Of a stretch of 64,000 nt of DNA, positions 1 through 64,000 are shown piece by piece. Source of the DNA: Aquimarina agarivorans (GTDB lineage Bacteria; Bacteroidota; Bacteroidia; Flavobacteriales; Flavobacteriaceae); contig NZ_AFPB01000177.1 in NCBI RefSeq assembly GCF_000218485.1, forward strand, positions 1 to 64,000. Reading direction: 5' to 3'. The notes under the pieces are model-generated. The model did no database searches. It was given only the letters and a program-made list of their open reading frames with translations, and had not been told where the DNA came from. A program made the translations under genes and the position numbers. How positions within the stretch are numbered: the first letter of the stretch is position 1; every line of letters starts with the position of its first letter.

Positions 1-825
1 CTAGATTCCCTTAAAAAACGATTCCATCCAAGCTGTTTTTTTTGAGAAAACATGCTCGAGGAGGTAAGCTAGCCGAATGCCACTTTTATGCAGTCTTTTT
101 TCTACAACAGGGAAAAAATCATACATGTATTTGTACTTAAGGTGATCTTCTTTTTTAGCGGAAGCGTATACTTTATCCGCCAATGCTTTTGATTCATATA
201 CCCAATCTAACAATGATCCGGATTGTATGGTAGCTAGTTCTGTTTTGGAAAGTTTTTTAGTGTTTTTAGTCAGTTCCGAATAACTCATTTTATAGGAATC
301 AATCATTTCAGAATCCCAAACACGGTGTAGGTTAGAAGGTGTGTTAAACCATTCAACCGCAATAGTGTTACCACCTTTATCAGCAGCATTACCAACGTGC
401 AAGGGTTGGTGTAAGTCGCCAATTAGATGCACTAAAAACTTAAGGTAAAATTGTTTGTCAGCAATAGATGTTTCGCTTTTTCTAATTTTTAAAATACAGG
501 TTTTAATACCTTGAATAATATCCCCTTTGGGATTTACAGGAGTTTCGCCATATTTTTTTCCAGAATCAAAATTAACATAGTGCCAAGGGGCAAATTCATT
601 GTATTTAGGATTGCTGCGTATTTCATCGGCATAAATTGAACCGTAAGCAAGGGATTCGCCGTTTAAAAGTTTGGCAATCTTTTTTTTTGTTTTGCACGAA
701 AGGTAATTTTCGGCAATGGCGCCTACCGTACGGTGCCCCGTTTTTCCCCAATTAGGGAAGTACTCTTTAGCATTTAGGCTATTGAAAGTAATTAAAATTG
801 CATATATAAAAAGTATCTTTTTCAT
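1..825 (-). CDS. S1/P1-type zinc-dependent nuclease, secreted
   Basis: Single-strand-preferring nuclease of the S1/P1 family, expected to cleave RNA and ssDNA in the periplasm or outside the cell. I start it at the ATG of MKKILF, which gives 274 residues and a clean signal peptide ending near NSLNA; an upstream in-frame start adds 11 residues before the lysines and is less likely. All nine tri-zinc ligands of P1 nuclease can be placed by spacing: W26, H31, D67, H82, H133, D137, H143 (in HLIGDLHQPLHVG), H167 and D171 (NLHRVWD). W26 would be the first residues of the mature chain after a short propeptide, as in P1, where the N-terminal Trp binds zinc. The stop codon is the first three bases of the window, so the gene is complete. 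It is monocistronic as far as can be seen. Family assignment is very secure; the physiological role (nucleic acid scavenging) is inference. Confidence 0.93.
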   Translation of the reverse strand: MKKILFIYAILITFNSLNAKEYFPNWGKTGHRTVGAIAENYLSCKTKKKIAKLLNGESLAYGSIYADEIRSNPKYNEFAPWHYVNFDSGKKYGETPVNPKGDIIQGIKTCILKIRKSETSIADKQFYLKFLVHLIGDLHQPLHVGNAADKGGNTIAVEWFNTPSNLHRVWDSEMIDSYKMSYSELTKNTKKLSKTELATIQSGSLLDWVYESKALADKVYASAKKEDHLKYKYMYDFFPVVEKRLHKSGIRLAYLLEHVFSKKTAWMESFFKGI

Positions 826-907
826 AATAAGTAGCGGTGTTATAAAAAATCCATTCATGCAATGACATGAATGGATTTTAAAATTACAATTAATTTAAAC
901 GTTTTGG

Positions 908-3900
908 CTATTTAAAAATATAACGTAAACCAACTTGCATTTGCCAGCGTGAAGATTGGATGCCAGCATCATCAACTCCTTCAATTCGATCATTACTTAC
1001 TCGAGTTTTATCAAAGTTAAATTCTGGAATCGATCCATTAGTTAAGGCTGGGCCTGATGGGTTAGCAGGGTTGCTAACTGGCATATCAGGAGTTATTCGT
1101 TCATTTTTAGCAACTGTAATAACAGAAGTTGTGTTTCGAACAAATCTATTGCGTTCACCCCATTTTTTGTTTAACAGGTTAGTGAAGTTAAAAATATCAG
1201 CAGATAACTGAAAGGTATGTTTTTTATTACCAAGTTTCAAGTTAAAGTCTTGTAGTATTCTAAGGTCTATCACATGGCTCCAAGGACCGAAATCACCGTT
1301 ACGTTCTGCAAATTTACCTTTGCGAGTTTTTAAGTAATCATTTCCATTAATAAACTCTTCTAGGTCGGCATATTGTTCATCAGCAGATACAGTACGTCCA
1401 TCTCTCTCAAAAGGAACTAAATTGATTTGATCTCTAGAGGCAGGTACAAATAATAACGCATTATCATCATCACTCGTATCCCCTAATAAGGTAATATCTC
1501 TATTATTTTCATCTCTCCCTTGTCTATAAATATAAGATGTTGGTTGTCCTTGAGTACCATCATAGAATAAACTCACCGTAGTTTTGAAATTTTTTGCCCA
1601 ATCAAATTGATATGAAACATTAGCAAAAACTCTATGCCCTTGAGCAAATTCGGATCGTCCTATTCTGGTATTATTTTTACCGTTTATAGTAACGCTTCGC
1701 TCCCAGTTTGTGATATTTCGTGAGCTATTTCCATCAAAAACACTTCTTGAATCTCCATAAGAATAGCCTAATTGCCCAGTGAAACCATTTTGGAAAGGTT
1801 TTTGAATCGTTACTGATGCATTCCAAGATTCCCCTTTATTTGTGTTACTTCCTAAAATAATAGCTCCGTATTGACTAATAACTCTATCTCGGCTAAAAAG
1901 GGGTCTTCTGTCTATACCTCCTCCATTAAAAATTCTAGAATCTTCTCCTAGCTGTCCTCTAATATTTAAATTTTCAAATCTAATTCCATTAATAGTATTG
2001 TTGTAAATAAAATCAGTGCTCAAAATTAGGCCACCTAAAACAGGAATTTTTTGATCAATGGCAATATTGTATTTTGCCACTTGAGGTAGTTTTAAATCTG
2101 GAACAAATAAATCAATATTACCATTAAACACTTGTTCCCCTTTTTCTATTTTATCTTTAATATCTGCTGGGATAAATTGCTCATTAATATTTGGATTAAA
2201 ATTTTCTCCATCAGGTAAAAAGAAGGTTCCTCCTTGTGTTACTCCATTATTATTATAACTAGCAGCAGGCCAAACCAAAGGGATTCTGGAAGTAAAAATA
2301 CCCGCACCACCTCTAATTTGTGTAGTTCTGTTGCCAGAAACATCCCAGTTAAACCCAAAACGAGGAGAAAAATGTACTTTTGATTTTATTTTTTTACCTA
2401 CTCTAGCGCCTCTAAGGTTTTTTCCATTTGCTTCTAGCTCGTTCGCAGCAGATAATTGTACACCATCAGGAGAGCCATCTTCATCAAATAATTGTAAATC
2501 TTCATTGAAGTCACTATTACTAGGACCATTTTCCCAAACAGGGACATCAATTCTAACTCCTCCAGTTACTCTAAAATTGTCAGTTATTCTAAATTCATCT
2601 TGAAAATATATGCCATGTTGGCTATTTTTAAACTCTGCTGCTCCAGAAGATTCATCCCCAACATTTAAGTCATTAAGTGAAAAGAATCGGATAAAATCGG
2701 GTTTCACTTGATTAACAAAGTCATCTGTTGTATTGTAAGTGTAGTTTCCGTAATTAAATGCAAAAAATAAATTCTTTACTTTGTAAAATTCATGATGTGT
2801 TCCAATAGTTAATGCATGTTTTCCTAAAAATATTTCGAAGTTATCAGTTAACGTAAAAACATCTTGATCTAAAAGGTTAGCAGTTGAAAAAGGTTCTGCA
2901 CCAAAGCTAATACCGTCAAACCTACCATCAAGTCCATCTCTTATTCGGACAGAAGGGAAATCTGGACCACTAGGATCTCTATCGTCTCTAACGTTAGTGT
3001 ATCCTAAAATAAGACTGTTGGCAAATTTATTACCAAAGGAAGAGTTTAATTCCGCACTAAGTGTATTAGTTGTCGAGTTAAATAATTCGGATCCATTACC
3101 AAAACCTAGTTGATTTCTTGAAGAACTTCTTCCTTCTAAATTATCAGCAGAAATGAGGTTATACTTGAACGAAAATGTATTGTTTTTATTAATATTGGCG
3201 TCTATTTTTGCTGTGAAATTATGGCTTTCAAGAGTACTTGGGGTTTCAAAGTTTCCAATATCATAGTTGAATTGATTAGAAATAAAATTTCTTAGGCGGT
3301 TAATATCATCATTAGTAGCGTTTCCATTATAGTTACTAATATTGAAGGGTTGAGGTATATTACTTTCGCCTCTTTCATAGTTTACAAAAAAGAAAAGTTT
3401 ATCTTTGATAATTGGTCCACCTATACGTATACCACTTGTTAGTGTTGAAAAATCGCCTAGTCTTTCTCGGGGTTCATCTTCTGCTAATGATACAGGGGTT
3501 TTTCCGGCTAAATCTTCGTTTCGAATAAAACTATAAACAGAACCTTCCCAATTATTGGATCCTGAACGCGTAATGGCACTAATAGCACCTCCTGCAAAAC
3601 CAGAAACACGCACATCAAATGGAGCTACCTGTACTGAATAAGACTCAATAGCATCTACAGAAAATGGATTTACCCCAGTTTGTCCTCCATTGGTTCCGGA
3701 TCCAGCCAATCCAAAAACATCATTACTAACCGCTCCATCAATATAAATAGAGTTGAATCGATTATTTTGTCCACCAATTGAAATAGAAAAACCATCATCT
3801 CCTTCGGTAATTTGTGCTTGTGGCGTTAAACGGACAAAATCAGCCACCGAGCGTGATGCTTGTGGTATTTTGTTGATGTCACTTTGGGTAATTGCTGTAG

Positions 3901-4306
3901 CTGCTCCCGTTCTTTTTGAGCTGAACACTCCACTTTTTGAGGTGGTAATAACTACTTCGTCTAACTGGCTTACATCTTCGGATAGTTGCCCGTCAATGTT
4001 TTTGGTTTCTCCTAGTTGTAAATACACATTTTCAACTACGTAATCGGTAAAACCAACGTAAATAGCAGAAAATTTGTAAGGCCCACCTGGCTTTACATTT
4101 GAAATTCTGTAGTACCCATCTTCATCGGTTACTGCGCCATATAAACTCCCAGAGTTTACATCGACCATAACTACTTGTGCTCCTAATACAGGGGTGTTAG
4201 TGTTGTCTGTTATTTTTCCTGAAACAGCAGATCGTGTAACCCCTTGAGCCATACCAGCTACTGAAATTAATAGTGATAATAGTAGTAAGAGTTGGTTTTT
4301 TTTCAT
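908..4306 (-). CDS. TonB-dependent receptor, Oar-like, with N-terminal carboxypeptidase-regulatory-like domain
   Basis: Outer-membrane TonB-dependent transporter of 1132 residues. The start is taken at MKKNQLL; a start 11 codons upstream would put charged residues ahead of the signal peptide, which ends at about VAGMAQ. Order of domains: signal peptide; carboxypeptidase-regulatory-like beta sandwich (about residues 25-110, with SGKITD and TDEDGYYRI); plug domain (about 115-240, with DEVVITTSKSGVF and IYIDGAVSND); then a long beta barrel ending in an aromatic residue (YIFK). The layout is that of Oar-type receptors of Bacteroidota. No SusD-like lipoprotein lies beside it, so it is not a canonical SusCD glycan importer, and the substrate cannot be told from sequence. 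The gene is followed by 50 bp and then the nuclease gene. A TAnnTTTG box lies about 30 bp upstream of the start. Confidence 0.93.
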   Translation of the reverse strand: MKKNQLLLLLSLLISVAGMAQGVTRSAVSGKITDNTNTPVLGAQVVMVDVNSGSLYGAVTDEDGYYRISNVKPGGPYKFSAIYVGFTDYVVENVYLQLGETKNIDGQLSEDVSQLDEVVITTSKSGVFSSKRTGAATAITQSDINKIPQASRSVADFVRLTPQAQITEGDDGFSISIGGQNNRFNSIYIDGAVSNDVFGLAGSGTNGGQTGVNPFSVDAIESYSVQVAPFDVRVSGFAGGAISAITRSGSNNWEGSVYSFIRNEDLAGKTPVSLAEDEPRERLGDFSTLTSGIRIGGPIIKDKLFFFVNYERGESNIPQPFNISNYNGNATNDDINRLRNFISNQFNYDIGNFETPSTLESHNFTAKIDANINKNNTFSFKYNLISADNLEGRSSSRNQLGFGNGSELFNSTTNTLSAELNSSFGNKFANSLILGYTNVRDDRDPSGPDFPSVRIRDGLDGRFDGISFGAEPFSTANLLDQDVFTLTDNFEIFLGKHALTIGTHHEFYKVKNLFFAFNYGNYTYNTTDDFVNQVKPDFIRFFSLNDLNVGDESSGAAEFKNSQHGIYFQDEFRITDNFRVTGGVRIDVPVWENGPSNSDFNEDLQLFDEDGSPDGVQLSAANELEANGKNLRGARVGKKIKSKVHFSPRFGFNWDVSGNRTTQIRGGAGIFTSRIPLVWPAASYNNNGVTQGGTFFLPDGENFNPNINEQFIPADIKDKIEKGEQVFNGNIDLFVPDLKLPQVAKYNIAIDQKIPVLGGLILSTDFIYNNTINGIRFENLNIRGQLGEDSRIFNGGGIDRRPLFSRDRVISQYGAIILGSNTNKGESWNASVTIQKPFQNGFTGQLGYSYGDSRSVFDGNSSRNITNWERSVTINGKNNTRIGRSEFAQGHRVFANVSYQFDWAKNFKTTVSLFYDGTQGQPTSYIYRQGRDENNRDITLLGDTSDDDNALLFVPASRDQINLVPFERDGRTVSADEQYADLEEFINGNDYLKTRKGKFAERNGDFGPWSHVIDLRILQDFNLKLGNKKHTFQLSADIFNFTNLLNKKWGERNRFVRNTTSVITVAKNERITPDMPVSNPANPSGPALTNGSIPEFNFDKTRVSNDRIEGVDDAGIQSSRWQMQVGLRYIFK

Positions 4307-4336
4307 AATTATTTTCGATATTAATTTAATCTTTTG

Positions 4337-4344
4337 CAAATTTA
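4337..4344 (-). promoter_or_regulatory. candidate Bacteroidota -7 box upstream of the TonB receptor
   Basis: On the minus strand this reads TAAATTTG, a full match to TAnnTTTG, the -7 consensus known for Flavobacterium and Bacteroides. It lies 30 bp ahead of the receptor start codon. No clear TTG at -33 was seen, so confidence is moderate. Confidence 0.45.
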
Positions 4345-4440
4345 CTGGTATGATGTAGCTGTTATTGTTTTTGAATATGAATAAAATGAAAACCTAATGT
4401 TAAATAATTACTTCTAAAATGTTTGAGTTGCTATTTAAAC

Positions 4441-4473
4441 AAAAAAGACCATCTTAATGATGGTCTTTTTTAT
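4441..4473 (-). terminator. intrinsic terminator of the aminotransferase gene
   Basis: Perfect 13-bp inverted repeat (arms 4441-4453 and 4459-4471, loop TTAAT) with GACCATC/GATGGTC at its core and A/T runs on both sides. It sits between the end of the minus-strand aminotransferase gene and the receptor promoter. Because of the flanking T run in either direction it could stop transcription both ways. Confidence 0.85.
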
Positions 4474-4493
4474 TTGGTGATTAAAAAAAGAGT

Positions 4494-5684
4494 TTAGCTC
4501 ACTGCTTCTTTAATTCTTTTAATGGCTTCAATGATTTGTGCTTCGCTTGCAGCGTATGAAATACGAATACAGTTTCCGTTTCCGAAAGCATCACCAGTTA
4601 CTGTAGCTACGTTTGCAGCTTCTAGCAAATAGATGGCAAATTCCGATGCATTGTTAATTTTCTTCCCGTCAAGGGTTTTTCCAAAAAATGCAGTTACATC
4701 AGGATACACATAAAAAGCACCTTCGGGCTCATTACATTTAAATCCTTCAATGTCATTTAATAAACTTAAAATTAATTTTCTACGTTCTTTAAATTTGTCA
4801 ACCATATATTGTATACGGCTTACCGGTTCAGCCAGAGCCGTAATTACTGCACGTTGCGCAATACAGTTAGCACCACTAGTTACTTGTCCTTGTAATTTGT
4901 TACAAGCTCGGGCAATATAAGCAGGAGCTCCAATGTAACCAATTCTCCAACCAGTCATAGCAAAAGCTTTTGCTACACCATTTACGGTAACAGTTCTGTC
5001 ATACATATCCTCAAATTCAGCCATAGAAGCATGAGCAGTAACACCATAATTGATATGCTCATAAATTTCATCACTAACTACAACAATCTGTGGGTGATTT
5101 TTTAAAACATCAGCCAAAGCCCTAAGTTCTTTTTTACTGTATATTGATCCGCTTGGATTACAAGGGGAACTGTACCAAAGCATTTTGGTTTTAGGGGTAA
5201 TGGCAGCTTCTAATTGCTCAGGAGTCATTTTAAAATCATTGTCAATTGAAGTGGTTACTTCAACGGGTACACCATCAGCTAATTTTACTATATCGCTGTA
5301 ACTTACCCAGTAAGGGCATGGTAAAATAACTTCATCTCCTTTATTAAGGCAAACTTGTGCTACATTGTAAAGTGCCTGTTTAGCTCCAGTTGAAACTACA
5401 ATTTGTGGCGCTTCAAAACTTAAATTATTATCTCGTTTAAATTTAGTAATAATGGCATCTTTTAACTCACCATATCCATCAACAGGGGTATATGAGTTAT
5501 AATCGTCATTTACAGCTTGAATAGCTGCGTCTTTTATGTAATCAGGTGTGTTAAAATCTGGCTCTCCCAAGCTAAGACCAATAATGTCTTTTCCAGCAGC
5601 TCTTAATTCACGTGCTTTAGCAGCCATTTCAAGTGTGGCAGATGGTGCTAAACTATTAATTCTTTCAGATAATTGATTACTCAT
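4494..5684 (-). CDS. PLP-dependent class I/II aminotransferase (aspartate aminotransferase type)
   Basis: 396-residue fold-type I aminotransferase, the normal length for bacterial aspartate aminotransferases of the subgroup found in Thermus and Bacteroidota. The key positions are readable: substrate and PLP contacts GLSLGEPDFNTP (36-47), N176 in PCNPSG, D205 and Y208 in SDEIYEH, the Schiff-base lysine K239 in AKAFAMTGWR, and the distal arginine in NCIRISYAAS near the C-terminus. It transfers the amino group between aspartate (possibly also aromatic amino acids) and 2-oxoglutarate in the cytoplasm. The desaturase gene lies only 18 bp upstream on the same strand, so the two may be co-transcribed. 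Exact substrate range cannot be fixed from sequence. Confidence 0.92.
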   Translation of the reverse strand: MSNQLSERINSLAPSATLEMAAKARELRAAGKDIIGLSLGEPDFNTPDYIKDAAIQAVNDDYNSYTPVDGYGELKDAIITKFKRDNNLSFEAPQIVVSTGAKQALYNVAQVCLNKGDEVILPCPYWVSYSDIVKLADGVPVEVTTSIDNDFKMTPEQLEAAITPKTKMLWYSSPCNPSGSIYSKKELRALADVLKNHPQIVVVSDEIYEHINYGVTAHASMAEFEDMYDRTVTVNGVAKAFAMTGWRIGYIGAPAYIARACNKLQGQVTSGANCIAQRAVITALAEPVSRIQYMVDKFKERRKLILSLLNDIEGFKCNEPEGAFYVYPDVTAFFGKTLDGKKINNASEFAIYLLEAANVATVTGDAFGNGNCIRISYAASEAQIIEAIKRIKEAVS

Positions 5685-5702
5685 TGCTATTTAATTATTG
5701 CT

Positions 5703-6803
5703 TTATGAAGTTAAATTGGGATTCATGCCCAAGTGTTTTAAATGTCTAAAATGTGCGGCTAACGCACTTCCCATGCTTCTGTACTCATGGTAAGGAAGGT
5801 TGAATTCTTTAGCTGTTTCTTTAATAATTTTTGAAATTTTAGGGTAATGTACGTGGCTAATATTCGGAAAAATATGGTGTTCAACCTGATGATTTAATCC
5901 TCCCGTAAACCAACTTAAAAATTTGTTGTTTGTGCCAAAATTAGTGGTTGTAAAAAGTTGATGTATTGCCCATGTGTTTTTCATGGTTCCTTCATTACTA
6001 GGTAATGGCGTTTCGGTTTCTTCAATAATATGTGCTAATTGAAATACGGTACTTAGTATTAATCCTGCGACATAGTGCATAACAAAAAAACCTAATAGAA
6101 TAAAATACCAGGCAACGTCAAGAAAAACCATAGGGATTACTATCCAAACAGTAAAGTATAAAATTTTACTTACCACTACTGTGGTCCACTGGCTAAATGC
6201 ATTTGGTAATTTTTCATACGATAATTTACGCTTTAAGTAACGAGCTGTTTGTTTAAAATCAACAGTTGTTACCCAATTAATAGTTAACAGTCCGTAAAGA
6301 AAAATAGAGTAAATATGTTGAAATTTATGAAAGTATTTCCAATCCGAATGTCTGCTAAATCGAATAATACGCCCAGCATCCAAATCTTCATCGTGCCCAT
6401 GTATGTTGGTATAGGTATGATGAAGCACATTGTGCTGCACTTGCCAATTGTAAACATTACCAGCTAAAAAATACATGCTCCCTCCCATAATTTTATTGAT
6501 CCATTTTTTGGAGGAATACGATCCGTGGTTTCCGTCATGCATCACGTTCATGCCAATGCCAGCCATACCTATTCCCATAACTATGCATGAAATTAACATG
6601 AACCATTGCGGCATATTGGCAAAAAGTATTAAAAAATATGGTGCAAGGAACAGTAAGAACATCACCATTGTTTTGAGGTGTAGTTTCCAGTTTCCAGTTT
6701 TTTTTATATTGTGTTCTTTAAAATATGTGTTGACTCTTTTGTTAAGCGTTTTAAAAAAAGCAGGGGAGTTTACTCGATTAAAACGTATTTGGGCTCCTTT
6801 CAT
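5703..6803 (-). CDS. membrane fatty-acid (acyl-CoA/acyl-lipid) desaturase
   Basis: Integral membrane di-iron desaturase, 366 residues. All three histidine boxes are present: HDGNH (89-93), HNVLHH (124-129) and QVEHH (306-310), the last with Gln in place of the first His. That Gln and the overall layout place it with the front-end/linoleoyl-CoA desaturase-like group, although no N-terminal cytochrome b5 domain is present, so an external electron donor (ferredoxin or similar) is needed. Several hydrophobic segments lie between the boxes (about 45-85 and 210-255). It adds double bonds to membrane acyl chains, which would suit a cold or marine bacterium; the position of the double bond cannot be told. 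It lies 18 bp upstream of the aminotransferase gene on the same strand and diverges from rsmG. Confidence 0.9.
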   Translation of the reverse strand: MKGAQIRFNRVNSPAFFKTLNKRVNTYFKEHNIKKTGNWKLHLKTMVMFLLFLAPYFLILFANMPQWFMLISCIVMGIGMAGIGMNVMHDGNHGSYSSKKWINKIMGGSMYFLAGNVYNWQVQHNVLHHTYTNIHGHDEDLDAGRIIRFSRHSDWKYFHKFQHIYSIFLYGLLTINWVTTVDFKQTARYLKRKLSYEKLPNAFSQWTTVVVSKILYFTVWIVIPMVFLDVAWYFILLGFFVMHYVAGLILSTVFQLAHIIEETETPLPSNEGTMKNTWAIHQLFTTTNFGTNNKFLSWFTGGLNHQVEHHIFPNISHVHYPKISKIIKETAKEFNLPYHEYRSMGSALAAHFRHLKHLGMNPNLTS

Positions 6804-6865
6804 ATAAACTGATTTGAGGAACTATATTGTTTTTTATGTTAAAGCTAGAATTCCTATTTGATGTA

Positions 6866-6873
6866 CAAAAATA
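6866..6873 (-). promoter_or_regulatory. candidate -7 box for the desaturase
   Basis: Reads TATTTTTG on the minus strand (TAnnTTTG), 63 bp upstream of the desaturase start, with a TTG (minus strand) 24 bp further upstream at 6898-6900. Confidence 0.4.
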
Positions 6874-6926
6874 GGTATTTATATTTTTTACTCCCCTCAA
6901 TTTTCTAAAAATAGCAATCTAAAACT

Positions 6927-6934
6927 TATTTTTG
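6927..6934 (+). promoter_or_regulatory. candidate -7 box for rsmG
   Basis: TATTTTTG matches TAnnTTTG and lies 20 bp ahead of the rsmG start codon, diverging from the desaturase promoter. No convincing -33 TTG was found at the usual distance. Confidence 0.4.
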
Positions 6935-6953
6935 TGGCTTATTTACAATTCCT

Positions 6954-7583
6954 ATGCAAATTATATCAAAATATTTTCCAGATTTAAAGCAGGAGCAAAT
7001 CGATCAATTTTTAAAATTAAAAGAATTATATACGGACTGGAATGCTAAAATTAATGTAGTATCAAGGAAAGATATCGACTTGCTGTACGAAAGGCACGTG
7101 TTACATTCATTAGGAATTGCAAAAGTTCAAAATTTTTTACCTGGTGCTGATGTGTTAGACGTTGGTACAGGAGGTGGTTTTCCTGGTATCCCTTTAGCTA
7201 TACTTTACCCAGATACTCATTTTTACCTGTGTGATGTTATTGCGAAAAAAATAAAAGTAGTGAATGCTGTTGCAGCATCATTGGAATTGAAAAATGTAAA
7301 AGCCGAACAAAAGCGGGCCGGAACTTTTGATACTCAATTCGATTTTATTGTAAGTAGAGCGGTTACCCGAATGCCAGATTTTGCAAAATGGGTAAGAGGG
7401 AATGTAAAAAAGAAATCCAATCATGTGCTTAAAAATGGTATATTGTATTTAAAAGGCGGCGATTTAACTGAGGAATTAAGCGTTTTTTCAACAGTTAAAG
7501 AATATGCTTTGTCTAATTATTTTGAGGAAGACTTTTTTGAAACTAAAAAAGTTGTTCATTTGCCTATGAAATATAAGGGGTAG
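6954..7583 (+). CDS. rsmG: 16S rRNA (guanine-527-N7)-methyltransferase RsmG (GidB)
   Basis: 209 residues, the usual length. RsmG methylates N7 of G527 in the 530 loop of 16S rRNA with S-adenosylmethionine; loss of it gives low-level streptomycin resistance in many bacteria. The SAM-binding motif I is clear at 67-80 (VLDVGTGGGFPGIP), and the family N-terminus with LYTDWNAKINVVSRKD and the ERHVLHSL segment is intact. The FDFIVSRAV strand is where the family's motif IV would be. It stands alone between divergent and unrelated genes; in many bacteria gidB sits with gidA, which is not the case here. Confidence 0.95.
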   Translation: MQIISKYFPDLKQEQIDQFLKLKELYTDWNAKINVVSRKDIDLLYERHVLHSLGIAKVQNFLPGADVLDVGTGGGFPGIPLAILYPDTHFYLCDVIAKKIKVVNAVAASLELKNVKAEQKRAGTFDTQFDFIVSRAVTRMPDFAKWVRGNVKKKSNHVLKNGILYLKGGDLTEELSVFSTVKEYALSNYFEEDFFETKKVVHLPMKYKG

Positions 7584-7636
7584 TAATTAGGTTTTTTTTG
7601 TAAGTTGTTATAGATTGCATTGACTGATAATTTTAT

Positions 7637-8356
7637 ATGTGTACAGTTACTTTAGTTTCTTTAAATAAAAATAGTTTTATTTTAACTTCAAATCGAGACG
7701 AGGCTATTGGTCGTAAAACGTTGCCGATTGCTAGTTATGAACAAGGTGGTAAAAGACTTCTTTACCCTAAAGATGAAGTTGCAGGGGGAACCTGGATAGC
7801 AGCTAGTGATGAACAAAGCATGATTTGTTTATTAAATGGAGGCTATGAGAATCATGTTAAAACACATAATTACAGGCATAGTCGTGGTGTGGTTGTTACT
7901 GATATTCTTTCCGAAGATAATTTATGGAAAGCGATGCAAAACTATAACTGTCAGGATTTGGAGCCGTTTACTTTAGTAGGTGTAGATTGGAACAATGAAT
8001 TACAGTTTTTTGAACTGGTTTGGGACGGTAAGCAAAAGCATACGCAAAAGTTAGAGACATCTCATATGCACATTTGGTCATCATCAACGTTGTATACCAA
8101 TGAAATGAAACAAATGCGTAAAGATTGGTTAGCTGATTTTAAATTGAATAATAAGATAGATAAAGATTCATTAATTCGTTTTCATAAAACCGGAGGTATA
8201 GGAAATGAATTTTATGACTTGCAAATAAAAAGAGGCGATCTTCAAACGCGAAGCATTACTCAAGTAACTGTGAATGGCCTTGATATACAAATGCGTTATG
8301 AGGATTTGGTAATTAATGAGGTTTTTCAAAAAACCTTTGAAACCGTAAATATCTAA
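7637..8356 (+). CDS. NRDE family (TANGO2-like) protein
   Basis: 239 residues beginning MCTVTLVS and carrying the family name motif NRDE at 19-22. These proteins have an Ntn-hydrolase-like layout with a conserved Cys at position 2, and the eukaryotic relative TANGO2 has been linked to heme or lipid homeostasis. No signal peptide, so cytoplasmic. The enzymatic role in bacteria is not established. It is followed after 5 bp by the DUF6695-like gene on the same strand, so the two are likely co-transcribed. Confidence 0.85.
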   Translation: MCTVTLVSLNKNSFILTSNRDEAIGRKTLPIASYEQGGKRLLYPKDEVAGGTWIAASDEQSMICLLNGGYENHVKTHNYRHSRGVVVTDILSEDNLWKAMQNYNCQDLEPFTLVGVDWNNELQFFELVWDGKQKHTQKLETSHMHIWSSSTLYTNEMKQMRKDWLADFKLNNKIDKDSLIRFHKTGGIGNEFYDLQIKRGDLQTRSITQVTVNGLDIQMRYEDLVINEVFQKTFETVNI

Positions 8357-8361
8357 AATCC

Positions 8362-9348
8362 TTGAACACTACAGGTAAAATTATCCCTATTGCATTCCCT
8401 GATACTTTTGTTCGTTACTCGGAAGAAAAAATATTGAATTATTTTTTTCCTTTTGTGGGTCTGGGACGAAAAAAATATATTAAAGCAGGACACGCTATTT
8501 TATTACTTGTTGAAAATAAAACAGGGAACATTCAATATTTTGATTTTGGACGGTATATAACTCCTTTAGGTAAGGGAAGGGTACGAAGCGCTAAAACCGA
8601 TGTTGAACTTCATATTCCAATTAAAGCCGAAATTAACAGTTCGGGGCATATTGAAAATATTGATAAAATTTTACTTTGGCTTGATGCGCACCCAGAGAAA
8701 ACGCATGGGAGTAGGCGTTTGGTAGCTTCCATTTGTCATGATGTTGATTATAAAAAGGCGATCCATTTTTTAACGAATTTGCAAGATCAGGGTAGTATCC
8801 CGTATTTAACTTTTGGAAATGTAGGGAGTAATTGTTCTCGATTAGTTGCAGATACGCTGATTTATTCCTCAAATGATGCTAAAATCATAAAAGTATTAAA
8901 ACGTAATAGTTCCTTTACTCCAAGTCCCTTGGGAAATGTAAAATACGGAGCAAGCGGCGGAAAAATATATCAAGTACTAGATGGTAAAATAGGGGAGTAC
9001 GATGGTCATATGCTAAAAGAAAATTTGACCAATTACTTTGATCCACGTATTCCGAAAATTGTTGAAAATAAATTGAGTAACAAAAGGGGAGAGGCTCAAT
9101 TATTATCAGGCATTGGTGCTAGCGCTTACTTTGAATTGCAAGCTACAGATTGTGTGAACAAATACGTGATTAAAAGGTACACCCCTAAATTTGAAAAAGA
9201 TTTTGAAGGTGAATTCACTATTGATCAGTCTGGTTTTACCATAAAAAAACCTTACCATTTTGTTTATGACTCCAATTGTAGTTTTTGTCATATTAAACAA
9301 AATGATAAGGTGTATCGGTTTGACTTAATTGAGGTTACTTATTCGTAA
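8362..9348 (+). CDS. DUF6695-like protein, possible permuted papain-fold hydrolase
   Basis: 328 residues; starts with TTG 5 bp after the NRDE gene, and no better ATG exists nearby. I recognise it as a conserved flavobacterial family (DUF6695, from memory). No signal peptide and no membrane segment are evident. Two features stand out: H44 inside KAGHAILLLVENK, followed by a strand with YFDFGRYI, and C158 inside GNVGSNCSRLVAD. A His-first, Cys-later order with GHA and NCSRLV-type surroundings resembles the circularly permuted NlpC/P60 (YiiX/LRAT) hydrolases, where Cys follows the His and begins a helix. This is inference from motif shape only; the true function is unknown. The conserved pairing with the NRDE gene is by overlap-like spacing only. 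Confidence 0.7.
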   Translation: MNTTGKIIPIAFPDTFVRYSEEKILNYFFPFVGLGRKKYIKAGHAILLLVENKTGNIQYFDFGRYITPLGKGRVRSAKTDVELHIPIKAEINSSGHIENIDKILLWLDAHPEKTHGSRRLVASICHDVDYKKAIHFLTNLQDQGSIPYLTFGNVGSNCSRLVADTLIYSSNDAKIIKVLKRNSSFTPSPLGNVKYGASGGKIYQVLDGKIGEYDGHMLKENLTNYFDPRIPKIVENKLSNKRGEAQLLSGIGASAYFELQATDCVNKYVIKRYTPKFEKDFEGEFTIDQSGFTIKKPYHFVYDSNCSFCHIKQNDKVYRFDLIEVTYS

Positions 9349-9417
9349 TCATTAATATTTATGATTATAAATTGGTAGCATACCATACATTATTTCATCT
9401 TTTATTTACCCTTAGCA

Positions 9418-11556
9418 TTAGAGTGAGCGTATCCCCATGTTGTAATAACAAAAGGCAAAAATATCAGCATATAGCTCAATTGTTTTACTAATTGGCGTAC
9501 CAGCTCCGTGTCCAGCATTTGTTTCAATTCTTATTAAAGTTGGGTTACTGCCTTTTTGAAATTCTTGCAGGGTTGCTGTAAACTTAAAGCTATGTGCGGG
9601 GACTACACGATCGTCATGGTCACCTGTAGTTACAAGAGTAGCGGGATATTCAATACCTTCTTTCACGTTATGTAACGGAGAGTATTTTTTAAGGTAACTA
9701 AACATTTCTCTGTCATCCTCCGCAGTTCCGTAATCATATGCCCAACCTGCTCCAGCAGTAAAGGTATGGTAGCGTAACATATCTAAAACACCAACTTGAC
9801 AAATAGCAACCTTAGCTAGTTTTGGCCTTTGTGTTAGGGTAGCCCCAACTAATAATCCGCCATTACTGCCACCACGTATGGCTAAATAATCGGATGATGT
9901 ATATTTGTTAGTGGTTAAAAATTCTGCAGCAGCTATAAAATCATCAAAAACATTTTGCTTATTCAATTTAGTTCCAGCGACATGCCATTTTTTTCCATAC
10001 TCGCCACCGCCCCTTAAGTTTGCTACAGCTAAAATGCCACCTTGTTCCAGCCAAACGGAATTGGGTGTGCTAAAACTAGGGGTAAGACTAATATTAAATC
10101 CGCCGTACCCATATAGAATAGTTGGGTTTTTACCATTCAGTTTAATTCCTTTTTTGTAAGTGATAATCATGGGTATTTTGGTACCGTCCTTGGAGGAGTA
10201 AAAAACTTGTTTAGATTCGTAGTTATCGGCATTAAAATCTATTTCTGGTTTCCAGTAAAGTTCATATTTCCCTGATTCAATAGTGTATTTGTAAGTGGAC
10301 TGTGGTGTGCTGTAATTTGCAAAATTAAAATACAAAGTGCGGTCCTCCTTTTTGGCGCTAAAACCACTGGTGCTTCCTATTCCAGGGAGTTCAATTTCAC
10401 GAATTAATTTTCCGTCAAAATCATATTGCAGTACTTTGGAAACGGCATCTACTGTATATTTGGTAAATATAGATCCTCCACCAGTACTAGCGGATAATAC
10501 GTTCTTAGTTTCTGGGATTAAATCTTTCCAATTTTCAGGGCTTGGGTTAGAGGCATCAACAGTAATGATTTTTTTATTCGGGGCATTTTTGTTAGTAACA
10601 ATATATAATGTTGATCCTACATTATCCATAACGTAACTGTCAGAATCAAAATCATTTATTATAGGAGTTAATTTGCTGTTTGGAACAGAAAGGTCTTTAA
10701 AAAATAATTTGTTACCTGATGTTGATTTTGAGGCAGTAACGATCAAATATTTTTCATCCTCAGTTAAATAAGCACCTACATAACGATGTTTTTCGGCTTC
10801 AGAAGCTCCAAAAACAACTTGGTCTGTTTGTTGTGCTGTACCTAATTTGTGGTAATATAATTTGTGTTGATCAGTTTTTGCAGATAGTTGGCTACCATCG
10901 GGTTTGTCGTAGCTCGAATAATAAAACCCTTCATTTCCTTTCCAACGAATACGACTAAACTTTACATTTATTATCGTGTCTTCAATTACTTTTTTAGTTT
11001 CCGTATCAATAGTAATTACTTTTCTCCAGTCGCTTCCGCCTTCCGAAATAGAATAAGCCGCCAAACTACCGTCTTTAGAAAATTTTAAGGAGGCTAATGA
11101 AGTAGTACCATCCTTAGCAAAGGTATTTGGATCTAAAAAAACTTGATCATTGCCATCGTTATCTTTTCGGTAAAGTACATATTGATTTTGTAGGCCATTA
11201 TTTTTGTAGTAATAAGTATAATTGCCTTCCTTAAAAGGGGCGGAAACTTTTTCGTAATTCCATAGCTTTTCTAGTCTTTTTCTTAAAGTTTCTCGATAAG
11301 GAATTTTTTTTAAGTAATCAAAAGTTACTTTATTTTGAGCGGCTACCCATTGCTCAGTTTCTGTACTACGGTCATCTTCCAACCATCGATAGGGATCCTT
11401 TATTTTGGTGTCAAAATAGGTGTCAATGGTGTCAATTTTTTTAGTAATTGGATACTCCACGGTTATTAATTTATTTTTCTGTGTTTGTGCTTTGGTAGTA
11501 GTAATAAAAGGTAGTGCTACTAGAGTGGTGTATAGCGCTAATTTAAATTGATTCAT
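9418..11556 (-). CDS. prolyl oligopeptidase (S9A family), secreted
   Basis: 712-residue serine peptidase with a signal peptide (about 1-24, ending near TTKAQ), so periplasmic. N-terminal segment and seven-bladed propeller (about residues 85-430) precede the alpha/beta-hydrolase domain. The catalytic triad is visible: Ser in GGSNGGLL (near residue 560), Asp in GDHDDRVVPAHS, and H683 in NAGHGAG. The YGGFNIS segment forms the oxyanion region. These enzymes cut short proline-containing peptides after proline, so the role would be peptide scavenging. The neighbours are not related. The gene ends 70 bp from the DUF6695-like gene, convergently. Confidence 0.93.
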   Translation of the reverse strand: MNQFKLALYTTLVALPFITTTKAQTQKNKLITVEYPITKKIDTIDTYFDTKIKDPYRWLEDDRSTETEQWVAAQNKVTFDYLKKIPYRETLRKRLEKLWNYEKVSAPFKEGNYTYYYKNNGLQNQYVLYRKDNDGNDQVFLDPNTFAKDGTTSLASLKFSKDGSLAAYSISEGGSDWRKVITIDTETKKVIEDTIINVKFSRIRWKGNEGFYYSSYDKPDGSQLSAKTDQHKLYYHKLGTAQQTDQVVFGASEAEKHRYVGAYLTEDEKYLIVTASKSTSGNKLFFKDLSVPNSKLTPIINDFDSDSYVMDNVGSTLYIVTNKNAPNKKIITVDASNPSPENWKDLIPETKNVLSASTGGGSIFTKYTVDAVSKVLQYDFDGKLIREIELPGIGSTSGFSAKKEDRTLYFNFANYSTPQSTYKYTIESGKYELYWKPEIDFNADNYESKQVFYSSKDGTKIPMIITYKKGIKLNGKNPTILYGYGGFNISLTPSFSTPNSVWLEQGGILAVANLRGGGEYGKKWHVAGTKLNKQNVFDDFIAAAEFLTTNKYTSSDYLAIRGGSNGGLLVGATLTQRPKLAKVAICQVGVLDMLRYHTFTAGAGWAYDYGTAEDDREMFSYLKKYSPLHNVKEGIEYPATLVTTGDHDDRVVPAHSFKFTATLQEFQKGSNPTLIRIETNAGHGAGTPISKTIELYADIFAFCYYNMGIRSL

Positions 11557-12119
11557 GTGTAAATTAATTTAGTTGGATTGTAACTAAAAATACTTAAATC
11601 AATCAGATAAAGCAATCATAAGTTAAAACAAAGTAGGTTTTTGTGAAATTATTAAATTATGGTGCTTGTGAAGTGAATATGACAATATAAGTAAGCTTGT
11701 AAACATTTGTTTTGTGTACTACATCTGTTCATTATACCATTTCTTATTTGGGTTCATTTTGAGGAATAATGATGGGTTTAGGAATTATACAAATCAGCAA
11801 AAAAGCATAGCATGTGTTACGGTTCTTTTTTATGTTGACGTAAAATTTCTAAAGGCGCATTTTAATTCGGTAAATTCATATAGGTAATGGCATTAGTTGC
11901 TTAAATAAAAAGCACAAGTTTTTTTTGCTTAGGATGAGAAAGAAAATATGAGCGGAACTTTAACTGGGAGGTATTTAATTTTGAAGTGTTAAGCGAAAAA
12001 CACCTTTTTAAAAAAAATTAACATTAAAAAATTAATTATAGTAGTATTATCTTAAATAAAAAAGAAATTAAGTTTTAAATTTATAAGAAAGTAAGTTTTT
12101 GAAAAACTTAATGATATGA
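11557..12119. other. 563-bp AT-rich intergenic stretch, no gene seen
   Basis: No ORF of convincing length or RNA gene was found. A short hairpin (TAAGTTTTT/AAAAACTTA at 12092-12110) lies just beyond the end of apaG and may help end its transcript. The rest is low-complexity AT-rich sequence. Confidence 0.5.
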
Positions 12120-12506
12120 TTAATTAATGGCAAACGGAGCGCTTAATTTAAAAGAAGGGATGATTACTTTAAATTTTTTGGTTGATGTAAAATTAATCAT
12201 ATTGTAATATCCATCCATGGAACCAAAGGGTGATGATAATAAACAACCACTAGAATAAGTATGAGATTCTCCTGGGCGCAATACAGGTTTTTTCCCTACA
12301 ACACCTTCTCCCTCAACAATTTCTGTGCTATTTAAGGCATCTTTAATTTTCCAAAATCTTGAGGTAAGTTGAACAGAATCTTTACTTTGATTTTCAATGG
12401 TAACACGGTAACCAAAGGCAAAATGAATCTTGTAGTTCTTGTAGAACGTGCCTTCGAAATTAGTTTCGACTGATATTTTTATTCCGCTTGTAACTTGTTG
12501 TACCAT
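12120..12506 (-). CDS. apaG: ApaG protein
   Basis: 128 residues, the standard ApaG length, covering the whole fibronectin-III-like beta sandwich. Recognised by the N-terminal TSGIKISVETNF segment, the FGYRVTIENQS strand, the GEGVVGKKPVLRPGE loop that is the family hallmark, and the YSSGCLLSSPFGSMDGYY region. ApaG was named from the E. coli ksgA-apaG-apaH operon and has been linked to cobalt/magnesium efflux; the molecular role is still unclear. The start codon is 105 bp from the end of the plug-protein gene on the same strand, so co-transcription is possible but not shown. Confidence 0.92.
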   Translation of the reverse strand: MVQQVTSGIKISVETNFEGTFYKNYKIHFAFGYRVTIENQSKDSVQLTSRFWKIKDALNSTEIVEGEGVVGKKPVLRPGESHTYSSGCLLSSPFGSMDGYYNMINFTSTKKFKVIIPSFKLSAPFAIN

Positions 12507-12611
12507 AACCCAAATTACCTAACCATTAATTTGAGCATACAATATAGTGAATTTTGTAAAAAAAATGGCATTAAAATCAAATCAATATGCTGCAAACTTA
12601 ACACTTAACAT

Positions 12612-13862
12612 TTAGTTAGTGATATTGACGGAGTTAGCACTGCCAATTCCAATAATGCTATCGTTTCGGCTATTTGGAGCGCGGTAATAAGCAATCACTA
12701 CATATTCGTTTTCAGTCTTGTCAAAATTACCGCAAATAGCATTTTCATCAACAATTCCATTTTTGTCTTTTGTAACAAATTTATAGTTATAAAAGCCTTG
12801 TTTAAAAAGTCGTTTTCCAACATAGGCTCGTTGTTGTGTATCGTAAGCAAGCAAGGTGCTGTTGTCTAATGAAAAATTATTAAAATTCCCAAAAATATGT
12901 ACTTCTTTGTCATTCATACGTGGAACGTTCAATTTAAAATGTAGCCATACATATTCGGCTTCAATATCGCTGTTTCGTGCATCGATGTTGCGAACAGCAA
13001 AATTTCCATTAATATCTGGGAAAAATGTGTAAATCTGCTTCACTCTACTTGGTCTTCCAAACAAATAGTTGTGGTAAATATCTTTAAGTTCAATGCGGTT
13101 AATGTTAACGGTTGCGTTTCTGACATCTTTATTGTCAAAATTCCAATATTCATTTCCACCCCAAAAACTAGCTTCTTTGTCGTATCTATAAATAAACTTA
13201 TTGCCAATGGTGTATTGCGATTTCAAATCGGTGATCGCTGTTTTTAAGCTGTTATTTTGCATTACCAGAACCTTTAAATTCTTTTTTGGGTTAATGAGTA
13301 GTTCGTTTGAATCTACTGAAAATTGAACAATTTGTTTTTTGTTAAGGAAATTAAAGTCTCTGGTTCTTTCAATTTCAGTTTGAATGGTAGCCCCTTTTTT
13401 GAAAACAATAAACTTTTTTGAAAAGACTAATTCTTCATTATCATTATAGAGTTCAAAAACATAATTACCGGTCTTTTTAAGCGCTTGCGTATTTTGATTA
13501 GGAATTTGAACCTTAAAATGGGTGTAAATTTGAAGGCTATTTAGTGAATTTTCAGTATCCTGAATTAAAATATTGTCCAAGCCTTCGATGTATTCATTTT
13601 TTGATAGAATGGTTGGTGTCCAATCAAAATTGTAATAGTTTATTTTGTAATAATAAAAAGCTTCGTCACCTATAATATCATCAAAATTTACTTCAAAACG
13701 TGTCCCAAATTCAATTAAAGGAACTCCGTTTTTGTTTTCGCCATTTTGCCTAAATTGAATAGTTTTTATGTACTCTGGGGGTGGTATTTCTATAGCTTCT
13801 TGCGAAAGCATGGAAAAAATAGTAAATACACTAAAAAAAAAGGATACGTATATTGGGCGCAT
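12612..13862 (-). CDS. type IX secretion system plug protein (DUF5103)
   Basis: 416 residues with a signal peptide (about 1-20, ending MLSQ). It matches the DUF5103 family: N-terminal beta domain with PPEYIKTIQFRQ, then NFDWTP, ENSLNSLQIYTHFKVQIPN, the central AGNYVLE-like segment (KKTGNYVFELY), and a C-terminal E-set/CBM48-like domain with VHIFGNFNNFSLDNSTLLAYD and YNYKFV. In Flavobacterium johnsoniae a protein of this family was found as the Plug that closes the periplasmic side of the SprA (SovP) translocon of the T9SS. This fits the T9SS sorting tail on the GH16 enzyme in this window. Name from family knowledge; function here is inference. Confidence 0.85.
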   Translation of the reverse strand: MRPIYVSFFFSVFTIFSMLSQEAIEIPPPEYIKTIQFRQNGENKNGVPLIEFGTRFEVNFDDIIGDEAFYYYKINYYNFDWTPTILSKNEYIEGLDNILIQDTENSLNSLQIYTHFKVQIPNQNTQALKKTGNYVFELYNDNEELVFSKKFIVFKKGATIQTEIERTRDFNFLNKKQIVQFSVDSNELLINPKKNLKVLVMQNNSLKTAITDLKSQYTIGNKFIYRYDKEASFWGGNEYWNFDNKDVRNATVNINRIELKDIYHNYLFGRPSRVKQIYTFFPDINGNFAVRNIDARNSDIEAEYVWLHFKLNVPRMNDKEVHIFGNFNNFSLDNSTLLAYDTQQRAYVGKRLFKQGFYNYKFVTKDKNGIVDENAICGNFDKTENEYVVIAYYRAPNSRNDSIIGIGSANSVNITN

Positions 13863-14042
13863 AGTTGTCAGTTTGATGCACTAAATATAATCAAATTTAA
13901 TGCCTAAAAGTATGAGTATTTTTATCAAATTCTCTTTTGGAACGCTTGCGTATGAAATTAGTTGTGAGGATTTCTTTTATTTAGAGTTTTTCTAAATAAT
14001 AATAAGTAGGTATAGTTGTTTTACGGAGCTTGAAATTATCAC

Positions 14043-14050
14043 TAAATTTG
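14043..14050 (+). promoter_or_regulatory. candidate -7 box for the nqr operon
   Basis: TAAATTTG (TAnnTTTG) 33 bp upstream of the nqrA ATG, with a TTG 24 bp further upstream at 14016-14018. It overlaps an in-frame upward extension of nqrA, which is one reason for choosing the later ATG as start. Confidence 0.5.
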
Positions 14051-14083
14051 TGCGGTTTTAAGTTAAATATACAGACTACAAAT

Positions 14084-15433
14084 ATGTCAAAAGACATTCG
14101 TATTAAGAAGGGCTTAGATATTAATTTGCAAGGAGCTGCTGAAAAGCAAATGGCTCAGGCAATACGAAGTAATACCTATGCCATCAACCCAGATGATTTT
14201 CATGGGGTCATTCCCAAAATTATTGCAAAGGTTGGTACAGAAGTAAAAGCTGGTTCTCCGCTTTTTTATTCCAAATCAAATGATCAAATTCTTTTCAATT
14301 CACCCGTAAGTGGTGAGGTTGTTGAAATTGTGCGTGGTGCTAAAAGAAAAATTCTTTTCTTTAAAGTATTAGCGGATAAGGAACAACAATATGAGGATTT
14401 TGGTGCTAAAAATGTAGCTTCAATGAGTGGTGATGATGTAAAGTCACACTTATTACAAGCTGGATGCTGGCCGTTTATTAAGCAACGACCGTACGATATT
14501 ATGGCTAACCCAGAAGTGGCTCCAAAAGCGATTTTTGTTTCAGGATATAATAGTGCACCATTAGCAGCAGATTTGGATTTTATTTTGTCAGGAAAAGAAA
14601 ATGAACTGGACGCTGCAATTACAGCTTTGTCAAAGTTAACCACTGGAAAAGTTCATATATCTGTGAATAGTCAGGCTTCGCCACTTGCAAAAGTGAATAA
14701 TGCCGAAATTCATAACATAAGTGGACCGCATCCTATTGGTAATGTAAGTACGCAAATTGCAAAAGTAGATCCTATTAATAAAGGCGAAATTGTTTGGGTA
14801 GTTTCAGCTCAAGATTTAGTTGTTATAGGTGAATTGTTACTTACTGGAAAATATAATGCCACTCGTAAAATTGCTGTGGCAGGATCTTCGGTTAAATCAC
14901 CTAAGTATTACGAGACTAAAATAGGAGCTGAGGTTTCAACCTTTATTTATGATGCAGGAGTCAATAATGACAATGTGCGTATGATTAATGGAAATGTACT
15001 TACGGGTACTACGGTTAATCCCGATGGTCATTTAGCATCTACTGTAGATACTTTTACGGTAATACCAGAAGGAAATGACTACGAATTTTTTGGATGGAAC
15101 AAGCCTGTTTTTGATAAAATAAGTTATTCAAGAGCATTAACTTTTTCATGGTTATTTCCAAAAAAGAAATACGATTTAGATACGAATACTAACGGGGAGC
15201 ACCGAGCGTTTGTAGTTACAGGTAATTACGAGGATGTGTTTCCATTAGATATATATCCATTGCAATTACTTAAGGCATTTACTTATAATGACCTTGATGA
15301 GATGGAAAAATTGGGAGCTTATGAAATTGCTCCTGAAGATTTTGCGTTAACTGAATTCGTGTGCGTTTCCAAACAAAACCACCAGGATATAGTGCGTAAA
15401 GGTTTGGATGTGATGTATAAAGAAATTGGTTAA
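14084..15433 (+). CDS. nqrA: Na+-translocating NADH:quinone reductase subunit A
   Basis: 449 residues starting at MSKDIRIKKGLDINL; an upstream in-frame start is rejected because it would run through the likely -7 box. NqrA is the peripheral cytoplasmic subunit of the six-subunit Na+-NQR, which oxidises NADH, reduces ubiquinone or menaquinone and pumps Na+. The family N-terminus (KGLDINLQGAA), HPIGNVSTQIAKVDP, and VAGSSVKSPKYYETKIGAEVS segments are all there. First gene of nqrABCDEF, with 11 bp to nqrB. No truncation. The complex is typical of marine bacteria and fits a Na+-based energy economy. Confidence 0.96.
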   Translation: MSKDIRIKKGLDINLQGAAEKQMAQAIRSNTYAINPDDFHGVIPKIIAKVGTEVKAGSPLFYSKSNDQILFNSPVSGEVVEIVRGAKRKILFFKVLADKEQQYEDFGAKNVASMSGDDVKSHLLQAGCWPFIKQRPYDIMANPEVAPKAIFVSGYNSAPLAADLDFILSGKENELDAAITALSKLTTGKVHISVNSQASPLAKVNNAEIHNISGPHPIGNVSTQIAKVDPINKGEIVWVVSAQDLVVIGELLLTGKYNATRKIAVAGSSVKSPKYYETKIGAEVSTFIYDAGVNNDNVRMINGNVLTGTTVNPDGHLASTVDTFTVIPEGNDYEFFGWNKPVFDKISYSRALTFSWLFPKKKYDLDTNTNGEHRAFVVTGNYEDVFPLDIYPLQLLKAFTYNDLDEMEKLGAYEIAPEDFALTEFVCVSKQNHQDIVRKGLDVMYKEIG

Positions 15434-15444
15434 AAGACGGAAAG

Positions 15445-16659
15445 ATGAGCTTAAAAAATAAATTACATAATTTAAAAGAGCAATACAAAGGCACTAAAAT
15501 GGCGCCTGCATTTAATGCAATCCATACGTTTTTGTATTTGCCTAATGAAACGACACACGGCGGAGCCCATGTGCGCGGAGCAGATGATTTAAAAAGAACA
15601 ATGAACATGGTTATTTTAGCCATGGTGCCATGTTTAATTTGGGGAATGTTCAATGCTGGTTACCAACATTATTCTGCAATTGCAGGTGGTGCACCAGAGT
15701 TTGTTTCATTTTTTGATCACTTAAAATATTTCTTCACTTTAGATAACTTATTAATTGGAGCAAAAAAAGTACTTCCTTTAGTAATTGTTTCTTATATGGT
15801 TGGTTTAGCTATCGAATTTTTGTTTGCAGTAATCAAAAAGCACGAAGTTGAAGAGGGATATTTAGTAACAGGTATGTTAGTGCCGTTAATTGTGCCAGTA
15901 GATACTCCGCTTTGGATGTTAGCTATTGCAGTAGCTTTTGGAGTAGTTATAGGTAAAGAAGTTTTTGGAGGTACAGGGATGAATATTTTAAACCCTGCAC
16001 TAACTATTAGAGCATTTTTATTTTTTGCTTATCCAACTTGGATGAGTGGTGATAAAGTATGGGTGCATGAAGCGGTTGAAAGAGCTGGTACGGCAGATGC
16101 TATTTCTGGAGAAACAATGTTGGGGATGCTTGCGCAGAAGAAACCATTGGATTACGGTATTGACGAAGCTTTTTTTGGTTTTATTCCAGGTTCTGTTGGT
16201 GAAACTTCAACCTTATTAGTACTTGTTGGAGCGGCAATTTTGATTTTTAGTAAAATCGCTAGCTGGCGAATTATAGCAAGTGGTGTTGTTGGAGCATTAT
16301 TGATGGGATTAATATTTAACGGTGTTATAGCGCAAGGATGGATTACTGAAGGTAGTAAATTTTATGATCTAATGAATTTGCCATTCTGGCAACATTTAGT
16401 TATCGGAGGTTTTGCTTTTGGAATCGTATTTATGGCTACAGACCCAGTATCGGGTGCGCAAACTAATAAGGGTAAAATTTGGTACGGATTATTGATAGGC
16501 TTTTTTGCAGTTATGATTCGCGTATTTAATCCAGCATATCCTGAAGGAATTATGTTAGCTATTTTATTGATGAATGTTTTTGCACCAACAATTGATCATT
16601 ATGTAGTGCAAGGCAACATAAATAAAAGAATGAAACGTTTAAAAGTTAAAACAGCATAG
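15445..16659 (+). CDS. nqrB: Na+-translocating NADH:quinone reductase subunit B
   Basis: 404 residues, integral membrane subunit with about ten transmembrane segments from residue 52 onward. Subunit B carries a covalently bound FMN on a threonine; the matching motif GSVGETST is at 249-256. The VEEGYLVTGMLVPLIVP stretch and the GGTGMNILNPAL loop are family signatures, as is ATDPVSGAQTNKGK near the C-terminus. NqrB forms most of the Na+ path and the quinone site. Lies 11 bp after nqrA and 3 bp before nqrC, as part of one operon. Confidence 0.96.
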   Translation: MSLKNKLHNLKEQYKGTKMAPAFNAIHTFLYLPNETTHGGAHVRGADDLKRTMNMVILAMVPCLIWGMFNAGYQHYSAIAGGAPEFVSFFDHLKYFFTLDNLLIGAKKVLPLVIVSYMVGLAIEFLFAVIKKHEVEEGYLVTGMLVPLIVPVDTPLWMLAIAVAFGVVIGKEVFGGTGMNILNPALTIRAFLFFAYPTWMSGDKVWVHEAVERAGTADAISGETMLGMLAQKKPLDYGIDEAFFGFIPGSVGETSTLLVLVGAAILIFSKIASWRIIASGVVGALLMGLIFNGVIAQGWITEGSKFYDLMNLPFWQHLVIGGFAFGIVFMATDPVSGAQTNKGKIWYGLLIGFFAVMIRVFNPAYPEGIMLAILLMNVFAPTIDHYVVQGNINKRMKRLKVKTA

Positions 16660-16662
16660 AAA

Positions 16663-17430
16663 ATGGCAAACACTGAAAAAAATTCATACACGCTTCTATT
16701 CGCCGTTTTGATGGTGGTAGTTGTGGGTTCTGTTTTAGCAGGTCTTTTCGGATCGCTAAATGGTCAAATTAAAGAAAACCAAAAGAAGGAAAAAAAGCAA
16801 AATATTTTATTTGCTATGGGCATTACCAAAGCAACAATAAGTAAAAATCAGGATGATGCTGATTTACCTGTTGATGCAAGCGAAGCAGATAAAATTTTTG
16901 AGGAATATGTTGGTGATAACCAGTTTATAATTGAAGGTATTAAAGCAACAAAAACCAATAAAGCCTTTGATATCGACGTGAAAAAACAGGGTCAATTAGC
17001 AAAAAAAGATGGTTATGTACGTAAGTTGCCTTTATTTATAGGTAGTGTCAATGGTAAAAAGTCATACGTTGTTCCTTTATATGGTAAAGGGTTATGGGAT
17101 GCTATTTGGGGTTATGTGGCTTTAGAAGAAGATTTGAAAACTGTTAAGGGTGCTTTTTTTGACCATAAGGGTGAAACGCCTGGTTTAGGTGCTAATATTA
17201 AAGAAAAGTTCTTTTATTCAGATTTTAAAGGAGAAAGTATTTATAGTGGTGCTGAATTTAAAGGAATCACTGTAGCAAAAGGAAACAACGATCCAACTAA
17301 CCAAAGAAAGGATGACAACAAAGTTGATGCTATTGCAGGGGCTACCATTACAGGTGATGGAGTAACAGCAATGATTAAAGCTGATATTAAAATGTACGTG
17401 CCTTATTTTGAAACTGTAAAACCAAACTAA
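16663..17430 (+). CDS. nqrC: Na+-translocating NADH:quinone reductase subunit C
   Basis: 255 residues with one N-terminal membrane segment (about 10-32) and a periplasmic FMN-binding domain. The second covalent FMN sits on the threonine of an S/A-GAT motif; here it is T228 in DAIAGATITG. GLWDAIWGYVALE and FDHKGETPGLGANI are further signatures of the FMN-binding domain. Spaced 3 bp from nqrB and 2 bp from nqrD. Normal length; nothing odd. Confidence 0.95.
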   Translation: MANTEKNSYTLLFAVLMVVVVGSVLAGLFGSLNGQIKENQKKEKKQNILFAMGITKATISKNQDDADLPVDASEADKIFEEYVGDNQFIIEGIKATKTNKAFDIDVKKQGQLAKKDGYVRKLPLFIGSVNGKKSYVVPLYGKGLWDAIWGYVALEEDLKTVKGAFFDHKGETPGLGANIKEKFFYSDFKGESIYSGAEFKGITVAKGNNDPTNQRKDDNKVDAIAGATITGDGVTAMIKADIKMYVPYFETVKPN

Positions 17431-17432
17431 TT

Positions 17433-18113
17433 ATGGCTGAAGTAGCAGAAAAACAAGTAAAAGCAAAAGAGCCGTTATTCTCGAAGCAGAATAAAGGGTT
17501 AATGACAGATCCGCTGTTTGATAATAATCCAATTACTATTCAAGTATTGGGTATTTGTTCCGCATTAGCAATTACTGCCCAATTAAAGGCATCAATTGTA
17601 ATGGCTTTAGCAGTAACGTTTGTACTGGCAATGGGTAACGTGGTAATTTCATTAATGCGTAATATCATTCCATCAAAAATTAGAATTATAGTACAGTTGG
17701 TTGTTGTTGCCACATTGGTAATTATAGTAGACTTGGTTTTAAAAGCTTTTGCTTACGAATTGAGTAAACAACTTTCTGTATTTGTTGGGTTAATTATTAC
17801 AAACTGTATTATCATGGGACGTTTTGAGGCATTTGCTTTAGGTAATGGGCCTTGGAAATCTTTTCTTGACGGAATTGGAAATGCAGCAGGTTACGGTTTG
17901 ATACTTATTATAGTTGGTTTTTTTCGTGAATTGTTAGGATCAGGAACCTTATTAGGTTTTCCAGTGCTTGGGAATCCAATAGAAAAAACTGGACTATATG
18001 CCTTAGGATATGAAAATAATGGATTTATGTTATTAGCGCCCATGGCTCTGATTACAGTAGGTATCATTATTTGGATACAACGTAGTAGAAATAAATCATT
18101 AATCGAGAACTAG
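17433..18113 (+). CDS. nqrD: Na+-translocating NADH:quinone reductase subunit D
   Basis: 226 residues, a six-helix membrane protein homologous to RnfE. The paired family signature appears in TNCIIMGRFEAFALGN (one of the membrane cysteines that hold the buried Fe-S centre with subunit E) and in FFRELLGSGTLLG. The N-terminal stretch PLFDNNPITIQVLGICSALA is also typical. Fourth gene in the operon; 24 bp to nqrE. Confidence 0.95.
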   Translation: MAEVAEKQVKAKEPLFSKQNKGLMTDPLFDNNPITIQVLGICSALAITAQLKASIVMALAVTFVLAMGNVVISLMRNIIPSKIRIIVQLVVVATLVIIVDLVLKAFAYELSKQLSVFVGLIITNCIIMGRFEAFALGNGPWKSFLDGIGNAAGYGLILIIVGFFRELLGSGTLLGFPVLGNPIEKTGLYALGYENNGFMLLAPMALITVGIIIWIQRSRNKSLIEN

Positions 18114-18137
18114 TAGTTCTAAAAATTAAACGATATA

Positions 18138-18851
18138 ATGGAACATTTAGAATTATTTTTTAAGTCGATATTTATAGATAATATGGTATTTGCAACCTTC
18201 CTAGGGATGTGTTCATACCTTGCAGTATCTAAAAAAGTTTCTACAGCAGTGGGATTGGGAGCGGCAGTTATTTTTGTAATGGCAATTACAGTTCCCGTAA
18301 ACTGGTTATTGGATACTTATGTGCTAAAAGAAGGTGCACTAGTTTGGTTAGGAGAGGAGTATGCAAGTTATGATTTGAGCTTTTTATCCTTTATTTTATT
18401 TATTGCCACTATTGCAACTATGGTACAATTAGTTGAAATTGTTGTAGAAAAGTTTTCACCTTCACTATACAATTCATTAGGGATCTTTTTGCCCTTAATA
18501 GCCGTGAACTGTGCAATTTTGGGAGGTTCATTATTTATGCAGTCTCGTGAAATTCCTACATTAGGTATGGCGTTAAATTATGGAGTAAGTTCAGGGATAG
18601 GATGGTTTTTGGCAATTTTAGCTATTGCGGCTATTCGTGAAAAAATCAGATACTCAAATGTGCCAGCTCCGTTAAGAGGTTTAGGAATTACTTTCATTTT
18701 AACAGGACTTATGGCAATCGGATTTATGAGTTTTGGAGGAATGTTAACTGGTGACGAAGGAAATAAAAAGCCAGTAAAAGAGGAGGTTCAGGCTGAAGCT
18801 GAAGAGCTTTTGGATGAATCAAAAGAAATGGTGTTAAATACAAACAAATAA
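18138..18851 (+). CDS. nqrE: Na+-translocating NADH:quinone reductase subunit E
   Basis: 237 residues, six-helix membrane subunit homologous to RnfA. Signatures: [21 protein letters not shown] near the N-terminus (first metal-binding Cys), and [16 protein letters not shown] (second). NqrD and NqrE form an inverted pair in the membrane that binds a Fe-S centre between them and passes electrons from NqrF to NqrC. The C-terminal 35 residues are acidic and extend past the usual core, as often seen in Bacteroidota. 4 bp to nqrF. Confidence 0.95.
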
Positions 18852-18855
18852 CAAT

Positions 18856-20163
18856 ATGATATTAGCAGCTAGTATAGGAGGAACAGTAGTAGCTACTGTT
18901 GCCGCTTTTTTGGTACTTACGTTGGTTTTAGTTGGTATCCTTTTATTTGCAAAAGAAAAACTATCTCCATCAGGGCCAGTTAAGCTTACAATTAATGGAG
19001 GTGATGAAGTAGAAGTATCCTCAGGAGGTACTTTATTAGGAACTTTAGGTAATAATAAGATTTTTTTACCATCGGCTTGTGGTGGTGGTGGTACTTGTAT
19101 ACAATGTAAATGCCAAGTGCTTGAAGGTGGTGGTGATTTACTACCAACCGAGGAACCTCACTTTACACGTAAGGAAGCCGCTGAAGGTTGGCGCTTAGGT
19201 TGTCAGGTTAAAGTAAAATCTGATATGGTAATTAAAGTACCAGAAGAGGTTTTTGGAATAAAAAAATGGGAAGCTACTGTAGTACGTAACTACAACGTTG
19301 CTTCATTTATTAAGGAATTTGTAGTTGAAATTCCTGAAGAAATGGACTATGAAGCAGGCGGATATATTCAAATTGAAGTACCAGCTTGTAAGGTTGATTT
19401 CAAAGATATTGATATTACTGCACACCCAGAGGAGCATGAAACTCCAGATAAATTCCAGTTAGAATGGGATAAATTTAAACTTTGGGATTTGAAAATGACT
19501 AATCCAGAGATGGTTGAGCGTGCGTATTCTATGGCTTCTTTCCCAGCAGAAGGTAGAGAAATTATGTTAAATGTACGTATTGCAACGCCTCCATTTGACA
19601 GACAAAAAGGAGGTTGGGCTGATGTTAATCCTGGAGTGGCATCGTCATACGTGTTTTCATTGAAAAAAGGAGATAAATGTGTAATTTCTGGTCCTTATGG
19701 TGAATTTTTTATCAATCACAGCGATGCTGAGATGATTTATGTTGGTGGTGGAGCAGGTATGGCACCAATGCGTTCGCATTTATACCATTTATTCCGTACC
19801 TTAAAAACAGGCCGTAAAGTTTCTTATTGGTATGGAGGGCGTTCCAAACGTGAATTGTTTTACACGGAGCATTTTAGAGCTTTAGAAAAAGATTTTCCAA
19901 ATTTTAAATTTTATATTGCATTGTCTGAGCCAATGGAAGAAGATAATTGGAAAGTAAAAGATGGTTTAGATGGTGAAGGTGATGGATTTGTAGGCTTTGT
20001 GCACCAAGTTGTTATTGATAATTATTTATCGAAGCATGATGCACCTGAAGATATTGAATTCTATTTTTGTGGACCACCACTGATGAATAAAGCCGTAGAA
20101 AAAATGGCGGATGATTTTGGTGTACCAAAAGAAAATGTACGATTTGATGATTTTGGAGGATAG
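18856..20163 (+). CDS. nqrF: Na+-translocating NADH:quinone reductase subunit F
   Basis: 435 residues, the NADH-oxidising entry subunit. Order: N-terminal membrane anchor (about 5-32), [2Fe-2S] ferredoxin domain with ligands C75, C81, C84 and C116, FAD domain with RAYSMAS at 222-228, and NADH domain with [11 protein letters not shown] at 297-307 and the FCGPPLMN loop near 415. It ends with the expected FGG-type C-terminus. Last gene of the operon; a very strong hairpin starts 18 bp after its stop codon. Confidence 0.96.
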
Positions 20164-20180
20164 TAATTTAATTCTTCAAG

Positions 20181-20237
20181 CATAAATAAACCAAAAAAGC
20201 TACTTCAGTTTGAAGTAGCTTTTTTGGTTTATTTATG
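20181..20237 (+). terminator. nqr operon terminator, 26-bp perfect hairpin
   Basis: Arms 20181-20206 and 20212-20237 are exact reverse complements (26 bp) around the loop AGTTT. The core is AAAAAAGCTACTTC/GAAGTAGCTTTTTT. The T run lies inside the stem, so the usual terminator hairpin is about 14 bp and a further 12-bp palindromic extension flanks it. It would act in both directions. Confidence 0.9.
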
Positions 20238-20546
20238 TTGTTCTCGATATCAAATTTTTCTTTTAAATTTTTTTTGCCAGATAGCTCATTGCAAAATGAT
20301 ATCGTGGCTAAGGCGTTTAAATTGTCATTCTACAATTTTTCGAGTTGATCTCGTTTTAACTATTTTATTTAAGGTTTTATATATAAAATTTCCAATTTAT
20401 AATGGAGAGTTTTTTAAAAATCGGATTTAGTATACAATGTTCACTTTTCTACTTTATGTTTTGGATTAAATTGGATTACAATTTTATTTTCTTTCTCTTT
20501 CAAAAAAAGTAAATCATACTGTTAAATTTAAGAATAGCATGAAGTG
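20238..20546. other. 309-bp AT-rich spacer, no gene seen
   Basis: An in-frame stretch here (20224-20430) starts inside the terminator hairpin and gives a low-complexity product with no recognisable family; I do not call it. No RNA gene or repeat was seen. Confidence 0.5.
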
Positions 20547-21623
20547 TTACACTTCTGTTTTAATTGTATTTTCTTTAATTTTAATACTGCTATGTGGTAA
20601 ACTTTCTGGGTAATTTTGTTGTAAAAAATCGATTAATTTTTCCCTGACGTGAACCCTTAAATCCCATGCTGTTGGCGAATCTTTAGCGCTTACTAGTGAT
20701 CTTAGTTCTATAATATCTTTCTGCGCATTTGTTACCTGAATTATATCGACTTGCTTATCCCATAATGATGTATTGTTTAAAATTTCAGTTTGTGCTTTGC
20801 GCAAAGCAGCTGTAGGTACTTTGTAATCCGTATAAATAAATATGGTACCAAGTATATCCGCTGAGTTGCGAGTCCAGTTTTGAAATGGTTTTTCAATAAA
20901 ATAAGTTGTAGGAACCACAAGTCTACGCTTATCCCATATTTTTACCACCACATAAGTCAAATTAATTTCTTCAATAACACCCCATTCGTTTTCAACAATC
21001 ACCACATCGTCCATACGAATAGGTTGTGTAAATGCAATTTGTATTCCTGCTAATAGTGTGGATAGGGCCTTTTGAGCCGCAAAACCAATTATAATTCCTG
21101 CAATACCAGCCGATGTTAATAAGCTTATTCCAATTTGTCTAATATTTTCAAAGCTCATTAGAAGTATGCCGATTGCTAGTAAAATGACGACAAAGCTTAT
21201 TACACGTTCTAAAATTTTAAATTGGGTGTATATTTTACGTGCTTTCAAATTATCTTCGGCATCGGTATCGTACTTTGATATTATTTTTCGAATTATGAAT
21301 TTGAAGCTGTTTAAAACAATCCAAGTGGTTGATATAATAAATCCTACTCTTATGATTTTACTTAAAATTTCATTTTGCTTGTCATTTAAATCGATGCCAT
21401 AAATTTTGGTATACAAGGCAAATAGGAAAAAAAATAAAAGGAGTAAAGGGGCTTTTATTCTTTTTTGAAAATTTAATGGCAATACATATTTTGGATTTTT
21501 ACCAATTAGTTTGAGGGTGTAAAGTATGGTGTGATAAAGAATAATGCTTATTACCAACCCTATTCCAATAATTTTTAAACTTTCAATTGCTGCTTGACTG
21601 AACTCCATGTATTTTTTTTGCAA
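20547..21623 (-). CDS. mechanosensitive ion channel, MscS family
   Basis: 358 residues. Hydrophobic segments at about 13-35, 55-70, 90-110 and 135-165 lead into the pore-lining helix and beta domain: TSAGIAGIIIGFAAQKALSTLLAGIQIAFTQ followed by PIRMDDVVIVENEWGVIEEI. That is the MscS TM3 and upper cytoplasmic beta domain. A C-terminal alpha/beta domain follows (to SLPHSSIKIKENT). Such channels open under membrane tension to release solutes after osmotic downshock. The start could instead be the ATG five codons later (MEFSQ); no signal decides. Stands alone, convergent with nqrF. Confidence 0.9.
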   Translation of the reverse strand: MQKKYMEFSQAAIESLKIIGIGLVISIILYHTILYTLKLIGKNPKYVLPLNFQKRIKAPLLLLFFFLFALYTKIYGIDLNDKQNEILSKIIRVGFIISTTWIVLNSFKFIIRKIISKYDTDAEDNLKARKIYTQFKILERVISFVVILLAIGILLMSFENIRQIGISLLTSAGIAGIIIGFAAQKALSTLLAGIQIAFTQPIRMDDVVIVENEWGVIEEINLTYVVVKIWDKRRLVVPTTYFIEKPFQNWTRNSADILGTIFIYTDYKVPTAALRKAQTEILNNTSLWDKQVDIIQVTNAQKDIIELRSLVSAKDSPTAWDLRVHVREKLIDFLQQNYPESLPHSSIKIKENTIKTEV

Positions 21624-22024
21624 AATGGTATAAATTAAAGGAGTCTTGTTGTTGTAATGTAACTGTGTTTAATCCTTTTAATAGTTAATATTATCTACAA
21701 CGTTATTTTTTATAATTATGTATTGTAGCGATACCTTATTGGTTAGTGTTTCATGCAGCATCGGCTATATAGAAATGTATTGAGAACTGTTTATGAATGT
21801 TTAGGAAGTTGATATAAGTATTTCTTATTAGAATAAACTCATATTAGGTAAGGCAATATAATTTAGTAAGATTTGTTAATAAAAAAGACTGCCTAGCAAG
21901 GCAGTCCTAAGTAGTAGGTTCTATTACATATTTAGTAGGTCAAATGGCAGTAACTATTGTATTAATTTTTAATACTTTTAATTTGTTTTAATAGGCGCAC
22001 TAAATACATGTAAGCTTGTCAATA
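21624..22024. other. 401-bp spacer holding only a terminator
   Basis: AT-rich stretch between the MscS gene and the PilJ-domain pair. Apart from the hairpin at 21887-21906 I see no ORF, RNA gene or repeat. Confidence 0.5.
21881..21906 (-). terminator. intrinsic terminator for the PilJ-domain gene pair
   Basis: 8-bp stem GACTGCCT/AGGCAGTC (21887-21894, 21899-21906) with loop AGCA, followed on the minus strand by a T run (A run at 21881-21886). It lies 119 bp past the stop codon of the downstream PilJ-domain gene. Confidence 0.8.
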
Positions 22025-22837
22025 TTATTTGTCCAATTCAGCGTAAATTGAGGTTAAGCCGTCGTACAAATTAGTCAATTCATTTGTGGTGTCATATACC
22101 ATATTCATGGAAGCTGTTCCAGTCAAAAATTGGTGTCGTTGCTCCCGTATTTTTTCAAATGCTATTAAAGTAGAGCCAATAGCTTCATCAATTTTATTAT
22201 TATTTATTTCTTTACTCAACAAGGTAACTAGAGTTTCGTCCAGTTCATTAAATATTGATTTCAAATAATTTTCAACGGTTTCATTGTATTCCTTACGTTT
22301 TAAAAATAGCTTTTTGGCTATAAAATAGACGCATAAGCGCTGAGACAGCATTCGTTGTTTGCCTGAAAGATCAATAGTTTGTAATACTTCATCTGAAATT
22401 TTGAAATCACTGAGCATAAAAGATTCGTTTTGCAGGGATTTAACAACTTCATCCGTATCGGTAAGTAATTTATTTGATAATTCTAATATTTTAGTAATGA
22501 AAACTTCGTTAACAGGTTTTTCTAAATAAATTTTAAAATTTTCCCAAGTAACAATTTCCTTATTTATTTTTGAACGTACTTGATCAGAAAACATTTTTTG
22601 AGCATTAATGCTTAGTGTTTTTATATTATTTTCAAAAATAATTTTACCAATTTTTAATTCTTTATTTAATTCAGGTAAGTTAGCCCCATAAGCCTTCATC
22701 AGATATACTTTAGCTAATTTTTGTGAAAGCATACGTTGCTTTCCAGCTATATTAATCATCTGATTAGGAGTGATATTGGCAGATACCATAAGAGTACTGA
22801 CAAATAACAAGGCAATAAAAAGGTAGTTTTTCTTCAT
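22025..22837 (-). CDS. secreted stand-alone PilJ-type sensory domain protein, copy 2
   Basis: 270 residues with a signal peptide (about 1-20). The protein has two copies of a P-box-like helix: INIAGKQRMLSQKLAKVYL just after the signal peptide, and IDLSGKQRMLSQRLCVYFI around residue 155. This is the type IV pili methyl-accepting transducer N-terminal (PilJ) domain, related to the nitrate/nitrite-binding helices of NarX and NarQ. Here there is no membrane anchor beyond the signal peptide and no kinase, HAMP or signalling domain, so the sensor is a free periplasmic (or lipid-free secreted) helical bundle. Partner and ligand are unknown. The related gene lies 48 bp upstream on the same strand. 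Confidence 0.8.
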   Translation of the reverse strand: MKKNYLFIALLFVSTLMVSANITPNQMINIAGKQRMLSQKLAKVYLMKAYGANLPELNKELKIGKIIFENNIKTLSINAQKMFSDQVRSKINKEIVTWENFKIYLEKPVNEVFITKILELSNKLLTDTDEVVKSLQNESFMLSDFKISDEVLQTIDLSGKQRMLSQRLCVYFIAKKLFLKRKEYNETVENYLKSIFNELDETLVTLLSKEINNNKIDEAIGSTLIAFEKIREQRHQFLTGTASMNMVYDTTNELTNLYDGLTSIYAELDK

Positions 22838-22885
22838 AAATATTTTAGTTTAAACCTGCAGCGCAAACAATTTTAAAGGGAATAA

Positions 22886-23680
22886 TTAATTTAACTCACT
22901 ATAGCTGTGGGTTACTTTATCAAATTGTTTAGTTAATTTGTTTGTGGCTTCAAACACTAGTTCAGGAGATACCTTTCCATTTAAAAAGTGCTCCCTTTTA
23001 GCTCTTAAAAATTCGAAGGTCAAGAGTGCTTCACCAATAGCTTCGTCAATATCAGGAGTGTTTAATTCGCTGTTAAGTAATTTTATTAGCGCATCATCAA
23101 TATTATAAAATAAAGCACTTAACATTTGATAATTTTTTTTATCATCAAAAAGTTTGGCAGCTACGTAATACATACAAGCTCTTTGCGAAAGCATCCGTTG
23201 TTTTCCAGACAAGTTTATTGTAGCTAGAGTTTCTTTTGAGCTAGAATATTTAGCTACATTAATAGTACCCTCCTGCATACTGCTAACTACAGCTTGTGCA
23301 GATGCCAATAATTTATTTGCGCTTTCCAATACCTTTTTAGCATTGTCCTTGTTAATTGGTAGATCAAGCAGTTTTTTAAATTTCATCCAATTGCTTATTT
23401 CATTATTGACAAAACTTTTTACTTTTGAATCGAAGACAGTTGCAGAATTAGTAGCCAGTGTTTCAATATTTCGTTGGAAAATAATTTTGGAAATAGATAA
23501 ATCTTTTTTAACTCCGGCATTGTTATAGCCCATGGCGTACATCAAATAAGCTTTTGCCATTTTTTGTGATAACATTCGTTGTTTTCCTGCAATGTTTATC
23601 ATTTGATTCGGGTTCATCTCTTGCGCCTGTATCAAAGAAAGAGAAAGTAAACATAGTACTGCGAGTAATATTTTTTTCAT
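22886..23680 (-). CDS. secreted stand-alone PilJ-type sensory domain protein, copy 1
   Basis: 264 residues, starting at MKKILLAVL; a start eight codons upstream would put polar residues in front of the signal peptide, which ends near SLIQAQ. It is a paralogue of the next gene: two P-box-like helices, INIAGKQRMLSQKMAKAYLM near residue 28 and INLSGKQRMLSQRACMYYVA near residue 157, and the same overall helical layout through to the C-terminus (FEATNKLTKQFDKVTHSYSEL). No transducer domain. The pair likely arose by tandem duplication and is likely co-transcribed, with a terminator after the second gene. Function unknown; binding of a small anion is the family-based guess. Confidence 0.8.
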   Translation of the reverse strand: MKKILLAVLCLLSLSLIQAQEMNPNQMINIAGKQRMLSQKMAKAYLMYAMGYNNAGVKKDLSISKIIFQRNIETLATNSATVFDSKVKSFVNNEISNWMKFKKLLDLPINKDNAKKVLESANKLLASAQAVVSSMQEGTINVAKYSSSKETLATINLSGKQRMLSQRACMYYVAAKLFDDKKNYQMLSALFYNIDDALIKLLNSELNTPDIDEAIGEALLTFEFLRAKREHFLNGKVSPELVFEATNKLTKQFDKVTHSYSELN

Positions 23681-24177
23681 AATGGTCGTATTTAACTGAT
23701 GCAATGATATTTATAAAGCTACTACGAATAGCAAATTGTATAAGAAAAATCTATACCTGCTAGATTAAATGCATTTTTAAACGATAAAATACATTTTTTT
23801 GCGATGAAAAGAATTTGGTTTATCTAAGAATTTAGTTATTAAAATGATATTTTTTTCATTAAATTATTGTAATTCATAATCATTGAGTTTTTGCTATTAA
23901 AAAGTTACTTTTTATTACCTAGGTAGCTTTAGTGCTAATGTGTGGTTTTTGTAGTACAAAATACTAGGGTGTCACTTTTGAGTGATATTACATCATACTA
24001 TAATTATACATAAAGCTGTTCTTCTGTCAAGAAAATACATAAAAGGGAATGCTTTTAACGATAGCAGTTACCTTTTAATTTGCTTTCACATAACTAGCCC
24101 AAGGTCAGTTAATAACATTTTATCGTTTGCTTAATGATTAGGCGGGCGTTTTGAAAAACTATTATATAATTCAGCTG
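23681..24177. other. 497-bp AT-rich spacer, no gene seen
   Basis: Promoter region of the PilJ-domain pair and the downstream flank of the GNAT gene. I found no full TAnnTTTG box near the start codon and no clear hairpin, ORF or RNA gene. Confidence 0.45.
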
Positions 24178-24681
24178 CTATTTTGAATAAATATTTTTAT
24201 TATGGAGTTCCATCCAATTATTTGAATCGGCTAAGTCAGTCCAGCCATATTTTCGATATAATTCATGAGCATCCCCAGTAAGTAAAATCCAACGTCTTAA
24301 TCCTTGAAGTTTTGGGAAATTTATTATGGTTTCTAAAAGCCATTTTGATAGCCCTTTTCCTCTATATTCCTTTAAAATATAAACATCACCTAAATACGCT
24401 ATTGTCGAAAAATCTGTGATGATTCTTGCAAAACCAATTTGTTTATCCTTGTTGTAAAGACCAAAACACAAGGAATTTTCTATGGAAATTTTTACTTTAT
24501 TTTTAGGAATATTTAAACACCAATAAGCTTGAGTAGATAAAAACTCATGAATAGCATCAATGTCTAATTTAGATTTATCAGTAGAAATATGGAATTCGTC
24601 TCCTTGTAATCGTATGTCTTTCATTTGATATTCAGTTGAAAAATTGCTGTTTAATCTTGGGTTGTTTAAATCATAAATCAA
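24178..24681 (-). CDS. GNAT family N-acetyltransferase
   Basis: 167 residues as drawn; a second possible start (MKDIRLQ, at 24624) would give 148 residues and a more typical GNAT length. Acetyl-CoA-binding motif A is plain: GDVYILKEYRGKGLSKWLLE, with the R-x-x-G-x-G loop EYRGKGL. The downstream LTGDAHELYRKYGWTDL segment matches motif B of small GNATs (like the Y-x-K-x-G-F/W ending). The acceptor substrate cannot be predicted. Cytoplasmic, single gene, no operon partner seen. Confidence 0.85.
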   Translation of the reverse strand: MIYDLNNPRLNSNFSTEYQMKDIRLQGDEFHISTDKSKLDIDAIHEFLSTQAYWCLNIPKNKVKISIENSLCFGLYNKDKQIGFARIITDFSTIAYLGDVYILKEYRGKGLSKWLLETIINFPKLQGLRRWILLTGDAHELYRKYGWTDLADSNNWMELHNKNIYSK

Positions 24682-24923
24682 ACATGTATTATGTACCTAA
24701 AAGAGGCATTTTTACTAGGAGAAAGATAAAATTTTAATTAAGGGAAAACAATTCCTAAATACGCGAGAGTGGTATTTTAAGACATTGGTAGGGTAAACTA
24801 TTTTAATTTTAAAGTTGGTTTATTGTGAGGAATACTACAAAGGGTGGAAAATGAAACGAGTATTGTATTTCAGCAAACGTAAGTGACAAATTATGCAAAT
24901 TGTACTGGCTGTTTTTTGATACA

Positions 24924-25541
24924 TTATTTTAAGCTTGTTTCCTTAAAAAAATCTTGATTTAATTGATCTATATGAGTCAATACTTCTTCACAACCTTGTT
25001 TGGATGTTGAAGAAGTTATAAAATATGGAGGCATTTCTTCCCAAAACTCTAGCATTTTACTTTTGTAATTTTCAATATGTTTAGGTAAAGTATTTATGGT
25101 AAGTTTATCTGCTTTGGTAAAAATTATAAAAAAAGGAACTTGGTTGTTAGCAAGCCATTCCATAAAAGCCAAATCAATTTTTTGAGGCTCGTGCCGGCAG
25201 TCCACCAATACAAATGCACTTACTAATTGTTTCCGTTCTTTAAAATAATTAGTGATAAACTTTTGAAATGTTTTTTTTGTGCTTTTTGAAGTTCTGGCGT
25301 ATCCATATCCAGGTAAATCTACTAAAAACCAATTTTTGTTGACTAAAAAATGATTAATAAGCTGTGTTTTTCCTGGTCTTCCAGAAGTTTTAGCTAAACT
25401 TTTTCTCCCCATTAGGGCATTGATTAGCGAAGATTTTCCCACATTTGAACGTCCTATAAACGCATATTCGGGTAAGGTGTCACCAGGGCATTTGGCAACA
25501 TCACTATTGCTAATTACAAAATCTGCACTTGAAATTTTCAC
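24924..25541 (-). CDS. engB: ribosome biogenesis GTPase EngB (YihA/YsxC)
   Basis: 205 residues, usual length. GTPase motifs in order: G1 GRSNVGKS at 30-37, switch I with KTSGRPGKTQ, G3 DLPGYGYA at 75-82, G4 TKAD at 142-145, and the G5-like TSST segment near 178. EngB is an essential GTPase for maturation of the 50S ribosomal subunit. The alpha/beta-hydrolase gene lies 11 bp upstream on the same strand, so the two form an operon that diverges from the division cluster. Confidence 0.96.
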   Translation of the reverse strand: MKISSADFVISNSDVAKCPGDTLPEYAFIGRSNVGKSSLINALMGRKSLAKTSGRPGKTQLINHFLVNKNWFLVDLPGYGYARTSKSTKKTFQKFITNYFKERKQLVSAFVLVDCRHEPQKIDLAFMEWLANNQVPFFIIFTKADKLTINTLPKHIENYKSKMLEFWEEMPPYFITSSTSKQGCEEVLTHIDQLNQDFFKETSLK

Positions 25542-25552
25542 ACTAAAGTGTT

Positions 25553-26317
25553 TTAAATGTTTTCTTTAATAAGCCACTCGTGGAGGTATTTATTAAATGT
25601 TTCAGGATGTTCCATCATGGCAGCATGACCACATTCATCAATCCAGTAAAGTGTGGAATTAGGAATAAGTCTATTAAAGTCTTCAGCTACATCCGGAGGA
25701 GTAACGACATCATTTTTGCCCCAAATAATACATGCAGGAACTTTTATTTTTGGCAAATCTTTAGCCATATTATGTCTAATAGCACTTTTTGCAATGGCTA
25801 TTGTTCTTACAAGTTTATAACGGTCATTTACGGTATTGTATACTTCATCCACCATTTCTTTAGTAGCTGTTTCAGGTTTGTAAAAAACATCCTGAGCCTT
25901 TTGTTTTATATATTCGTAGTCTCCACGCTTTGGATAACTCTCACCCATACCGCTTTCATACAAACCTGAGCTTCCAGTTAACACAATACCTTCTACCAAC
26001 TCCGGGTACATTTTTTGAAATACCAGCGCAATATGACCACCAAGTGAATTTCCTACCAGCGTAACTTTAGAATATCCTAGGTAGTCCAAAAATTCCTTCA
26101 AAAACTTAGCTAGGTTGCCCACACTAGTCTTAATCAGTGGAAGTTTATAAATAGGAAGTTCGGGTATAATCACACGGTAACCATGTTTAGGGAAGTGAGA
26201 GAACATTCCTTCAAAATTACTTAAACCTCCCATAAGCCCGTGGAGGACAACTATAGGTGTTCCTTCTCCAGAACTCGCGTATATAAATTTTCCTTCTTTT
26301 ATTAAGTTTTCGTTCAT
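25553..26317 (-). CDS. alpha/beta-fold hydrolase
   Basis: 254 residues from the ATG of MNENLIKEGKF. A TTG start 27 bp upstream is possible, but that TTG lies inside a TATATTTG promoter box, which argues for the ATG. Family features: oxyanion loop LHGLMGG, nucleophile elbow GNSLGG (Ser at residue 91), acid in GKNDVVTPP, and His in ECGHAAMMEHPE. Substrate is unknown; similar genes are often found next to engB/mraZ in Flavobacteriaceae. No signal peptide, so cytoplasmic. Confidence 0.87.
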   Translation of the reverse strand: MNENLIKEGKFIYASSGEGTPIVVLHGLMGGLSNFEGMFSHFPKHGYRVIIPELPIYKLPLIKTSVGNLAKFLKEFLDYLGYSKVTLVGNSLGGHIALVFQKMYPELVEGIVLTGSSGLYESGMGESYPKRGDYEYIKQKAQDVFYKPETATKEMVDEVYNTVNDRYKLVRTIAIAKSAIRHNMAKDLPKIKVPACIIWGKNDVVTPPDVAEDFNRLIPNSTLYWIDECGHAAMMEHPETFNKYLHEWLIKENI

Positions 26318-26341
26318 TAATGCTTTGGCGTGACTAAAACG

Positions 26342-26349
26342 CAAATATA
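26342..26349 (-). promoter_or_regulatory. candidate -7 box for the hydrolase-engB operon
   Basis: Reads TATATTTG on the minus strand, a full TAnnTTTG match, 25 bp ahead of the chosen hydrolase ATG. It overlaps the alternative TTG start and so decides the start. Confidence 0.5.
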
Positions 26350-26523
26350 ATATTTTAACAAACAGAAAAAGAATTTTTTTAGAGAACTCTTTTCCTACTT
26401 TTTTTTGTTTTTCGGCTACTTTTTTTTGATAATGTTATTACTAGTAATTTGAAATGGCTAGCTCAAGATTTGTAAATAGCAGTATTTGATTTTCTTCTAA
26501 AATAGGAAAAACTTATCAACAAT

Positions 26524-26549
26524 GTGGTATATTGTGGTAAAATGTGGTA
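26524..26549 (+). promoter_or_regulatory. candidate MraZ operator: three GTGGTA repeats with 10-bp period
   Basis: GTGGTA occurs at 26524-26529, 26534-26539 and 26544-26549, exactly one helical turn apart. A fourth copy at 26586-26591 is the mraZ start codon plus the next codon. In E. coli MraZ binds short G-rich direct repeats with a 10-bp period in its own promoter and represses the cluster; period and place match here although the repeat sequence differs. The repeats lie over the -33 region of the box at 26560. Confidence 0.7.
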
Positions 26550-26559
26550 TTATTTTCAA

Positions 26560-26567
26560 TATCTTTG
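26560..26567 (+). promoter_or_regulatory. candidate -7 box of the mraZ / division cluster promoter
   Basis: TATCTTTG matches TAnnTTTG. It lies 10 bp after the last upstream GTGGTA repeat and 18 bp before the GTG start of mraZ, giving a short leader. Confidence 0.6.
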
Positions 26568-26585
26568 ACTAATTCTAGGTAAATA

Positions 26586-27050
26586 GTGGTAAACTTAATT
26601 GGTACATACGAATGTAAGGCGGATGCTAAAGGCCGTTTAATGCTACCATCTGCATTCAAAAAGCAGTTGGATAGTGTGTTATCAGATGGGTTTGTGCTAA
26701 AAAGATCAGTGTTTCAACCCTGTGTGGAGTTATATCCTAAAAAGGAATGGGATGTGCTTATGCAAAAGTTGAATAAGTTAAATAGATTTAAAAAGAAGAA
26801 TAATGATTTTATTCGCCGGTTTACAGCAGGCGTAAAGGAAATTGAGGTGGATGCCACTGGGCGAATTTTAATTCCTAAGGATTTGGTCGCTTTTGCGGGG
26901 ATAAAAAAAGAGTTAGTGTTGTCATCGGCAATTAACATAATTGAAATTTGGGATAAAACACGTTACGAAAAAGCTATTGACGAAACAGCAGATGATTTTG
27001 CTGATTTAGCGGAAGAAGTAATGGGATTTGATGAAGAAATAGATGGATAA
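26586..27050 (+). CDS. mraZ: transcriptional regulator MraZ
   Basis: 154 residues from a GTG start. Two SpoVT/AbrB-like half domains: the first has DAKGRLMLPSAFKK (about 13-26), the second DATGRILIPKDLVAF (about 89-103), each with the D-x-x-G-R signature. MraZ forms a ring-shaped oligomer and represses the mra/division cluster. It is the first gene of the dcw cluster and overlaps rsmH by 8 bp. The GTG-GTA start sequence repeats the motif found three times upstream, so the protein may also bind over its own translation start. Confidence 0.95.
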   Translation: MVNLIGTYECKADAKGRLMLPSAFKKQLDSVLSDGFVLKRSVFQPCVELYPKKEWDVLMQKLNKLNRFKKKNNDFIRRFTAGVKEIEVDATGRILIPKDLVAFAGIKKELVLSSAINIIEIWDKTRYEKAIDETADDFADLAEEVMGFDEEIDG

Positions 27051-27951
27051 TAAGTATCACATACCCGTATTGTTAAATGCAACTGTTGATGGTTTGGTAA
27101 TTAAACCCAATGGAGTTTATGTGGACGTTACGTTTGGCGGAGGAGGGCATTCAAAAGAAATACTTTCTCGTTTGGGTACTGATGGAAAATTATTTGGTTT
27201 TGATCAAGATCAGGATGCGCATAAAAACGCTTTGGATGATGAAAGATTTCAACTTGTGCCGCATAATTTTAGGTTTATCAAACGCTTTTTACGGTTTTAT
27301 GGTGTAAAAAAAGTGGACGGTATTTTGGGAGATTTTGGGGTGTCTTCACATCAGTTTGATGTAGCAGATCGCGGTTTTTCAACGCGTTTTGAGGCGGAGT
27401 TAGATATGCGTATGGATCAAACGGCAACTCTTTCAGCCAATGAGGTGATTAATAATTATGAAGAGTTGGCATTGAAGCAAGTATTGTCTGAATATGGCGA
27501 ATTGAGGAATGCGGCTAAAATGGCACGTTTGATTGTTGAGGCAAGAGGAACTGGTTCTGTAAAAACAAGTGAGCAACTAAAGGCAGTTTTAGCGCCATGC
27601 ATGATTAAAAGAAAGGAACATAAAATTTTGGCGCAGGTATATCAAGCAATTCGAATTGAAGTAAATCAGGAAATTGCTGTGCTTAAGGAATTTTTGGGAC
27701 AAACTAAAGAGTTGTTGGCTCCAGGAGGTAGGTTGAGTTTAATATCCTATCATTCATTAGAAGATCGCTTAGTAAAACGATTTATAAGAAACGGCTTGTT
27801 TGAAGGAGAACCTGAAAAGGATTTGTTTGGAAAAATGTCCGTACCATTTAAAAAGGTTGGAGGTTTAATAGTGCCAGATGCTAATGAAATTGCTAAAAAT
27901 AACAGAGCGCGTAGCGCTAAATTAAGAATAGCTGAACGGATCGAAGATTAA
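27043..27951 (+). CDS. rsmH: 16S rRNA (cytosine-1402-N4)-methyltransferase RsmH (MraW)
   Basis: 302 residues, standard length. It methylates N4 of C1402 in the P-site region of 16S rRNA. The start HIPVLLNATVDGL, the SAM-binding VDVTFGGGGHSKEIL (about 26-40), DQDQDA, DFGVSSHQFD, and the C-terminal SYHSLEDRLVKRF signature are all present. It begins 8 bp inside the mraZ end and overlaps the ftsL start by one base (TAATG). Confidence 0.96.
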   Translation: MDNKYHIPVLLNATVDGLVIKPNGVYVDVTFGGGGHSKEILSRLGTDGKLFGFDQDQDAHKNALDDERFQLVPHNFRFIKRFLRFYGVKKVDGILGDFGVSSHQFDVADRGFSTRFEAELDMRMDQTATLSANEVINNYEELALKQVLSEYGELRNAAKMARLIVEARGTGSVKTSEQLKAVLAPCMIKRKEHKILAQVYQAIRIEVNQEIAVLKEFLGQTKELLAPGGRLSLISYHSLEDRLVKRFIRNGLFEGEPEKDLFGKMSVPFKKVGGLIVPDANEIAKNNRARSAKLRIAERIED

Positions 27952-28262
27952 TGAAGGATAAGCTTTATGATATATTAAAAGGACGGCTTTTATTGTCTGA
28001 CGATTCAGCAAAAAACTGGGTAATGCTCTTGTTTTTGTCGCTATTGGCTTTAATTATGATCGCCAGTTCACACAGTGCAGAGCGAAAAATTCATCAAATA
28101 GCTCAAAAAAACAGCGAGGTAAAGGAATATCGGACTCGGTTTGTAGATGGAAGATCGCGATTAATGAAATTAAAAATGGAATCGCAAATTAAAAAAAAAC
28201 TTCAGGAAATAGGAGTCAACTTAAAAAAAGAACCACCCATAAAATTAATAGTTAAAGAGTAA
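27951..28262 (+). CDS. ftsL: FtsL-like cell division protein
   Basis: 103 residues. Short cytoplasmic N-terminus, one membrane segment (about 23-42, with WVMLLFLSLLALIMIAS), then a coiled-coil-forming periplasmic helix to residue 95. Sequence similarity to proteobacterial FtsL is low, as expected, but topology, length and position between rsmH and ftsI are those of the Bacteroidota FtsL family. FtsL would scaffold FtsQ/FtsB and activate FtsW-FtsI. Overlaps rsmH by one base; 9 bp to ftsI. Confidence 0.85.
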   Translation: MKDKLYDILKGRLLLSDDSAKNWVMLLFLSLLALIMIASSHSAERKIHQIAQKNSEVKEYRTRFVDGRSRLMKLKMESQIKKKLQEIGVNLKKEPPIKLIVKE

Positions 28263-28271
28263 GCTAAAAAT

Positions 28272-30263
28272 TTGGAAACAACAATCAAAAACATATCGAA
28301 CAGATCATATTTAGTGGCAGGTTGTATGTTGCTTTTTGCTGGTTTTGTATTGTTTAATTTGTTTAAAATCCAAGTAATTGAAGGCGAAAAGTACCGTGAA
28401 ATTGCACGCAAGCGAGTTTTTAAAGATTTTGTAATTCCTGCTAACCGCGGAAACCTTTATGATGCTAATTATAATTTATTAGCAACTTCAGTACCTAAAT
28501 ATGATATCCGTTTTGATGCAGTAACGGTAAAACAGGAAACCTTTCAAAAAGAAATTCAAAACCTGGCAAAAGCCATGTCTAAAGAGTTTGGTAAGTCTAC
28601 TGCTTATTACTCAAAAAAATTAAATAAAGCCCGTGCAAATAAAAATAGGTATTTGCTTCTTTGTCGCAACGTAGGGTACTCACGTTACATGCGGGTCAAA
28701 AAATTTCCAATTTTAAAATTAGGAGCTAACAAAGGAGGATTAATTATTGAACAGCGCACCATAAGGGAGCATCCTATTGGTAAAATTGCTGAACGCACGG
28801 TCGGTTATGAACGCCAGGACGAAAATGGATATTACACACGAGTTGGGCTTGAAGGTGCTTACGGTCCTTATTTGCGTGGTAAAGCAGGAAAGCGTTTAAA
28901 ACAAAAAATATCAAAAGGGCAATGGAAACCTGTTTCCGATAATAATGAAGTGGAACCTCAGGATGGGTACGATGTGGTGTCAACTATTGATGTAAATGTT
29001 CAGGATATTGCACACCATGCATTATTGGAACAATTGGAAAAATTTAAGGCACACCATGGTTGTGTTGTGGTAATGGAGACTAAAACGGGTGAAATTAAAG
29101 CCATTTCAAACCTAGCACGTACCTTAAAAGGTAAATATTACGAGCGTCTAAATTACGCAGTTGGGGAATCGCATGAACCTGGATCAACATTTAAGCTGAT
29201 GTCCATGGTCGCATTGTTGGAGGATAAAGCTATTGATTCCAGTTACGTGGTGGATACGGAAAATGGACGCGTTAAATTTTATGATCGCACGGTGTACGAT
29301 TCCCACTGGGGAGGATACGGTAAAATTTCTGCAGCAAAGGCGTTTGAATTATCATCAAATACTGCTTTTGCCAAAATTGTAAACAACCACTATAAAAAAA
29401 GCCCAAAAAAATTGTTGAATCGTTTTTACAACATGGGATTAAATAAAACACTGGGCTTACCTATAAAAGGGGAAGGGAAACCAATGTTTCCTTACCCTGG
29501 TGATAAAAACTGGTACGGAACAACGCTGCCTTGGATGGCTTTTGGGTACGGAATTTCATTAACCCCTTTACAAACACTCACATTTTATAATGCTATTGCC
29601 AATAATGGAGAAATGGTAAAACCACAATTTATAAAACAAGTCCGCGCTTGGGATGCTGTTGAGGAACAATTTGGTAAGGAGGTAATTAACCCAGTATTGT
29701 GCTCCCAGCAAACGGTAGCTGTAGTAAAGGATATGATGGAAAAAGTGGTGGAGCGCGGAACGGCTAAAAATATTAAATCAGCTTATATGCCTTTTGCAGG
29801 AAAAACAGGAACGTGTCAAAAAAATTACGGAAAAGGTAAAAAGCATTTGCAGTATATCTCATCATTTGTAGGTTATTTTCCTGCTGACAAGCCAAAATAC
29901 TCGTGTATAGTTGTGGTGCATGAACCAAAAAAAGAAATAGGATTTTATGGAAATATTGTTGCAGCACCTGTTTTTAAAAAAATCGCTGAAAAAATTTACA
30001 GGGCAACCCCGATTGTTGATCTGGTAAGCTTGGAATCTATTGAAAAAGGCGACGCAGGGTATACTAATTTTTATACGCTTTCGCAGAAGTACAAAACAAT
30101 AATGCCTAACGTAAAAGGGATGCGCTTAATGGATGCATTACCATTACTGGAAAATTTGGGGCTCAATGTAAAAGTGTCAGGCGAAGGAAAAATTAAAAAA
30201 CAATCCATTCCCGAAGGAGAAAAAATAGGGAATCGTAAACAAATAAGTATCATTTTATCTTGA
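28272..30263 (+). CDS. ftsI: division transpeptidase FtsI / PBP3-type with C-terminal PASTA domain
   Basis: 663 residues from a TTG start. Membrane anchor at about 13-33, dimerisation domain with IPANRGNLYD (55-64), then the transpeptidase domain with S305-TFK (SxxK), SSN at 361-363 and K511-TG. A PASTA domain follows at about 605-663 (MPNVKGMRLMDALPLLENLG and the following strand). It crosslinks septal peptidoglycan and is the target of PBP3-type beta-lactams. The PASTA domain is a normal addition in Bacteroidota. Ends in a 4-bp overlap with murE (TTGA), both genes using TTG starts. Confidence 0.95.
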   Translation: METTIKNISNRSYLVAGCMLLFAGFVLFNLFKIQVIEGEKYREIARKRVFKDFVIPANRGNLYDANYNLLATSVPKYDIRFDAVTVKQETFQKEIQNLAKAMSKEFGKSTAYYSKKLNKARANKNRYLLLCRNVGYSRYMRVKKFPILKLGANKGGLIIEQRTIREHPIGKIAERTVGYERQDENGYYTRVGLEGAYGPYLRGKAGKRLKQKISKGQWKPVSDNNEVEPQDGYDVVSTIDVNVQDIAHHALLEQLEKFKAHHGCVVVMETKTGEIKAISNLARTLKGKYYERLNYAVGESHEPGSTFKLMSMVALLEDKAIDSSYVVDTENGRVKFYDRTVYDSHWGGYGKISAAKAFELSSNTAFAKIVNNHYKKSPKKLLNRFYNMGLNKTLGLPIKGEGKPMFPYPGDKNWYGTTLPWMAFGYGISLTPLQTLTFYNAIANNGEMVKPQFIKQVRAWDAVEEQFGKEVINPVLCSQQTVAVVKDMMEKVVERGTAKNIKSAYMPFAGKTGTCQKNYGKGKKHLQYISSFVGYFPADKPKYSCIVVVHEPKKEIGFYGNIVAAPVFKKIAEKIYRATPIVDLVSLESIEKGDAGYTNFYTLSQKYKTIMPNVKGMRLMDALPLLENLGLNVKVSGEGKIKKQSIPEGEKIGNRKQISIILS

Positions 30264-31720
30264 GTAGTTTAACAAACATATTGTACAAAGTAGCTATTGA
30301 AGCTGTACTTGGAAATACGCATGTAAGCGTAAATACATTGCAGTTTGATTCTCGTTTGGTAGCCTTAAATGATGTCTTTTTTGCTATTAAAGGAGGGCAA
30401 GTTGATGGCCATCAGTTTATAAAAAAAGCAATTAATCAAGGGGCGTTAGTGGTGGTTTGTGAAGCTTTTCCTGAGCAAATTATCAATGGAGTTACTTACA
30501 TAAAAGTGTCAGATTCGCAAGAAGCATTGGCTATTATGGCAAGTAATTATTACGAAACGCCATCTTCAAAACTTCAATTAGTAGGAGTAACTGGTACAAA
30601 TGGCAAAACTACCGTAACCAGTTTGTTATTTAAGTTGTTTAAAAATGCAGGGTACAAAGTAGGGTTACTTTCTACGGTAAAAGTATGTATTCATTCTAAA
30701 GAAATTCCAGCTACCCATACCACACCAGATGCTTTGCAATTACAAAAACACCTGGCTGATATGGTATCCCAAGGTGTTACGTATTGCTTTATGGAAGTAA
30801 GTTCCCATGGTATTCATCAAAAAAGAACTTTAGGATTGGAATTTGCTGGCGGTATTTTCACCAATTTATCTCACGATCACTTAGATTACCACAAAACATT
30901 CAAGGAATATCGTGATGTCAAAAAATCTTTTTTTGACCAATTACCTAAAAATGCATTTGCATTAACAAATAACGATGATAAAAATGGAGCAGTGATGCTT
31001 CAAAATACAAAAGCAAAAAAATACACTTACGCTTTAAAATCTTTTGCAGACTATCGGGGTAACGTGCTTGAAAGTAGTTTTCAAGGATTGCTTTTAAAAA
31101 TAAATGATAAGGAATTTTGGAGCAAATTGATAGGGGATTTCAATGCATATAATTTAGTAGCGGTGTACGCTTGCGCAGAAATGCTTGGGTTGGAATCTTT
31201 AGAAATTTTACAACTTTTAAGCAATTTAGAAAGTGTAAATGGAAGGTTCGAATATGTTATTTCTGATACTAAAATTACAGCAATTGTTGATTTTGCGCAT
31301 ACGCCAGATGCACTTAAAAATGTATTGCTAACAATTAATTCCATAAGAACACGGAATGAAACTTTAATAACTGTAGTGGGTTGCGGAGGCGATCGAGACA
31401 AATTAAAGCGGCCTTTAATGGGGTCAATTGCGGCACAATTGAGTGATAAAGTCATTTTTACTGATGATAATCCGCGTTTTGAAGATCCTCAGGAGATATT
31501 GGAACAAATGACAGAAGGTGTAGAGCCTCAAGATTTTAAAAAAACCCTAACCATTCAAAACAGGGAACAGGCTATCAAAACAGCGGTAAGTATGGCAAGT
31601 CCAAACGATATTATCCTGATTGCAGGTAAAGGGCATGAAAATTATCAAGATATAAAAGGTAAAAAAACACCATTCAATGATATGGAATTGGTGGGTCACT
31701 ATTTAAAACTAATGGGCTAA
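30260..31720 (+). CDS. murE: UDP-MurNAc-L-Ala-D-Glu:meso-diaminopimelate ligase MurE
   Basis: 486 residues from a TTG start that overlaps the ftsI stop by 4 bp. ATP site GTNGKTT at 112-118; HTTPDAL and [11 protein letters not shown] are uridine-ligand and Mg-carbamate region signatures. The DNPR motif (DDNPRFEDP, near residue 405) identifies meso-diaminopimelate rather than lysine as the amino acid added. It therefore shows that the peptidoglycan is of the meso-DAP type. The stop codon overlaps the mraY start by one base. Confidence 0.95.
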
Positions 31721-32950
31721 TGTTATACTATTTATTTGATTATTTAGAGCAAAATTTCCAGTTTCCTGGAGCCAGTCTATTTGGTTTTTTAACCTTTAGA
31801 GCTGCTATGGCAGTACTACTTTCATTATTGGTTTCTGTCACTTACGGGAAGCGCATTATTAGTTTTTTGCAAAAAAAGCAAATGGGCGAAAGTATTCGGG
31901 ATTTGGGTCTTGAAGGTCAAAGTGAAAAAGCAGGAACACCAACTATGGGAGGTGTTATTATCATTTTAGCCACCTTAATCCCTGTGCTACTGTTCGCCAA
32001 ACTAGGCAATATTTATATCATTTTACTTATAGTAACTACAGTGTGGATGGGGGCAATTGGTTTCACTGATGATTATCTAAAAATAAAAAGAAAATAAAGA
32101 TGGTTTAGCAGGTAAGTTTAAGGTTATCGGACAGGTTGGATTAGGAATTTTTGTTGGTTTAGTAATGTATTTTCACAAGGATGTAACCATAAAAGAAGAA
32201 AAAGCACCAGAGGTTATAGCGCAAATAAGAGCTTCAGGGAATGGTGTTTCTGAGTTTCAGCCAGAAATAAAATCCACAAAAACGACCATTCCTTTTCTTA
32301 AAAATAATGAATTTGAGTACGCTCAGGTATTGGCTTGGATCAGCCCAGGACTAAAAAAATATGCGTGGTTATTTTTTATACCCGTGGTTATTGTAATTGT
32401 AACTGCGGTTTCAAACGGAGCAAACTTAACTGACGGAATTGACGGTCTAGCGGCAGGTTCATCGGCAATAATGGTTGTTGTTTTGGGAGTGTTTGCATGG
32501 ATTTCAGGAAATATCATTTTTTCAGATTATTTAAATGTAATGTACATACCCCATACTGGTGAAATGACCATTTTTATTGCAGCCTTTGCAGGCGCATTGG
32601 TGGGCTTTTTGTGGTACAATACTTATCCAGCACAGGTATTTATGGGGGATACTGGTAGTTTAACCATCGGTGGAATTATAGCAGTAATTGCCATTGCAGT
32701 GCGTAAGGAATTATTAATCCCTTTGTTGTGCGGTGTGTTCTTTGTAGAAACACTTTCGGTAATTATCCAAGTATCTTATTTTAAATATACTAGAAAGAAG
32801 TTTGGACAAGGAAGGCGGGTGTTTCTCATGTCACCTTTACACCATCATTATCAAAAGAAAGGAATTCACGAAAGTAAAATTGTAGCTCGTTTTTGGATTG
32901 TTGGAATATTATTAGCAATCCTAACCATAGTTACTTTAAAACTGAGGTAA
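31720..32950 (+). CDS. mraY: phospho-MurNAc-pentapeptide transferase MraY, split by a one-base frameshift
   Basis: MraY moves phospho-MurNAc-pentapeptide to undecaprenyl phosphate, making lipid I in the membrane. Reading frame 1 (31720-32097) gives the first 125 residues up to [12 protein letters not shown] and then a stop. The rest of the protein is in the next frame, open from about 32085 to 32950, and starts [19 protein letters not shown]. Removing one A from the A runs at 32079-32094 joins the two into a continuous 409-residue MraY with the family signatures [24 protein letters not shown] and [11 protein letters not shown]. As mraY is essential and single-copy in most bacteria, a sequencing error is the likeliest cause; a recent mutation or recoding remain possible. 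The reported second ORF start at 32165 is not a real start. Confidence 0.9.
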
Positions 32951-32962
32951 AAATTAATAGTT

Positions 32963-34318
32963 ATGATTAACCAAATTGGCATGAAAAAACTAGTGGTTCT
33001 TGGGGCAGGCGAGAGTGGTGTAGGTGCGGCACTTTTAGCTAAAGCTAAGGGCTATGCTGTTTTTGTGTCTGATTTTGGGAAAATAGCAGCTAAATATGTG
33101 GAAGCTTTAAAAAAAGGCGGATTGGCCTTTGAGGCTGAAAAACATACTGAAATTTTAATTTTAGGAGCTGATGTAGTTGTTAAGAGTCCAGGGATTCATG
33201 ATGATGCTGCTATTGTAAAAAAAATAAAATTAAAAGGAATTCCGGTTATATCTGAAATTGAATTTGCTGCAAAATACACAAATGCTAACGTAATCGGTAT
33301 TACAGGAAGTAATGGAAAAACCACCACCACGATGCTTACGGGACACGTACTTTCTTCAGGAAGTAAGGGAGTAACCATGGCAGGAAATATTGGCGATAGC
33401 TTTGCTAAAGCAGTTTTGGAAGATGTTACTGAAACTTTTGTGTTGGAGTTAAGTAGCTTTCAACTGGATGGGATCAATGAGTTTACTCCGCATATAGCAG
33501 TACTACTTAATTTATCACCAGATCATTTAGATCGCTATAACTATGACTACAGCAAGTACATAGCATCAAAATTTCGATTGATAAAAAATCAAACGGATAC
33601 GGATTATTTCATTTACGATGCGGACGATAAAGAAATTAAAAATTATATAAAAAATAATAAGCCTAAAGCACAATGTTTTCCTTTCTCGATGGAAAAAGAA
33701 TTGGAAAATGGTGCTTTTATAAAAAACAAGCATATAGTAATAAATATGAACAACGAGCAGGAAATTATAGTTTCAGAAAGTAGTCTTTCTTTAAAAGGTA
33801 AACATAATACCAAAAACGCTATGGCAGCGGCCATGTCAGCGAGACTAGTAGGTATCAGAAAGCAAACTATTCGCGAAAGCTTAACAAATTTTCAAGGAGT
33901 TTCTCACCGTTTAGAAACGGTGTTGAAAGTGAATAATGTGCAATACATAAATGATTCCAAAGCAACAAATGTTAATGCTGCTTATTTTGCTTTAGAGGCA
34001 GTAAAAACGCCAGTAGTTTGGATAGTTGGAGGAGTGGATAAAGGAAATGATTACAGCGAATTATACAAACTTGTTAACGAAAAGGTAAAAGCGATTGTTT
34101 GCCTTGGAGTGGATAACAGTCGTATCGTAGGCTCTTTTGGAAATTGTGTGGATACTATAGTTGAAACACAGTCAATGCAAGAAGCGGTTAAAATTTCACA
34201 TGCTTTAGCGGATCGAAACGATACGGTATTGTTATCACCATGCTGTGCAAGTTTTGATTTGTTTAAAAATTACGAAGACCGTGGTAATCAATTTAAAGCA
34301 GCAGTACATAAATTATAA
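32963..34318 (+). CDS. murD: UDP-MurNAc-L-alanine:D-glutamate ligase MurD
   Basis: 451 residues as drawn; the second ATG (MKKLVVLGAG, at 32981) fits the family N-terminus better and may be the true start. Rossmann-like start VLGAGESGVG, ATP site GSNGKTTTT (116-124 in this numbering), the Mg/UDP region LELSSFQLD, LSPDHLDRY, and the C-terminal LLSPCCASFDLFKNYEDRGNQF signature. It adds D-glutamate to UDP-MurNAc-L-Ala in the cytoplasm. 12 bp after mraY and 3 bp before ftsW. Confidence 0.95.
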   Translation: MINQIGMKKLVVLGAGESGVGAALLAKAKGYAVFVSDFGKIAAKYVEALKKGGLAFEAEKHTEILILGADVVVKSPGIHDDAAIVKKIKLKGIPVISEIEFAAKYTNANVIGITGSNGKTTTTMLTGHVLSSGSKGVTMAGNIGDSFAKAVLEDVTETFVLELSSFQLDGINEFTPHIAVLLNLSPDHLDRYNYDYSKYIASKFRLIKNQTDTDYFIYDADDKEIKNYIKNNKPKAQCFPFSMEKELENGAFIKNKHIVINMNNEQEIIVSESSLSLKGKHNTKNAMAAAMSARLVGIRKQTIRESLTNFQGVSHRLETVLKVNNVQYINDSKATNVNAAYFALEAVKTPVVWIVGGVDKGNDYSELYKLVNEKVKAIVCLGVDNSRIVGSFGNCVDTIVETQSMQEAVKISHALADRNDTVLLSPCCASFDLFKNYEDRGNQFKAAVHKL

Positions 34319-34321
34319 AAA

Positions 34322-35518
34322 ATGAAACAGGCTTTATTAAACATACAAGGAGATAAGGTGCTTTGGGCTTTGGCAGGTCTGTTAGCATTATTTTCATTTA
34401 TGCCTGTATATAGTGCCAGTAGTAATTTAGCTTATTTATATGGAAATGGAGATACGTTTAAGTATTTAATTAAGCATGCGGTGCATTTAGGCTTAGGCTT
34501 TTTAATAGTTTATGGTGTACACAAAATACCATACAATTACTTTAAAGGGCTTTCCATAATAATGTTGCCTATTGCTATCATTTTATTAATTGTAACTATT
34601 GCGCAGGGAACTACTATTGGAGGGGCAAATGCAAGTAGGTGGATTCGCATTCCGGTGGTTGGAGTCACATTTCAAACCAGTACACTGGCATCGGTAGTTT
34701 TGTTGAGTTTTGTAGCACGATATTTAGCAAAAATTGCGTCTAAAACGTATACTTTTAAAGCAACGATATTACCACTTTGGTTGCCTGTTTTGTTGGTGGT
34801 GGCCTGTATTTTACCTGCAAACTTTTCAACAGCGGCAATTATTTTTTCAATGGTGATTATGTTAGTATTTATTGGAGGATATCCCTTAAAGTATCTGTCA
34901 ATTATTTTTGCTACAGGATTATTGTTTTTGACTTTGTTTGTGTTGGCAGCTAAGGCGTTTCCTGGTGCTTTTTCAAATAGAGTAGATACGTGGAAGAGTC
35001 GTATTGAAAACTTTATGGATGACAGCGAAAATAGTAAAGATAATTACCAAATTGAGCGTGCTAAAATTGCTATAGCTACAGGAGGGTTAGTAGGTAAAGG
35101 TCCGGGGAAAAGCGTTCAAAAGAACTTTTTACCCCAATCTTCATCCGACTTTATTTATGCTATTGTGGTGGAAGAGTTTGGGATTGTTGGTGCAGTAGGG
35201 ATTATGTTTGCTTATTTACTGGTGTTGGCACGTTTAATCATTATATCTCATAAATGTCAGGACATTTTTGGAAAATTATTAGTGCTAGGTGTTGGATTGC
35301 CAATTGTTTTTCAGGCATTAATTAATATGGCGGTTGCAGTAGAATTATTTCCTGTAACCGGACAAACATTACCATTAGTGAGTAGCGGAGGAACCTCTAT
35401 TTGGATGACGTGTTTAGCGCTAGGTATTGTAATTAGTGTAAGCGTTAAATCTGCACCCATTGAGGAAAAGGAAATGGGCGAAGAAAACCCTTTAGATATA
35501 TTGAGTGAAACACTATGA
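34322..35518 (+). CDS. ftsW: septal peptidoglycan polymerase FtsW (SEDS family)
   Basis: 398 residues with about ten membrane segments. SEDS signatures: [19 protein letters not shown] (the WI loop), the conserved Asp loop region [46 protein letters not shown], and [11 protein letters not shown] near the C-terminus. With FtsI it forms the septal glycan synthase. FtsW rather than RodA because of its place between murD and murG. Overlaps murG by 4 bp (ATGA). Confidence 0.94.
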
Positions 35519-36606
35519 ATAAAAAATCATTTGTAATATCAGGAGGTGGAACTGGCGGGCATATTTATCCGGCAATCGCTATTGCGGATGCGTTAAAAGA
35601 GAAATATCCTGATGCCAATTTTTTGTTTGTAGGTGCTAGTGATCGTATGGAAATGCAAAAAGTGCCTAAAGCAGGTTATGCTATAGAAGGATTGTGGATT
35701 AGTGGAATTCAAAGAAAATTGTCGCTTAAAAATTTGTTGCTCCCATTTAAATTGTTGAGCAGCTTATGGAGGTCTTTTCGTATTATAAAAAAACAACAAC
35801 CGACAATTGCTATTGGCACGGGAGGATTTGCCAGTGCGGCATTATTAAAAATGGCAGGTTGGATGAATGTGCCAACCTTAATTCAGGAACAAAATTCGTT
35901 CCCTGGAATTACAAATAAGTTATTGGCAGGTAATGCCAAAAAAATATGTGTAGCCTATCCTGGTCTTGAACGATTTTTTTCGAAAGAAAAAGTAGTGTTA
36001 ACCGGAAACCCTATACGTAGGGATATTTTAAATGAACGTATTTCTTCTGCGGAAGCGGCACACTATTTTGGATTGAAAGAAGCTACAAAAACCATATTAG
36101 TATTGGGAGGGAGTTTAGGAGCAAAGGCAATTAATGAGTTAATAGCTGCAAAAGTTGACTTTTTTAAAGCGAATAATGTACAGGTACTGTGGCAGTGTGG
36201 TGAGTTGTATTTTGAGCGCTTTAAACATTTGGCTACTGATACTTTAAAAGTTGTAGCCTATATTGATCGGATGGATTTGGCGTATAGCTTGGCTAATTGT
36301 ATAATTTCAAGAGCAGGAGCAAGTTCAGTTTCTGAGCTAGCGGTAGTTGGTAAGCCAGTATTATTTATTCCTTCGCCTTATGTGGCAGAAGATCATCAAA
36401 CCAAAAATGCTCAGGCTATTGTAAATGCTGAGGCTGCATTTATGCTAAAGCAGGACGTATTAGCAACAGAATTTGAAAACACGATAGTAATGCTTTTGAA
36501 TGATAGCAAACTTATTGAAAAGCTAAGTGTAAACTTTAAAAGTTTAGCAAAACCAGAGGCTACAAAAGATATTGTTGCTGAAATTGAAGAATTAATTAAG
36601 GACTAG
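35515..36606 (+). CDS. murG: UDP-GlcNAc:lipid I GlcNAc transferase MurG
   Basis: 363 residues, GT28 family. Signatures: [15 protein letters not shown] at 10-24, [30 protein letters not shown], and the UDP-binding [25 protein letters not shown]. It adds GlcNAc to lipid I on the inner face of the membrane to form lipid II. The start codon is within the ftsW stop overlap; murC begins on the base after the murG stop codon. Confidence 0.96.
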
Positions 36607-37950
36607 TTGAAAGGGTTAGAAAACATAAAGAACGTTTATTTTATTGGTATTGGTGGTATCGGTATGAGTGCTATTGCGCGTTATTTTGTGAGCATTGGCA
36701 AAAAAGTTGGAGGGTATGATAAAACACCTACTGAAATAACCACTGCTTTAATTGATTTGGGGGTTGATGTTACATTTAATGAGTCAGTTAGTGAAGTGGC
36801 TGACTGTTTTTTAGAATGTTCGTCCACTTTAATTGTGTACACACCGGCAGTACCAGCGAAACATGAGCAGTTGGTGTACTTTCAAAATAACGAATTTCAA
36901 GTACATAAGCGGGCTAAAGTGCTTGGTTTTATAACCAAAGATACGTTTACGTTAGCAGTAGCTGGAACACATGGAAAAACAACTACATCAACAATTTTAG
37001 CACATTTATTATATGCATCGGGTGAAAAAGTAACCGCTTTTTTAGGTGGAATAAGCGAAAATTACCAGTCAAATTATATTAGTAGCGGTAATGAGGTGGT
37101 TGTGGTAGAGGCAGATGAATTTGATCGTTCTTTTTTGCAGTTATTTCCAAACATTTCGGCAATTACATCAATGGATGCAGATCATTTGGATATTTATGGG
37201 GCACATGAAGCACTTACGGATTCATTTAAAGAATTTGCGTCACTAACCAAAAATGAGTTACTAGTAGTAAAAGGCTTGCCAATGGAAGGGGTAACCGTTG
37301 GTATTAATAATGATGCTGATTATGCGGCTCAAAATATAAAAATAGACAATGGGAGTTATGTGTTTGATTTAAAAACCCCAACACAAACTATTAAAAATTT
37401 GCATGTAAGCCTACCAGGTTTTCATAACTTGACTAATGCAATAACAGCCTTTGCTATGGCTTTAAAATTTGGTTCCCCGACCGATAACTTAGCAAAGGCT
37501 TTACAATCTTTCAAAGGGGTGCAACGTCGTTTTAGTTACCAAATAAAAACACCAGATTTGGTTTTTATTGATGATTATGCGCATCACCCAACAGAAATTG
37601 ATGCTTTGCATCAAGCAGTAAGGCAAATGCATCCGAACAAAAAGGTGTTAGCCATTTTTCAGCCTCATTTATTTAGTAGAACAAAAGATTTTGCTAATGA
37701 GTTTGGACGAAGTTTAAGTCAATTTGATGCGCTTTTACTTATGGACATTTATCCTGCACGGGAGTTGCCTATGGAAGGGATTACTTCGGAATGGTTATTG
37801 TCCTTGGTGGCTAATGAGAATAAAAAATTAGTAAAAAAAGAAGCATTGGCAAATGAGGTTAAAGAAAGTGATGCAGATGTCATTGTAACCATAGGGGCAG
37901 GAGATATTGGTGCCGAAGTTTTTAAACTTAAAACAGCATTATTGTCATGA
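36607..37950 (+). CDS. murC: UDP-MurNAc:L-alanine ligase MurC
   Basis: 447 residues from a TTG start directly after the murG stop. UDP-binding start VYFIGIGGIGMSAIARY, ATP site GTHGKTTT (about 118-125), EADEFDRSF, the YAHHPTEI signature and IGAGDIG near the C-terminus. It makes the first peptide bond of the stem peptide. Ends in a 4-bp overlap (ATGA) with ftsQ. Together with murE, murD and murG it completes much of the cytoplasmic wall pathway here; murF and ddl are not in the cluster. Confidence 0.96.
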   Translation: MKGLENIKNVYFIGIGGIGMSAIARYFVSIGKKVGGYDKTPTEITTALIDLGVDVTFNESVSEVADCFLECSSTLIVYTPAVPAKHEQLVYFQNNEFQVHKRAKVLGFITKDTFTLAVAGTHGKTTTSTILAHLLYASGEKVTAFLGGISENYQSNYISSGNEVVVVEADEFDRSFLQLFPNISAITSMDADHLDIYGAHEALTDSFKEFASLTKNELLVVKGLPMEGVTVGINNDADYAAQNIKIDNGSYVFDLKTPTQTIKNLHVSLPGFHNLTNAITAFAMALKFGSPTDNLAKALQSFKGVQRRFSYQIKTPDLVFIDDYAHHPTEIDALHQAVRQMHPNKKVLAIFQPHLFSRTKDFANEFGRSLSQFDALLLMDIYPARELPMEGITSEWLLSLVANENKKLVKKEALANEVKESDADVIVTIGAGDIGAEVFKLKTALLS

Positions 37951-38663
37951 AAAAAATTAAGTATCCCATCGGAATTGTAGTGGCATTAATCGTTTTAGTC
38001 GGATTGTTTGTGTTTGCTAAAGAAAGGAATTATCAAAGAAAATTAGTACAAGATAAAGTGGAATTTATTGGGGATCAACGACTTTTTTTGTCGGAAGATT
38101 TCGTTAATAAACTGTTGATACAAAAAGCAAAAAACGATAGCATTCCTACAAAAGAAGTTTTAGTTTTGAATGAACGAGAACAATTAATTGAAAATGAAAT
38201 TTATGTTGATAATGCGGAGGTTTATGTTGCTGTAAATGGACGTATTAGCGCTCAGGTGGCGCAGCGAGTGCCTGTGGCAAGAATTTATGGTTCTGAACCA
38301 AAATATATTGACACCAGCGGTAAATTGATGCCGCTGTCACAAAATAACTCTGTGAGGGTACCTTTGGTATATTATTTTGCGCCAAAGCATAAAAATGATT
38401 TATTAGTGCTTCTTGAAAAAATTAAGGAAGATTATTTTTTAGAAAAATCAGTGGTAGGAATTAATTGCTTGTCAGATAATAACTACAGCTTACGTGTGAG
38501 AAATCATGATTTTTCAGTACGTATTGGAGATATTTCAAATTTAGATTTAAAATTTAAAAACCTTAAAGCCTTTTATGCAAAGGCTCAAAAAGATAAATTG
38601 TTTGAAATGTATGCATTAGTTGATCTAGGCATTACTAACCAAGTAATTTGTACAAAAATTTAA
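37947..38663 (+). CDS. ftsQ: cell division protein FtsQ
   Basis: 238 residues: short cytoplasmic N-terminus, one membrane segment (about 7-25), then a periplasmic region in which a POTRA-like part (VEFIGDQRLFLSEDFVNKLL) precedes the FtsQ beta domain (NAEVYVAVNGRISAQVAQRVPVARIY). Sequence is divergent from proteobacterial FtsQ, as is usual in Bacteroidota, but topology and place between murC and ftsA are decisive. FtsQ recruits FtsL/FtsB to the divisome. 2 bp separate it from ftsA. Confidence 0.88.
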   Translation: MKKIKYPIGIVVALIVLVGLFVFAKERNYQRKLVQDKVEFIGDQRLFLSEDFVNKLLIQKAKNDSIPTKEVLVLNEREQLIENEIYVDNAEVYVAVNGRISAQVAQRVPVARIYGSEPKYIDTSGKLMPLSQNNSVRVPLVYYFAPKHKNDLLVLLEKIKEDYFLEKSVVGINCLSDNNYSLRVRNHDFSVRIGDISNLDLKFKNLKAFYAKAQKDKLFEMYALVDLGITNQVICTKI

Positions 38664-38665
38664 TA

Positions 38666-40027
38666 ATGGAACAGCAGAATATTGCAGTAGGCTTAGACAT
38701 TGGAACAACCAAAATAGTTGCTATGGTTGGTCGTTACAATGAGTATGGGAAAATGGAGGTGTTAGGTATTGGCAAGTCCAAAAGTTTGGGGGTGCACCGA
38801 GGTGTAGTTAACAATATTACGCAAACAATACAGTCCATACAACAAGCCATACAAGAATCTGAGAGTGCTGCCGGAATTAAAATTGAAGATGTTACTGTGG
38901 GTATAGCTGGGCAGCATATTCGTAGTTTGCAACATAGTGATTATATAGTCCGCAATGATTCGGAAGAGGTAATTGATGGCGCTGATATTGAAAATTTATG
39001 CAATCAGGTGCACAAACTAGTGATGCTTCCTGGCGAAGAGATTTTACACGTACTGCCGCAAGAATATAAAGTTGACGGTCAGGCCGAAATAAATGAACCG
39101 ATTGGGATGTATGGCGGTCGATTGGAAGCTAATTTTCATGTAGTGGTGGGGCAAATAACTTCCATTCGAAATATTGGACGTTGCGTAAAAAGTTCAGGCT
39201 TGCAATTATCAGGTATAACACTGGAGCCTTTAGCTTCAGCAAATGCCGTTTTGAGTCAGGAGGAAAAGGAAGCAGGTGTTGCATTAATTGATATTGGTGG
39301 TGGAACTACTGATCTGGCCATTTTTAAAGATGGTATTATTCGTCATACCGCAGTAATTCCTTTTGGTGGGAATGTAGTTACTGAGGATATCAAGGAAGGG
39401 TGTTCCATTATTGAAAAGCAAGCGGAATTATTAAAAGTAAAATTTGGATCTGCGTGGCCTGGTGAAAATAAGGATAATGAAATAGTAAGTATTCCAGGAT
39501 TGCGTGGACGCGAACCTAAGGAAATTTCACTAAAAAACTTATCCAAAATAATTCATGCGCGCGTAGTAGAAATTATTGAATTAGTTTTTCAAGAAGTTAA
39601 AAATTACGGGCACGAAAGTACCAAAAAACAGCTTATTGCAGGGATAGTATTAACTGGAGGTGGAGCGCAGCTAAAGCATTTAAAGCAATTGGTGGAATAC
39701 ATTACGGGTATGGATACGCGTATTGGTTATCCAAATGAGCATTTGGCTGGTGATAGCGATCCTGAAACTACTAGTCCATTATATGCAACGGCTGTAGGTT
39801 TGGTCATGGATAATTTGGAAGCTAAAAAGCGATTGGAAGAAGAAACAAAAGTGGATGATGAGGTGGAACAATCACTGGAAAAAGAAACTGCCAAAGCATC
39901 TGAAATTGCTGATGAAAATGAAATAGAAGAACCGCAAGCGCCATCAAGACCAATATCAGCACCTAAAAAAGGAATGCTTGAGCGTTGGGCAGACAAATTT
40001 AAAGAGTTTTTGGATAACGCTGAATAA
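38666..40027 (+). CDS. ftsA: cell division protein FtsA
   Basis: 453 residues from the ATG of MEQQNIAVGLDIGTTK, two bases after the ftsQ stop; an upstream TTG in frame lies within ftsQ and is unlikely. Actin-like ATPase: phosphate 1 loop GLDIGTTK, phosphate 2 DIGGGTTDLAIF, adenosine motif GIVLTGGGAQLKHL. The region after about residue 390 is an acidic linker (EEETKVDDEVEQS...), ending in the amphipathic membrane-binding helix MLERWADKFKEFLD. FtsA tethers FtsZ to the membrane. Followed by 114 bp and ftsZ. Confidence 0.95.
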   Translation: MEQQNIAVGLDIGTTKIVAMVGRYNEYGKMEVLGIGKSKSLGVHRGVVNNITQTIQSIQQAIQESESAAGIKIEDVTVGIAGQHIRSLQHSDYIVRNDSEEVIDGADIENLCNQVHKLVMLPGEEILHVLPQEYKVDGQAEINEPIGMYGGRLEANFHVVVGQITSIRNIGRCVKSSGLQLSGITLEPLASANAVLSQEEKEAGVALIDIGGGTTDLAIFKDGIIRHTAVIPFGGNVVTEDIKEGCSIIEKQAELLKVKFGSAWPGENKDNEIVSIPGLRGREPKEISLKNLSKIIHARVVEIIELVFQEVKNYGHESTKKQLIAGIVLTGGGAQLKHLKQLVEYITGMDTRIGYPNEHLAGDSDPETTSPLYATAVGLVMDNLEAKKRLEEETKVDDEVEQSLEKETAKASEIADENEIEEPQAPSRPISAPKKGMLERWADKFKEFLDNAE

Positions 40028-40141
40028 ACTGAGACTTGTCCAAAGCTGAAAGGAGAAACGAAATAGTAAGAGAATTAAAGGGATAGATAACAATCAGAGT
40101 TGATTTTTTTCAATACTGATTACAACACAAGAAGAAAAAAT

Positions 40142-42109
40142 ATGAGTACTCAAGACGGGTTAGCAAACATTTCTTTTGACATGCCTAAAAACCAATCCAA
40201 TGTAATTAAAGTGATTGGTGTAGGTGGTGGAGGTAGCAATGCTATCAATCATATGTTTCAACAAGGAATTAAAGGGGTAGACTTTGTTATTTGTAATACT
40301 GATTCTCAAGCTTTGGAGAATAGTAGTATTCCAAATAAAATTCAGTTAGGGGTTTCCTTAACCGAAGGTTTAGGCGCAGGTGCTAATCCTGAAATTGGTG
40401 AGCAGGCAGCCTTAGAAAGCTACGAGGATATAGTGAGCATGTTAGGTGTAAATACCAAAATGGTATTTATTACAGCAGGTATGGGGGGCGGTACGGGTAC
40501 GGGTGCGGCACCAATTATTGCTAAAATGGCGCGCGAACTTAATATTCTTACGGTTGGTATTGTAACTGTTCCCTTTCAGTTTGAAGGCCGTATGCGTAAT
40601 CAACAAGCCCAGGCAGGTGTTGAAAAATTACGTAGCGAAGTAGATTCTCTTATAGTTATTAATAATAACAAACTTCGTGAAGTATACGGAAATTTAGGGT
40701 TTAAAGCAGGATTCTCTAAAGCTGATGAGGTGTTGGCAACAGCTTCAAGAGGAATTGCTGAGGTAATTACACACCACTACACTCAAAATATTGACTTGCG
40801 CGATGCGAAAACAGTATTGAGCAACAGTGGAACGGCAATTATGGGTTCGGCAAATGCTTCTGGTGCGCAGCGTGCAAATGATGCTATTGTAAAAGCTTTA
40901 GATTCTCCACTATTAAACGATAATAAAATTACAGGAGCTAAAAATGTATTGTTATTAATTGTTTCTGGGAAAGAAGAAATTACTATTGATGAAATTGGCG
41001 AAATTAATGATCATATCCAAAGTGAAGCAGGCTATGGCGCTAATATTATTATGGGGGTAGGAGATGACGAAACCTTGGATGATTCAATTTCAGTTACGGT
41101 AATAGCTACGGGTTTTGATGCCGAACAGCAAGACGATATTGTAAATACGGAAACCAGAAAAATTATTCATTCGCTTAGCGAAGACCAGAAAGCAGAACAG
41201 CAATTATCATCAGTAAATACGAGTGCCGCTGAATTACCTTCGAAAAAAACAGCACCTGAACTCGCTACTCCCAAAAAACCAAGAGTAGTAGAGGTACCTA
41301 AAGAGGAAGAAAAGCCTGAAATTATAGTGCATGATTTGTTTGAGGCTGTAGAGGAAACTCCTATAAAAGAGAGTTTATTGATGCCGACAACGGAATACAT
41401 AAAAAACATAAATGTAGTAACTCCTGAGGAAGTAAGTGGTTTTACGGAAAAAGTGGCAAATGATGATTTTGTAATTATTAATACCCAACAGATCATTAAT
41501 GAAATTGAGGTAAAAGATATTGAAGTGGTTGATCCTGTAAATGAAGAAGAAAGTGAGCAAATGACGTTCACGTTTGATTTAACTACACCGGAGGCTACCA
41601 AAGACATCGAAGTAAATGATGAAATAGAAATTAAGTCAGCAGAAATTAATGAGGAAACAGTTGCTGGTCAGGTGGTGGCAACAGAAACTAGTATAGATAG
41701 CCCTGTGGTGCGTTACCAATTGGAGGAAGAGCCTGAAGAGGTAGCCGTTGCTGATGAAGATGATCAAGGTGTTACTTTTGAAAAGAAAACAGTTGGTTCA
41801 TCAGCTCCTGAAATAGCCACAAAAGAGGTAGGATCAGGAGGTGACCCGTTGGATCAACCAATTTCAGAAGTGTTACGCTCAAGAGCATCGGAAAGACGTG
41901 CGCACATGAAGGATTTTAACTATAAATTTAGGTCAAATGCTTCAAATATTGATGATATTGAAAAGCAGCCAGCTTACAAAAGAGCGGGTTTGGACTTAGA
42001 TAAAAAGAAAGATTCAGGAGTTATATCACGTACTACCTTAAGCACAGATAGTAATGATGATTTGCAATTGCGAAGAAACAATTCATTTCTTCATGACAAT
42101 GTAGATTAA
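40142..42109 (+). CDS. ftsZ: cell division GTPase FtsZ with long C-terminal tail
   Basis: 655 residues from MSTQDGLANISF; an upstream in-frame start lies in the spacer with no family similarity. The tubulin-like GTPase core ends near residue 330, with GVGGGGSNAINHM (26-38), the tubulin signature GGGTGTGAA (115-123), and T7 loop TDLRDAKT-like segment IDLRDAKTVLSNSGTAIMG. The remaining ~320 residues are an acidic, low-complexity linker and a conserved end (about 570-655, with DPLDQPISEVLRSR, RAHMKDFNYKF and NNSFLHDNVD). The long tail is a known feature of Flavobacteriaceae; the final peptide probably binds FtsA. Confidence 0.96.
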   Translation: MSTQDGLANISFDMPKNQSNVIKVIGVGGGGSNAINHMFQQGIKGVDFVICNTDSQALENSSIPNKIQLGVSLTEGLGAGANPEIGEQAALESYEDIVSMLGVNTKMVFITAGMGGGTGTGAAPIIAKMARELNILTVGIVTVPFQFEGRMRNQQAQAGVEKLRSEVDSLIVINNNKLREVYGNLGFKAGFSKADEVLATASRGIAEVITHHYTQNIDLRDAKTVLSNSGTAIMGSANASGAQRANDAIVKALDSPLLNDNKITGAKNVLLLIVSGKEEITIDEIGEINDHIQSEAGYGANIIMGVGDDETLDDSISVTVIATGFDAEQQDDIVNTETRKIIHSLSEDQKAEQQLSSVNTSAAELPSKKTAPELATPKKPRVVEVPKEEEKPEIIVHDLFEAVEETPIKESLLMPTTEYIKNINVVTPEEVSGFTEKVANDDFVIINTQQIINEIEVKDIEVVDPVNEEESEQMTFTFDLTTPEATKDIEVNDEIEIKSAEINEETVAGQVVATETSIDSPVVRYQLEEEPEEVAVADEDDQGVTFEKKTVGSSAPEIATKEVGSGGDPLDQPISEVLRSRASERRAHMKDFNYKFRSNASNIDDIEKQPAYKRAGLDLDKKKDSGVISRTTLSTDSNDDLQLRRNNSFLHDNVD

Positions 42110-42208
42110 ACCTCCATTACAGTGAGTTTTGTAGCCAATGGTTTCAATAAAATAATACAAAGAAAAGTCTGAGTACTTTGTACTTGACTACTTAATACTT
42201 AAAAGAAT

Positions 42209-42661
42209 ATGAGTTTATCTAAAGATATCATGACTGCCATGAAAGAAGCAATGAAGGCTAAAGACCAAAATGCTTTAGCATCATTACGTGCAGTAAAATC
42301 CGCTATATTATTAGCACAAACAGAAACGGGGTCAAAGGAAGAATTAACTGAAGATCAGGAGCTAAAAATTTTACAGAAGTTAGTAAAACAACGTAAGGAT
42401 AGCGCTGTTATTTTTACAGAACAAGGCCGTGAAGACTTAGCGGAACTTGAATTAGCACAAGCCGAAGTGATCTCTAAATTTTTACCTGCACAATTAAGCG
42501 AAGAAGAAGTAGCAAAAGTAGTAGAAGAAGTAATAGCCGCTACTGGAGCAGAAGGCATGAAGGATATGGGTAAAGTAATGGGTCAAGTTTCAGGTAAATT
42601 GGCAGGTAAAGCCGATGGAAAAACCATTTCGACTATAGTAAAAGCGAAATTATCATCGTAG
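42209..42661 (+). CDS. GatB/YqeY domain-containing protein
   Basis: 150 residues, YqeY family: MTAMKEAMKAKDQNALASLRAVKSAIL at the N-terminus and a C-terminal helical domain with GMKDMGKVMGQVSGKLAGKADGKTIS, which resembles the tail of GatB of the tRNA-dependent amidotransferase. YqeY proteins stand alone; a tRNA-related role is assumed but not shown. It follows ftsZ by 99 bp, as in many Flavobacteriaceae. Confidence 0.92.
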   Translation: MSLSKDIMTAMKEAMKAKDQNALASLRAVKSAILLAQTETGSKEELTEDQELKILQKLVKQRKDSAVIFTEQGREDLAELELAQAEVISKFLPAQLSEEEVAKVVEEVIAATGAEGMKDMGKVMGQVSGKLAGKADGKTISTIVKAKLSS

Positions 42662-42750
42662 TTTGTTTTTGAGTTGTCGGTTTTGAGTAAGTAGTTATTA
42701 AAAAATATAAGTAAAGAAACAATAAAGAAGTCAAGAGTCTGTTTTTATTT

Positions 42751-42796
42751 AACTGGTAACTGGTAACTGGTAACTGGTAACTGGTAACTGGTAACT
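42751..42796. repeat. 7-bp tandem repeat, about 6.6 copies
   Basis: AACTGGT repeats without a mismatch from 42751 and breaks off after AACT, seven bases ahead of the tRNA. No spacers, so it is a microsatellite-type repeat and not a CRISPR. Copy number could change by slippage. Confidence 0.95.
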
Positions 42797-42802
42797 AACA
42801 AA

Positions 42803-42879
42803 GGCTGCGTAGTTCAACTGGATAGAATATCAGATTTCGGCTCTGAGGGTTGGGGGTTCGAATCCCTCCGCGGTCACCA
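42803..42879 (+). tRNA. tRNA-Arg (anticodon TCG), CCA encoded
   Basis: 77-nt cloverleaf. Acceptor GGCTGCG/CGCGGTC with two G-T pairs, TA at positions 8-9, D stem GTTC/GAAT, anticodon stem TCAGA/TCTGA around loop TTTCGGC with TCG at 42837-42839, T arm GGGGG-TTCGAAT-CCCTC, then discriminator A and an encoded CCA. Reads CGA (and by wobble other CGN) codons. A hairpin starts right after the CCA. Confidence 0.95.
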
Positions 42880-43338
42880 AAGCGGAATCTTCACTTTTAT
42901 AGTGTTGATTTCGCTTTTTTTTGACTCTTTTTTTGTCTGAAATACTGCTGATTACGTTGAAAATTGAGTTTACTCGAAAAGTTCGAACTCGGTCGTTTTC
43001 GAAGTCATACCCCAAACCTTCAGGAAATAGCATATAATGAATTTTTCTTTTGGTTTCAATATCTCCTAAACTCTACTTTTAGGTAGGTTAAGAGCTATTT
43101 TTAAAGCTCTTTCTATTGCTTTTTTAAGGTTCGAACTATTAAACTCAGAAGATGATAATAAATTTTCTTTTTCGACCTTTTCAGATTCGAGTCTACCTTT
43201 GAATCTTTTGTATTGGTCACTATTAATTTCTTCAAAAACGAATCTTTCTTCTAATCGGTCTAGTTTTTTATCAATCTCTTTAATTGCTTTTACGGCAATT
43301 TCATTTTCTCTGATTCGCTCTTTATTCATATCTACAAA
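42830..43338 (-). pseudogene. truncated, frameshifted serine-recombinase C-terminus overlapping tRNA-Arg
   Basis: Two minus-strand frames together spell the C-terminal part of a Bacteroidota serine recombinase/resolvase-type integrase. The first (from MNKERIRE, 43329, to 43066) contains the coiled region KKLDRLEERFVFEEINSDQY and the ERALKIALNLPK segment. After a loss of about one base near 43072-43078 the second frame continues SLGDIETKRKIHYMLFPEGL, RVRTFRVNSIF and ends inside the tRNA-Arg gene (stop at 42830-42832). The last residues (EGFEPPTLRAEI) are simply the tRNA read backwards. The catalytic N-terminal domain and zinc ribbon are absent: upstream in frame there is a stop within about 80 bp. 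A decayed integrase whose end lies at its attachment tRNA; not functional as it stands. Confidence 0.8.
42879..42922 (+). terminator. terminator of tRNA-Arg
   Basis: Hairpin with outer stem AAAGCG/CGCTTT (42879-42884, 42912-42917), a GAATC/GATTT continuation and an inner CACT/AGTG stem around TTTAT, with a small TT/TT internal bulge, ending in eight T residues. Confidence 0.75.
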
Positions 43339-43403
43339 TGTTTTGTAGATGATTGTTAAGTTTACTGCAATTAAGTACAGCTATTTTTTTGGAATAGTAA
43401 CAT

Positions 43404-43426
43404 ATTAATCGTAAAATTGCAATGAA
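43404..43426 (+). promoter_or_regulatory. candidate ArsR operator, copy 1
   Basis: A 23-bp sequence (core ATTAATCGTA, then GCAAT) that recurs with 20 of 23 bases identical at 43789-43811. It lies 16 bp ahead of the arsR start codon, as expected for autorepression. Confidence 0.55.
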
Positions 43427-43441
43427 TTAATATAGTAAGTA

Positions 43442-43774
43442 ATGGGGTTAACCAAATCAGAAATTTTTACAGATATTCAAAACGAAGTTGCCCTATTTGC
43501 CAAAGTGTTTGCGCATCCGGCGCGAGTAGCCATATTAGAGCAATTATTTAAGATGGATTCCTGTTACTGTGGTAATTTGGTAGATGAAATTGGTTTGGCA
43601 CAACCTACAATCTCTCAGCATTTAAAAGAGTTACGAAACTTAGGACTAATTAAAGGTAATGTTGAAGGAACAAGCGTGTGCTATTGTATTGACACCGAAA
43701 ATTGGGCAAAGATGAAAGATGTTATGTTTCAATTTTTAAATCAAGATAGCGCTAATACAGAAGATTATTGTTAA
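43442..43774 (+). CDS. ArsR-family metalloregulatory repressor
   Basis: 110 residues, winged-helix ArsR/SmtB family. The recognition helix region is GLAQPTISQHLKELRNLGLIKG (51-72). Candidate arsenite-binding cysteines are C41 and C43 (DSCYCGNLV, at the start of the DNA-binding unit, the same place as the CVC of E. coli ArsR) and C80, C82. Arsenite binding would release it from DNA. First gene of arsR-DUF6428-arsC; 48 bp separate it from the DUF6428 gene, in which a second copy of the operator-like sequence lies. Confidence 0.9.
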   Translation: MGLTKSEIFTDIQNEVALFAKVFAHPARVAILEQLFKMDSCYCGNLVDEIGLAQPTISQHLKELRNLGLIKGNVEGTSVCYCIDTENWAKMKDVMFQFLNQDSANTEDYC

Positions 43775-43788
43775 AAAAATTTGAATCC

Positions 43789-43811
43789 ATTAATCGTATA
43801 ATCGCAATAAA
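43789..43811 (+). promoter_or_regulatory. candidate ArsR operator, copy 2
   Basis: Second copy of the 23-bp sequence found ahead of arsR (20 of 23 bases identical), between arsR and the DUF6428 gene, 11 bp ahead of the latter's start. This suggests a second ArsR-controlled promoter inside the ars set. Confidence 0.55.
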
Positions 43812-43822
43812 CAAATATAATT

Positions 43823-44296
43823 ATGAAATTATCACAAGTAAAATCAGAATTAGCGAAATTAAAAACTATAGGTTTTCAGTTACCAAACGGAGAATTGGTA
43901 CCAAGCCATTTTCACGTTACAGAGGTCGGTAAAATCACCAAACATTTTATTGATTGTGGTGGAACGGTAAGAAACGAAGAAGTTGTAAACTTTCAGCTTT
44001 GGAATGCAGACGACTATGACCACAGACTGCACCCAGAAAAACTGTTGAGCATCATCGAGCTTTCTGAAAAGGTTTTGGGAATTGACAATTTAGAAATCGA
44101 AGTAGAATATCAAGCAGATACCATTGGAAAGTTCGGACTTGATTTTGACGGGCATCATTTCTTGCTAACCAACAAACAAACCGACTGTTTGGCTAAAGAC
44201 CAATGTGGCATTCCACAAGAAAAACAAAAAGTGAAAATAGCTGAATTACAAACACAATCAACAAAGAGTTGTGCACCAGGTTCTGGATGTTGCTAA
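43823..44296 (+). CDS. DUF6428 family protein
   Basis: 157 residues, cytoplasmic. A family I know only as a regular companion of ars genes in Bacteroidota. Visible features: GELVPSHFHVTEVGKITKHFIDCGG with two His and a Cys near the N-terminus, WNADDYDHRLHPEKLLSII in the middle, and a cysteine-rich tail CLAKDQCGIPQ and SCAPGSGCC. The tail is likely to bind a thiophilic metal or metalloid. No catalytic motif is apparent. A role in arsenic handling is suggested only by context. 19 bp to arsC. Confidence 0.75.
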   Translation: MKLSQVKSELAKLKTIGFQLPNGELVPSHFHVTEVGKITKHFIDCGGTVRNEEVVNFQLWNADDYDHRLHPEKLLSIIELSEKVLGIDNLEIEVEYQADTIGKFGLDFDGHHFLLTNKQTDCLAKDQCGIPQEKQKVKIAELQTQSTKSCAPGSGCC

Positions 44297-44315
44297 ATGA
44301 ATAAATCTTATAAAA

Positions 44316-44966
44316 ATGATAACAACAAAACCAATTCTGTTTTCAGAAATAGAAAATGTAATTAAAGGATTAAATCCTCAAACAATTACAAGCGAGCGTA
44401 AAGAAGTTTTACAACCGCTAGTGGATTTTATTCAGTCAAAAGTTTCTGAAAACAAAGAAATCCGTATCAATTTCATTTGTACTCACAATTCACGAAGAAG
44501 TCATTTATCGCAAGTTTGGGCTCAAACTATGGCTAATTACTTTAATATTAAAAACGTGTTTTGTTATTCAGGAGGAACAGAGGCAACAGCACTTTTCCCT
44601 ATGGTTGTAGAAACTTTGAAGAACTCAGGTTTTCAAATAAAACCCATTTCAAAAAACGAAAACCCAATTTACAGCATTAAATATGCTGACAATGAACATC
44701 CAGTCATCGGGTTTTCAAAAAAGTTAGATGACGATTTTAACCCAAAATCTGAATTTGCAGCTATTATGACTTGCTCACAGGCTGATGGTGGTTGTCCTTT
44801 CATTGCAGGTGCAGAAAAACGTATTCCAATAACCTTTGAAGACCCAAAAGCATTTGATAATACACCGCAACAAGCAGAAAAATACAATGAAAGAAGTCTG
44901 CAAATTGCTACTGAACTGTTCTACGTTTTTTCTCAAATAAATTCTTTAAAAAAAAAGTATAAGTAA
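44316..44966 (+). CDS. arsenate reductase of the low-molecular-weight phosphatase type
   Basis: 216 residues. The LMW-PTP P-loop CTHNSRRS at 55-62 (C-x5-R, C55 and R61) sits on FICTHNSRRSHLSQVWA, with a later thiol set C153, C160 (MTCSQADGGCPF) and the DP loop FEDPKAF at 175-181. This matches the large LMW-type arsenate reductase-like proteins of Bacteroidota, which reduce As(V) to As(III) through a Cys relay. About 50 residues precede the catalytic domain, as is common in this subgroup. Usually followed by an Acr3 or ArsB efflux gene; none follows here. Confidence 0.82.
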   Translation: MITTKPILFSEIENVIKGLNPQTITSERKEVLQPLVDFIQSKVSENKEIRINFICTHNSRRSHLSQVWAQTMANYFNIKNVFCYSGGTEATALFPMVVETLKNSGFQIKPISKNENPIYSIKYADNEHPVIGFSKKLDDDFNPKSEFAAIMTCSQADGGCPFIAGAEKRIPITFEDPKAFDNTPQQAEKYNERSLQIATELFYVFSQINSLKKKYK

Positions 44967-44990
44967 CCAACTGGTTTACAATTTACTTTT

Positions 44991-45185
44991 AACCTGAGTT
45001 CGATTAATATTTTTATCATAAAGCACTGATTATTATTTGTTTTAAAATTAATTATTGTATTCCGCAAGGTCTTTAGGACCTTGTAGATATAAAATTTAGA
45101 TAATTTAAAAGCCTACAAGGTTTCAAAACCTTGTAGGAGTCTTTAACATGCTTTAAATCATGTTTTTAATAATTGAACTCAGGTT
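44991..45185. mobile_element. MITE-like element with terminal inverted repeats and internal hairpins
   Basis: Ends AACCTGAGTTC (44991-45001) and GAACTCAGGTT (45175-45185) are exact inverted repeats of 11 bp that extend with mismatches for about 6 more. Inside are two hairpins with a shared core: CAAGGTC/GACCTTG (45065-45083) and a perfect 12-bp CCTACAAGGTTT/AAACCTTGTAGG (45112-45137). The element has no ORF. No clear target-site duplication was seen. It could be a MITE or a REP-like/RAYT-moved repeat. Confidence 0.6.
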
Positions 45186-45320
45186 ATCAATAATAATTGT
45201 GCGCTAATGTCTACAAATGATGCTGTTTGGGTATTCACAGAAAATTCTAATGCTCCAGGAGAAATGATAATGATGGAGCCTGGTAACGCAGGTGTACGAT
45301 GTGTTACTGAAAATAATTAA
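45171..45320 (+). pseudogene. 3' remnant of an unidentified gene
   Basis: An open frame runs out of the right end of the MITE-like element, passes an ATG at 45207 and ends at a TAA at 45318-45320. The encoded tail includes NNNCALMSTNDAVWVF and ends GVRCVTENN. With its own ATG it would be 37 residues; the frame remains open upstream into the element, and a terminator follows, which suggests the last part of a longer gene cut off by the insertion. The family is not recognised. Confidence 0.4.
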
Positions 45321-45344
45321 TCTAGGTTTTTTTTCTACTTTTAT

Positions 45345-45378
45345 AAAGAGTGGTCTTTTAGGCCACTCTTTTCTTTTT
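45345..45378 (+). terminator. intrinsic terminator after the gene remnant
   Basis: Stem AAAGAGTGG/CCACTCTTT (45345-45353, 45363-45371) with two further pairs toward the loop and a T-rich tail. Confidence 0.8.
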
Positions 45379-45380
45379 TA

Positions 45381-45425
45381 TGTAACTAGAGTTACAGAAT
45401 GTTATTATTTCTAAAAGTACATTTG
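45381..45425 (+). promoter_or_regulatory. Crp/Fnr-type operator plus -7 box ahead of DUF983-crp
   Basis: Perfect palindrome TGTAACT-AG-AGTTACA at 45381-45396 (GTAAC-N4-GTTAC, centre 45388.5), followed by TACATTTG (TAnnTTTG) at 45418-45425. Centre to first base of the box is 29.5 bp, the same as in three other promoters of this island. The gene starts 12 bp after the box. Confidence 0.75.
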
Positions 45426-45436
45426 AAATAAAAAAG

Positions 45437-45817
45437 ATGACATTTTTAAAGAAATTATATAGCATATTAAAATTCAAATGTCCTCGATGTCACGAAGGAG
45501 ATTTTTTAGAAGGCAAGGTTTACCAATTCTCTAAAATGGGAAAGGTCAAAAAAAAATGCTCTCATTGTAATTTAAAATATGAAATAGAAACAGGATTTTT
45601 CTATGGTGCTATGTATGTTTCTTATGCACTAGGTGTTGCTTTAGGAATATCTGTTTGGGTATTACAACTTCTATTTTTGCCTGATGCTTCTCCAATGACA
45701 TTATTTTTGGCTATTGTGCTATCCGTAATTTTATTTTATCCATTATTGTATTCTTTATCAAAAATAATTTGGATAAATTTCTTTGTATCTTATAAAAAAT
45801 CAAACACCTCAAAATGA
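45437..45817 (+). CDS. DUF983 family membrane protein
   Basis: 126 residues. N-terminal zinc-ribbon-like pair CPRC (15-18) and CSHC (41-44), then two membrane segments (about 58-82 and 88-112). This is the DUF983 layout; in some bacteria these small proteins lie near cytochrome oxidase genes, and no molecular function is established. The stop overlaps the start of the Crp/Fnr gene (ATGA), so it is translated with that regulator and is driven by the palindrome-bearing promoter 12 bp upstream. Confidence 0.85.
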   Translation: MTFLKKLYSILKFKCPRCHEGDFLEGKVYQFSKMGKVKKKCSHCNLKYEIETGFFYGAMYVSYALGVALGISVWVLQLLFLPDASPMTLFLAIVLSVILFYPLLYSLSKIIWINFFVSYKKSNTSK

Positions 45818-46450
45818 TTATACCAGAATTAGAGCAACAATATGATTACCTTTTAGAAAAGGAGCTTCTTATAGAAATTTCAAAAATTGGAGTAATAAAA
45901 GAAGTTTCAGAAGGGGTTGAGTTGATGCGAGTGGGTCAGTATATCAAATCAATGCCGCTACTTTTAAATGGAGTTATAAAGATACTGAGAAACGATGAGG
46001 ACGGGGAAGAACTTTTGCTTTACTTTTTAGAAAAAGGAGATACTTGTGCTATGACACTTAATTGTTGTTTGAGAGATACAAAAAGTGAAATAAAAGCGGT
46101 CACAGAAACACCTACAAAACTCATTATGATCCCTGTAGAAAAAATGGAACAGTGGTTAGTGAGATATAAAAGTTGGCGTAATTTTGTACTGAATAGCTAT
46201 CACGGGAGGCTAATGGAAATGCTAACAGCCATAGATGCTGTTGCCTTCAAAAAAAATGGACGAACGTTTGTTAGATTACTTAAAAGAAAAAGCTAAAGTT
46301 ACAGGAAATACAACTTTACAAGCAACTCATCAAGAGATAGCTTTTGATCTACACTCTTCCAGAGTTGTTATTTCTAGACTTTTAAAGGTTTTAGAAAAAG
46401 AAGATGCTATTAAGATTTCAAGAAATAGTATTGAATTGTTAAAGGAATAG
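45814..46450 (+). CDS. Crp/Fnr-family regulator, interrupted by a one-base frameshift
   Basis: The first frame (45814-46296) gives the cyclic-nucleotide-binding-type beta roll and dimer helix; the HTH domain is in the next frame and ends at 46450. The switch lies at a run of eight A at 46249-46256; with seven A the product is a continuous 211-residue regulator whose sequence runs AFKKMDERLLDYLKEKAK. The recognition helix is SSRVVISRLLKVLE, so the Glu that Crp uses (E181) is Val here. No Fe-S cysteine cluster of the Fnr type stands out (Cys in TCAMTLNCCLRD are adjacent in the beta roll and could sense a thiol or metal). It shares the promoter with the DUF983 gene. Either a sequencing error or a genuine loss-of-function/phase change. 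Confidence 0.85.
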
Positions 46451-46453
46451 CTT

Positions 46454-46498
46454 ATGTAACTCATGTTACTGTAAAAGAAGAAACTTCATATTAGTTTT
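46454..46498 (+). promoter_or_regulatory. Crp/Fnr-type operator plus -7 box ahead of sulP
   Basis: GTAAC-TCAT-GTTAC at 46455-46468 (centre 46461.5) with TAGTTTTG (TAnnTTTG) at 46491-46498. Distance from centre to box start is again 29.5 bp. The sulP ATG/GTG start is 22 bp after the box. Confidence 0.75.
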
Positions 46499-46519
46499 GA
46501 TTATTATTTAATACTAATC

Positions 46520-48241
46520 GTGAAATCTTTTACAACATATTTTAATTGGTTAACGACCTATCCTAAGTCAAATTTAAAAGGAGATATAGTTGCAGGTATT
46601 ACTGTTGGAATTTTATTGATTCCGCAGGGTATGGCTTATGCAATAATTGCAGGATTACCTGTAGTTTATGGATTATATGCAGCCATATTTCCGCAAATTA
46701 TATATTTCTTTTTGGGAAGTTCAAAACGATTAGCTGTTGGTCCTGTAGCTTTGGATTCTTTGATAGTAGCAGCTGGTCTTGGCGCTCTAAATCTTGATAC
46801 AACTTTGTATGTGCAAGCAGCCATTTTATTAGCGCTACTCGTAGGGAGTATCCATTTTTTACTTGGAATATTTAAATTAGGTTTTTTAGTCAATTTTTTA
46901 TCAAAACCAGTGATTTCTGGTTTTACATTAGCAGCTGCTATTACTATTGGATTCAGTCAGCTAAAGTATATTCTGGGCACATATCGTATAGATAATAGTA
47001 ATAATCTTAGGCTATTAAATTTTAATACTTTTTGGGAATCAATCCACTTGCCGACCTTTCTTTTAGGTTTCGGAACGCTGTTGTTGTTAGTTTTATTTAA
47101 AAAAATGAATAAAAACATCCCATCGCCCATAATTATAGTGGTTTTAGGACTACTAGTTTCATACTTTTTAAATCTTAAGGAGTTGGGAATTTCAATTATA
47201 GGACATATACCTAGTGGCTTACCTTCTTTTCAATATCCTCAATTATCATATGAATTAGTTTTAAAGTTAATACCAATAGCAATCACCCTCGCTATAATTT
47301 CATATACTGAAGCTATTTCAATAGCAAAAGTTATTGAAGCCAAACACGAAGAAAATGAACTTAAGCCTAATCAAGAGTTAATAGCACTTGGCTTTTTAAA
47401 TATCATAGGCGCTTTCTTTCAATCCTATCCAGTAACAGGAGGTTTATCAAGAACTATTGTAAATGATGACTCAGGAGCGAATTCAAAAATAGCATCATTA
47501 ATTAGTGCTTTTACAGTCGCTATAGTACTTGTTTTTCTAACACCTCTTTTTTACTATTTGCCCAAGGCTATACTAGGAGCGATTATTATTGTTTCTGTAC
47601 TAGGATTGTTAAATTTTAACTATGCCATAGAGTTGTTTAAAAATAGGAAAGATGAATTTCTAGTATTGTTAGTCTCTTTTATTTTTTCCCTTTTTATGGG
47701 AATTAAACAAGGCTTATTATTTGGTGTACTTCTTTCTTTATTATTAATGGTTTATAGAACTTCTAAGCCTCATATTGCTGTTTTAGGCAATGTAAAAGGA
47801 ACACCGTATTTTAAAAATATAACTCGATTTTCAGAACAAATTGACACCCATAATTCGATACTTATTTTACGCTTCGATGCGCAAATTTATTTCGGTAATG
47901 CTGCTTTTTTCAGAAAACAAATTCTAAAAACATTAGAACAACAACAATACACAATTGATACTATTGTATTGAATGCTGAAAGTATAAGTTATATCGATAG
48001 CTCTGGGGTATATATGTTAAAAAGTCTAATCAAAGAGCTGAAAAACAAAGGTGTTAGGCTTGTAGTGTCTAGTGCTATAGGTCCGATTAGAGATATATTC
48101 AACAAAACAGGGTTATTAAATGAAATAGGCTGTGATAACTTATTCATTGATACCCTTGCGGCCTATGAATTTTTAACCAAAAAGAAATTACAAACAGATC
48201 TTCAAAGTAAAATTAGTTTGCAATCTAATAAAAAGAATTAA
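46520..48241 (+). CDS. SulP-family anion permease with STAS domain
   Basis: 573 residues from a GTG. About 12 membrane segments from residue 20 to 405, with the SulP signature GLYAAIFPQIIYFFLGSSKRLAVGP and the NQE...GG-like segment (NELKPNQELIALGFLNIIGAFFQSYPVTGGLSRTIVN). A cytoplasmic STAS domain follows (about 435-555) with the DSSG motif of anti-sigma-antagonist-like folds (ISYIDSSGVYML). The substrate may be sulfate, thiosulfate-type anions or bicarbonate; the neighbours (persulfide dioxygenase-like fusion, YeeE/YedE) favour a sulfur oxyanion. 2 bp to the MBL/rhodanese gene, so one operon. Confidence 0.9.
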   Translation: MKSFTTYFNWLTTYPKSNLKGDIVAGITVGILLIPQGMAYAIIAGLPVVYGLYAAIFPQIIYFFLGSSKRLAVGPVALDSLIVAAGLGALNLDTTLYVQAAILLALLVGSIHFLLGIFKLGFLVNFLSKPVISGFTLAAAITIGFSQLKYILGTYRIDNSNNLRLLNFNTFWESIHLPTFLLGFGTLLLLVLFKKMNKNIPSPIIIVVLGLLVSYFLNLKELGISIIGHIPSGLPSFQYPQLSYELVLKLIPIAITLAIISYTEAISIAKVIEAKHEENELKPNQELIALGFLNIIGAFFQSYPVTGGLSRTIVNDDSGANSKIASLISAFTVAIVLVFLTPLFYYLPKAILGAIIIVSVLGLLNFNYAIELFKNRKDEFLVLLVSFIFSLFMGIKQGLLFGVLLSLLLMVYRTSKPHIAVLGNVKGTPYFKNITRFSEQIDTHNSILILRFDAQIYFGNAAFFRKQILKTLEQQQYTIDTIVLNAESISYIDSSGVYMLKSLIKELKNKGVRLVVSSAIGPIRDIFNKTGLLNEIGCDNLFIDTLAAYEFLTKKKLQTDLQSKISLQSNKKN

Positions 48242-48243
48242 TT

Positions 48244-49653
48244 ATGAAAATAGAACAAATTTATACAGGATGTTTAGCTCAAGGAGCATACTATATCGAA
48301 AGTAAAGGAGAAGTTGCTATTATCGATCCTTTAAGGGAAGTTATTCCTTATTTAGAAAAAGCGAAAGAAAGAAATGCACGTATAAAATATATTTTTGAAA
48401 CACATTTTCATGCCGACTTTGTAAGTGGCCATATTACACTAGCAAAGGAAACAGGGGCACCAATTATCTACGGCCCAAATGCAGAGACGAGTTTTGATGC
48501 TATAATTGCAAAAGATGGTCAAGAGTTTCAACTTGGTGACATAAGCATTACTGCTATACATACTCCAGGGCATACCATGGAAAGTACTTGTTACCTTTTA
48601 AAAGATGCTCAAGGGCAAGATCATGCTTTATTTAGTGGAGATACCTTGTTTCTAGGAGATGTTGGCAGACCCGACTTAGCACAAAAAGGAGCAGATATAA
48701 CACAAGAAGAGCTTGCGGGGATATTGTACGATAGTTTGCGTAACAAAATAATGACTTTAAATGATAATGTTTTGGTATACCCAGCACATGGGGCCGGATC
48801 TGCATGTGGTAAAAATTTAAGTAAAGAAACGGTTGGTACCATCGGTGAGCAAAAGGAAGTCAATTATGCCTTACGTTCAGATATGACTAAAGATGAATTC
48901 ATAGAAGAAGTTACCGATGGTCTATTACCGCCACCTGTTTATTTTCCTGCCAATGTAAAATTAAATAAAGAAGGCTATAAAGATATTAGTGAAGTATTAG
49001 AAACAGGTACCAAAGCATTATCACCTGAAGCTTTTGAACAATTAGCTAATGAAAGTGGAGCTCTAATTTTGGATGTTAGACACCAAGATGAATTTGCTAA
49101 AGGACATATTCCTAATTCAATATTTATTGGCCTCGATGGTAGTTTTGCACCTTGGGCAGGAGCACTTATTGGAGATGTGCAACACCCGATTTTACTAATA
49201 ACAGACGAAGGTCGAGAAGAAGAAGCGGTAACAAGATTATCGCGTGTAGGTTTCGATAATACGTTAGGATATTTAGATGGAGGTTTCTCTGCTTGGCAAC
49301 AAAGTGGAAAAGGATATGATGTAGTATATGGCTGTAGTGCTGATCAGTTAAAATCTTTAATGCCAAACCAACTTGCAATTTTTGATGTTAGAAAAAAAGG
49401 TGAGTTTTTATCGGAAAGAATACCATCAGCAAAACATACTCCTTTAAGTCAAATTAATGACTTTCTAGAAGATTTCCCTAAAGAGAAAACGTTTTACATT
49501 CATTGTGCTGGTGGATACCGAAGTATGATCGCAGCTTCAATTTTAAAAAGTCGTGGCATTCATAATCTAGTAGATGTTAAAGGAGGATTTAAAGCAATCA
49601 AAGAATCTGAAATCGAAACGACAAATTATGTATGTCCTTCAACCACAAAATAA
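48244..49653 (+). CDS. MBL-fold persulfide-dioxygenase-like protein fused to two rhodanese domains
   Basis: 469 residues. N-terminal metallo-beta-lactamase domain with THFHADFVSGH (H54, H56, D58, H63), HTPGHTMES, and SGDTLF-DVGRPD; this is the ETHE1/glyoxalase-II-like layout, which oxidises glutathione persulfide to sulfite. Two rhodanese modules follow. The first (about 262-355) lacks the catalytic Cys: the loop reads LITDEGRE. The second (about 370-460) has it: C421 in HCAGGYRS. The enzyme would oxidise or move sulfane sulfur in the cytoplasm. It lies between the SulP permease and the second Crp/Fnr gene in one operon-like run. Confidence 0.9.
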   Translation: MKIEQIYTGCLAQGAYYIESKGEVAIIDPLREVIPYLEKAKERNARIKYIFETHFHADFVSGHITLAKETGAPIIYGPNAETSFDAIIAKDGQEFQLGDISITAIHTPGHTMESTCYLLKDAQGQDHALFSGDTLFLGDVGRPDLAQKGADITQEELAGILYDSLRNKIMTLNDNVLVYPAHGAGSACGKNLSKETVGTIGEQKEVNYALRSDMTKDEFIEEVTDGLLPPPVYFPANVKLNKEGYKDISEVLETGTKALSPEAFEQLANESGALILDVRHQDEFAKGHIPNSIFIGLDGSFAPWAGALIGDVQHPILLITDEGREEEAVTRLSRVGFDNTLGYLDGGFSAWQQSGKGYDVVYGCSADQLKSLMPNQLAIFDVRKKGEFLSERIPSAKHTPLSQINDFLEDFPKEKTFYIHCAGGYRSMIAASILKSRGIHNLVDVKGGFKAIKESEIETTNYVCPSTTK

Positions 49654-49734
49654 ATTGTACATGAAAAAGTTAGTATGGGCACTTACAATAAAGATTGGTC
49701 ACAATGCTTGGAGAAAAGATCAAAAAATAATAAA

Positions 49735-50367
49735 ATGATAGAAACAGCAATACAAACTAATTTTCCTCAATTGGCTACGATGCCTGACTTAACAAAAGAA
49801 ATAGCAAGTATTAGTTCTATTGTACACCTAGAAAAAGGTACTGTATTTTTAAAAGAAGGGTCTTATGTAAAGGTGATACCGCTATTAGTTCAAGGCCTTG
49901 CTAAAGTTTATAAAGAAGATGAAAATGGGCATGAAGTCTTACTTTATTACATAAAGCCCGGCGAAAGTTGTATAACTTCCGTAACTCTTATGAACAGAAA
50001 CAAAGCTAGTAATGTAAAAGCTATTATCGAAGAAGATGCGAAAGTTGTAGTGATTCCAACAGATAAAGCCATAAAAATTGCTCAGAAATATCCTAAATGG
50101 AATGAGTTTATATATGAATTATTCAGCCATAAATTTTTAGAGCTCATCAATGTCATTAAAGTATTAACATTCTCTAATAAGGATACACGCCTTATGGAAT
50201 ATCTAAAAAAAGCAGTAGCTATAAAAGGGAATAATTCAGTTCAGGCCACTCATCAACAAATTGCCGATGATTTAGGTTCATCAAGAGAAGTTATTTCTAG
50301 ATTACTAAAAAAATTAGAGCATGAAGGTTTAGTAAGACTGCAACAGGGTAGTATCAAACTTTTATGA
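49735..50367 (+). CDS. Crp/Fnr-family transcriptional regulator
   Basis: 210 residues from the ATG of MIETAIQTNFPQL; a start 60 bp upstream is possible but adds a lysine-rich head not typical of the family. Beta-roll ligand domain (about 20-125, with HLEKGTVFLKEGSYVKVIPLLVQGLAKVY), long dimer helix and a winged HTH with ATHQQIADDLGSSREVISRLLKKLE. The recognition helix keeps the usual SRE-xxx-R pattern. No Fnr-type cysteine cluster, so more like Crp or DNR groups; effector unknown. It is 81 bp past the MBL/rhodanese gene (21 bp from the longer start) and is probably its operon partner, and a paralogue of the regulator at 45.8 kb. Confidence 0.9.
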   Translation: MIETAIQTNFPQLATMPDLTKEIASISSIVHLEKGTVFLKEGSYVKVIPLLVQGLAKVYKEDENGHEVLLYYIKPGESCITSVTLMNRNKASNVKAIIEEDAKVVVIPTDKAIKIAQKYPKWNEFIYELFSHKFLELINVIKVLTFSNKDTRLMEYLKKAVAIKGNNSVQATHQQIADDLGSSREVISRLLKKLEHEGLVRLQQGSIKLL

Positions 50368-50395
50368 TTTATTGGCACTGCCAAAGGGTATAATA

Positions 50396-50460
50396 CCCCG
50401 AGGCTTGCCTCAAAATTGAAAGCTTGTTTCAAAAGAATGCCTCGTGGGCTTGCTCCGAGG
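50396..50460. repeat. REP-like multi-hairpin repeat
   Basis: Three small stems follow each other: GAGGC/GCCTC around TT (50400-50411), TTGAAA/TTTCAA around GCTTG (50416-50432), and CCTCG/CGAGG (50440-50460). The flanking GCTTGC motifs repeat. It resembles short intergenic repeats of Flavobacteriaceae, and it also may serve as the terminator of the crp gene. Confidence 0.5.
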
Positions 50461-50510
50461 TAGTTTACTTAGCTTTCTAAATCTAATTAAACTATTTATT
50501 TTTTATCAGT

Positions 50511-50555
50511 TGTAACATTTGTCACATGAATGATTATAAGGCATGCTTAAATTTG
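50511..50555 (+). promoter_or_regulatory. degenerate Crp/Fnr-type operator plus -7 box ahead of the DUF2892 gene
   Basis: GTAAC-ATTT-GTCAC at 50512-50525 (centre 50518.5, one base off the perfect palindrome) with TAAATTTG (TAnnTTTG) at 50548-50555. Centre to box start is 29.5 bp, as in the other three. Confidence 0.65.
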
Positions 50556-50559
50556 AAAT

Positions 50560-50646
50560 ATGAAAATGTACCAAAAGCTTGTGTTAGTATGCATTACTTG
50601 TTTAGCTATTATTACACTTGCAGTATGGTTAATTGAGAAAATTTAA
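50560..50646 (+). CDS. possible 28-residue membrane peptide
   Basis: Small ORF starting MKMYQKLVLVCITCLA with one hydrophobic segment and a charged end (WLIEKI). Its ATG is only 4 bp past the -7 box, so it would be leaderless or nearly so. It lies 21 bp before the DUF2892 gene. Could be a real leader peptide or chance; no family recognised. Confidence 0.4.
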   Translation: MKMYQKLVLVCITCLAIITLAVWLIEKI

Positions 50647-50667
50647 ACATATTAAAATTTATTTATC

Positions 50668-50877
50668 ATGAAAAAGAACATGGGTAATGCTGATCGAATA
50701 ATTAGGATAATTATTGCAGCTATAATTGGAGGCTTATATTGGAAAGGAATTATACCTGGAACATTAGGAATAATACTTATTATTTTAGCAGGAGTATTTG
50801 TTTTAACAAGTTTGATTAGCTTTTGTCCTTTATATACCATTTTTGGACTTAAAACATGTAAAGTAAAAGAAGCCTAA
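50668..50877 (+). CDS. DUF2892 family small membrane protein
   Basis: 69 residues, two membrane helices (about 13-35 and 37-58) with the family start MGNADRIIRIIIAA and the LISFCPLYTIFGLKTC end. DUF2892 domains form the membrane part of YgaP-type rhodaneses and often lie with YeeE/YedE or rhodanese genes, in line with a sulfur-related role here. Two cysteines near the C-terminus (CPLY and TCKVKE) could carry sulfane sulfur. A terminator follows directly. Confidence 0.88.
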   Translation: MKKNMGNADRIIRIIIAAIIGGLYWKGIIPGTLGIILIILAGVFVLTSLISFCPLYTIFGLKTCKVKEA

Positions 50878-50893
50878 ATCTCTATTTCTTATA

Positions 50894-50927
50894 CTAAAAA
50901 AGGGTTTGTAAAAAGACCCTTTTTTAG
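50894..50927 (+). terminator. intrinsic terminator after the DUF2892 gene
   Basis: Perfect 12-bp stem CTAAAAAAGGGT/ACCCTTTTTTAG (50894-50905, 50916-50927) with a 10-nt loop. Confidence 0.85.
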
Positions 50928-51022
50928 CTTCAAATTTATTTAGAAACGACTGATTTCTTTTTTTGAAAATTATCAATATTACATGAAAAATATAGGAGGA
51001 TTTCTTCCTAAAATATAGCTTA

Positions 51023-51067
51023 TGTAACCTAAGTTACTTGAAATAATACCATAAAAATATTTCTTTG
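51023..51067 (+). promoter_or_regulatory. Crp/Fnr-type operator plus -7 box ahead of the YeeE/YedE pair
   Basis: GTAAC-CTAA-GTTAC at 51024-51037 (centre 51030.5), followed by TTTCTTTG at 51060-51067, which differs from TAnnTTTG in one base. Distance 29.5 bp. The box covers an upstream TTG that would otherwise be read as the start of the YeeE gene, so translation most likely begins at the ATG at 51080. Confidence 0.65.
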
Positions 51068-51079
51068 AAAAAAAATAAA

Positions 51080-51634
51080 ATGGATTTGATTTACAACTCA
51101 TGGGCATGGTATGTAAGTGGGCCTATACTAGCCTTAGTGATGTTTCTCTTGTTAAAAGTAGGTAAAACCTTTGGAATGTCTTCTAACCTGAGAACGCTTT
51201 GTACTATATGTGGGGCAGGAAACAACACATCGTTTTTTAATTTTGATTGGAAAACTCAAAAATGGAACTTGATTGTAGTGATCGGTGCTATAATAGGTGG
51301 AGCTATTGCTTCTAATTTTTTAACTACAGATCAAAGTGTAGATATTTCTGAAAAAACTATAGATAGTTTACAGGCACTTGGGTTTTCTGATGCTGGAAAA
51401 ACTTACGTTCCAAACCTATTATTCGATTTATCAGACATTTCTTATAGATCACTCGCAGTACTATTGCTAGGCGGTCTTTTAGTTGGTTTTGGAGCTAGGT
51501 ATGCGGGTGGATGTACCTCTGGGCACGCTATATCGGGGTTAAGTAATCTTCAATTAGCTTCTTTAATCGCTGTAGCGGGTTTTTTTGTTGGAGGTTTAAT
51601 TATGACCCATTTGTTGTTCCCTTTAATTTTTTAG
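51080..51634 (+). CDS. YeeE/YedE family transporter half, large subunit
   Basis: 184 residues from MDLIYNSWAWYVSGP. Five or so membrane segments. Two family signatures: TLCTICGAGNNTSFFNF (cysteines in the first loop) and GFGARYAGGCTSGHAISGLSNLQL near the C-terminus. YeeE/YedE proteins include TsuA, a thiosulfate importer with pore-lining Cys; here the channel is split into two proteins. Expected to bring thiosulfate or another sulfane-type anion through the inner membrane. The partner gene starts 1 bp after the stop codon. Confidence 0.88.
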   Translation: MDLIYNSWAWYVSGPILALVMFLLLKVGKTFGMSSNLRTLCTICGAGNNTSFFNFDWKTQKWNLIVVIGAIIGGAIASNFLTTDQSVDISEKTIDSLQALGFSDAGKTYVPNLLFDLSDISYRSLAVLLLGGLLVGFGARYAGGCTSGHAISGLSNLQLASLIAVAGFFVGGLIMTHLLFPLIF

Positions 51635-51635
51635 T

Positions 51636-52049
51636 ATGAAAACACTTAGTTACTTAGGAATTGGTATCCTGTTTGGTATCACCATGTTTAAATCAGAGGC
51701 AGCTTCTTGGTTTAGGGTTTATGAAATGTTTCGTTTTGATGCTTTTCATATGTACGGGATCATTGGCTCTGCTTTGATTATAGGGATTTTAATGATACAA
51801 TGGATTAAGAAAAAAAATATAAACACGCTTGATGGATCCGCTATTTATATTGAAGATAAACAAAAGGGAATTAAACGCTATTTATTTGGAGGCATCATTT
51901 TTGGTTTGGGATGGGCTCTAGCAGGAGCTTGTCCAGGACCTATGTTTACTCTTTTAGGGGCGGGTTATTTAGGCATTGGTATTGTAATCGTTGGCGCATT
52001 GCTTGGTACCTATTTATATGGTATTTTAAGAGATAAATTGCCTCATTGA
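51636..52049 (+). CDS. YeeE/YedE family transporter half, small subunit (DUF6691-like)
   Basis: 137 residues with four membrane segments. Signature GLGWALAGACPGPMFTLLGAG near residue 100, the counterpart of the GCTSGH motif of the other half; a Cys lies in the pore-facing CPGP loop. With the previous gene it makes up the two-part YeeE/YedE system. Last gene of the island-like sulfur set; the next gene is on the other strand. Confidence 0.87.
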   Translation: MKTLSYLGIGILFGITMFKSEAASWFRVYEMFRFDAFHMYGIIGSALIIGILMIQWIKKKNINTLDGSAIYIEDKQKGIKRYLFGGIIFGLGWALAGACPGPMFTLLGAGYLGIGIVIVGALLGTYLYGILRDKLPH

Positions 52050-52223
52050 TTGTTTTGCTTTATGCTAGATAAATATCTTTGTATAGATATAAATTATTTT
52101 TCTGCTTTTCTATTTTCAAAGCGGAGCTTACAGGGAAGGGTCAAATTGTTAATTTCGGAACTTGTATACTAAAATCTGGTAATTTTAGGTGCAGCAGCCC
52201 TTGTTTGGAATGCTAATGAAAGC

Positions 52224-52772
52224 TCATAATGCTTTTTCTTCATATAACTCGGAATTGGAGGTATTTGCTTTTTTATTTTCTATAATTTGTATTCCTTTTT
52301 GGATGACTAAAGAATTTGGTAAACTGATATCATCACCATTTTCCAACTGGATAAAAAAATAAAAACCTGTAATGTCCTTAACCTTACCTTTCCAGTTATA
52401 GTCTTTATCGATGATATGTATATCATCTCCAATCCTGACTGGATGATGGAAAAATAAAATAACACTGGCTGTTAAATTTGATAATATGGACCATTGTGCA
52501 AAAAAACCAACTCCTAAAATTGCTAAAATTGAAGAAATAAATACTGCAAGTTGTTTAAATTCAATACCCCAGATTAAGGAAAGTAGTGTAGCAGCAAAAA
52601 AATAAAATATGAAGTAAGAAAGGGTAAGCACAATTTTTCTCCGGTTGGCGTCAATTGCTTTTACAAAACTGAACTGCTTAACAGCTCGCTTTGTCAGTAC
52701 TTGCGCGATTATTATAAAAATTAGTATTAATATACTGTAAAGTAGCTCGCTTTTAAAATCTGTTAAATGCAC
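52224..52772 (-). CDS. short mechanosensitive channel (MscS family)
   Basis: 182 residues. Three hydrophobic segments (about 10-25, 46-68, 73-105) leading to GVGFFAQWSILSNLTASVILFFHHPVRIGDDI, the TM3/beta domain junction of MscS, and a short SH3-like beta domain with KDITGFYFFIQLENGDDISLPNSLV. The large C-terminal cage of E. coli MscS is lacking, as in many small Bacteroidota members. Monocistronic; no link with the sulfur genes is evident. Confidence 0.87.
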   Translation of the reverse strand: MHLTDFKSELLYSILILIFIIIAQVLTKRAVKQFSFVKAIDANRRKIVLTLSYFIFYFFAATLLSLIWGIEFKQLAVFISSILAILGVGFFAQWSILSNLTASVILFFHHPVRIGDDIHIIDKDYNWKGKVKDITGFYFFIQLENGDDISLPNSLVIQKGIQIIENKKANTSNSELYEEKAL

Positions 52773-53017
52773 TAGTTAAAAAATTAATATAAACGTTATT
52801 AAATGTTGGTAAAACTGTAATTTTAATCAAGTTAAAAAATATCTTACAGTAGCTTTAGTTTTAAAACCATAAATATTACTAAAAATGATAGTGTTGTACA
52901 TATCATGATTTTAAGGGGAATATTTAACGTTGGAAACGGTATTAGTCTGCAATCTTTTTATAAAAAATCAAGATAAATACAATCGATTATGACTCACTTG
53001 AAAACGCTGATGGTATT

Positions 53018-54646
53018 TTATCGTTCTTTGGTTACTGTGTAAAAATCTGTTTTCAATCGAGATTTATAACCTCGTTTGGTACTGTCTACTGCATTTAGAT
53101 CAAAAGTTTCAACAAACTTAATAGTAAATCCATCATCCAAAAATTTTAACTTATCTTTTGTGTTAGAAAAATGAGTAAGCACACCAATTTTCTGGTTTGG
53201 GCCAATCGAAAGTAATTCTTGCTCTGAAATACGGTTTGTTTTCTTACCATAATCCCAAAGCATTTCTGGAGTGATCCCTTCTAACCTGTAAACAGGAATT
53301 GAACTGTTTGTAATTTTAGAAATTGAATTATAATTGGGATTTCCCATAATAGCATTTGCAAGTGGAAATCCTGCACTTATTATAAAAAAAATAAAGGCGA
53401 TGGTGGCATAAAATACTTTTGGAAAGTTATATTTTGAAAGGCAATACCAAATAAAACAACTTGTTCCAAATAATAGTACTGAAGTTAGTATGTAATTAAA
53501 ATAGTATCCCTCAAGCTTTTCGCCAAAAAACAAGTAAGCTCCTGCAGGAAATAGTAATCCTATAATAATGATTAATACATAATTAAAGTATACAGGGAAT
53601 TTTTCCCACTTTGAAATTTTAGAATTAAACGCGCGATAAAGATATTCGATGTAAAACCCTGCTGTAAATGCCAATGGAAACAAAACTGGTAATAGATAAC
53701 GAGATTTTTTAGTAGGAATTAATGACAGCAATACTACTGAAGCAACGGTCCATAAAAATACTAGTTTATACACTTTTTTATCGAATACTCGGGTTTTTAA
53801 ATAGGGATAAATTAACGATACAAAGGCAAGAATTGTCCATACTCCGGACTGCATAAAGAAGCTCCAGTAATAGTAAATAGGTTTTACTTCGTACCCAACC
53901 CATCGGCCAGATTCTTTTTCAGCAATACGTGTAGCATCCGTAGTGTCGTAAGTATAAATGTAATATGCCCACCATGATGATAATACAACTCCCAATAGGA
54001 GTATGGCAATTAAAGGCATCCATTTTTTACCGAAATTTTTATATTTATATACTATTCCGTAGGCTATTAAAAAGGGGAGGAGTAAAGAATAATGTGAAAC
54101 GGGTCCTTTACTCATAAATGATAAACCAATAAATAAGCCAGCCATTAACGCTGATTTATAATACTGATTGCTTGATTCGAAAAACTGAAACAAGTAATAT
54201 ACAGCTATAAGAATAAAACTGTGTGCAAAAATATCCCAAGTCCCATTACGACCTGCAAAAATTATCATAAATGATGTACCAAATACAAGTGTGGTAATTA
54301 ATGAATAAGTCTTGCGTTTTGTCAGTTTTTTTGAAAATTCAAAACAAACAATCATTGCAATCAAAGTAATTAATGCCGAAGGAAGGCGCAACCATATAAT
54401 ATTTTCAAGTCCAAAAATTTTCCCAAAAAAAGCAACAATCCATGTGGGTAATGGTGGTTTTTCGTACCTAGGCAACCCGTCCATTGTGGTCAGTAGCCAA
54501 TTGCCATCAGTGAGCATTTCTCTAGCAGTTACAAAATTTCGTGCTTCCATAATGTTAGGATCAAGCGCACCCAAATGCATACAAAAAATTCCTAACCAAA
54601 ATAGTATTATTGTAAGATATGGATATTTTTCTATCTCTATTTTCAT
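53018..54646 (-). CDS. ArnT-like membrane glycosyltransferase (GT-C fold)
   Basis: 542 residues with about 11 membrane segments. N-terminal catalytic loop between TM1 and TM2: LDPNIMEARNFVTAREML, with the Asp/Glu pair that GT-C enzymes use, followed by WLLTTMDGLPRYEKPPLPTWIVA, as in ArnT and other GT83/GT39-like proteins. The ATP... C-terminal soluble domain is short. It transfers a sugar from a polyprenyl-phosphate carrier to an acceptor (lipid A, glycolipid or protein) on the periplasmic face. Start overlaps the end of the LAB_N gene by 4 bp; last gene of the three-gene operon. Confidence 0.85.
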   Translation of the reverse strand: MKIEIEKYPYLTIILFWLGIFCMHLGALDPNIMEARNFVTAREMLTDGNWLLTTMDGLPRYEKPPLPTWIVAFFGKIFGLENIIWLRLPSALITLIAMIVCFEFSKKLTKRKTYSLITTLVFGTSFMIIFAGRNGTWDIFAHSFILIAVYYLFQFFESSNQYYKSALMAGLFIGLSFMSKGPVSHYSLLLPFLIAYGIVYKYKNFGKKWMPLIAILLLGVVLSSWWAYYIYTYDTTDATRIAEKESGRWVGYEVKPIYYYWSFFMQSGVWTILAFVSLIYPYLKTRVFDKKVYKLVFLWTVASVVLLSLIPTKKSRYLLPVLFPLAFTAGFYIEYLYRAFNSKISKWEKFPVYFNYVLIIIIGLLFPAGAYLFFGEKLEGYYFNYILTSVLLFGTSCFIWYCLSKYNFPKVFYATIAFIFFIISAGFPLANAIMGNPNYNSISKITNSSIPVYRLEGITPEMLWDYGKKTNRISEQELLSIGPNQKIGVLTHFSNTKDKLKFLDDGFTIKFVETFDLNAVDSTKRGYKSRLKTDFYTVTKER

Positions 54647-55260
54647 TGTTTTTTTAAAATTAACATATTACGAGCGTACATTACTGTTCCCAATGAATGA
54701 CCAAAGAGTAGTACTACATCTTTCCGAAAAATTCCATATATTAAAATCAATAGTGACCCAGAAAGACTCAGTAGCCAAAAACCCATAGGTAGTGAGGATT
54801 TTTTTCTCCTTTCGGAATAAAACCATTGGTATACAAAGCGTAATGAAAATATTATTTGTGCAATTACTCCTAACAACAACAGCCATAATGGAATGTCTTC
54901 GTTTTGAAACAAAGATTCTCGGTCATAAACAGAATTGTTGTAACCAATAAATAAAATGATTGCAGGAAACGCATAAAGAAACCACTGTATTACTTTGGGA
55001 ATTAAATGCCACTGCTTTTGTAGCTGAATATTGCGTATGTATATAAAATAGGTAATAGACTGACCTAGCATAATGGCAAAATCATCGCGTAAATATCCAT
55101 AGATAAATAGTAAAAAGGAGGCAATTAAACTCAGCTTCCAAAACAAAATGGGAGTGAGTACTTTTTTATGCCTTTCGGAAAGAATCCATTGCAACACTGA
55201 GCGGCCAGAAAATAAAAGCTGCGCAACAAAGCCTATGAGTATTATTAGCTGGTTACTCAT
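54643..55260 (-). CDS. protein with two LAB_N (lipid A biosynthesis N-terminal) domains
   Basis: 205 residues built from two LAB_N repeats: residues about 9-80 (GFVAQLLFSGRSVLQWILSE) and 129-202 (GVIAQIIFSLRFVYQWFYSE), each of two to three short membrane helices with a shared xFSxRxxxQW-xSE pattern and a later GxxxxxxxYxRN end. LAB_N domains also occur on some lipid-A-disaccharide synthases, and stand-alone forms lie next to sugar-transfer genes. No catalytic residues are seen, so it is more likely a membrane partner or flippase-like helper for the glycan carrier. Overlaps the GT2 gene by 4 bp. Confidence 0.82.
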   Translation of the reverse strand: MSNQLIILIGFVAQLLFSGRSVLQWILSERHKKVLTPILFWKLSLIASFLLFIYGYLRDDFAIMLGQSITYFIYIRNIQLQKQWHLIPKVIQWFLYAFPAIILFIGYNNSVYDRESLFQNEDIPLWLLLLGVIAQIIFSLRFVYQWFYSERRKKSSLPMGFWLLSLSGSLLILIYGIFRKDVVLLFGHSLGTVMYARNMLILKKQ

Positions 55261-55970
55261 CCTTTTTTTGCCACAGTATAATTAATATACTTTTTTTTCA
55301 TCCACAAATAAGCAAAGCAATCCATTAAGGGACCTAAAAGTCTGTTCCAAACTCCAAAATTTGCTGTACCTGCAATACGTTCAAAATGACTCACAGGTAC
55401 TTGCTTTACTTTTCCGTTTTGTAACAAAATCATGGCAGGTAAAAAACGATGCAATCCCTTAAACATAGGAATTCGTTTTGCATAGTCTGTTTTTATAATT
55501 TTTAGGGGGCATCCCGTGTCGTCCATACCGTCGTTTGTAAAGGCACGACGGATCCCGTTTGCAATTTTTGACGATGTGTTTTTTACTATAGAATCCTTTC
55601 GGGCTGCTCTTACCCCCGTAACAAGATCATTAGCGTCAATATATTCCAAAAGCAAATCAAATTCTTTTGGGTCTGTTTGCAAATCGGCATCAATGTAGCC
55701 TGTTAATGTGGTTTGCACATGATCAAAGCCAGCTTTTAACGCTGCGCTTAATCCATAATTTTTATCAAAAAAAATATAATTGAAATTTGAAAACGAAGCA
55801 CAAATTTCTTCTATCATCTGTTGGCTTTTGTCTTTTGAGCCATCATTTACAAAAAGTACTTGCGTAGGTACTTTTGCTACATTAATGTAAGTCTGTAATT
55901 CCTTGTGTACCCGAACTAAATTATCTTGTTCATTATACACTGGTATAACAATAGTTAATGCTTTGGTCAT
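55257..55970 (-). CDS. family 2 glycosyltransferase (dolichyl/undecaprenyl-phosphate sugar synthase type)
   Basis: 237 residues, soluble GT-A fold: VIPVYNEQDNLVRVHKEL at the N-terminus, FVNDGSKDKS, GYIDADLQTDPKEF (D-x-D, metal-binding), and later DDTGCPLKIIK. This is the DPM1/ArnC-type layout; it lacks the C-terminal membrane helices of ArnC. It probably loads a sugar on undecaprenyl phosphate for the ArnT-like enzyme. First gene of GT2-LAB_N-ArnT, with both gene joints being 4-bp overlaps. Confidence 0.88.
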   Translation of the reverse strand: MTKALTIVIPVYNEQDNLVRVHKELQTYINVAKVPTQVLFVNDGSKDKSQQMIEEICASFSNFNYIFFDKNYGLSAALKAGFDHVQTTLTGYIDADLQTDPKEFDLLLEYIDANDLVTGVRAARKDSIVKNTSSKIANGIRRAFTNDGMDDTGCPLKIIKTDYAKRIPMFKGLHRFLPAMILLQNGKVKQVPVSHFERIAGTANFGVWNRLLGPLMDCFAYLWMKKKYINYTVAKKG

Positions 55971-56419
55971 GTAAATGGTGTCTAATTTTAATTTTTAGCT
56001 AAAAATGCCTTTGGAATATAAACTTTGTAAACAATCCAAATTCGCTTAAACTACATTTTTGCGAATTTAATTAATTAAATGCAAATGACTATTTTGTCGG
56101 TAGTTTTTAATTGTTGTTATTTCTAAAACTACTCAAAAAAATTAGTATTAACGCTTGTGGTTATGTTGCCTGCATTAAGCATAAGGCTAATTCAAAAAAT
56201 ACCATTTATTTTCAATTTTGATTCGATAGAATAAAAATCTAATATATTTAAATGCTCAAATAAAAAGATTAGTTAATATTATAAGCACATAATTTAAAAT
56301 TAGAGCAAAGTTTTCTGTTACTATTTACTATTGTCAGAAATTGAAGTATTGATGCTTGACAATGTTTAAAGCAATCATTCTGAATATTTTGGATTAGCAG
56401 ATAAAAAATATCGCAAACC
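55971..56419. other. 449-bp AT-rich spacer, no gene seen
   Basis: Promoter region of the glycosyltransferase operon and 3' flank of the small helical gene. No ORF of note, RNA gene or strong hairpin was seen. Confidence 0.45.
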
Positions 56420-56860
56420 TTACTGTTTGTGCATCATTAAGTTTTGAAGAGTGTATACATTTTTATTTATAGATTCCAACTGATTCAGTAAACTTTTGTA
56501 CACCGTTCCTTTGTCATTTAAAATTGAAATAGCATATAAATAATCATTAATAAGATTTTGTTCATGTTCAATCATTATTAATAAGATAGAATAAAAATTA
56601 GTTGAATTTAACTTATTGGTGTATTCCATTGATACATGAATAGAATCGTCTAAATTTTTATAATTGGTTTTAGTGAATCCGTTCAACATATGAATAATAG
56701 CTTCTATATTGTCTAACTTTTGATCACTATTTGTTTTTATTATTGTTTTAAGATTCATGTGCTGACAATGATCTCCCAACATTTCATAAAATTTTAATTG
56801 ACGCCTATTTTCAATATATAATTGCTTTAAGGTAACTATAACTGTGGTGAGCTCATCCAT
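56420..56860 (-). CDS. small helical protein of unknown function
   Basis: 146 residues with no signal peptide; predicted all-helical by eye, about four helices. Some segments (LYIENRRQLKFYEMLGDHC near the start and MIEHEQNLINDYLYAIS in the middle) have E-x-H-like pairs reminiscent of ferritin-like four-helix bundle (DUF2383/PA2169-type) proteins, but metal ligands are not certain. I do not recognise the family. AT-rich spacers on both sides (449 bp downstream, about 300 bp upstream); monocistronic. Confidence 0.6.
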   Translation of the reverse strand: MDELTTVIVTLKQLYIENRRQLKFYEMLGDHCQHMNLKTIIKTNSDQKLDNIEAIIHMLNGFTKTNYKNLDDSIHVSMEYTNKLNSTNFYSILLIMIEHEQNLINDYLYAISILNDKGTVYKSLLNQLESINKNVYTLQNLMMHKQ

Positions 56861-57089
56861 TTGTGTAATTTTTGTTTAAATCTATTATTAAATCAATAAA
56901 AAATTTATAAATACTTGTTAAAATAAAGTTTTTGATACTCTATAAATCTTTTAGAGCAAAAAACTTTTTTGTTTGAGCAACGGAATGGTATGTTTTTGTT
57001 TGGAAAACGTATCACGTTAAAAATGAAAAAACTACTACCCAGATGGTTTTAATCCTATGTAGTTGCTCTTAAACAATTTTTCATAAAAC

Positions 57090-57129
57090 AAAAAAATCGC
57101 TTAGAAAAAACTTTCTAAGCGATTTTTTT
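57090..57129 (-). terminator. intrinsic terminator of the GH16 gene
   Basis: Perfect 18-bp stem (57090-57107, 57112-57129) with core ATCGCTTAGAAA/TTTCTAAGCGAT and runs of A/T at its base. It lies 28 bp past the GH16 stop codon on the minus strand. Confidence 0.88.
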
Positions 57130-57157
57130 TAAAACTAAGATTTAAAATTTCCAGACG

Positions 57158-58933
57158 TTAATCTACAATTAATTTTAAAGTTTTGGTGTTATTAATTTGA
57201 ATGAAATAAATTCCACTAGCCAAATTATTAGTACTAATATTTTCAGTAGTTCCTGACGCTGTAGTAGTTGAAATTTCAGCTCCTGAACTATTTCTCAAAA
57301 TAATAGTATCACCTTGATTTATTCCTTCAATAATAACGTCGTTACCTCCAAGTATGGGGTTTGGATATGCTATTGTTTCTGAAGTTAAGGCATCATCTAA
57401 AACTTTAGCTCCGCTTTCTCTTCTCCATTCAAATGTTTCCCATCCTCTTGGAGCTGCACCCTTAGGGAATAAAGGAGCATTATCTCGATTCCAAGCCGCT
57501 TGCACCCATCTGTTAGCCTGAACGCTTCTGAAGGCAACTCTGTTATTACCAACATTCCTCCATTCAAAACGTTCCCAATTTCGGTCGCTATTCCCTCTTG
57601 CTCTTAATATTACATTTTGATTGTTTCTATTTGATTGCACATATTTACGAGCCGATAATGAATATAAAGCTACTACTCCTGAGCGGTGTCTGTCAACTCT
57701 AAATTTTTGACGATTACCAAAAACGCGATTTTGATTAGCATACAAATCGTTAGATAGTTCAGTTACTGCGGACACAAATTTACGATCACCTCCAGTTTTT
57801 CTTAACGAAATAATACTACCTATTGGAGCTCCATCTCCAGCGTTACCACCTCCATTGTTTGGTGGTGGTGGAGGTGGTGTTGGACCTCCACCACCAATAG
57901 TTGGTCTGTATACTCTAACCCAGTCAACTAACATAACGTTTTTATTGTTATTGTTCAAGTTTCCAACTGATTCAACAGGTCGACCAGCATGTGCCTCTGT
58001 GTCAATTATAATATGAGTAGGATCATTAAATTCTCTGTTTGGATAAGGAACTCCACCTCCGCTTTGTCCTTGTACATTTCTTAATAGTGCCTCAGTAGTA
58101 CAATTTAAAACAGCAGCATTTGGACATTGCATTCGAGCATTTGCAAAACTACCGTTTAATCCACTAGCTACACGTCCAGAAACAAAATGCTGACCATCAA
58201 ATCTAGGTACACCATCTATATAAAATTCCAATTGTGTTGGGCTTGCCCAATATACTCCAAAGGTATGAAATTGGTTTCTCCAAAAATCATTGTTACTGGT
58301 GCGGAAAAATGTTTGATAGGTAAAGTCAGTCAAATCCCGACCACCACAATTCGTAGTAGTTTGTGCGCCTCCATGAGATTGTCCACCTCTACGGTGCCAT
58401 AAATGGAAGTTGGTAGACATTTGTTTGGAGTAAAATTCATCTGGATCACCACCGTAACATTCTAATACATCAATTTCTTCATTATCACACTTGTTGAGCA
58501 TCCAAAAGTTTGAAGAATTTCGAATATTTGAAACTTTTATACGTGCTTCCATATAAACAGGATACCGTATTGTTCTTTTTGAACTTACAATACCGCAATT
58601 TACCAAACCTCCTGAACCTGGGCGTGCTCTAACTTCCATTCTACCGTTTCTTACTTCTACTAAATTACCTCCTTGCCAAACGGTTGATCCTGGTCCTCTG
58701 AATCCTGGGTCAGGTAAATAGCTTTGTGCCCAAACGTCTCTGAATTTTGCACTGTTTTTATTATTGTGGTTAAAATCATCTGAAAGGCCAGTGATTAAAT
58801 CCCATGAGGCAAACCCCCTAAGATTACTTGGTAAAGGTGTGTTACCAAAATTTAATCCTCTATCATTTCTTTGAGAAAATATTGTAGAGGTGATACTTAT
58901 CGCGAGAGCGAATAATAGTGATTTTAATTTCAT
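57158..58933 (-). CDS. secreted GH16 agarase/porphyranase-like enzyme with trefoil domain and T9SS sorting tail
   Basis: 591 residues. Order: signal peptide (about 1-20); GH16 catalytic domain (about 45-345) with the E-x-D-x-x-E signature E153-I-D155-V-L-E158 in EEIDVLECYGG, so E153 is the likely nucleophile and E158 the acid/base; a Gly/Pro linker (about 346-368); a fascin-like beta-trefoil domain (about 370-505) with repeated RKFVSA and RWVQAAW-type strands; and a T9SS type A C-terminal sorting domain (about 525-591, YPNPILGGNDVIIEG and ASGIYFIQIN). The catalytic region is closest in my memory to beta-agarases and porphyranases rather than laminarinases. It cuts galactan-type algal polysaccharide outside the cell. 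No PUL (SusCD or sulfatase) lies nearby. Confidence 0.87.
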   Translation of the reverse strand: MKLKSLLFALAISITSTIFSQRNDRGLNFGNTPLPSNLRGFASWDLITGLSDDFNHNNKNSAKFRDVWAQSYLPDPGFRGPGSTVWQGGNLVEVRNGRMEVRARPGSGGLVNCGIVSSKRTIRYPVYMEARIKVSNIRNSSNFWMLNKCDNEEIDVLECYGGDPDEFYSKQMSTNFHLWHRRGGQSHGGAQTTTNCGGRDLTDFTYQTFFRTSNNDFWRNQFHTFGVYWASPTQLEFYIDGVPRFDGQHFVSGRVASGLNGSFANARMQCPNAAVLNCTTEALLRNVQGQSGGGVPYPNREFNDPTHIIIDTEAHAGRPVESVGNLNNNNKNVMLVDWVRVYRPTIGGGGPTPPPPPPNNGGGNAGDGAPIGSIISLRKTGGDRKFVSAVTELSNDLYANQNRVFGNRQKFRVDRHRSGVVALYSLSARKYVQSNRNNQNVILRARGNSDRNWERFEWRNVGNNRVAFRSVQANRWVQAAWNRDNAPLFPKGAAPRGWETFEWRRESGAKVLDDALTSETIAYPNPILGGNDVIIEGINQGDTIILRNSSGAEISTTTASGTTENISTNNLASGIYFIQINNTKTLKLIVD

Positions 58934-59341
58934 AATGTGAGCGTTTTTAATGAATTGTTATACTAATAATATTACAAATATATATAAAAAACATTTTCGT
59001 AGGAATTTATTCAAAATTTTAACATTTGTGAATTTAGTAGTATAATTTTTATCAAAATATTCAAAATTTATATTAAATTTTGAATATTTTGTATAAAGTG
59101 GATAATTAATTAAATACACCTGTTTCTTCAATTATTTGATTTTCATTCTGTAATCTAAAAGCGATTAAAAAAAAGTAAGATAAAAAGTATAAAAAAAAGG
59201 TTGAAATTACATTTAAGTAATTTCAACCTTTAAGCGAAAAAATTTTGTTTTGTTAATTCAATTAACTCAGTGAGTTAAAAGATCAAAACTTGTTTTTCTT
59301 GTTTAGGTATACCTACGAAAGATATTAATCAAGATTTTAAT
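58934..59341. other. 408-bp spacer with GH16 promoter and secA terminator
   Basis: Contains a candidate -7 box for the GH16 gene (minus strand TATATTTG at 58976-58983, 43 bp ahead of the start) and the secA terminator hairpin. Otherwise AT-rich with no ORF or RNA gene. Confidence 0.5.
59191..59231 (-). terminator. intrinsic terminator of secA
   Basis: 15-bp perfect stem AAAGGTTGAAATTAC/GTAATTTCAACCTTT (59196-59210, 59217-59231), six-nt loop, and on the minus strand a T run (A run at 59191-59198). 110 bp beyond the secA stop. Confidence 0.85.
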
Positions 59342-62300
59342 TTAAGCTTTTTGTACCACTGTCCATCCTTTTTCCAATAATGGAATGGCTTGTTTAAATT
59401 TTAATGTTTTAGTTTCGCCAGTCATTGGATTTTTAATCATAATTTTATCATTACGTCCAATTTTTGGTTCCTCTCTCACTACCGTTTCAACTGGGGTGGC
59501 TTGTTGCTGTTGATGCCGTGCATTGGCAATGGCTCTATTTTGATTGGTACGTTCTTCAAGGTTTTGAATTTCTTCTTTTTCCGTATGCATTTCCTGCTGC
59601 TGGCGCTGTTCCGCTGCCTGAACTTGATCAGGATTGGCCGAAGGTAATTCCGCTTTAAATAAGAAAGAAATCACATCTTTGTTTAACCCCTGAAGCATTC
59701 CTTTAAACAATTCAAAAGCTTCAAATTTATAAATCAATAAAGGATCTTTTTGCTCATGTACAGCCAAACGTACACTTTGCTTTAGTTCGTCCATTTTACG
59801 TAAATGCGTTTTCCAGGCATCGTCAATTAGTGCTAGCGTGATGTTTTTTTCGAAGTCAGCTATAATTTGTTTGCCTTCGCTATCGTAAGCCTTTTGTAAA
59901 TTGGTACCAACGTTTAAAGATTTTTTTCCGTCAGAAAAAGGAACGCCAATACGTTCAAACTGATTATTAGGGTCTTCGTAAATCTGTTTAATCACTCGGT
60001 AAACTTCGGAAGAAGTATGCTCCATTTTACTTTCGTAATGCTTTAATGCCGCTTGATATACCTTTCCAGTTAGTTTTTCTGCGTTAAGCGAAACAAACTC
60101 TTGCTCAGTAACAGGGCTAGGCATGGCAAAATAACGAATCAATTCAAATTCAAAGTTTTTAAAGTCTTGCGACATACTATTACCTTGTGCTACGGTTTCG
60201 GAAAGTTCATAAAGCATGTTAGCAATATCCACTTTTAAACGTTCACCATAAAGAGCATGGCGCCTGCGTTTATAAACTACTTCACGTTGCGCATTCATTA
60301 CATCATCATACTCTAATAAGTGTTTACGCGTACCAAAGTTATTTTCCTCTACTTTTTTCTGGGCACGTTCAATGGAATTAGAAAGCATTTTGGCTTGTAA
60401 AACTTCGCCTTCTTCAATATTCATTTTGTCCATCAATTTGGCAATTCTTTCCGAACCAAATAAACGCATTAAATTATCTTCCAATGAAACGTAAAATTGG
60501 GAGCTACCCACGTCTCCTTGACGCCCAGCACGACCACGCAATTGTCGGTCTACACGTCTGGAATCATGACGCTCTGTACCAATAATAGCCAAACCACCAG
60601 CGGCTAAAACTTCTTTTGATAACTTAATATCCGTACCACGACCCGCCATGTTTGTGGCAATGGTTACAATACCAGCTTTACCAGCTTCAGCAACAATGTC
60701 AGCTTCTTTTTGGTGTAATTTAGCATTCAATACATTGTGCTGTACTTTACTCATGGTAAGCATTCGACTTAATAATTCCGAAATTTCTACGGAAGTAGTA
60801 CCAATAAGTACTGGTCGGCCTGCTTGAGCTATTTTTACAACATCTTCAATTACGGCGTTGTACTTTTCGCGTTTCGTTTTATAAATTAAATCTTGTTTAT
60901 CATCTCTAGCAATTGGCCTGTTAGTTGGAATTTCAATAACATCCAATTTGTAAATTTCCCAAAATTCCCCAGCTTCGGTAACTGCTGTACCCGTCATACC
61001 AGATAATTTGTGGTACATACGGAAATAATTTTGAAGCGTTACGGTAGCTAAAGTTTGCGTGGCATCTTCAATTTTTACATTTTCTTTAGCTTCAAGCGCT
61101 TGGTGTAATCCATCAGAAAAACGGCGACCGTCCATAATACGACCCGTTTGCTCGTCCACAATTTTAACCTTGTTGTCCATAACAACGTACTCAACATCTT
61201 TTTCAAAAAGTGAGTATGCTTTTAATAATTGTGTTATAGTATGAATGCGTTCACTTTTAACGCTGTAATCGCGGAAAAGTTCTTCTTTTTTAGCAGCTTC
61301 TTCTTCTGCGTTTAAGCCTAGCTCTTCAATTTTTGAAATTTCAACAGCAATTTCTGGTAAAATAAAAAAGTTAGCATCTTCTTCTTTTGAAATATGGGTG
61401 ACGCCTTTATCGGTAAGGTCAATTTGGTTGTTTTTTTCTTCAATAACGTAATACAAATCAGCATCAATAAGGTGCATATCCCTATTATTATCCTGCATGT
61501 ATTGATTTTCGGTTTTCTGAAGTAATTGCTTTACACCTTCTTCACTTAAATATTTAATTAATGCTTTGTTTTTGGGAATACCACGGTAGGCTTGCAGTAA
61601 TTTAAAGCCACCATCTTTAGTGTTTCCTTCTTTAATCAGCTTTTTAGCTTCGGCCAATACACCCGTTAAAAACTTTTGCTGGATGTTTACCACGTTTGCG
61701 ATACGTGGTTTAAGCATTTCGTATTCATGGACATCGCCTTTTGGAACAGGACCCGATATAATTAATGGAGTACGCGCATCATCAATAAGAACGGAATCTA
61801 CCTCATCCACAATGGCATAATTGTGTTTGCGTTGCACCAAATCTTCAGGCGCATGAGACATGTTATCCCTTAAATAATCAAAACCAAACTCGTTATTGGT
61901 GCCGTAAACTATATCTGAATTGTAAGCATTTCTTCGGGCTTCTGAATTTGGTCTGTGATTATCAATACAATCAATAGTCAATCCGTGAAATTGAAATAAG
62001 GGAGCCATCCACTCGCTATCTCGACGCGCTAAGTAATCATTTACGGTGACCAAATGTACACCATTACCAGTAAGCGCATTCAAGTAAACGGGTAAGGTGG
62101 CTACAAGAGTTTTACCTTCACCAGTTTGCATTTCAGCAATATTTCCATTGTGTAATGCTACTCCACCAATTAATTGAACATCATAATGAATCATGTTCCA
62201 AGTTACTTCTGTACCAGCAGCGTTCCAGTTAGTTGCCCAGTTTGCAGTAGTATCAGTTAAAGTAACATATTCTTTAGTGGCAGATAATTCACGGTCGTAT

Positions 62301-62704
62301 GCTGAGGCTGTTACGGCAATACTTTCATTTTCGGTAAAACGACGCGCAGTTTCCTTAACAACGGCAAAGGCATCAGGTAAAATTTCGTTAAGCGTTTTAT
62401 CGGTAATTTCTAAAGCTTTGGTTTCAAGCGAGTCTATTTCAGTGTAAATATCTTCCCTTACATCAATATCAGCAGTGGTATCGGCTTTGACTTTTAATTC
62501 ATCAATTTGGGCAACGATATCGGCTTTTGCGTCAGTAATGATCTTTTTAAAAGTAGCTGTTTTTGCTCTAAGTTCATCATTGGTAATGGATGTTAGTGAA
62601 GCTTCAGCTTTTTTTATTTTATCTACAATTGGCTGAATAGCCTTAACGTCCTTTTTTGATTTGTCACCGACAAATACTTTAAGTACAGAATCTAAAATTC
62701 CCAT
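59342..62704 (-). CDS. secA: preprotein translocase ATPase SecA
   Basis: 1120 residues, the long form typical of Bacteroidota. N-terminal helical part, NBD1 with Walker A in [17 protein letters not shown] (about 186-202) and Walker [21 protein letters not shown], the preprotein crosslinking domain, an enlarged insert (about 330-470, with [20 protein letters not shown] and [19 protein letters not shown]), NBD2 with [10 protein letters not shown] and the [11 protein letters not shown] motif, and helical wing/scaffold domains. The C-terminal zinc-binding Cys motif of E. coli is not present; the tail instead ends in [20 protein letters not shown]. It powers Sec translocation, the export step before T9SS. 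Monocistronic; strong terminator. Confidence 0.96.
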
Positions 62705-62873
62705 GTTTATTTTATTAAAAGAAACTTACCTAAAATATTTTGAAATTGATATTAAAGTATAAGTTTGATTAGTCCCAACGTAAGTTGAAAACTGATATTG
62801 TTTTTATGGCGTAATTTACGCAAAAAAAAAGCCTCAATCGAGACTTTTTATGTTGTTTTATTTAAGATAAAGA

Positions 62874-63095
62874 CTAGTATTCATCCTCATTCCAGAGATA
62901 GTCTTCATCAGTTGGATAGTCCGACCAAATTTCTTCAATGGAATCGTATGAATCACCCTCATCTTCAATTGCCTGTAGATTTTCTACAACTTCCAGTGGT
63001 GCTCCCGTTCTAATGGCGTAATCAATTAGCTCATCTTTAGTTGCTGGCCAAGGAGCATCGCTTAAATAAGATGCTAGTTCTAGTGTCCAATACAT
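62874..63095 (-). CDS. DUF2795 domain protein
   Basis: 73 residues. The DUF2795 core is ASYLSDAPWPATKDELIDYAIRTGAPLEVVENLQAIEDE, followed by an acidic end. These small helical proteins have no established function. It lies between the cobalamin adenosyltransferase gene and secA, on the same strand, as in many Flavobacteriaceae; 169 bp to secA and 110 bp from the adenosyltransferase gene. Confidence 0.9.
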   Translation of the reverse strand: MYWTLELASYLSDAPWPATKDELIDYAIRTGAPLEVVENLQAIEDEGDSYDSIEEIWSDYPTDEDYLWNEDEY

Positions 63096-63205
63096 GTGTC
63101 TGTGATTTTTTTTGCAAAAATAAATTTTTAAGAAACAAATGCAAGTAAAAACTTATTTTTTTAATTAAAAATTTATAAGAACTTGTTGTTGAGCAATATA
63201 GCTTC

Positions 63206-63763
63206 TCATTTTTTTTTAGGAATCCATTTGATTTCCTCAACTACTAGTTCTTTTGTCAACTTTCGTGCCAGTACAAAAAGATAGTCCGAAAGCCTGTTTA
63301 AATACATTAAAACTTCTTTATCTAACGGTTCAAAATGATGTAGCGTATACGCTAAACGCTCTGCACGCCTGCAAATAGCTCTTGCTACGTGACAATATGA
63401 CACGGTTGGATGTCCTCCGGGTAAAATGAAATGTGTCATTGATTCTAACGTGGCATCCATACGATCAATTTCATGCTCTAAAACTTCAATTTCATCAGCG
63501 GTTATTTTTTGAACATTTAAGTTCTTTTTTTCGTTTTTGCTGGGCGTGGCTAAAATGGAACCAATGCAAAATAACTCTATCTGAATTTGCGTCAGAAATT
63601 TTTTGTATATATCGGCGATGTCCTGATCCCTAAGTAATCCAATAAATGAATTCAATTCATCAATGGTGCCATAAGCGTCTATACTATCATTGTTTTTAGG
63701 TACTCGTTTGCCTCCGTATAAGCTAGTAAACCCTTCGTCACCTGTTTTTGTATATATTTTCAT
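63206..63763 (-). CDS. PduO-type corrinoid adenosyltransferase
   Basis: 185 residues. ATP-binding start KIYTKTGDEGFTSLYGGKRVPKN (2-24), five-helix bundle, and the RAICRRAERLAYTL signature (about 131-144). The protein adenosylates cob(I)alamin (or cob(I)yrinate a,c-diamide) to the coenzyme B12 form. No other B12 genes are near. It matches the PduO/MMAB class by motif and length, and the start is fixed by the ATG just before KIYTKTGDEG. Confidence 0.92.
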   Translation of the reverse strand: MKIYTKTGDEGFTSLYGGKRVPKNNDSIDAYGTIDELNSFIGLLRDQDIADIYKKFLTQIQIELFCIGSILATPSKNEKKNLNVQKITADEIEVLEHEIDRMDATLESMTHFILPGGHPTVSYCHVARAICRRAERLAYTLHHFEPLDKEVLMYLNRLSDYLFVLARKLTKELVVEEIKWIPKKK

Positions 63764-63829
63764 TATTATATTTTAAGCTAATTGTATGTTTTAAAGTATT
63801 TTACTCTTTTTTGGAAGTTATTAAGTATA

Positions 63830-64000
63830 TCACAAACGTATGTAAAATTCTTCTTTGGCTTGTTGTTTTCTGTTAAAAATAAAACCAAAATAATAAGTGT
63901 CAACAATTACTTGCGCAAAGTTTTCTTTTTTTATCATATCCCATATAGCAGGTGTTTTATAAGGAGCTTCTACAATTAAAACATCATTAGGCATTAAATT
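63830..64000 (-). CDS. 3' end of a gene, probably a SAM-dependent methyltransferase (partial)
   Basis: An open frame enters from the right edge and ends at a TGA at 63830-63832, 66 bp from the adenosyltransferase start. The 56 visible residues include LMPNDVLIVEAPYKTPAIWD, then VIVDTYYFGFIFNRKQQ, and end EEFYIRL. This resembles the end of class I SAM-dependent (O-)methyltransferases, where a Tyr-rich LYYxG-FF strand pair closes the sheet. The methyl-binding part lies outside the window, so the call is tentative. Too short to judge anything odd; the gene is on the same strand as the adenosyltransferase. Confidence 0.55.
   Translation of the reverse strand, partial: NLMPNDVLIVEAPYKTPAIWDMIKKENFAQVIVDTYYFGFIFNRKQQAKEEFYIRL

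Follow-up and report, generated by a model that had tools for sequence, protein, structure and literature searches.

At class II promoters, E. coli CRP is centred at -41.5 and reads GTGA within a TGTNA-N6-TNACA frame. Its relative NtcA is described as reading GTA-N8-TAC, 22 nt from the -10 box (PMC3898017), and, among the regulators of sulfur metabolism, FisR is described as an activator with three conserved cysteines (PMC9774590, PMC7315123). For flavobacterial promoters, start mapping in F. psychrophilum, as reported in PMC9723704, places the element TAnnTTTG at -12 to -5.

In the 64,000-nucleotide stretch of Aquimarina agarivorans DNA analysed here (the window), we identified four operators of this general type, all on the forward strand. 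Operator 1 (GTAACTAGAGTTAC, 45382..45395) is a perfect GTAAC-N4-GTTAC palindrome ahead of DUF983-crp1, and its predicted -12 to -5 element, following PMC9723704, is the -7 box TACATTTG (45418..45425). Operator 2 (GTAACTCATGTTAC, 46456..46469; box TAGTTTTG, 46492..46499), immediately 3' of crp1, and operator 4 (GTAACCTAAGTTAC, 51024..51037; box TTTCTTTG, 51060..51067) are also perfect, and the TTnnTTTG form of the last box is found at other yeeE promoters. Operator 3 (GTAACATTTGTCAC, 50512..50525) reads GTAAC-N4-GTCAC, with a recurring variant half-site, and the predicted +1 of its box (TAAATTTG, 50548..50555) is the A of the following ATG. The box starts 29.5 bp from the operator centre in all four cases, corresponding to a 22-bp spacer. 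The first-pass annotation, which had described three perfect palindromes and one GTCAC variant at equal distance from a box, was thus right on this point and on three of the four pairs of coordinates; the second centre and box are at 46462.5 and 46492 instead of 46461.5 and 46491, which leaves the spacing unchanged. With TAnnTTTG at -12 to -5, as in the mapped flavobacterial promoters, the operator centre falls at -41.5, so that the class II layout is present in 4/4 promoters of the window. A TTG starting at -36 to -32 is present in only 7/187 sites, and the promoter of operator 4 carries one at -34 to -32. Considering the frequency of TAnnTTTG in the window (9.06e-4 per position and strand), 1.7e-5 cases are expected of three out of 14 oriented palindromes sharing one common offset (0-60); this expectation, together with the genome-wide composite counts and the counts in homologous loci (see below), rules out a chance origin of the shared spacing.

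The genes of the island are all on the forward strand. Operator 1 is followed by a DUF983 protein (45437..45817; Pfam PF06170, 27.4 bits, cut-off 22.6) and by crp1 (45814..46450), a CRP/FNR regulator with a TC-x5-CC motif and an SRVVISR helix. After operator 2 come a SulP-family anion permease with a STAS domain (46520..48241; TIGR00815, 467.7 bits, cut-off 380.45), a protein with an MBL fold and two rhodanese stretches (48244..49653; PF00753, PF00581), of the persulfide dioxygenase/sulfurtransferase type, and crp2 (49675..50367), a second CRP/FNR regulator with an SREVISR helix and no CC motif. Operator 3 precedes a hydrophobic peptide of 28 amino acids with a C-x2-C motif (50560..50646) and a DUF2892/YgaP-like transmembrane protein (50668..50877; PF11127, 76.7 bits), and similar peptides precede other DUF2892 genes. 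Operator 4 is followed by the two halves of a YeeE/YedE pair, the first (51065..51634; Sulf_transp, PF04143) with a likely start at ATG 51080 and a score of 37.9 bits with the TsuA model, under the cut-off of 400, and the second (51636..52049) of the DUF6691/Sulf_transp type.

Over the whole A. agarivorans genome, the palindrome taken by itself shows no enrichment over its reversed control (183 occurrences with up to one mismatch, against 226), and was dropped as a genome-wide marker. Across 4.07 Mb, the composite of palindrome, 22 N and box has no occurrence with 0-1 mismatch apart from these four, and with up to three mismatches it is at background level (83, against 101 in the control). When palindrome and box were searched with a free spacer of 12 to 32, 291/397 family genomes gave matches, the control columns being mostly 0, and among 150 matches listed the spacer was 22 in 123, 21 in 11, 23 in 5, and another length in 11. 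A search with the MBL-rhodanese protein, made without regard to the motif, found 581 homologous loci, and the best 80 of these, 1.53 Mb in all, were analysed. They contain 150 perfect palindromes but only 7 copies of the reversed control, and TAnnTTTG boxes are found in 79 cases at spacer 22 and in at most 5 at any other spacer; the one-mismatch palindrome is not enriched in these loci (91, against 104 in the control), and 34 of the 91 have a spacer-22 box. Sites are present in 71/80 loci and absent from 9/80. The spaced motif precedes crp, sulP, MBL-rhodanese, DUF2892, and yeeE genes in the genome and its relatives, where the first-pass annotation had suggested looking for it.

The first genes downstream of the 195 sites in these 71/80 loci encode MBL-rhodanese or rhodanese (67), TauE (29), SulP (14), YeeE (13), DUF2892 (12), DUF983 (6), Crp1 (5), SQR-like (5), sulfite-oxidase-like (5), and CydA (3) proteins, a distribution in which the share of sulfur genes is inflated, since the loci were selected through the MBL-rhodanese gene. 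Judging from their sequences, the downstream genes make up one pathway, of sulfide and sulfane-sulfur handling. Other genomes have the same promoter before genes of these kinds, which supports the early suggestion of a class II Crp/Fnr-controlled sulfur regulon. Targets with no obvious sulfur fit are TolC (6), fatty-acid-hydroxylase-like (6), and RuvB (5). The RuvB targets are in loci L138 and L148-L151, where the choice of ORF was mechanical. Other targets include cytochrome c/Tll0287-like and peroxiredoxin genes. We consider it probable that a CRP/FNR-family activator, most likely Crp1, uses all four sites as class II operators in a sulfide/sulfane-sulfur regulon that would be widespread in Flavobacteriaceae. 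The activator dimer would be centred at -41.5, taking the place of a -33 element, and would recruit RNA polymerase to TAnnTTTG, the -7 box of Bacteroidota, which begins 22 bp after the operator. In this regulon the MBL-rhodanese protein would act in persulfide oxidation and TauE, SulP, and the YeeE pairs in sulfite or thiosulfate transport, with DUF2892 as a further member. The presence of CydA, cytochrome c/Tll0287-like, and peroxiredoxin genes among the targets would also suit a respiratory or redox Crp/Fnr regulon, responding to oxygen, nitric oxide, or peroxide and including the sulfur genes by happenstance. We regard this as unlikely, as sulfur genes dominate the 195 sites, even with the inflated share mentioned above, CydAB is also reported as part of a known sulfide response (PMC7315123), and the N-terminal cysteine cluster of FNR, an Fe-S signature, is lacking: any cysteine in the first 40 residues is found in only 7/79 of the Crps that have valine at the position of CRP Glu181 (Val-type). 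Among those with glutamate (Glu-type) the count is 10/26.

The best candidate for the activator is Crp1, on the basis of sequence comparisons. Both regulators belong to the CRP/FNR superfamily, with PF00027 and PF13545 above cut-off in Crp2 and divided over two ORFs in Crp1. Neither comes close to the cAMP-CRP equivalog NF008732 (23.7 bits for the first ORF of Crp1 and 49.1 bits for Crp2, cut-off 266) or to the NtcA equivalog TIGR03697 (21.9-30.9 bits, cut-off 244.95), and Crp2 scores 30.9 bits with the Fnr model (cut-off 228). Crp1 carries three conserved cysteines at the cAMP-binding place of CRP and a valine at the Glu181 position. Glu72 and Arg82, residues of the cAMP pocket and phosphate-binding cassette of CRP, align with Met and Lys in the Crp1 profile. 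The C-x5-CC motif is present in 74/79 Val-type Crps against 1/26 of the Glu-type (the one being that of L139), and provides conserved, potentially reactive cysteines, a triad in the place of the cAMP cassette that makes Crp1 a putative sensor of reactive sulfur. The structure predicted for the Crp1 of L075 (mean pLDDT 88.2, pTM 0.65) has a CRP fold, also according to a PDB search. A score above 320 bits with the Crp1 model was found in 34/38 motif-rich genomes against 7/40 with no exact match (Fisher p 6e-11), where the motif-rich genomes were hand-picked and the 320-bit line was set after viewing the scores, in a gap from 301 to 321. Full-length Crp1 is present in 58/80 loci. Sites are found directly upstream of 5/60 crp1 genes, leaving 55/60 without one, upstream of DUF983 in 5/8 cases, and within 400 bp of only 50/106 crp genes. 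Both DUF983-crp1, to which its gene belongs, and the sulP-MBL-rhodanese-crp2 operon are probably under the control of Crp1.

In the window, crp1 is split over two ORFs (45814-46296 and 46235-46450), owing to a frameshift in a run of A near 46250, and relatives have an intact gene. The gene of the favoured activator may therefore be inactive in this organism; an assembly error is the alternative. As crp2 is intact, Crp2, or a Glu-type Crp encoded elsewhere, could regulate all four sites, Crp1 being incidental or lost. Similarly, G177, of the same genus, has no Crp1 match at E 1e-20 and only Crp2, yet it retains the DUF2892 site and, before its MBL-rhodanese gene, a GTAAC-N4-GTTAC site with spacer 22 and TAAATTTA. 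Sites of this kind may therefore be served by Crp2 as well. Control of all four sites in this way nevertheless appears quite improbable, given that close Crp2 orthologues were seen in only a few loci (window, L075, L076, L104, L123, and L184, with a more distant one in L193), whereas sites are found in 71/80 loci, that motif-rich genomes go with strong Crp1 scores, and that Glu-type Crps mostly adjoin GTGAC/GTCAC halves. The two Crp/Fnr regulators noted at first are both present, but they are not equivalent, Crp1 being syntenic, three-cysteine, and Val-type, and Crp2 a Glu-type paralogue found in few loci.

Returning to Crp1 as the main activator, a division of sites between the two proteins is suggested by the variant half-site. 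DUF2892 promoters have GTCAC in 5/5 loci with Crp2 (window, L075, L076, L104, and L123), as well as in L184, and GTTAC at 10/10 sites in 15 loci without Crp2; in L193 no GTCAC site was seen at the DUF2892 promoter. The recurrence of GTCAC in close-Crp2 loci rules out that the fourth site is a decayed copy, and Crp2 probably acts at GTAAC-N4-GTCAC before the small peptide and DUF2892. More broadly, sites up to 400 bp from a Val-type crp have GTAAC/GTTAC in 36/36 cases, those near a Glu-type crp have at least one GTGAC/GTCAC half in 14/16, and other Glu-type Crps adjoin GTGAC-N4-GTCAC. Nevertheless, a strict Glu/Val code was rejected in view of L139, with Glu in its Crp1 yet GTAAC sites, of G019 and G072, with GTGAC-N4-GTCAC at the MBL-rhodanese promoter and an adjoining Val-type crp, of G177, and of too few evolutionary events. 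Five more MBL-rhodanese promoters have GTGAC-N4-GTCAC, in a comparison of promoters alone. On the tree the residue changes three times and the site once, giving 1-2 independent pairs, so that the code is beyond statistical testing in this set; it appears to rest on about one evolutionary event, with exceptions. We propose tentatively that Crp1 is a reactive-sulfur-sensing CRP/FNR activator of a sulfide/sulfane-sulfur regulon found across much of the Flavobacteriaceae, and that a Glu to Val change in the recognition helix of Crp1 moved recognition from GTGA to GTAA and insulated it from Glu-type paralogues such as Crp2.

Repressor sites usually vary in position. The constant -41.5 placement and the scarcity of a -33 TTG suit an activator and make it very improbable that the palindromes are repressor operators, although regulators that respond to sulfur in other systems, such as CstR, SqrR, and BigR, are frequently repressors according to PMC9774590.

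Flavobacteriaceae are common marine heterotrophs. For sulfide and sulfane-sulfur handling in this family, the Crp1-controlled regulon would yield a concrete regulator and operator, and would place a CRP-family activator alongside the known sulfur sensors of other families. The promoter grammar (operator, 22 bp, TAnnTTTG) may let other Bacteroidota CRP regulons be read from sequence, and the two paralogues offer a natural case of a possible change in CRP specificity. Searches of open-access PMC papers showed neither the GTAAC-N4-GTTAC motif nor a CRP-family sulfur regulon in Bacteroidota, which does not prove their absence, and the sulfur-control circuit seems new to the literature, although its kind, CRP/FNR class II, is already known.

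Compared with E. coli CRP class II promoters, the fold, the TGTNA-N6-TNACA frame, and the -41.5 position are shared, whereas GTAA replaces GTGA and the Crp1 profile differs at Glu72 and Arg82. CstR, SqrR/BigR, and FisR share the targets PDO, SQR, TauE, and YeeE/YedE and multi-cysteine sensing, as described in PMC9774590 and PMC7315123, but belong to different protein families with different DNA sites; in a review of sulfane-sulfur regulators, 'Crp' occurs twice, in the reference list only. The Crp of Acinetobacter baumannii is, unlike Crp1, close to E. coli Crp, and the regulators reported for the sulfide operons of that species are FisR and BigR, not Crp. The SoxT/YeeE system of Hyphomicrobium similarly ties YeeE-like importers to a sulfur regulon, but sHdrR and SoxR are described there as ArsR-type repressors (PMC11582611, PMC12423496). 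The cyanobacterial NtcA class II promoters share GTA-N8-TAC, contained within GTAAC-N4-GTTAC, a centre near -41.5, and the 22-nt spacing, and NtcA is, like Crp1, a CRP-superfamily protein with Val at the Glu181 position; in contrast, it controls nitrogen genes in response to 2-oxoglutarate, from promoters with a TAN3T -10 box.

Exactly 22 bp after each of the four island palindromes, three perfect GTAAC-N4-GTTAC and one GTAAC-N4-GTCAC, lies the promoter box (TACATTTG, TAGTTTTG, TAAATTTG and TTTCTTTG, in that order), so that the equal palindrome-to-box distance described in the first-pass annotation stands for all four operators, the second pair being shifted by one base (centre 46462.5, box 46492). 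With up to one mismatch the palindrome occurs at seven places in the window; for the three that lie beyond the island, no TAnnTTTG is found on either strand within a spacer of about 53 bp. From the box frequency, 1.7e-5 cases of three palindromes with a common offset are expected, and the four-site arrangement is more than chance. In the own genome (GCF_000218485.1), palindrome, 22 bp and box at 0-1 mismatch are found at these four places only, and looser matches are at background, both for the palindrome alone at up to one mismatch (183 versus 226 for the reversed control) and for the whole promoter at up to three (83 versus 101); the regulon recognisable here is therefore the island.

The pattern recurs in relatives: GTAAC-N4-GTTAC followed 12-32 bp on by TAnnTTTG is present in 291 of 397 Flavobacteriaceae genomes, with spacer 22 in 123 of the 150 matches listed. 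Independently of the motif, we collected 80 loci (1.53 Mb), the best 80 of 581 by similarity of the MBL-rhodanese protein. They hold 150 perfect palindromes versus 7 for the reversed control, and 79 exact boxes at spacer 22 versus at most 5 at any other spacer from 0 to 52, a bias that speaks against random occurrence. One-mismatch palindromes are not enriched in these loci (91 versus 104), and 34 of the 91 have a box at spacer 22; the largest box pile of the control is 6, at spacer 30. Start mapping in F. psychrophilum places TAnnTTTG at -12 to -5, which puts the palindrome centre at a predicted -41.5; a word search of the main text of that paper finds no Crp, Fnr or GTTAC (PMC9723704). Looser rules give 195 sites, spread over 71 of the 80 loci, and the 187 with spacer 22 have the consensus T-GTAAC-N4-GTTAC and a sharp -7 box. 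A TTG near -33 is usual in Bacteroidota promoters; among these sites a TTG with its first base at -36 to -32 is uncommon (7/187), and in the window it is found only in operator 4, at -34.

The first gene behind the 195 sites is most often MBL-rhodanese or rhodanese (67), TauE (29), SulP (14), YeeE (13) or DUF2892 (12), a sulfur share inflated because the loci were chosen via the MBL-rhodanese gene. There follow DUF983, fatty-acid-hydroxylase-like and TolC genes (6 each), Crp1, sulfite-oxidase-like, SQR-like and RuvB (5 each), CydA and cytochrome c/Tll0287-like (3 each), peroxiredoxin, HMA and one unknown group (2 each), 7 singletons and 3 sites without an ORF. The group names come from likeness to proteins of the window or from Pfam matches of a single representative per group, and "SQR-like" is how we interpret a Pyr_redox_2 protein that matches FCSD_central weakly. 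In loci found by motif only, sites also precede SulP, TauE, rhodanese, peroxiredoxin and TolC-like proteins, identified by eye. As a sequence pattern, a CRP-type class II sulfur regulon widespread in the family is well supported, and the first reading is both upheld and sharpened. At roughly half of the 16 yeeE promoters that have a site, the box reads TTnnTTTG in place of TAnnTTTG (window 51060-51067, and L075, L076, L079, L085, L107, L118, L119 and L095 among the fetched loci), which perhaps makes for a tighter promoter that depends more on its activator.

Crp1, the Val-type regulator with three cysteines, is the likely regulator. It is present at full length in 58 of the 80 loci. Of the 36 sites in the vicinity of Val-type crp genes, 28 are no more than 50 bp from the crp 3' end, ahead of the next gene. 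A Crp1 profile score above 320 bits, a line drawn after the scores were known, was reached in 34 of 38 motif-rich genomes versus 7 of 40 that lack an exact match, both sets hand-picked from the family motif search. Among 11 genomes with lower-scoring Crp1 whose surroundings were fetched (L165-L175), nine show it in full view adjoining YeeE, TauE and MBL-rhodanese and ten adjoining at least the YeeE pair and TauE or MBL-rhodanese; the short contig of G047 (L174) shows YeeE alone, and several sites in these loci are partly degenerate. A Crp1 match at E 1e-70 or better was obtained for 20 of the 158 genomes sampled across the phylum. The motif C-x5-CC, in the stretch aligned with the cAMP cassette of CRP, is found in 74 of 79 Val-type versus 1 of 26 Glu-type proteins (that of L139).

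In the window, a frameshift at an A-run splits crp1 (45814-46450), which may reflect assembly error, recent loss or slippage; the operators are intact, and relatives, G351 from this genus among them, have an unbroken crp1. Between operator 3 and DUF2892 lies a hydrophobic peptide of 28 aa (50560-50646) that carries C-x2-C and probably spans the membrane once; its start is the predicted +1, making it a leaderless candidate. Of 38 DUF2892 genes inspected, 16 have a similar peptide of 28-36 aa with VC-x2-C ahead of them. Directly upstream of the island, 43442-44966 carries an ArsR-like gene and two more, of which the last looks, by eye, similar to phosphatases of the arsenate-reductase type, and the window search found no palindrome there at up to one mismatch. 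Imperfect inverted repeats at 44985-45190 (outer TAACCTGAGTTC/GAACTCAGGTTA, inner CCTTGTAG repeat, by eye) look like a small non-coding element.

The residue at the CRP Glu181 position is Val in 57 of 58 Crp1, as in NtcA, and Glu in the paralogue Crp2. In classical CRP work, a non-Glu residue there relaxes the demand for G. Sites adjacent to Val-type crp genes have GTAAC/GTTAC in 36 of 36 cases, and those adjacent to Glu-type genes comprise 10 GTGAC-GTCAC, 4 mixed, 1 GTAAC-GTTAC (L139) and 1 other; the same search at ten control spacers gave one site in total, and an adjacent site was found for just 50 of the 106 crp genes (Val 35/80, Glu 15/26). DUF2892 promoters have GTCAC in all five Crp2 loci, and of 15 other genes ten have sites, all GTTAC, and five have none; in G177, with Crp2 and no Crp1 match, the promoter is also GTAAC-N4-GTCAC. 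Of 120 genomes, 24 contain GTGAC-N4-GTCAC together with TAnnTTTG, and the spacer is 22 in 28 of the 32 matches listed. Against a simple Glu/Val code stand L139, L193, the GTGAC-GTCAC MBL-rhodanese promoters next to Val-type crp in G019 and G072, a GTAAC-N4-GTTAC site still present in G177, and the tree, which holds only 1-2 independent pairs. GTGAC-N4-GTCAC promoters with spacer 21-22 also precede a small FIE-LCENKDKPELQCNGKC-like protein family (L207, L217, L222, L224, L228, L231, L233 and L234) and, in L234, a gene judged by eye to be SCO1-like; these may form a separate Crp regulon for copper or oxidase assembly.

The layout equals that of NtcA promoters, for which PMC3898017 gives GTA-N8-TAC centred near -41.5 and, in the case of ilvG, a gap of 22 nt before the -10 box. 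The functions behind the flavobacterial sites are those of sulfide responses in other bacteria, which PMC7315123 describes as comprising PDO, SQR, TauE, YeeE/YedE and CydAB. The signal of the regulon is hypothetical; we infer that Crp1 senses reactive sulfur, its C-x5-CC resembling the cysteine pairs or triads of known reactive-sulfur sensors (PMC9774590).
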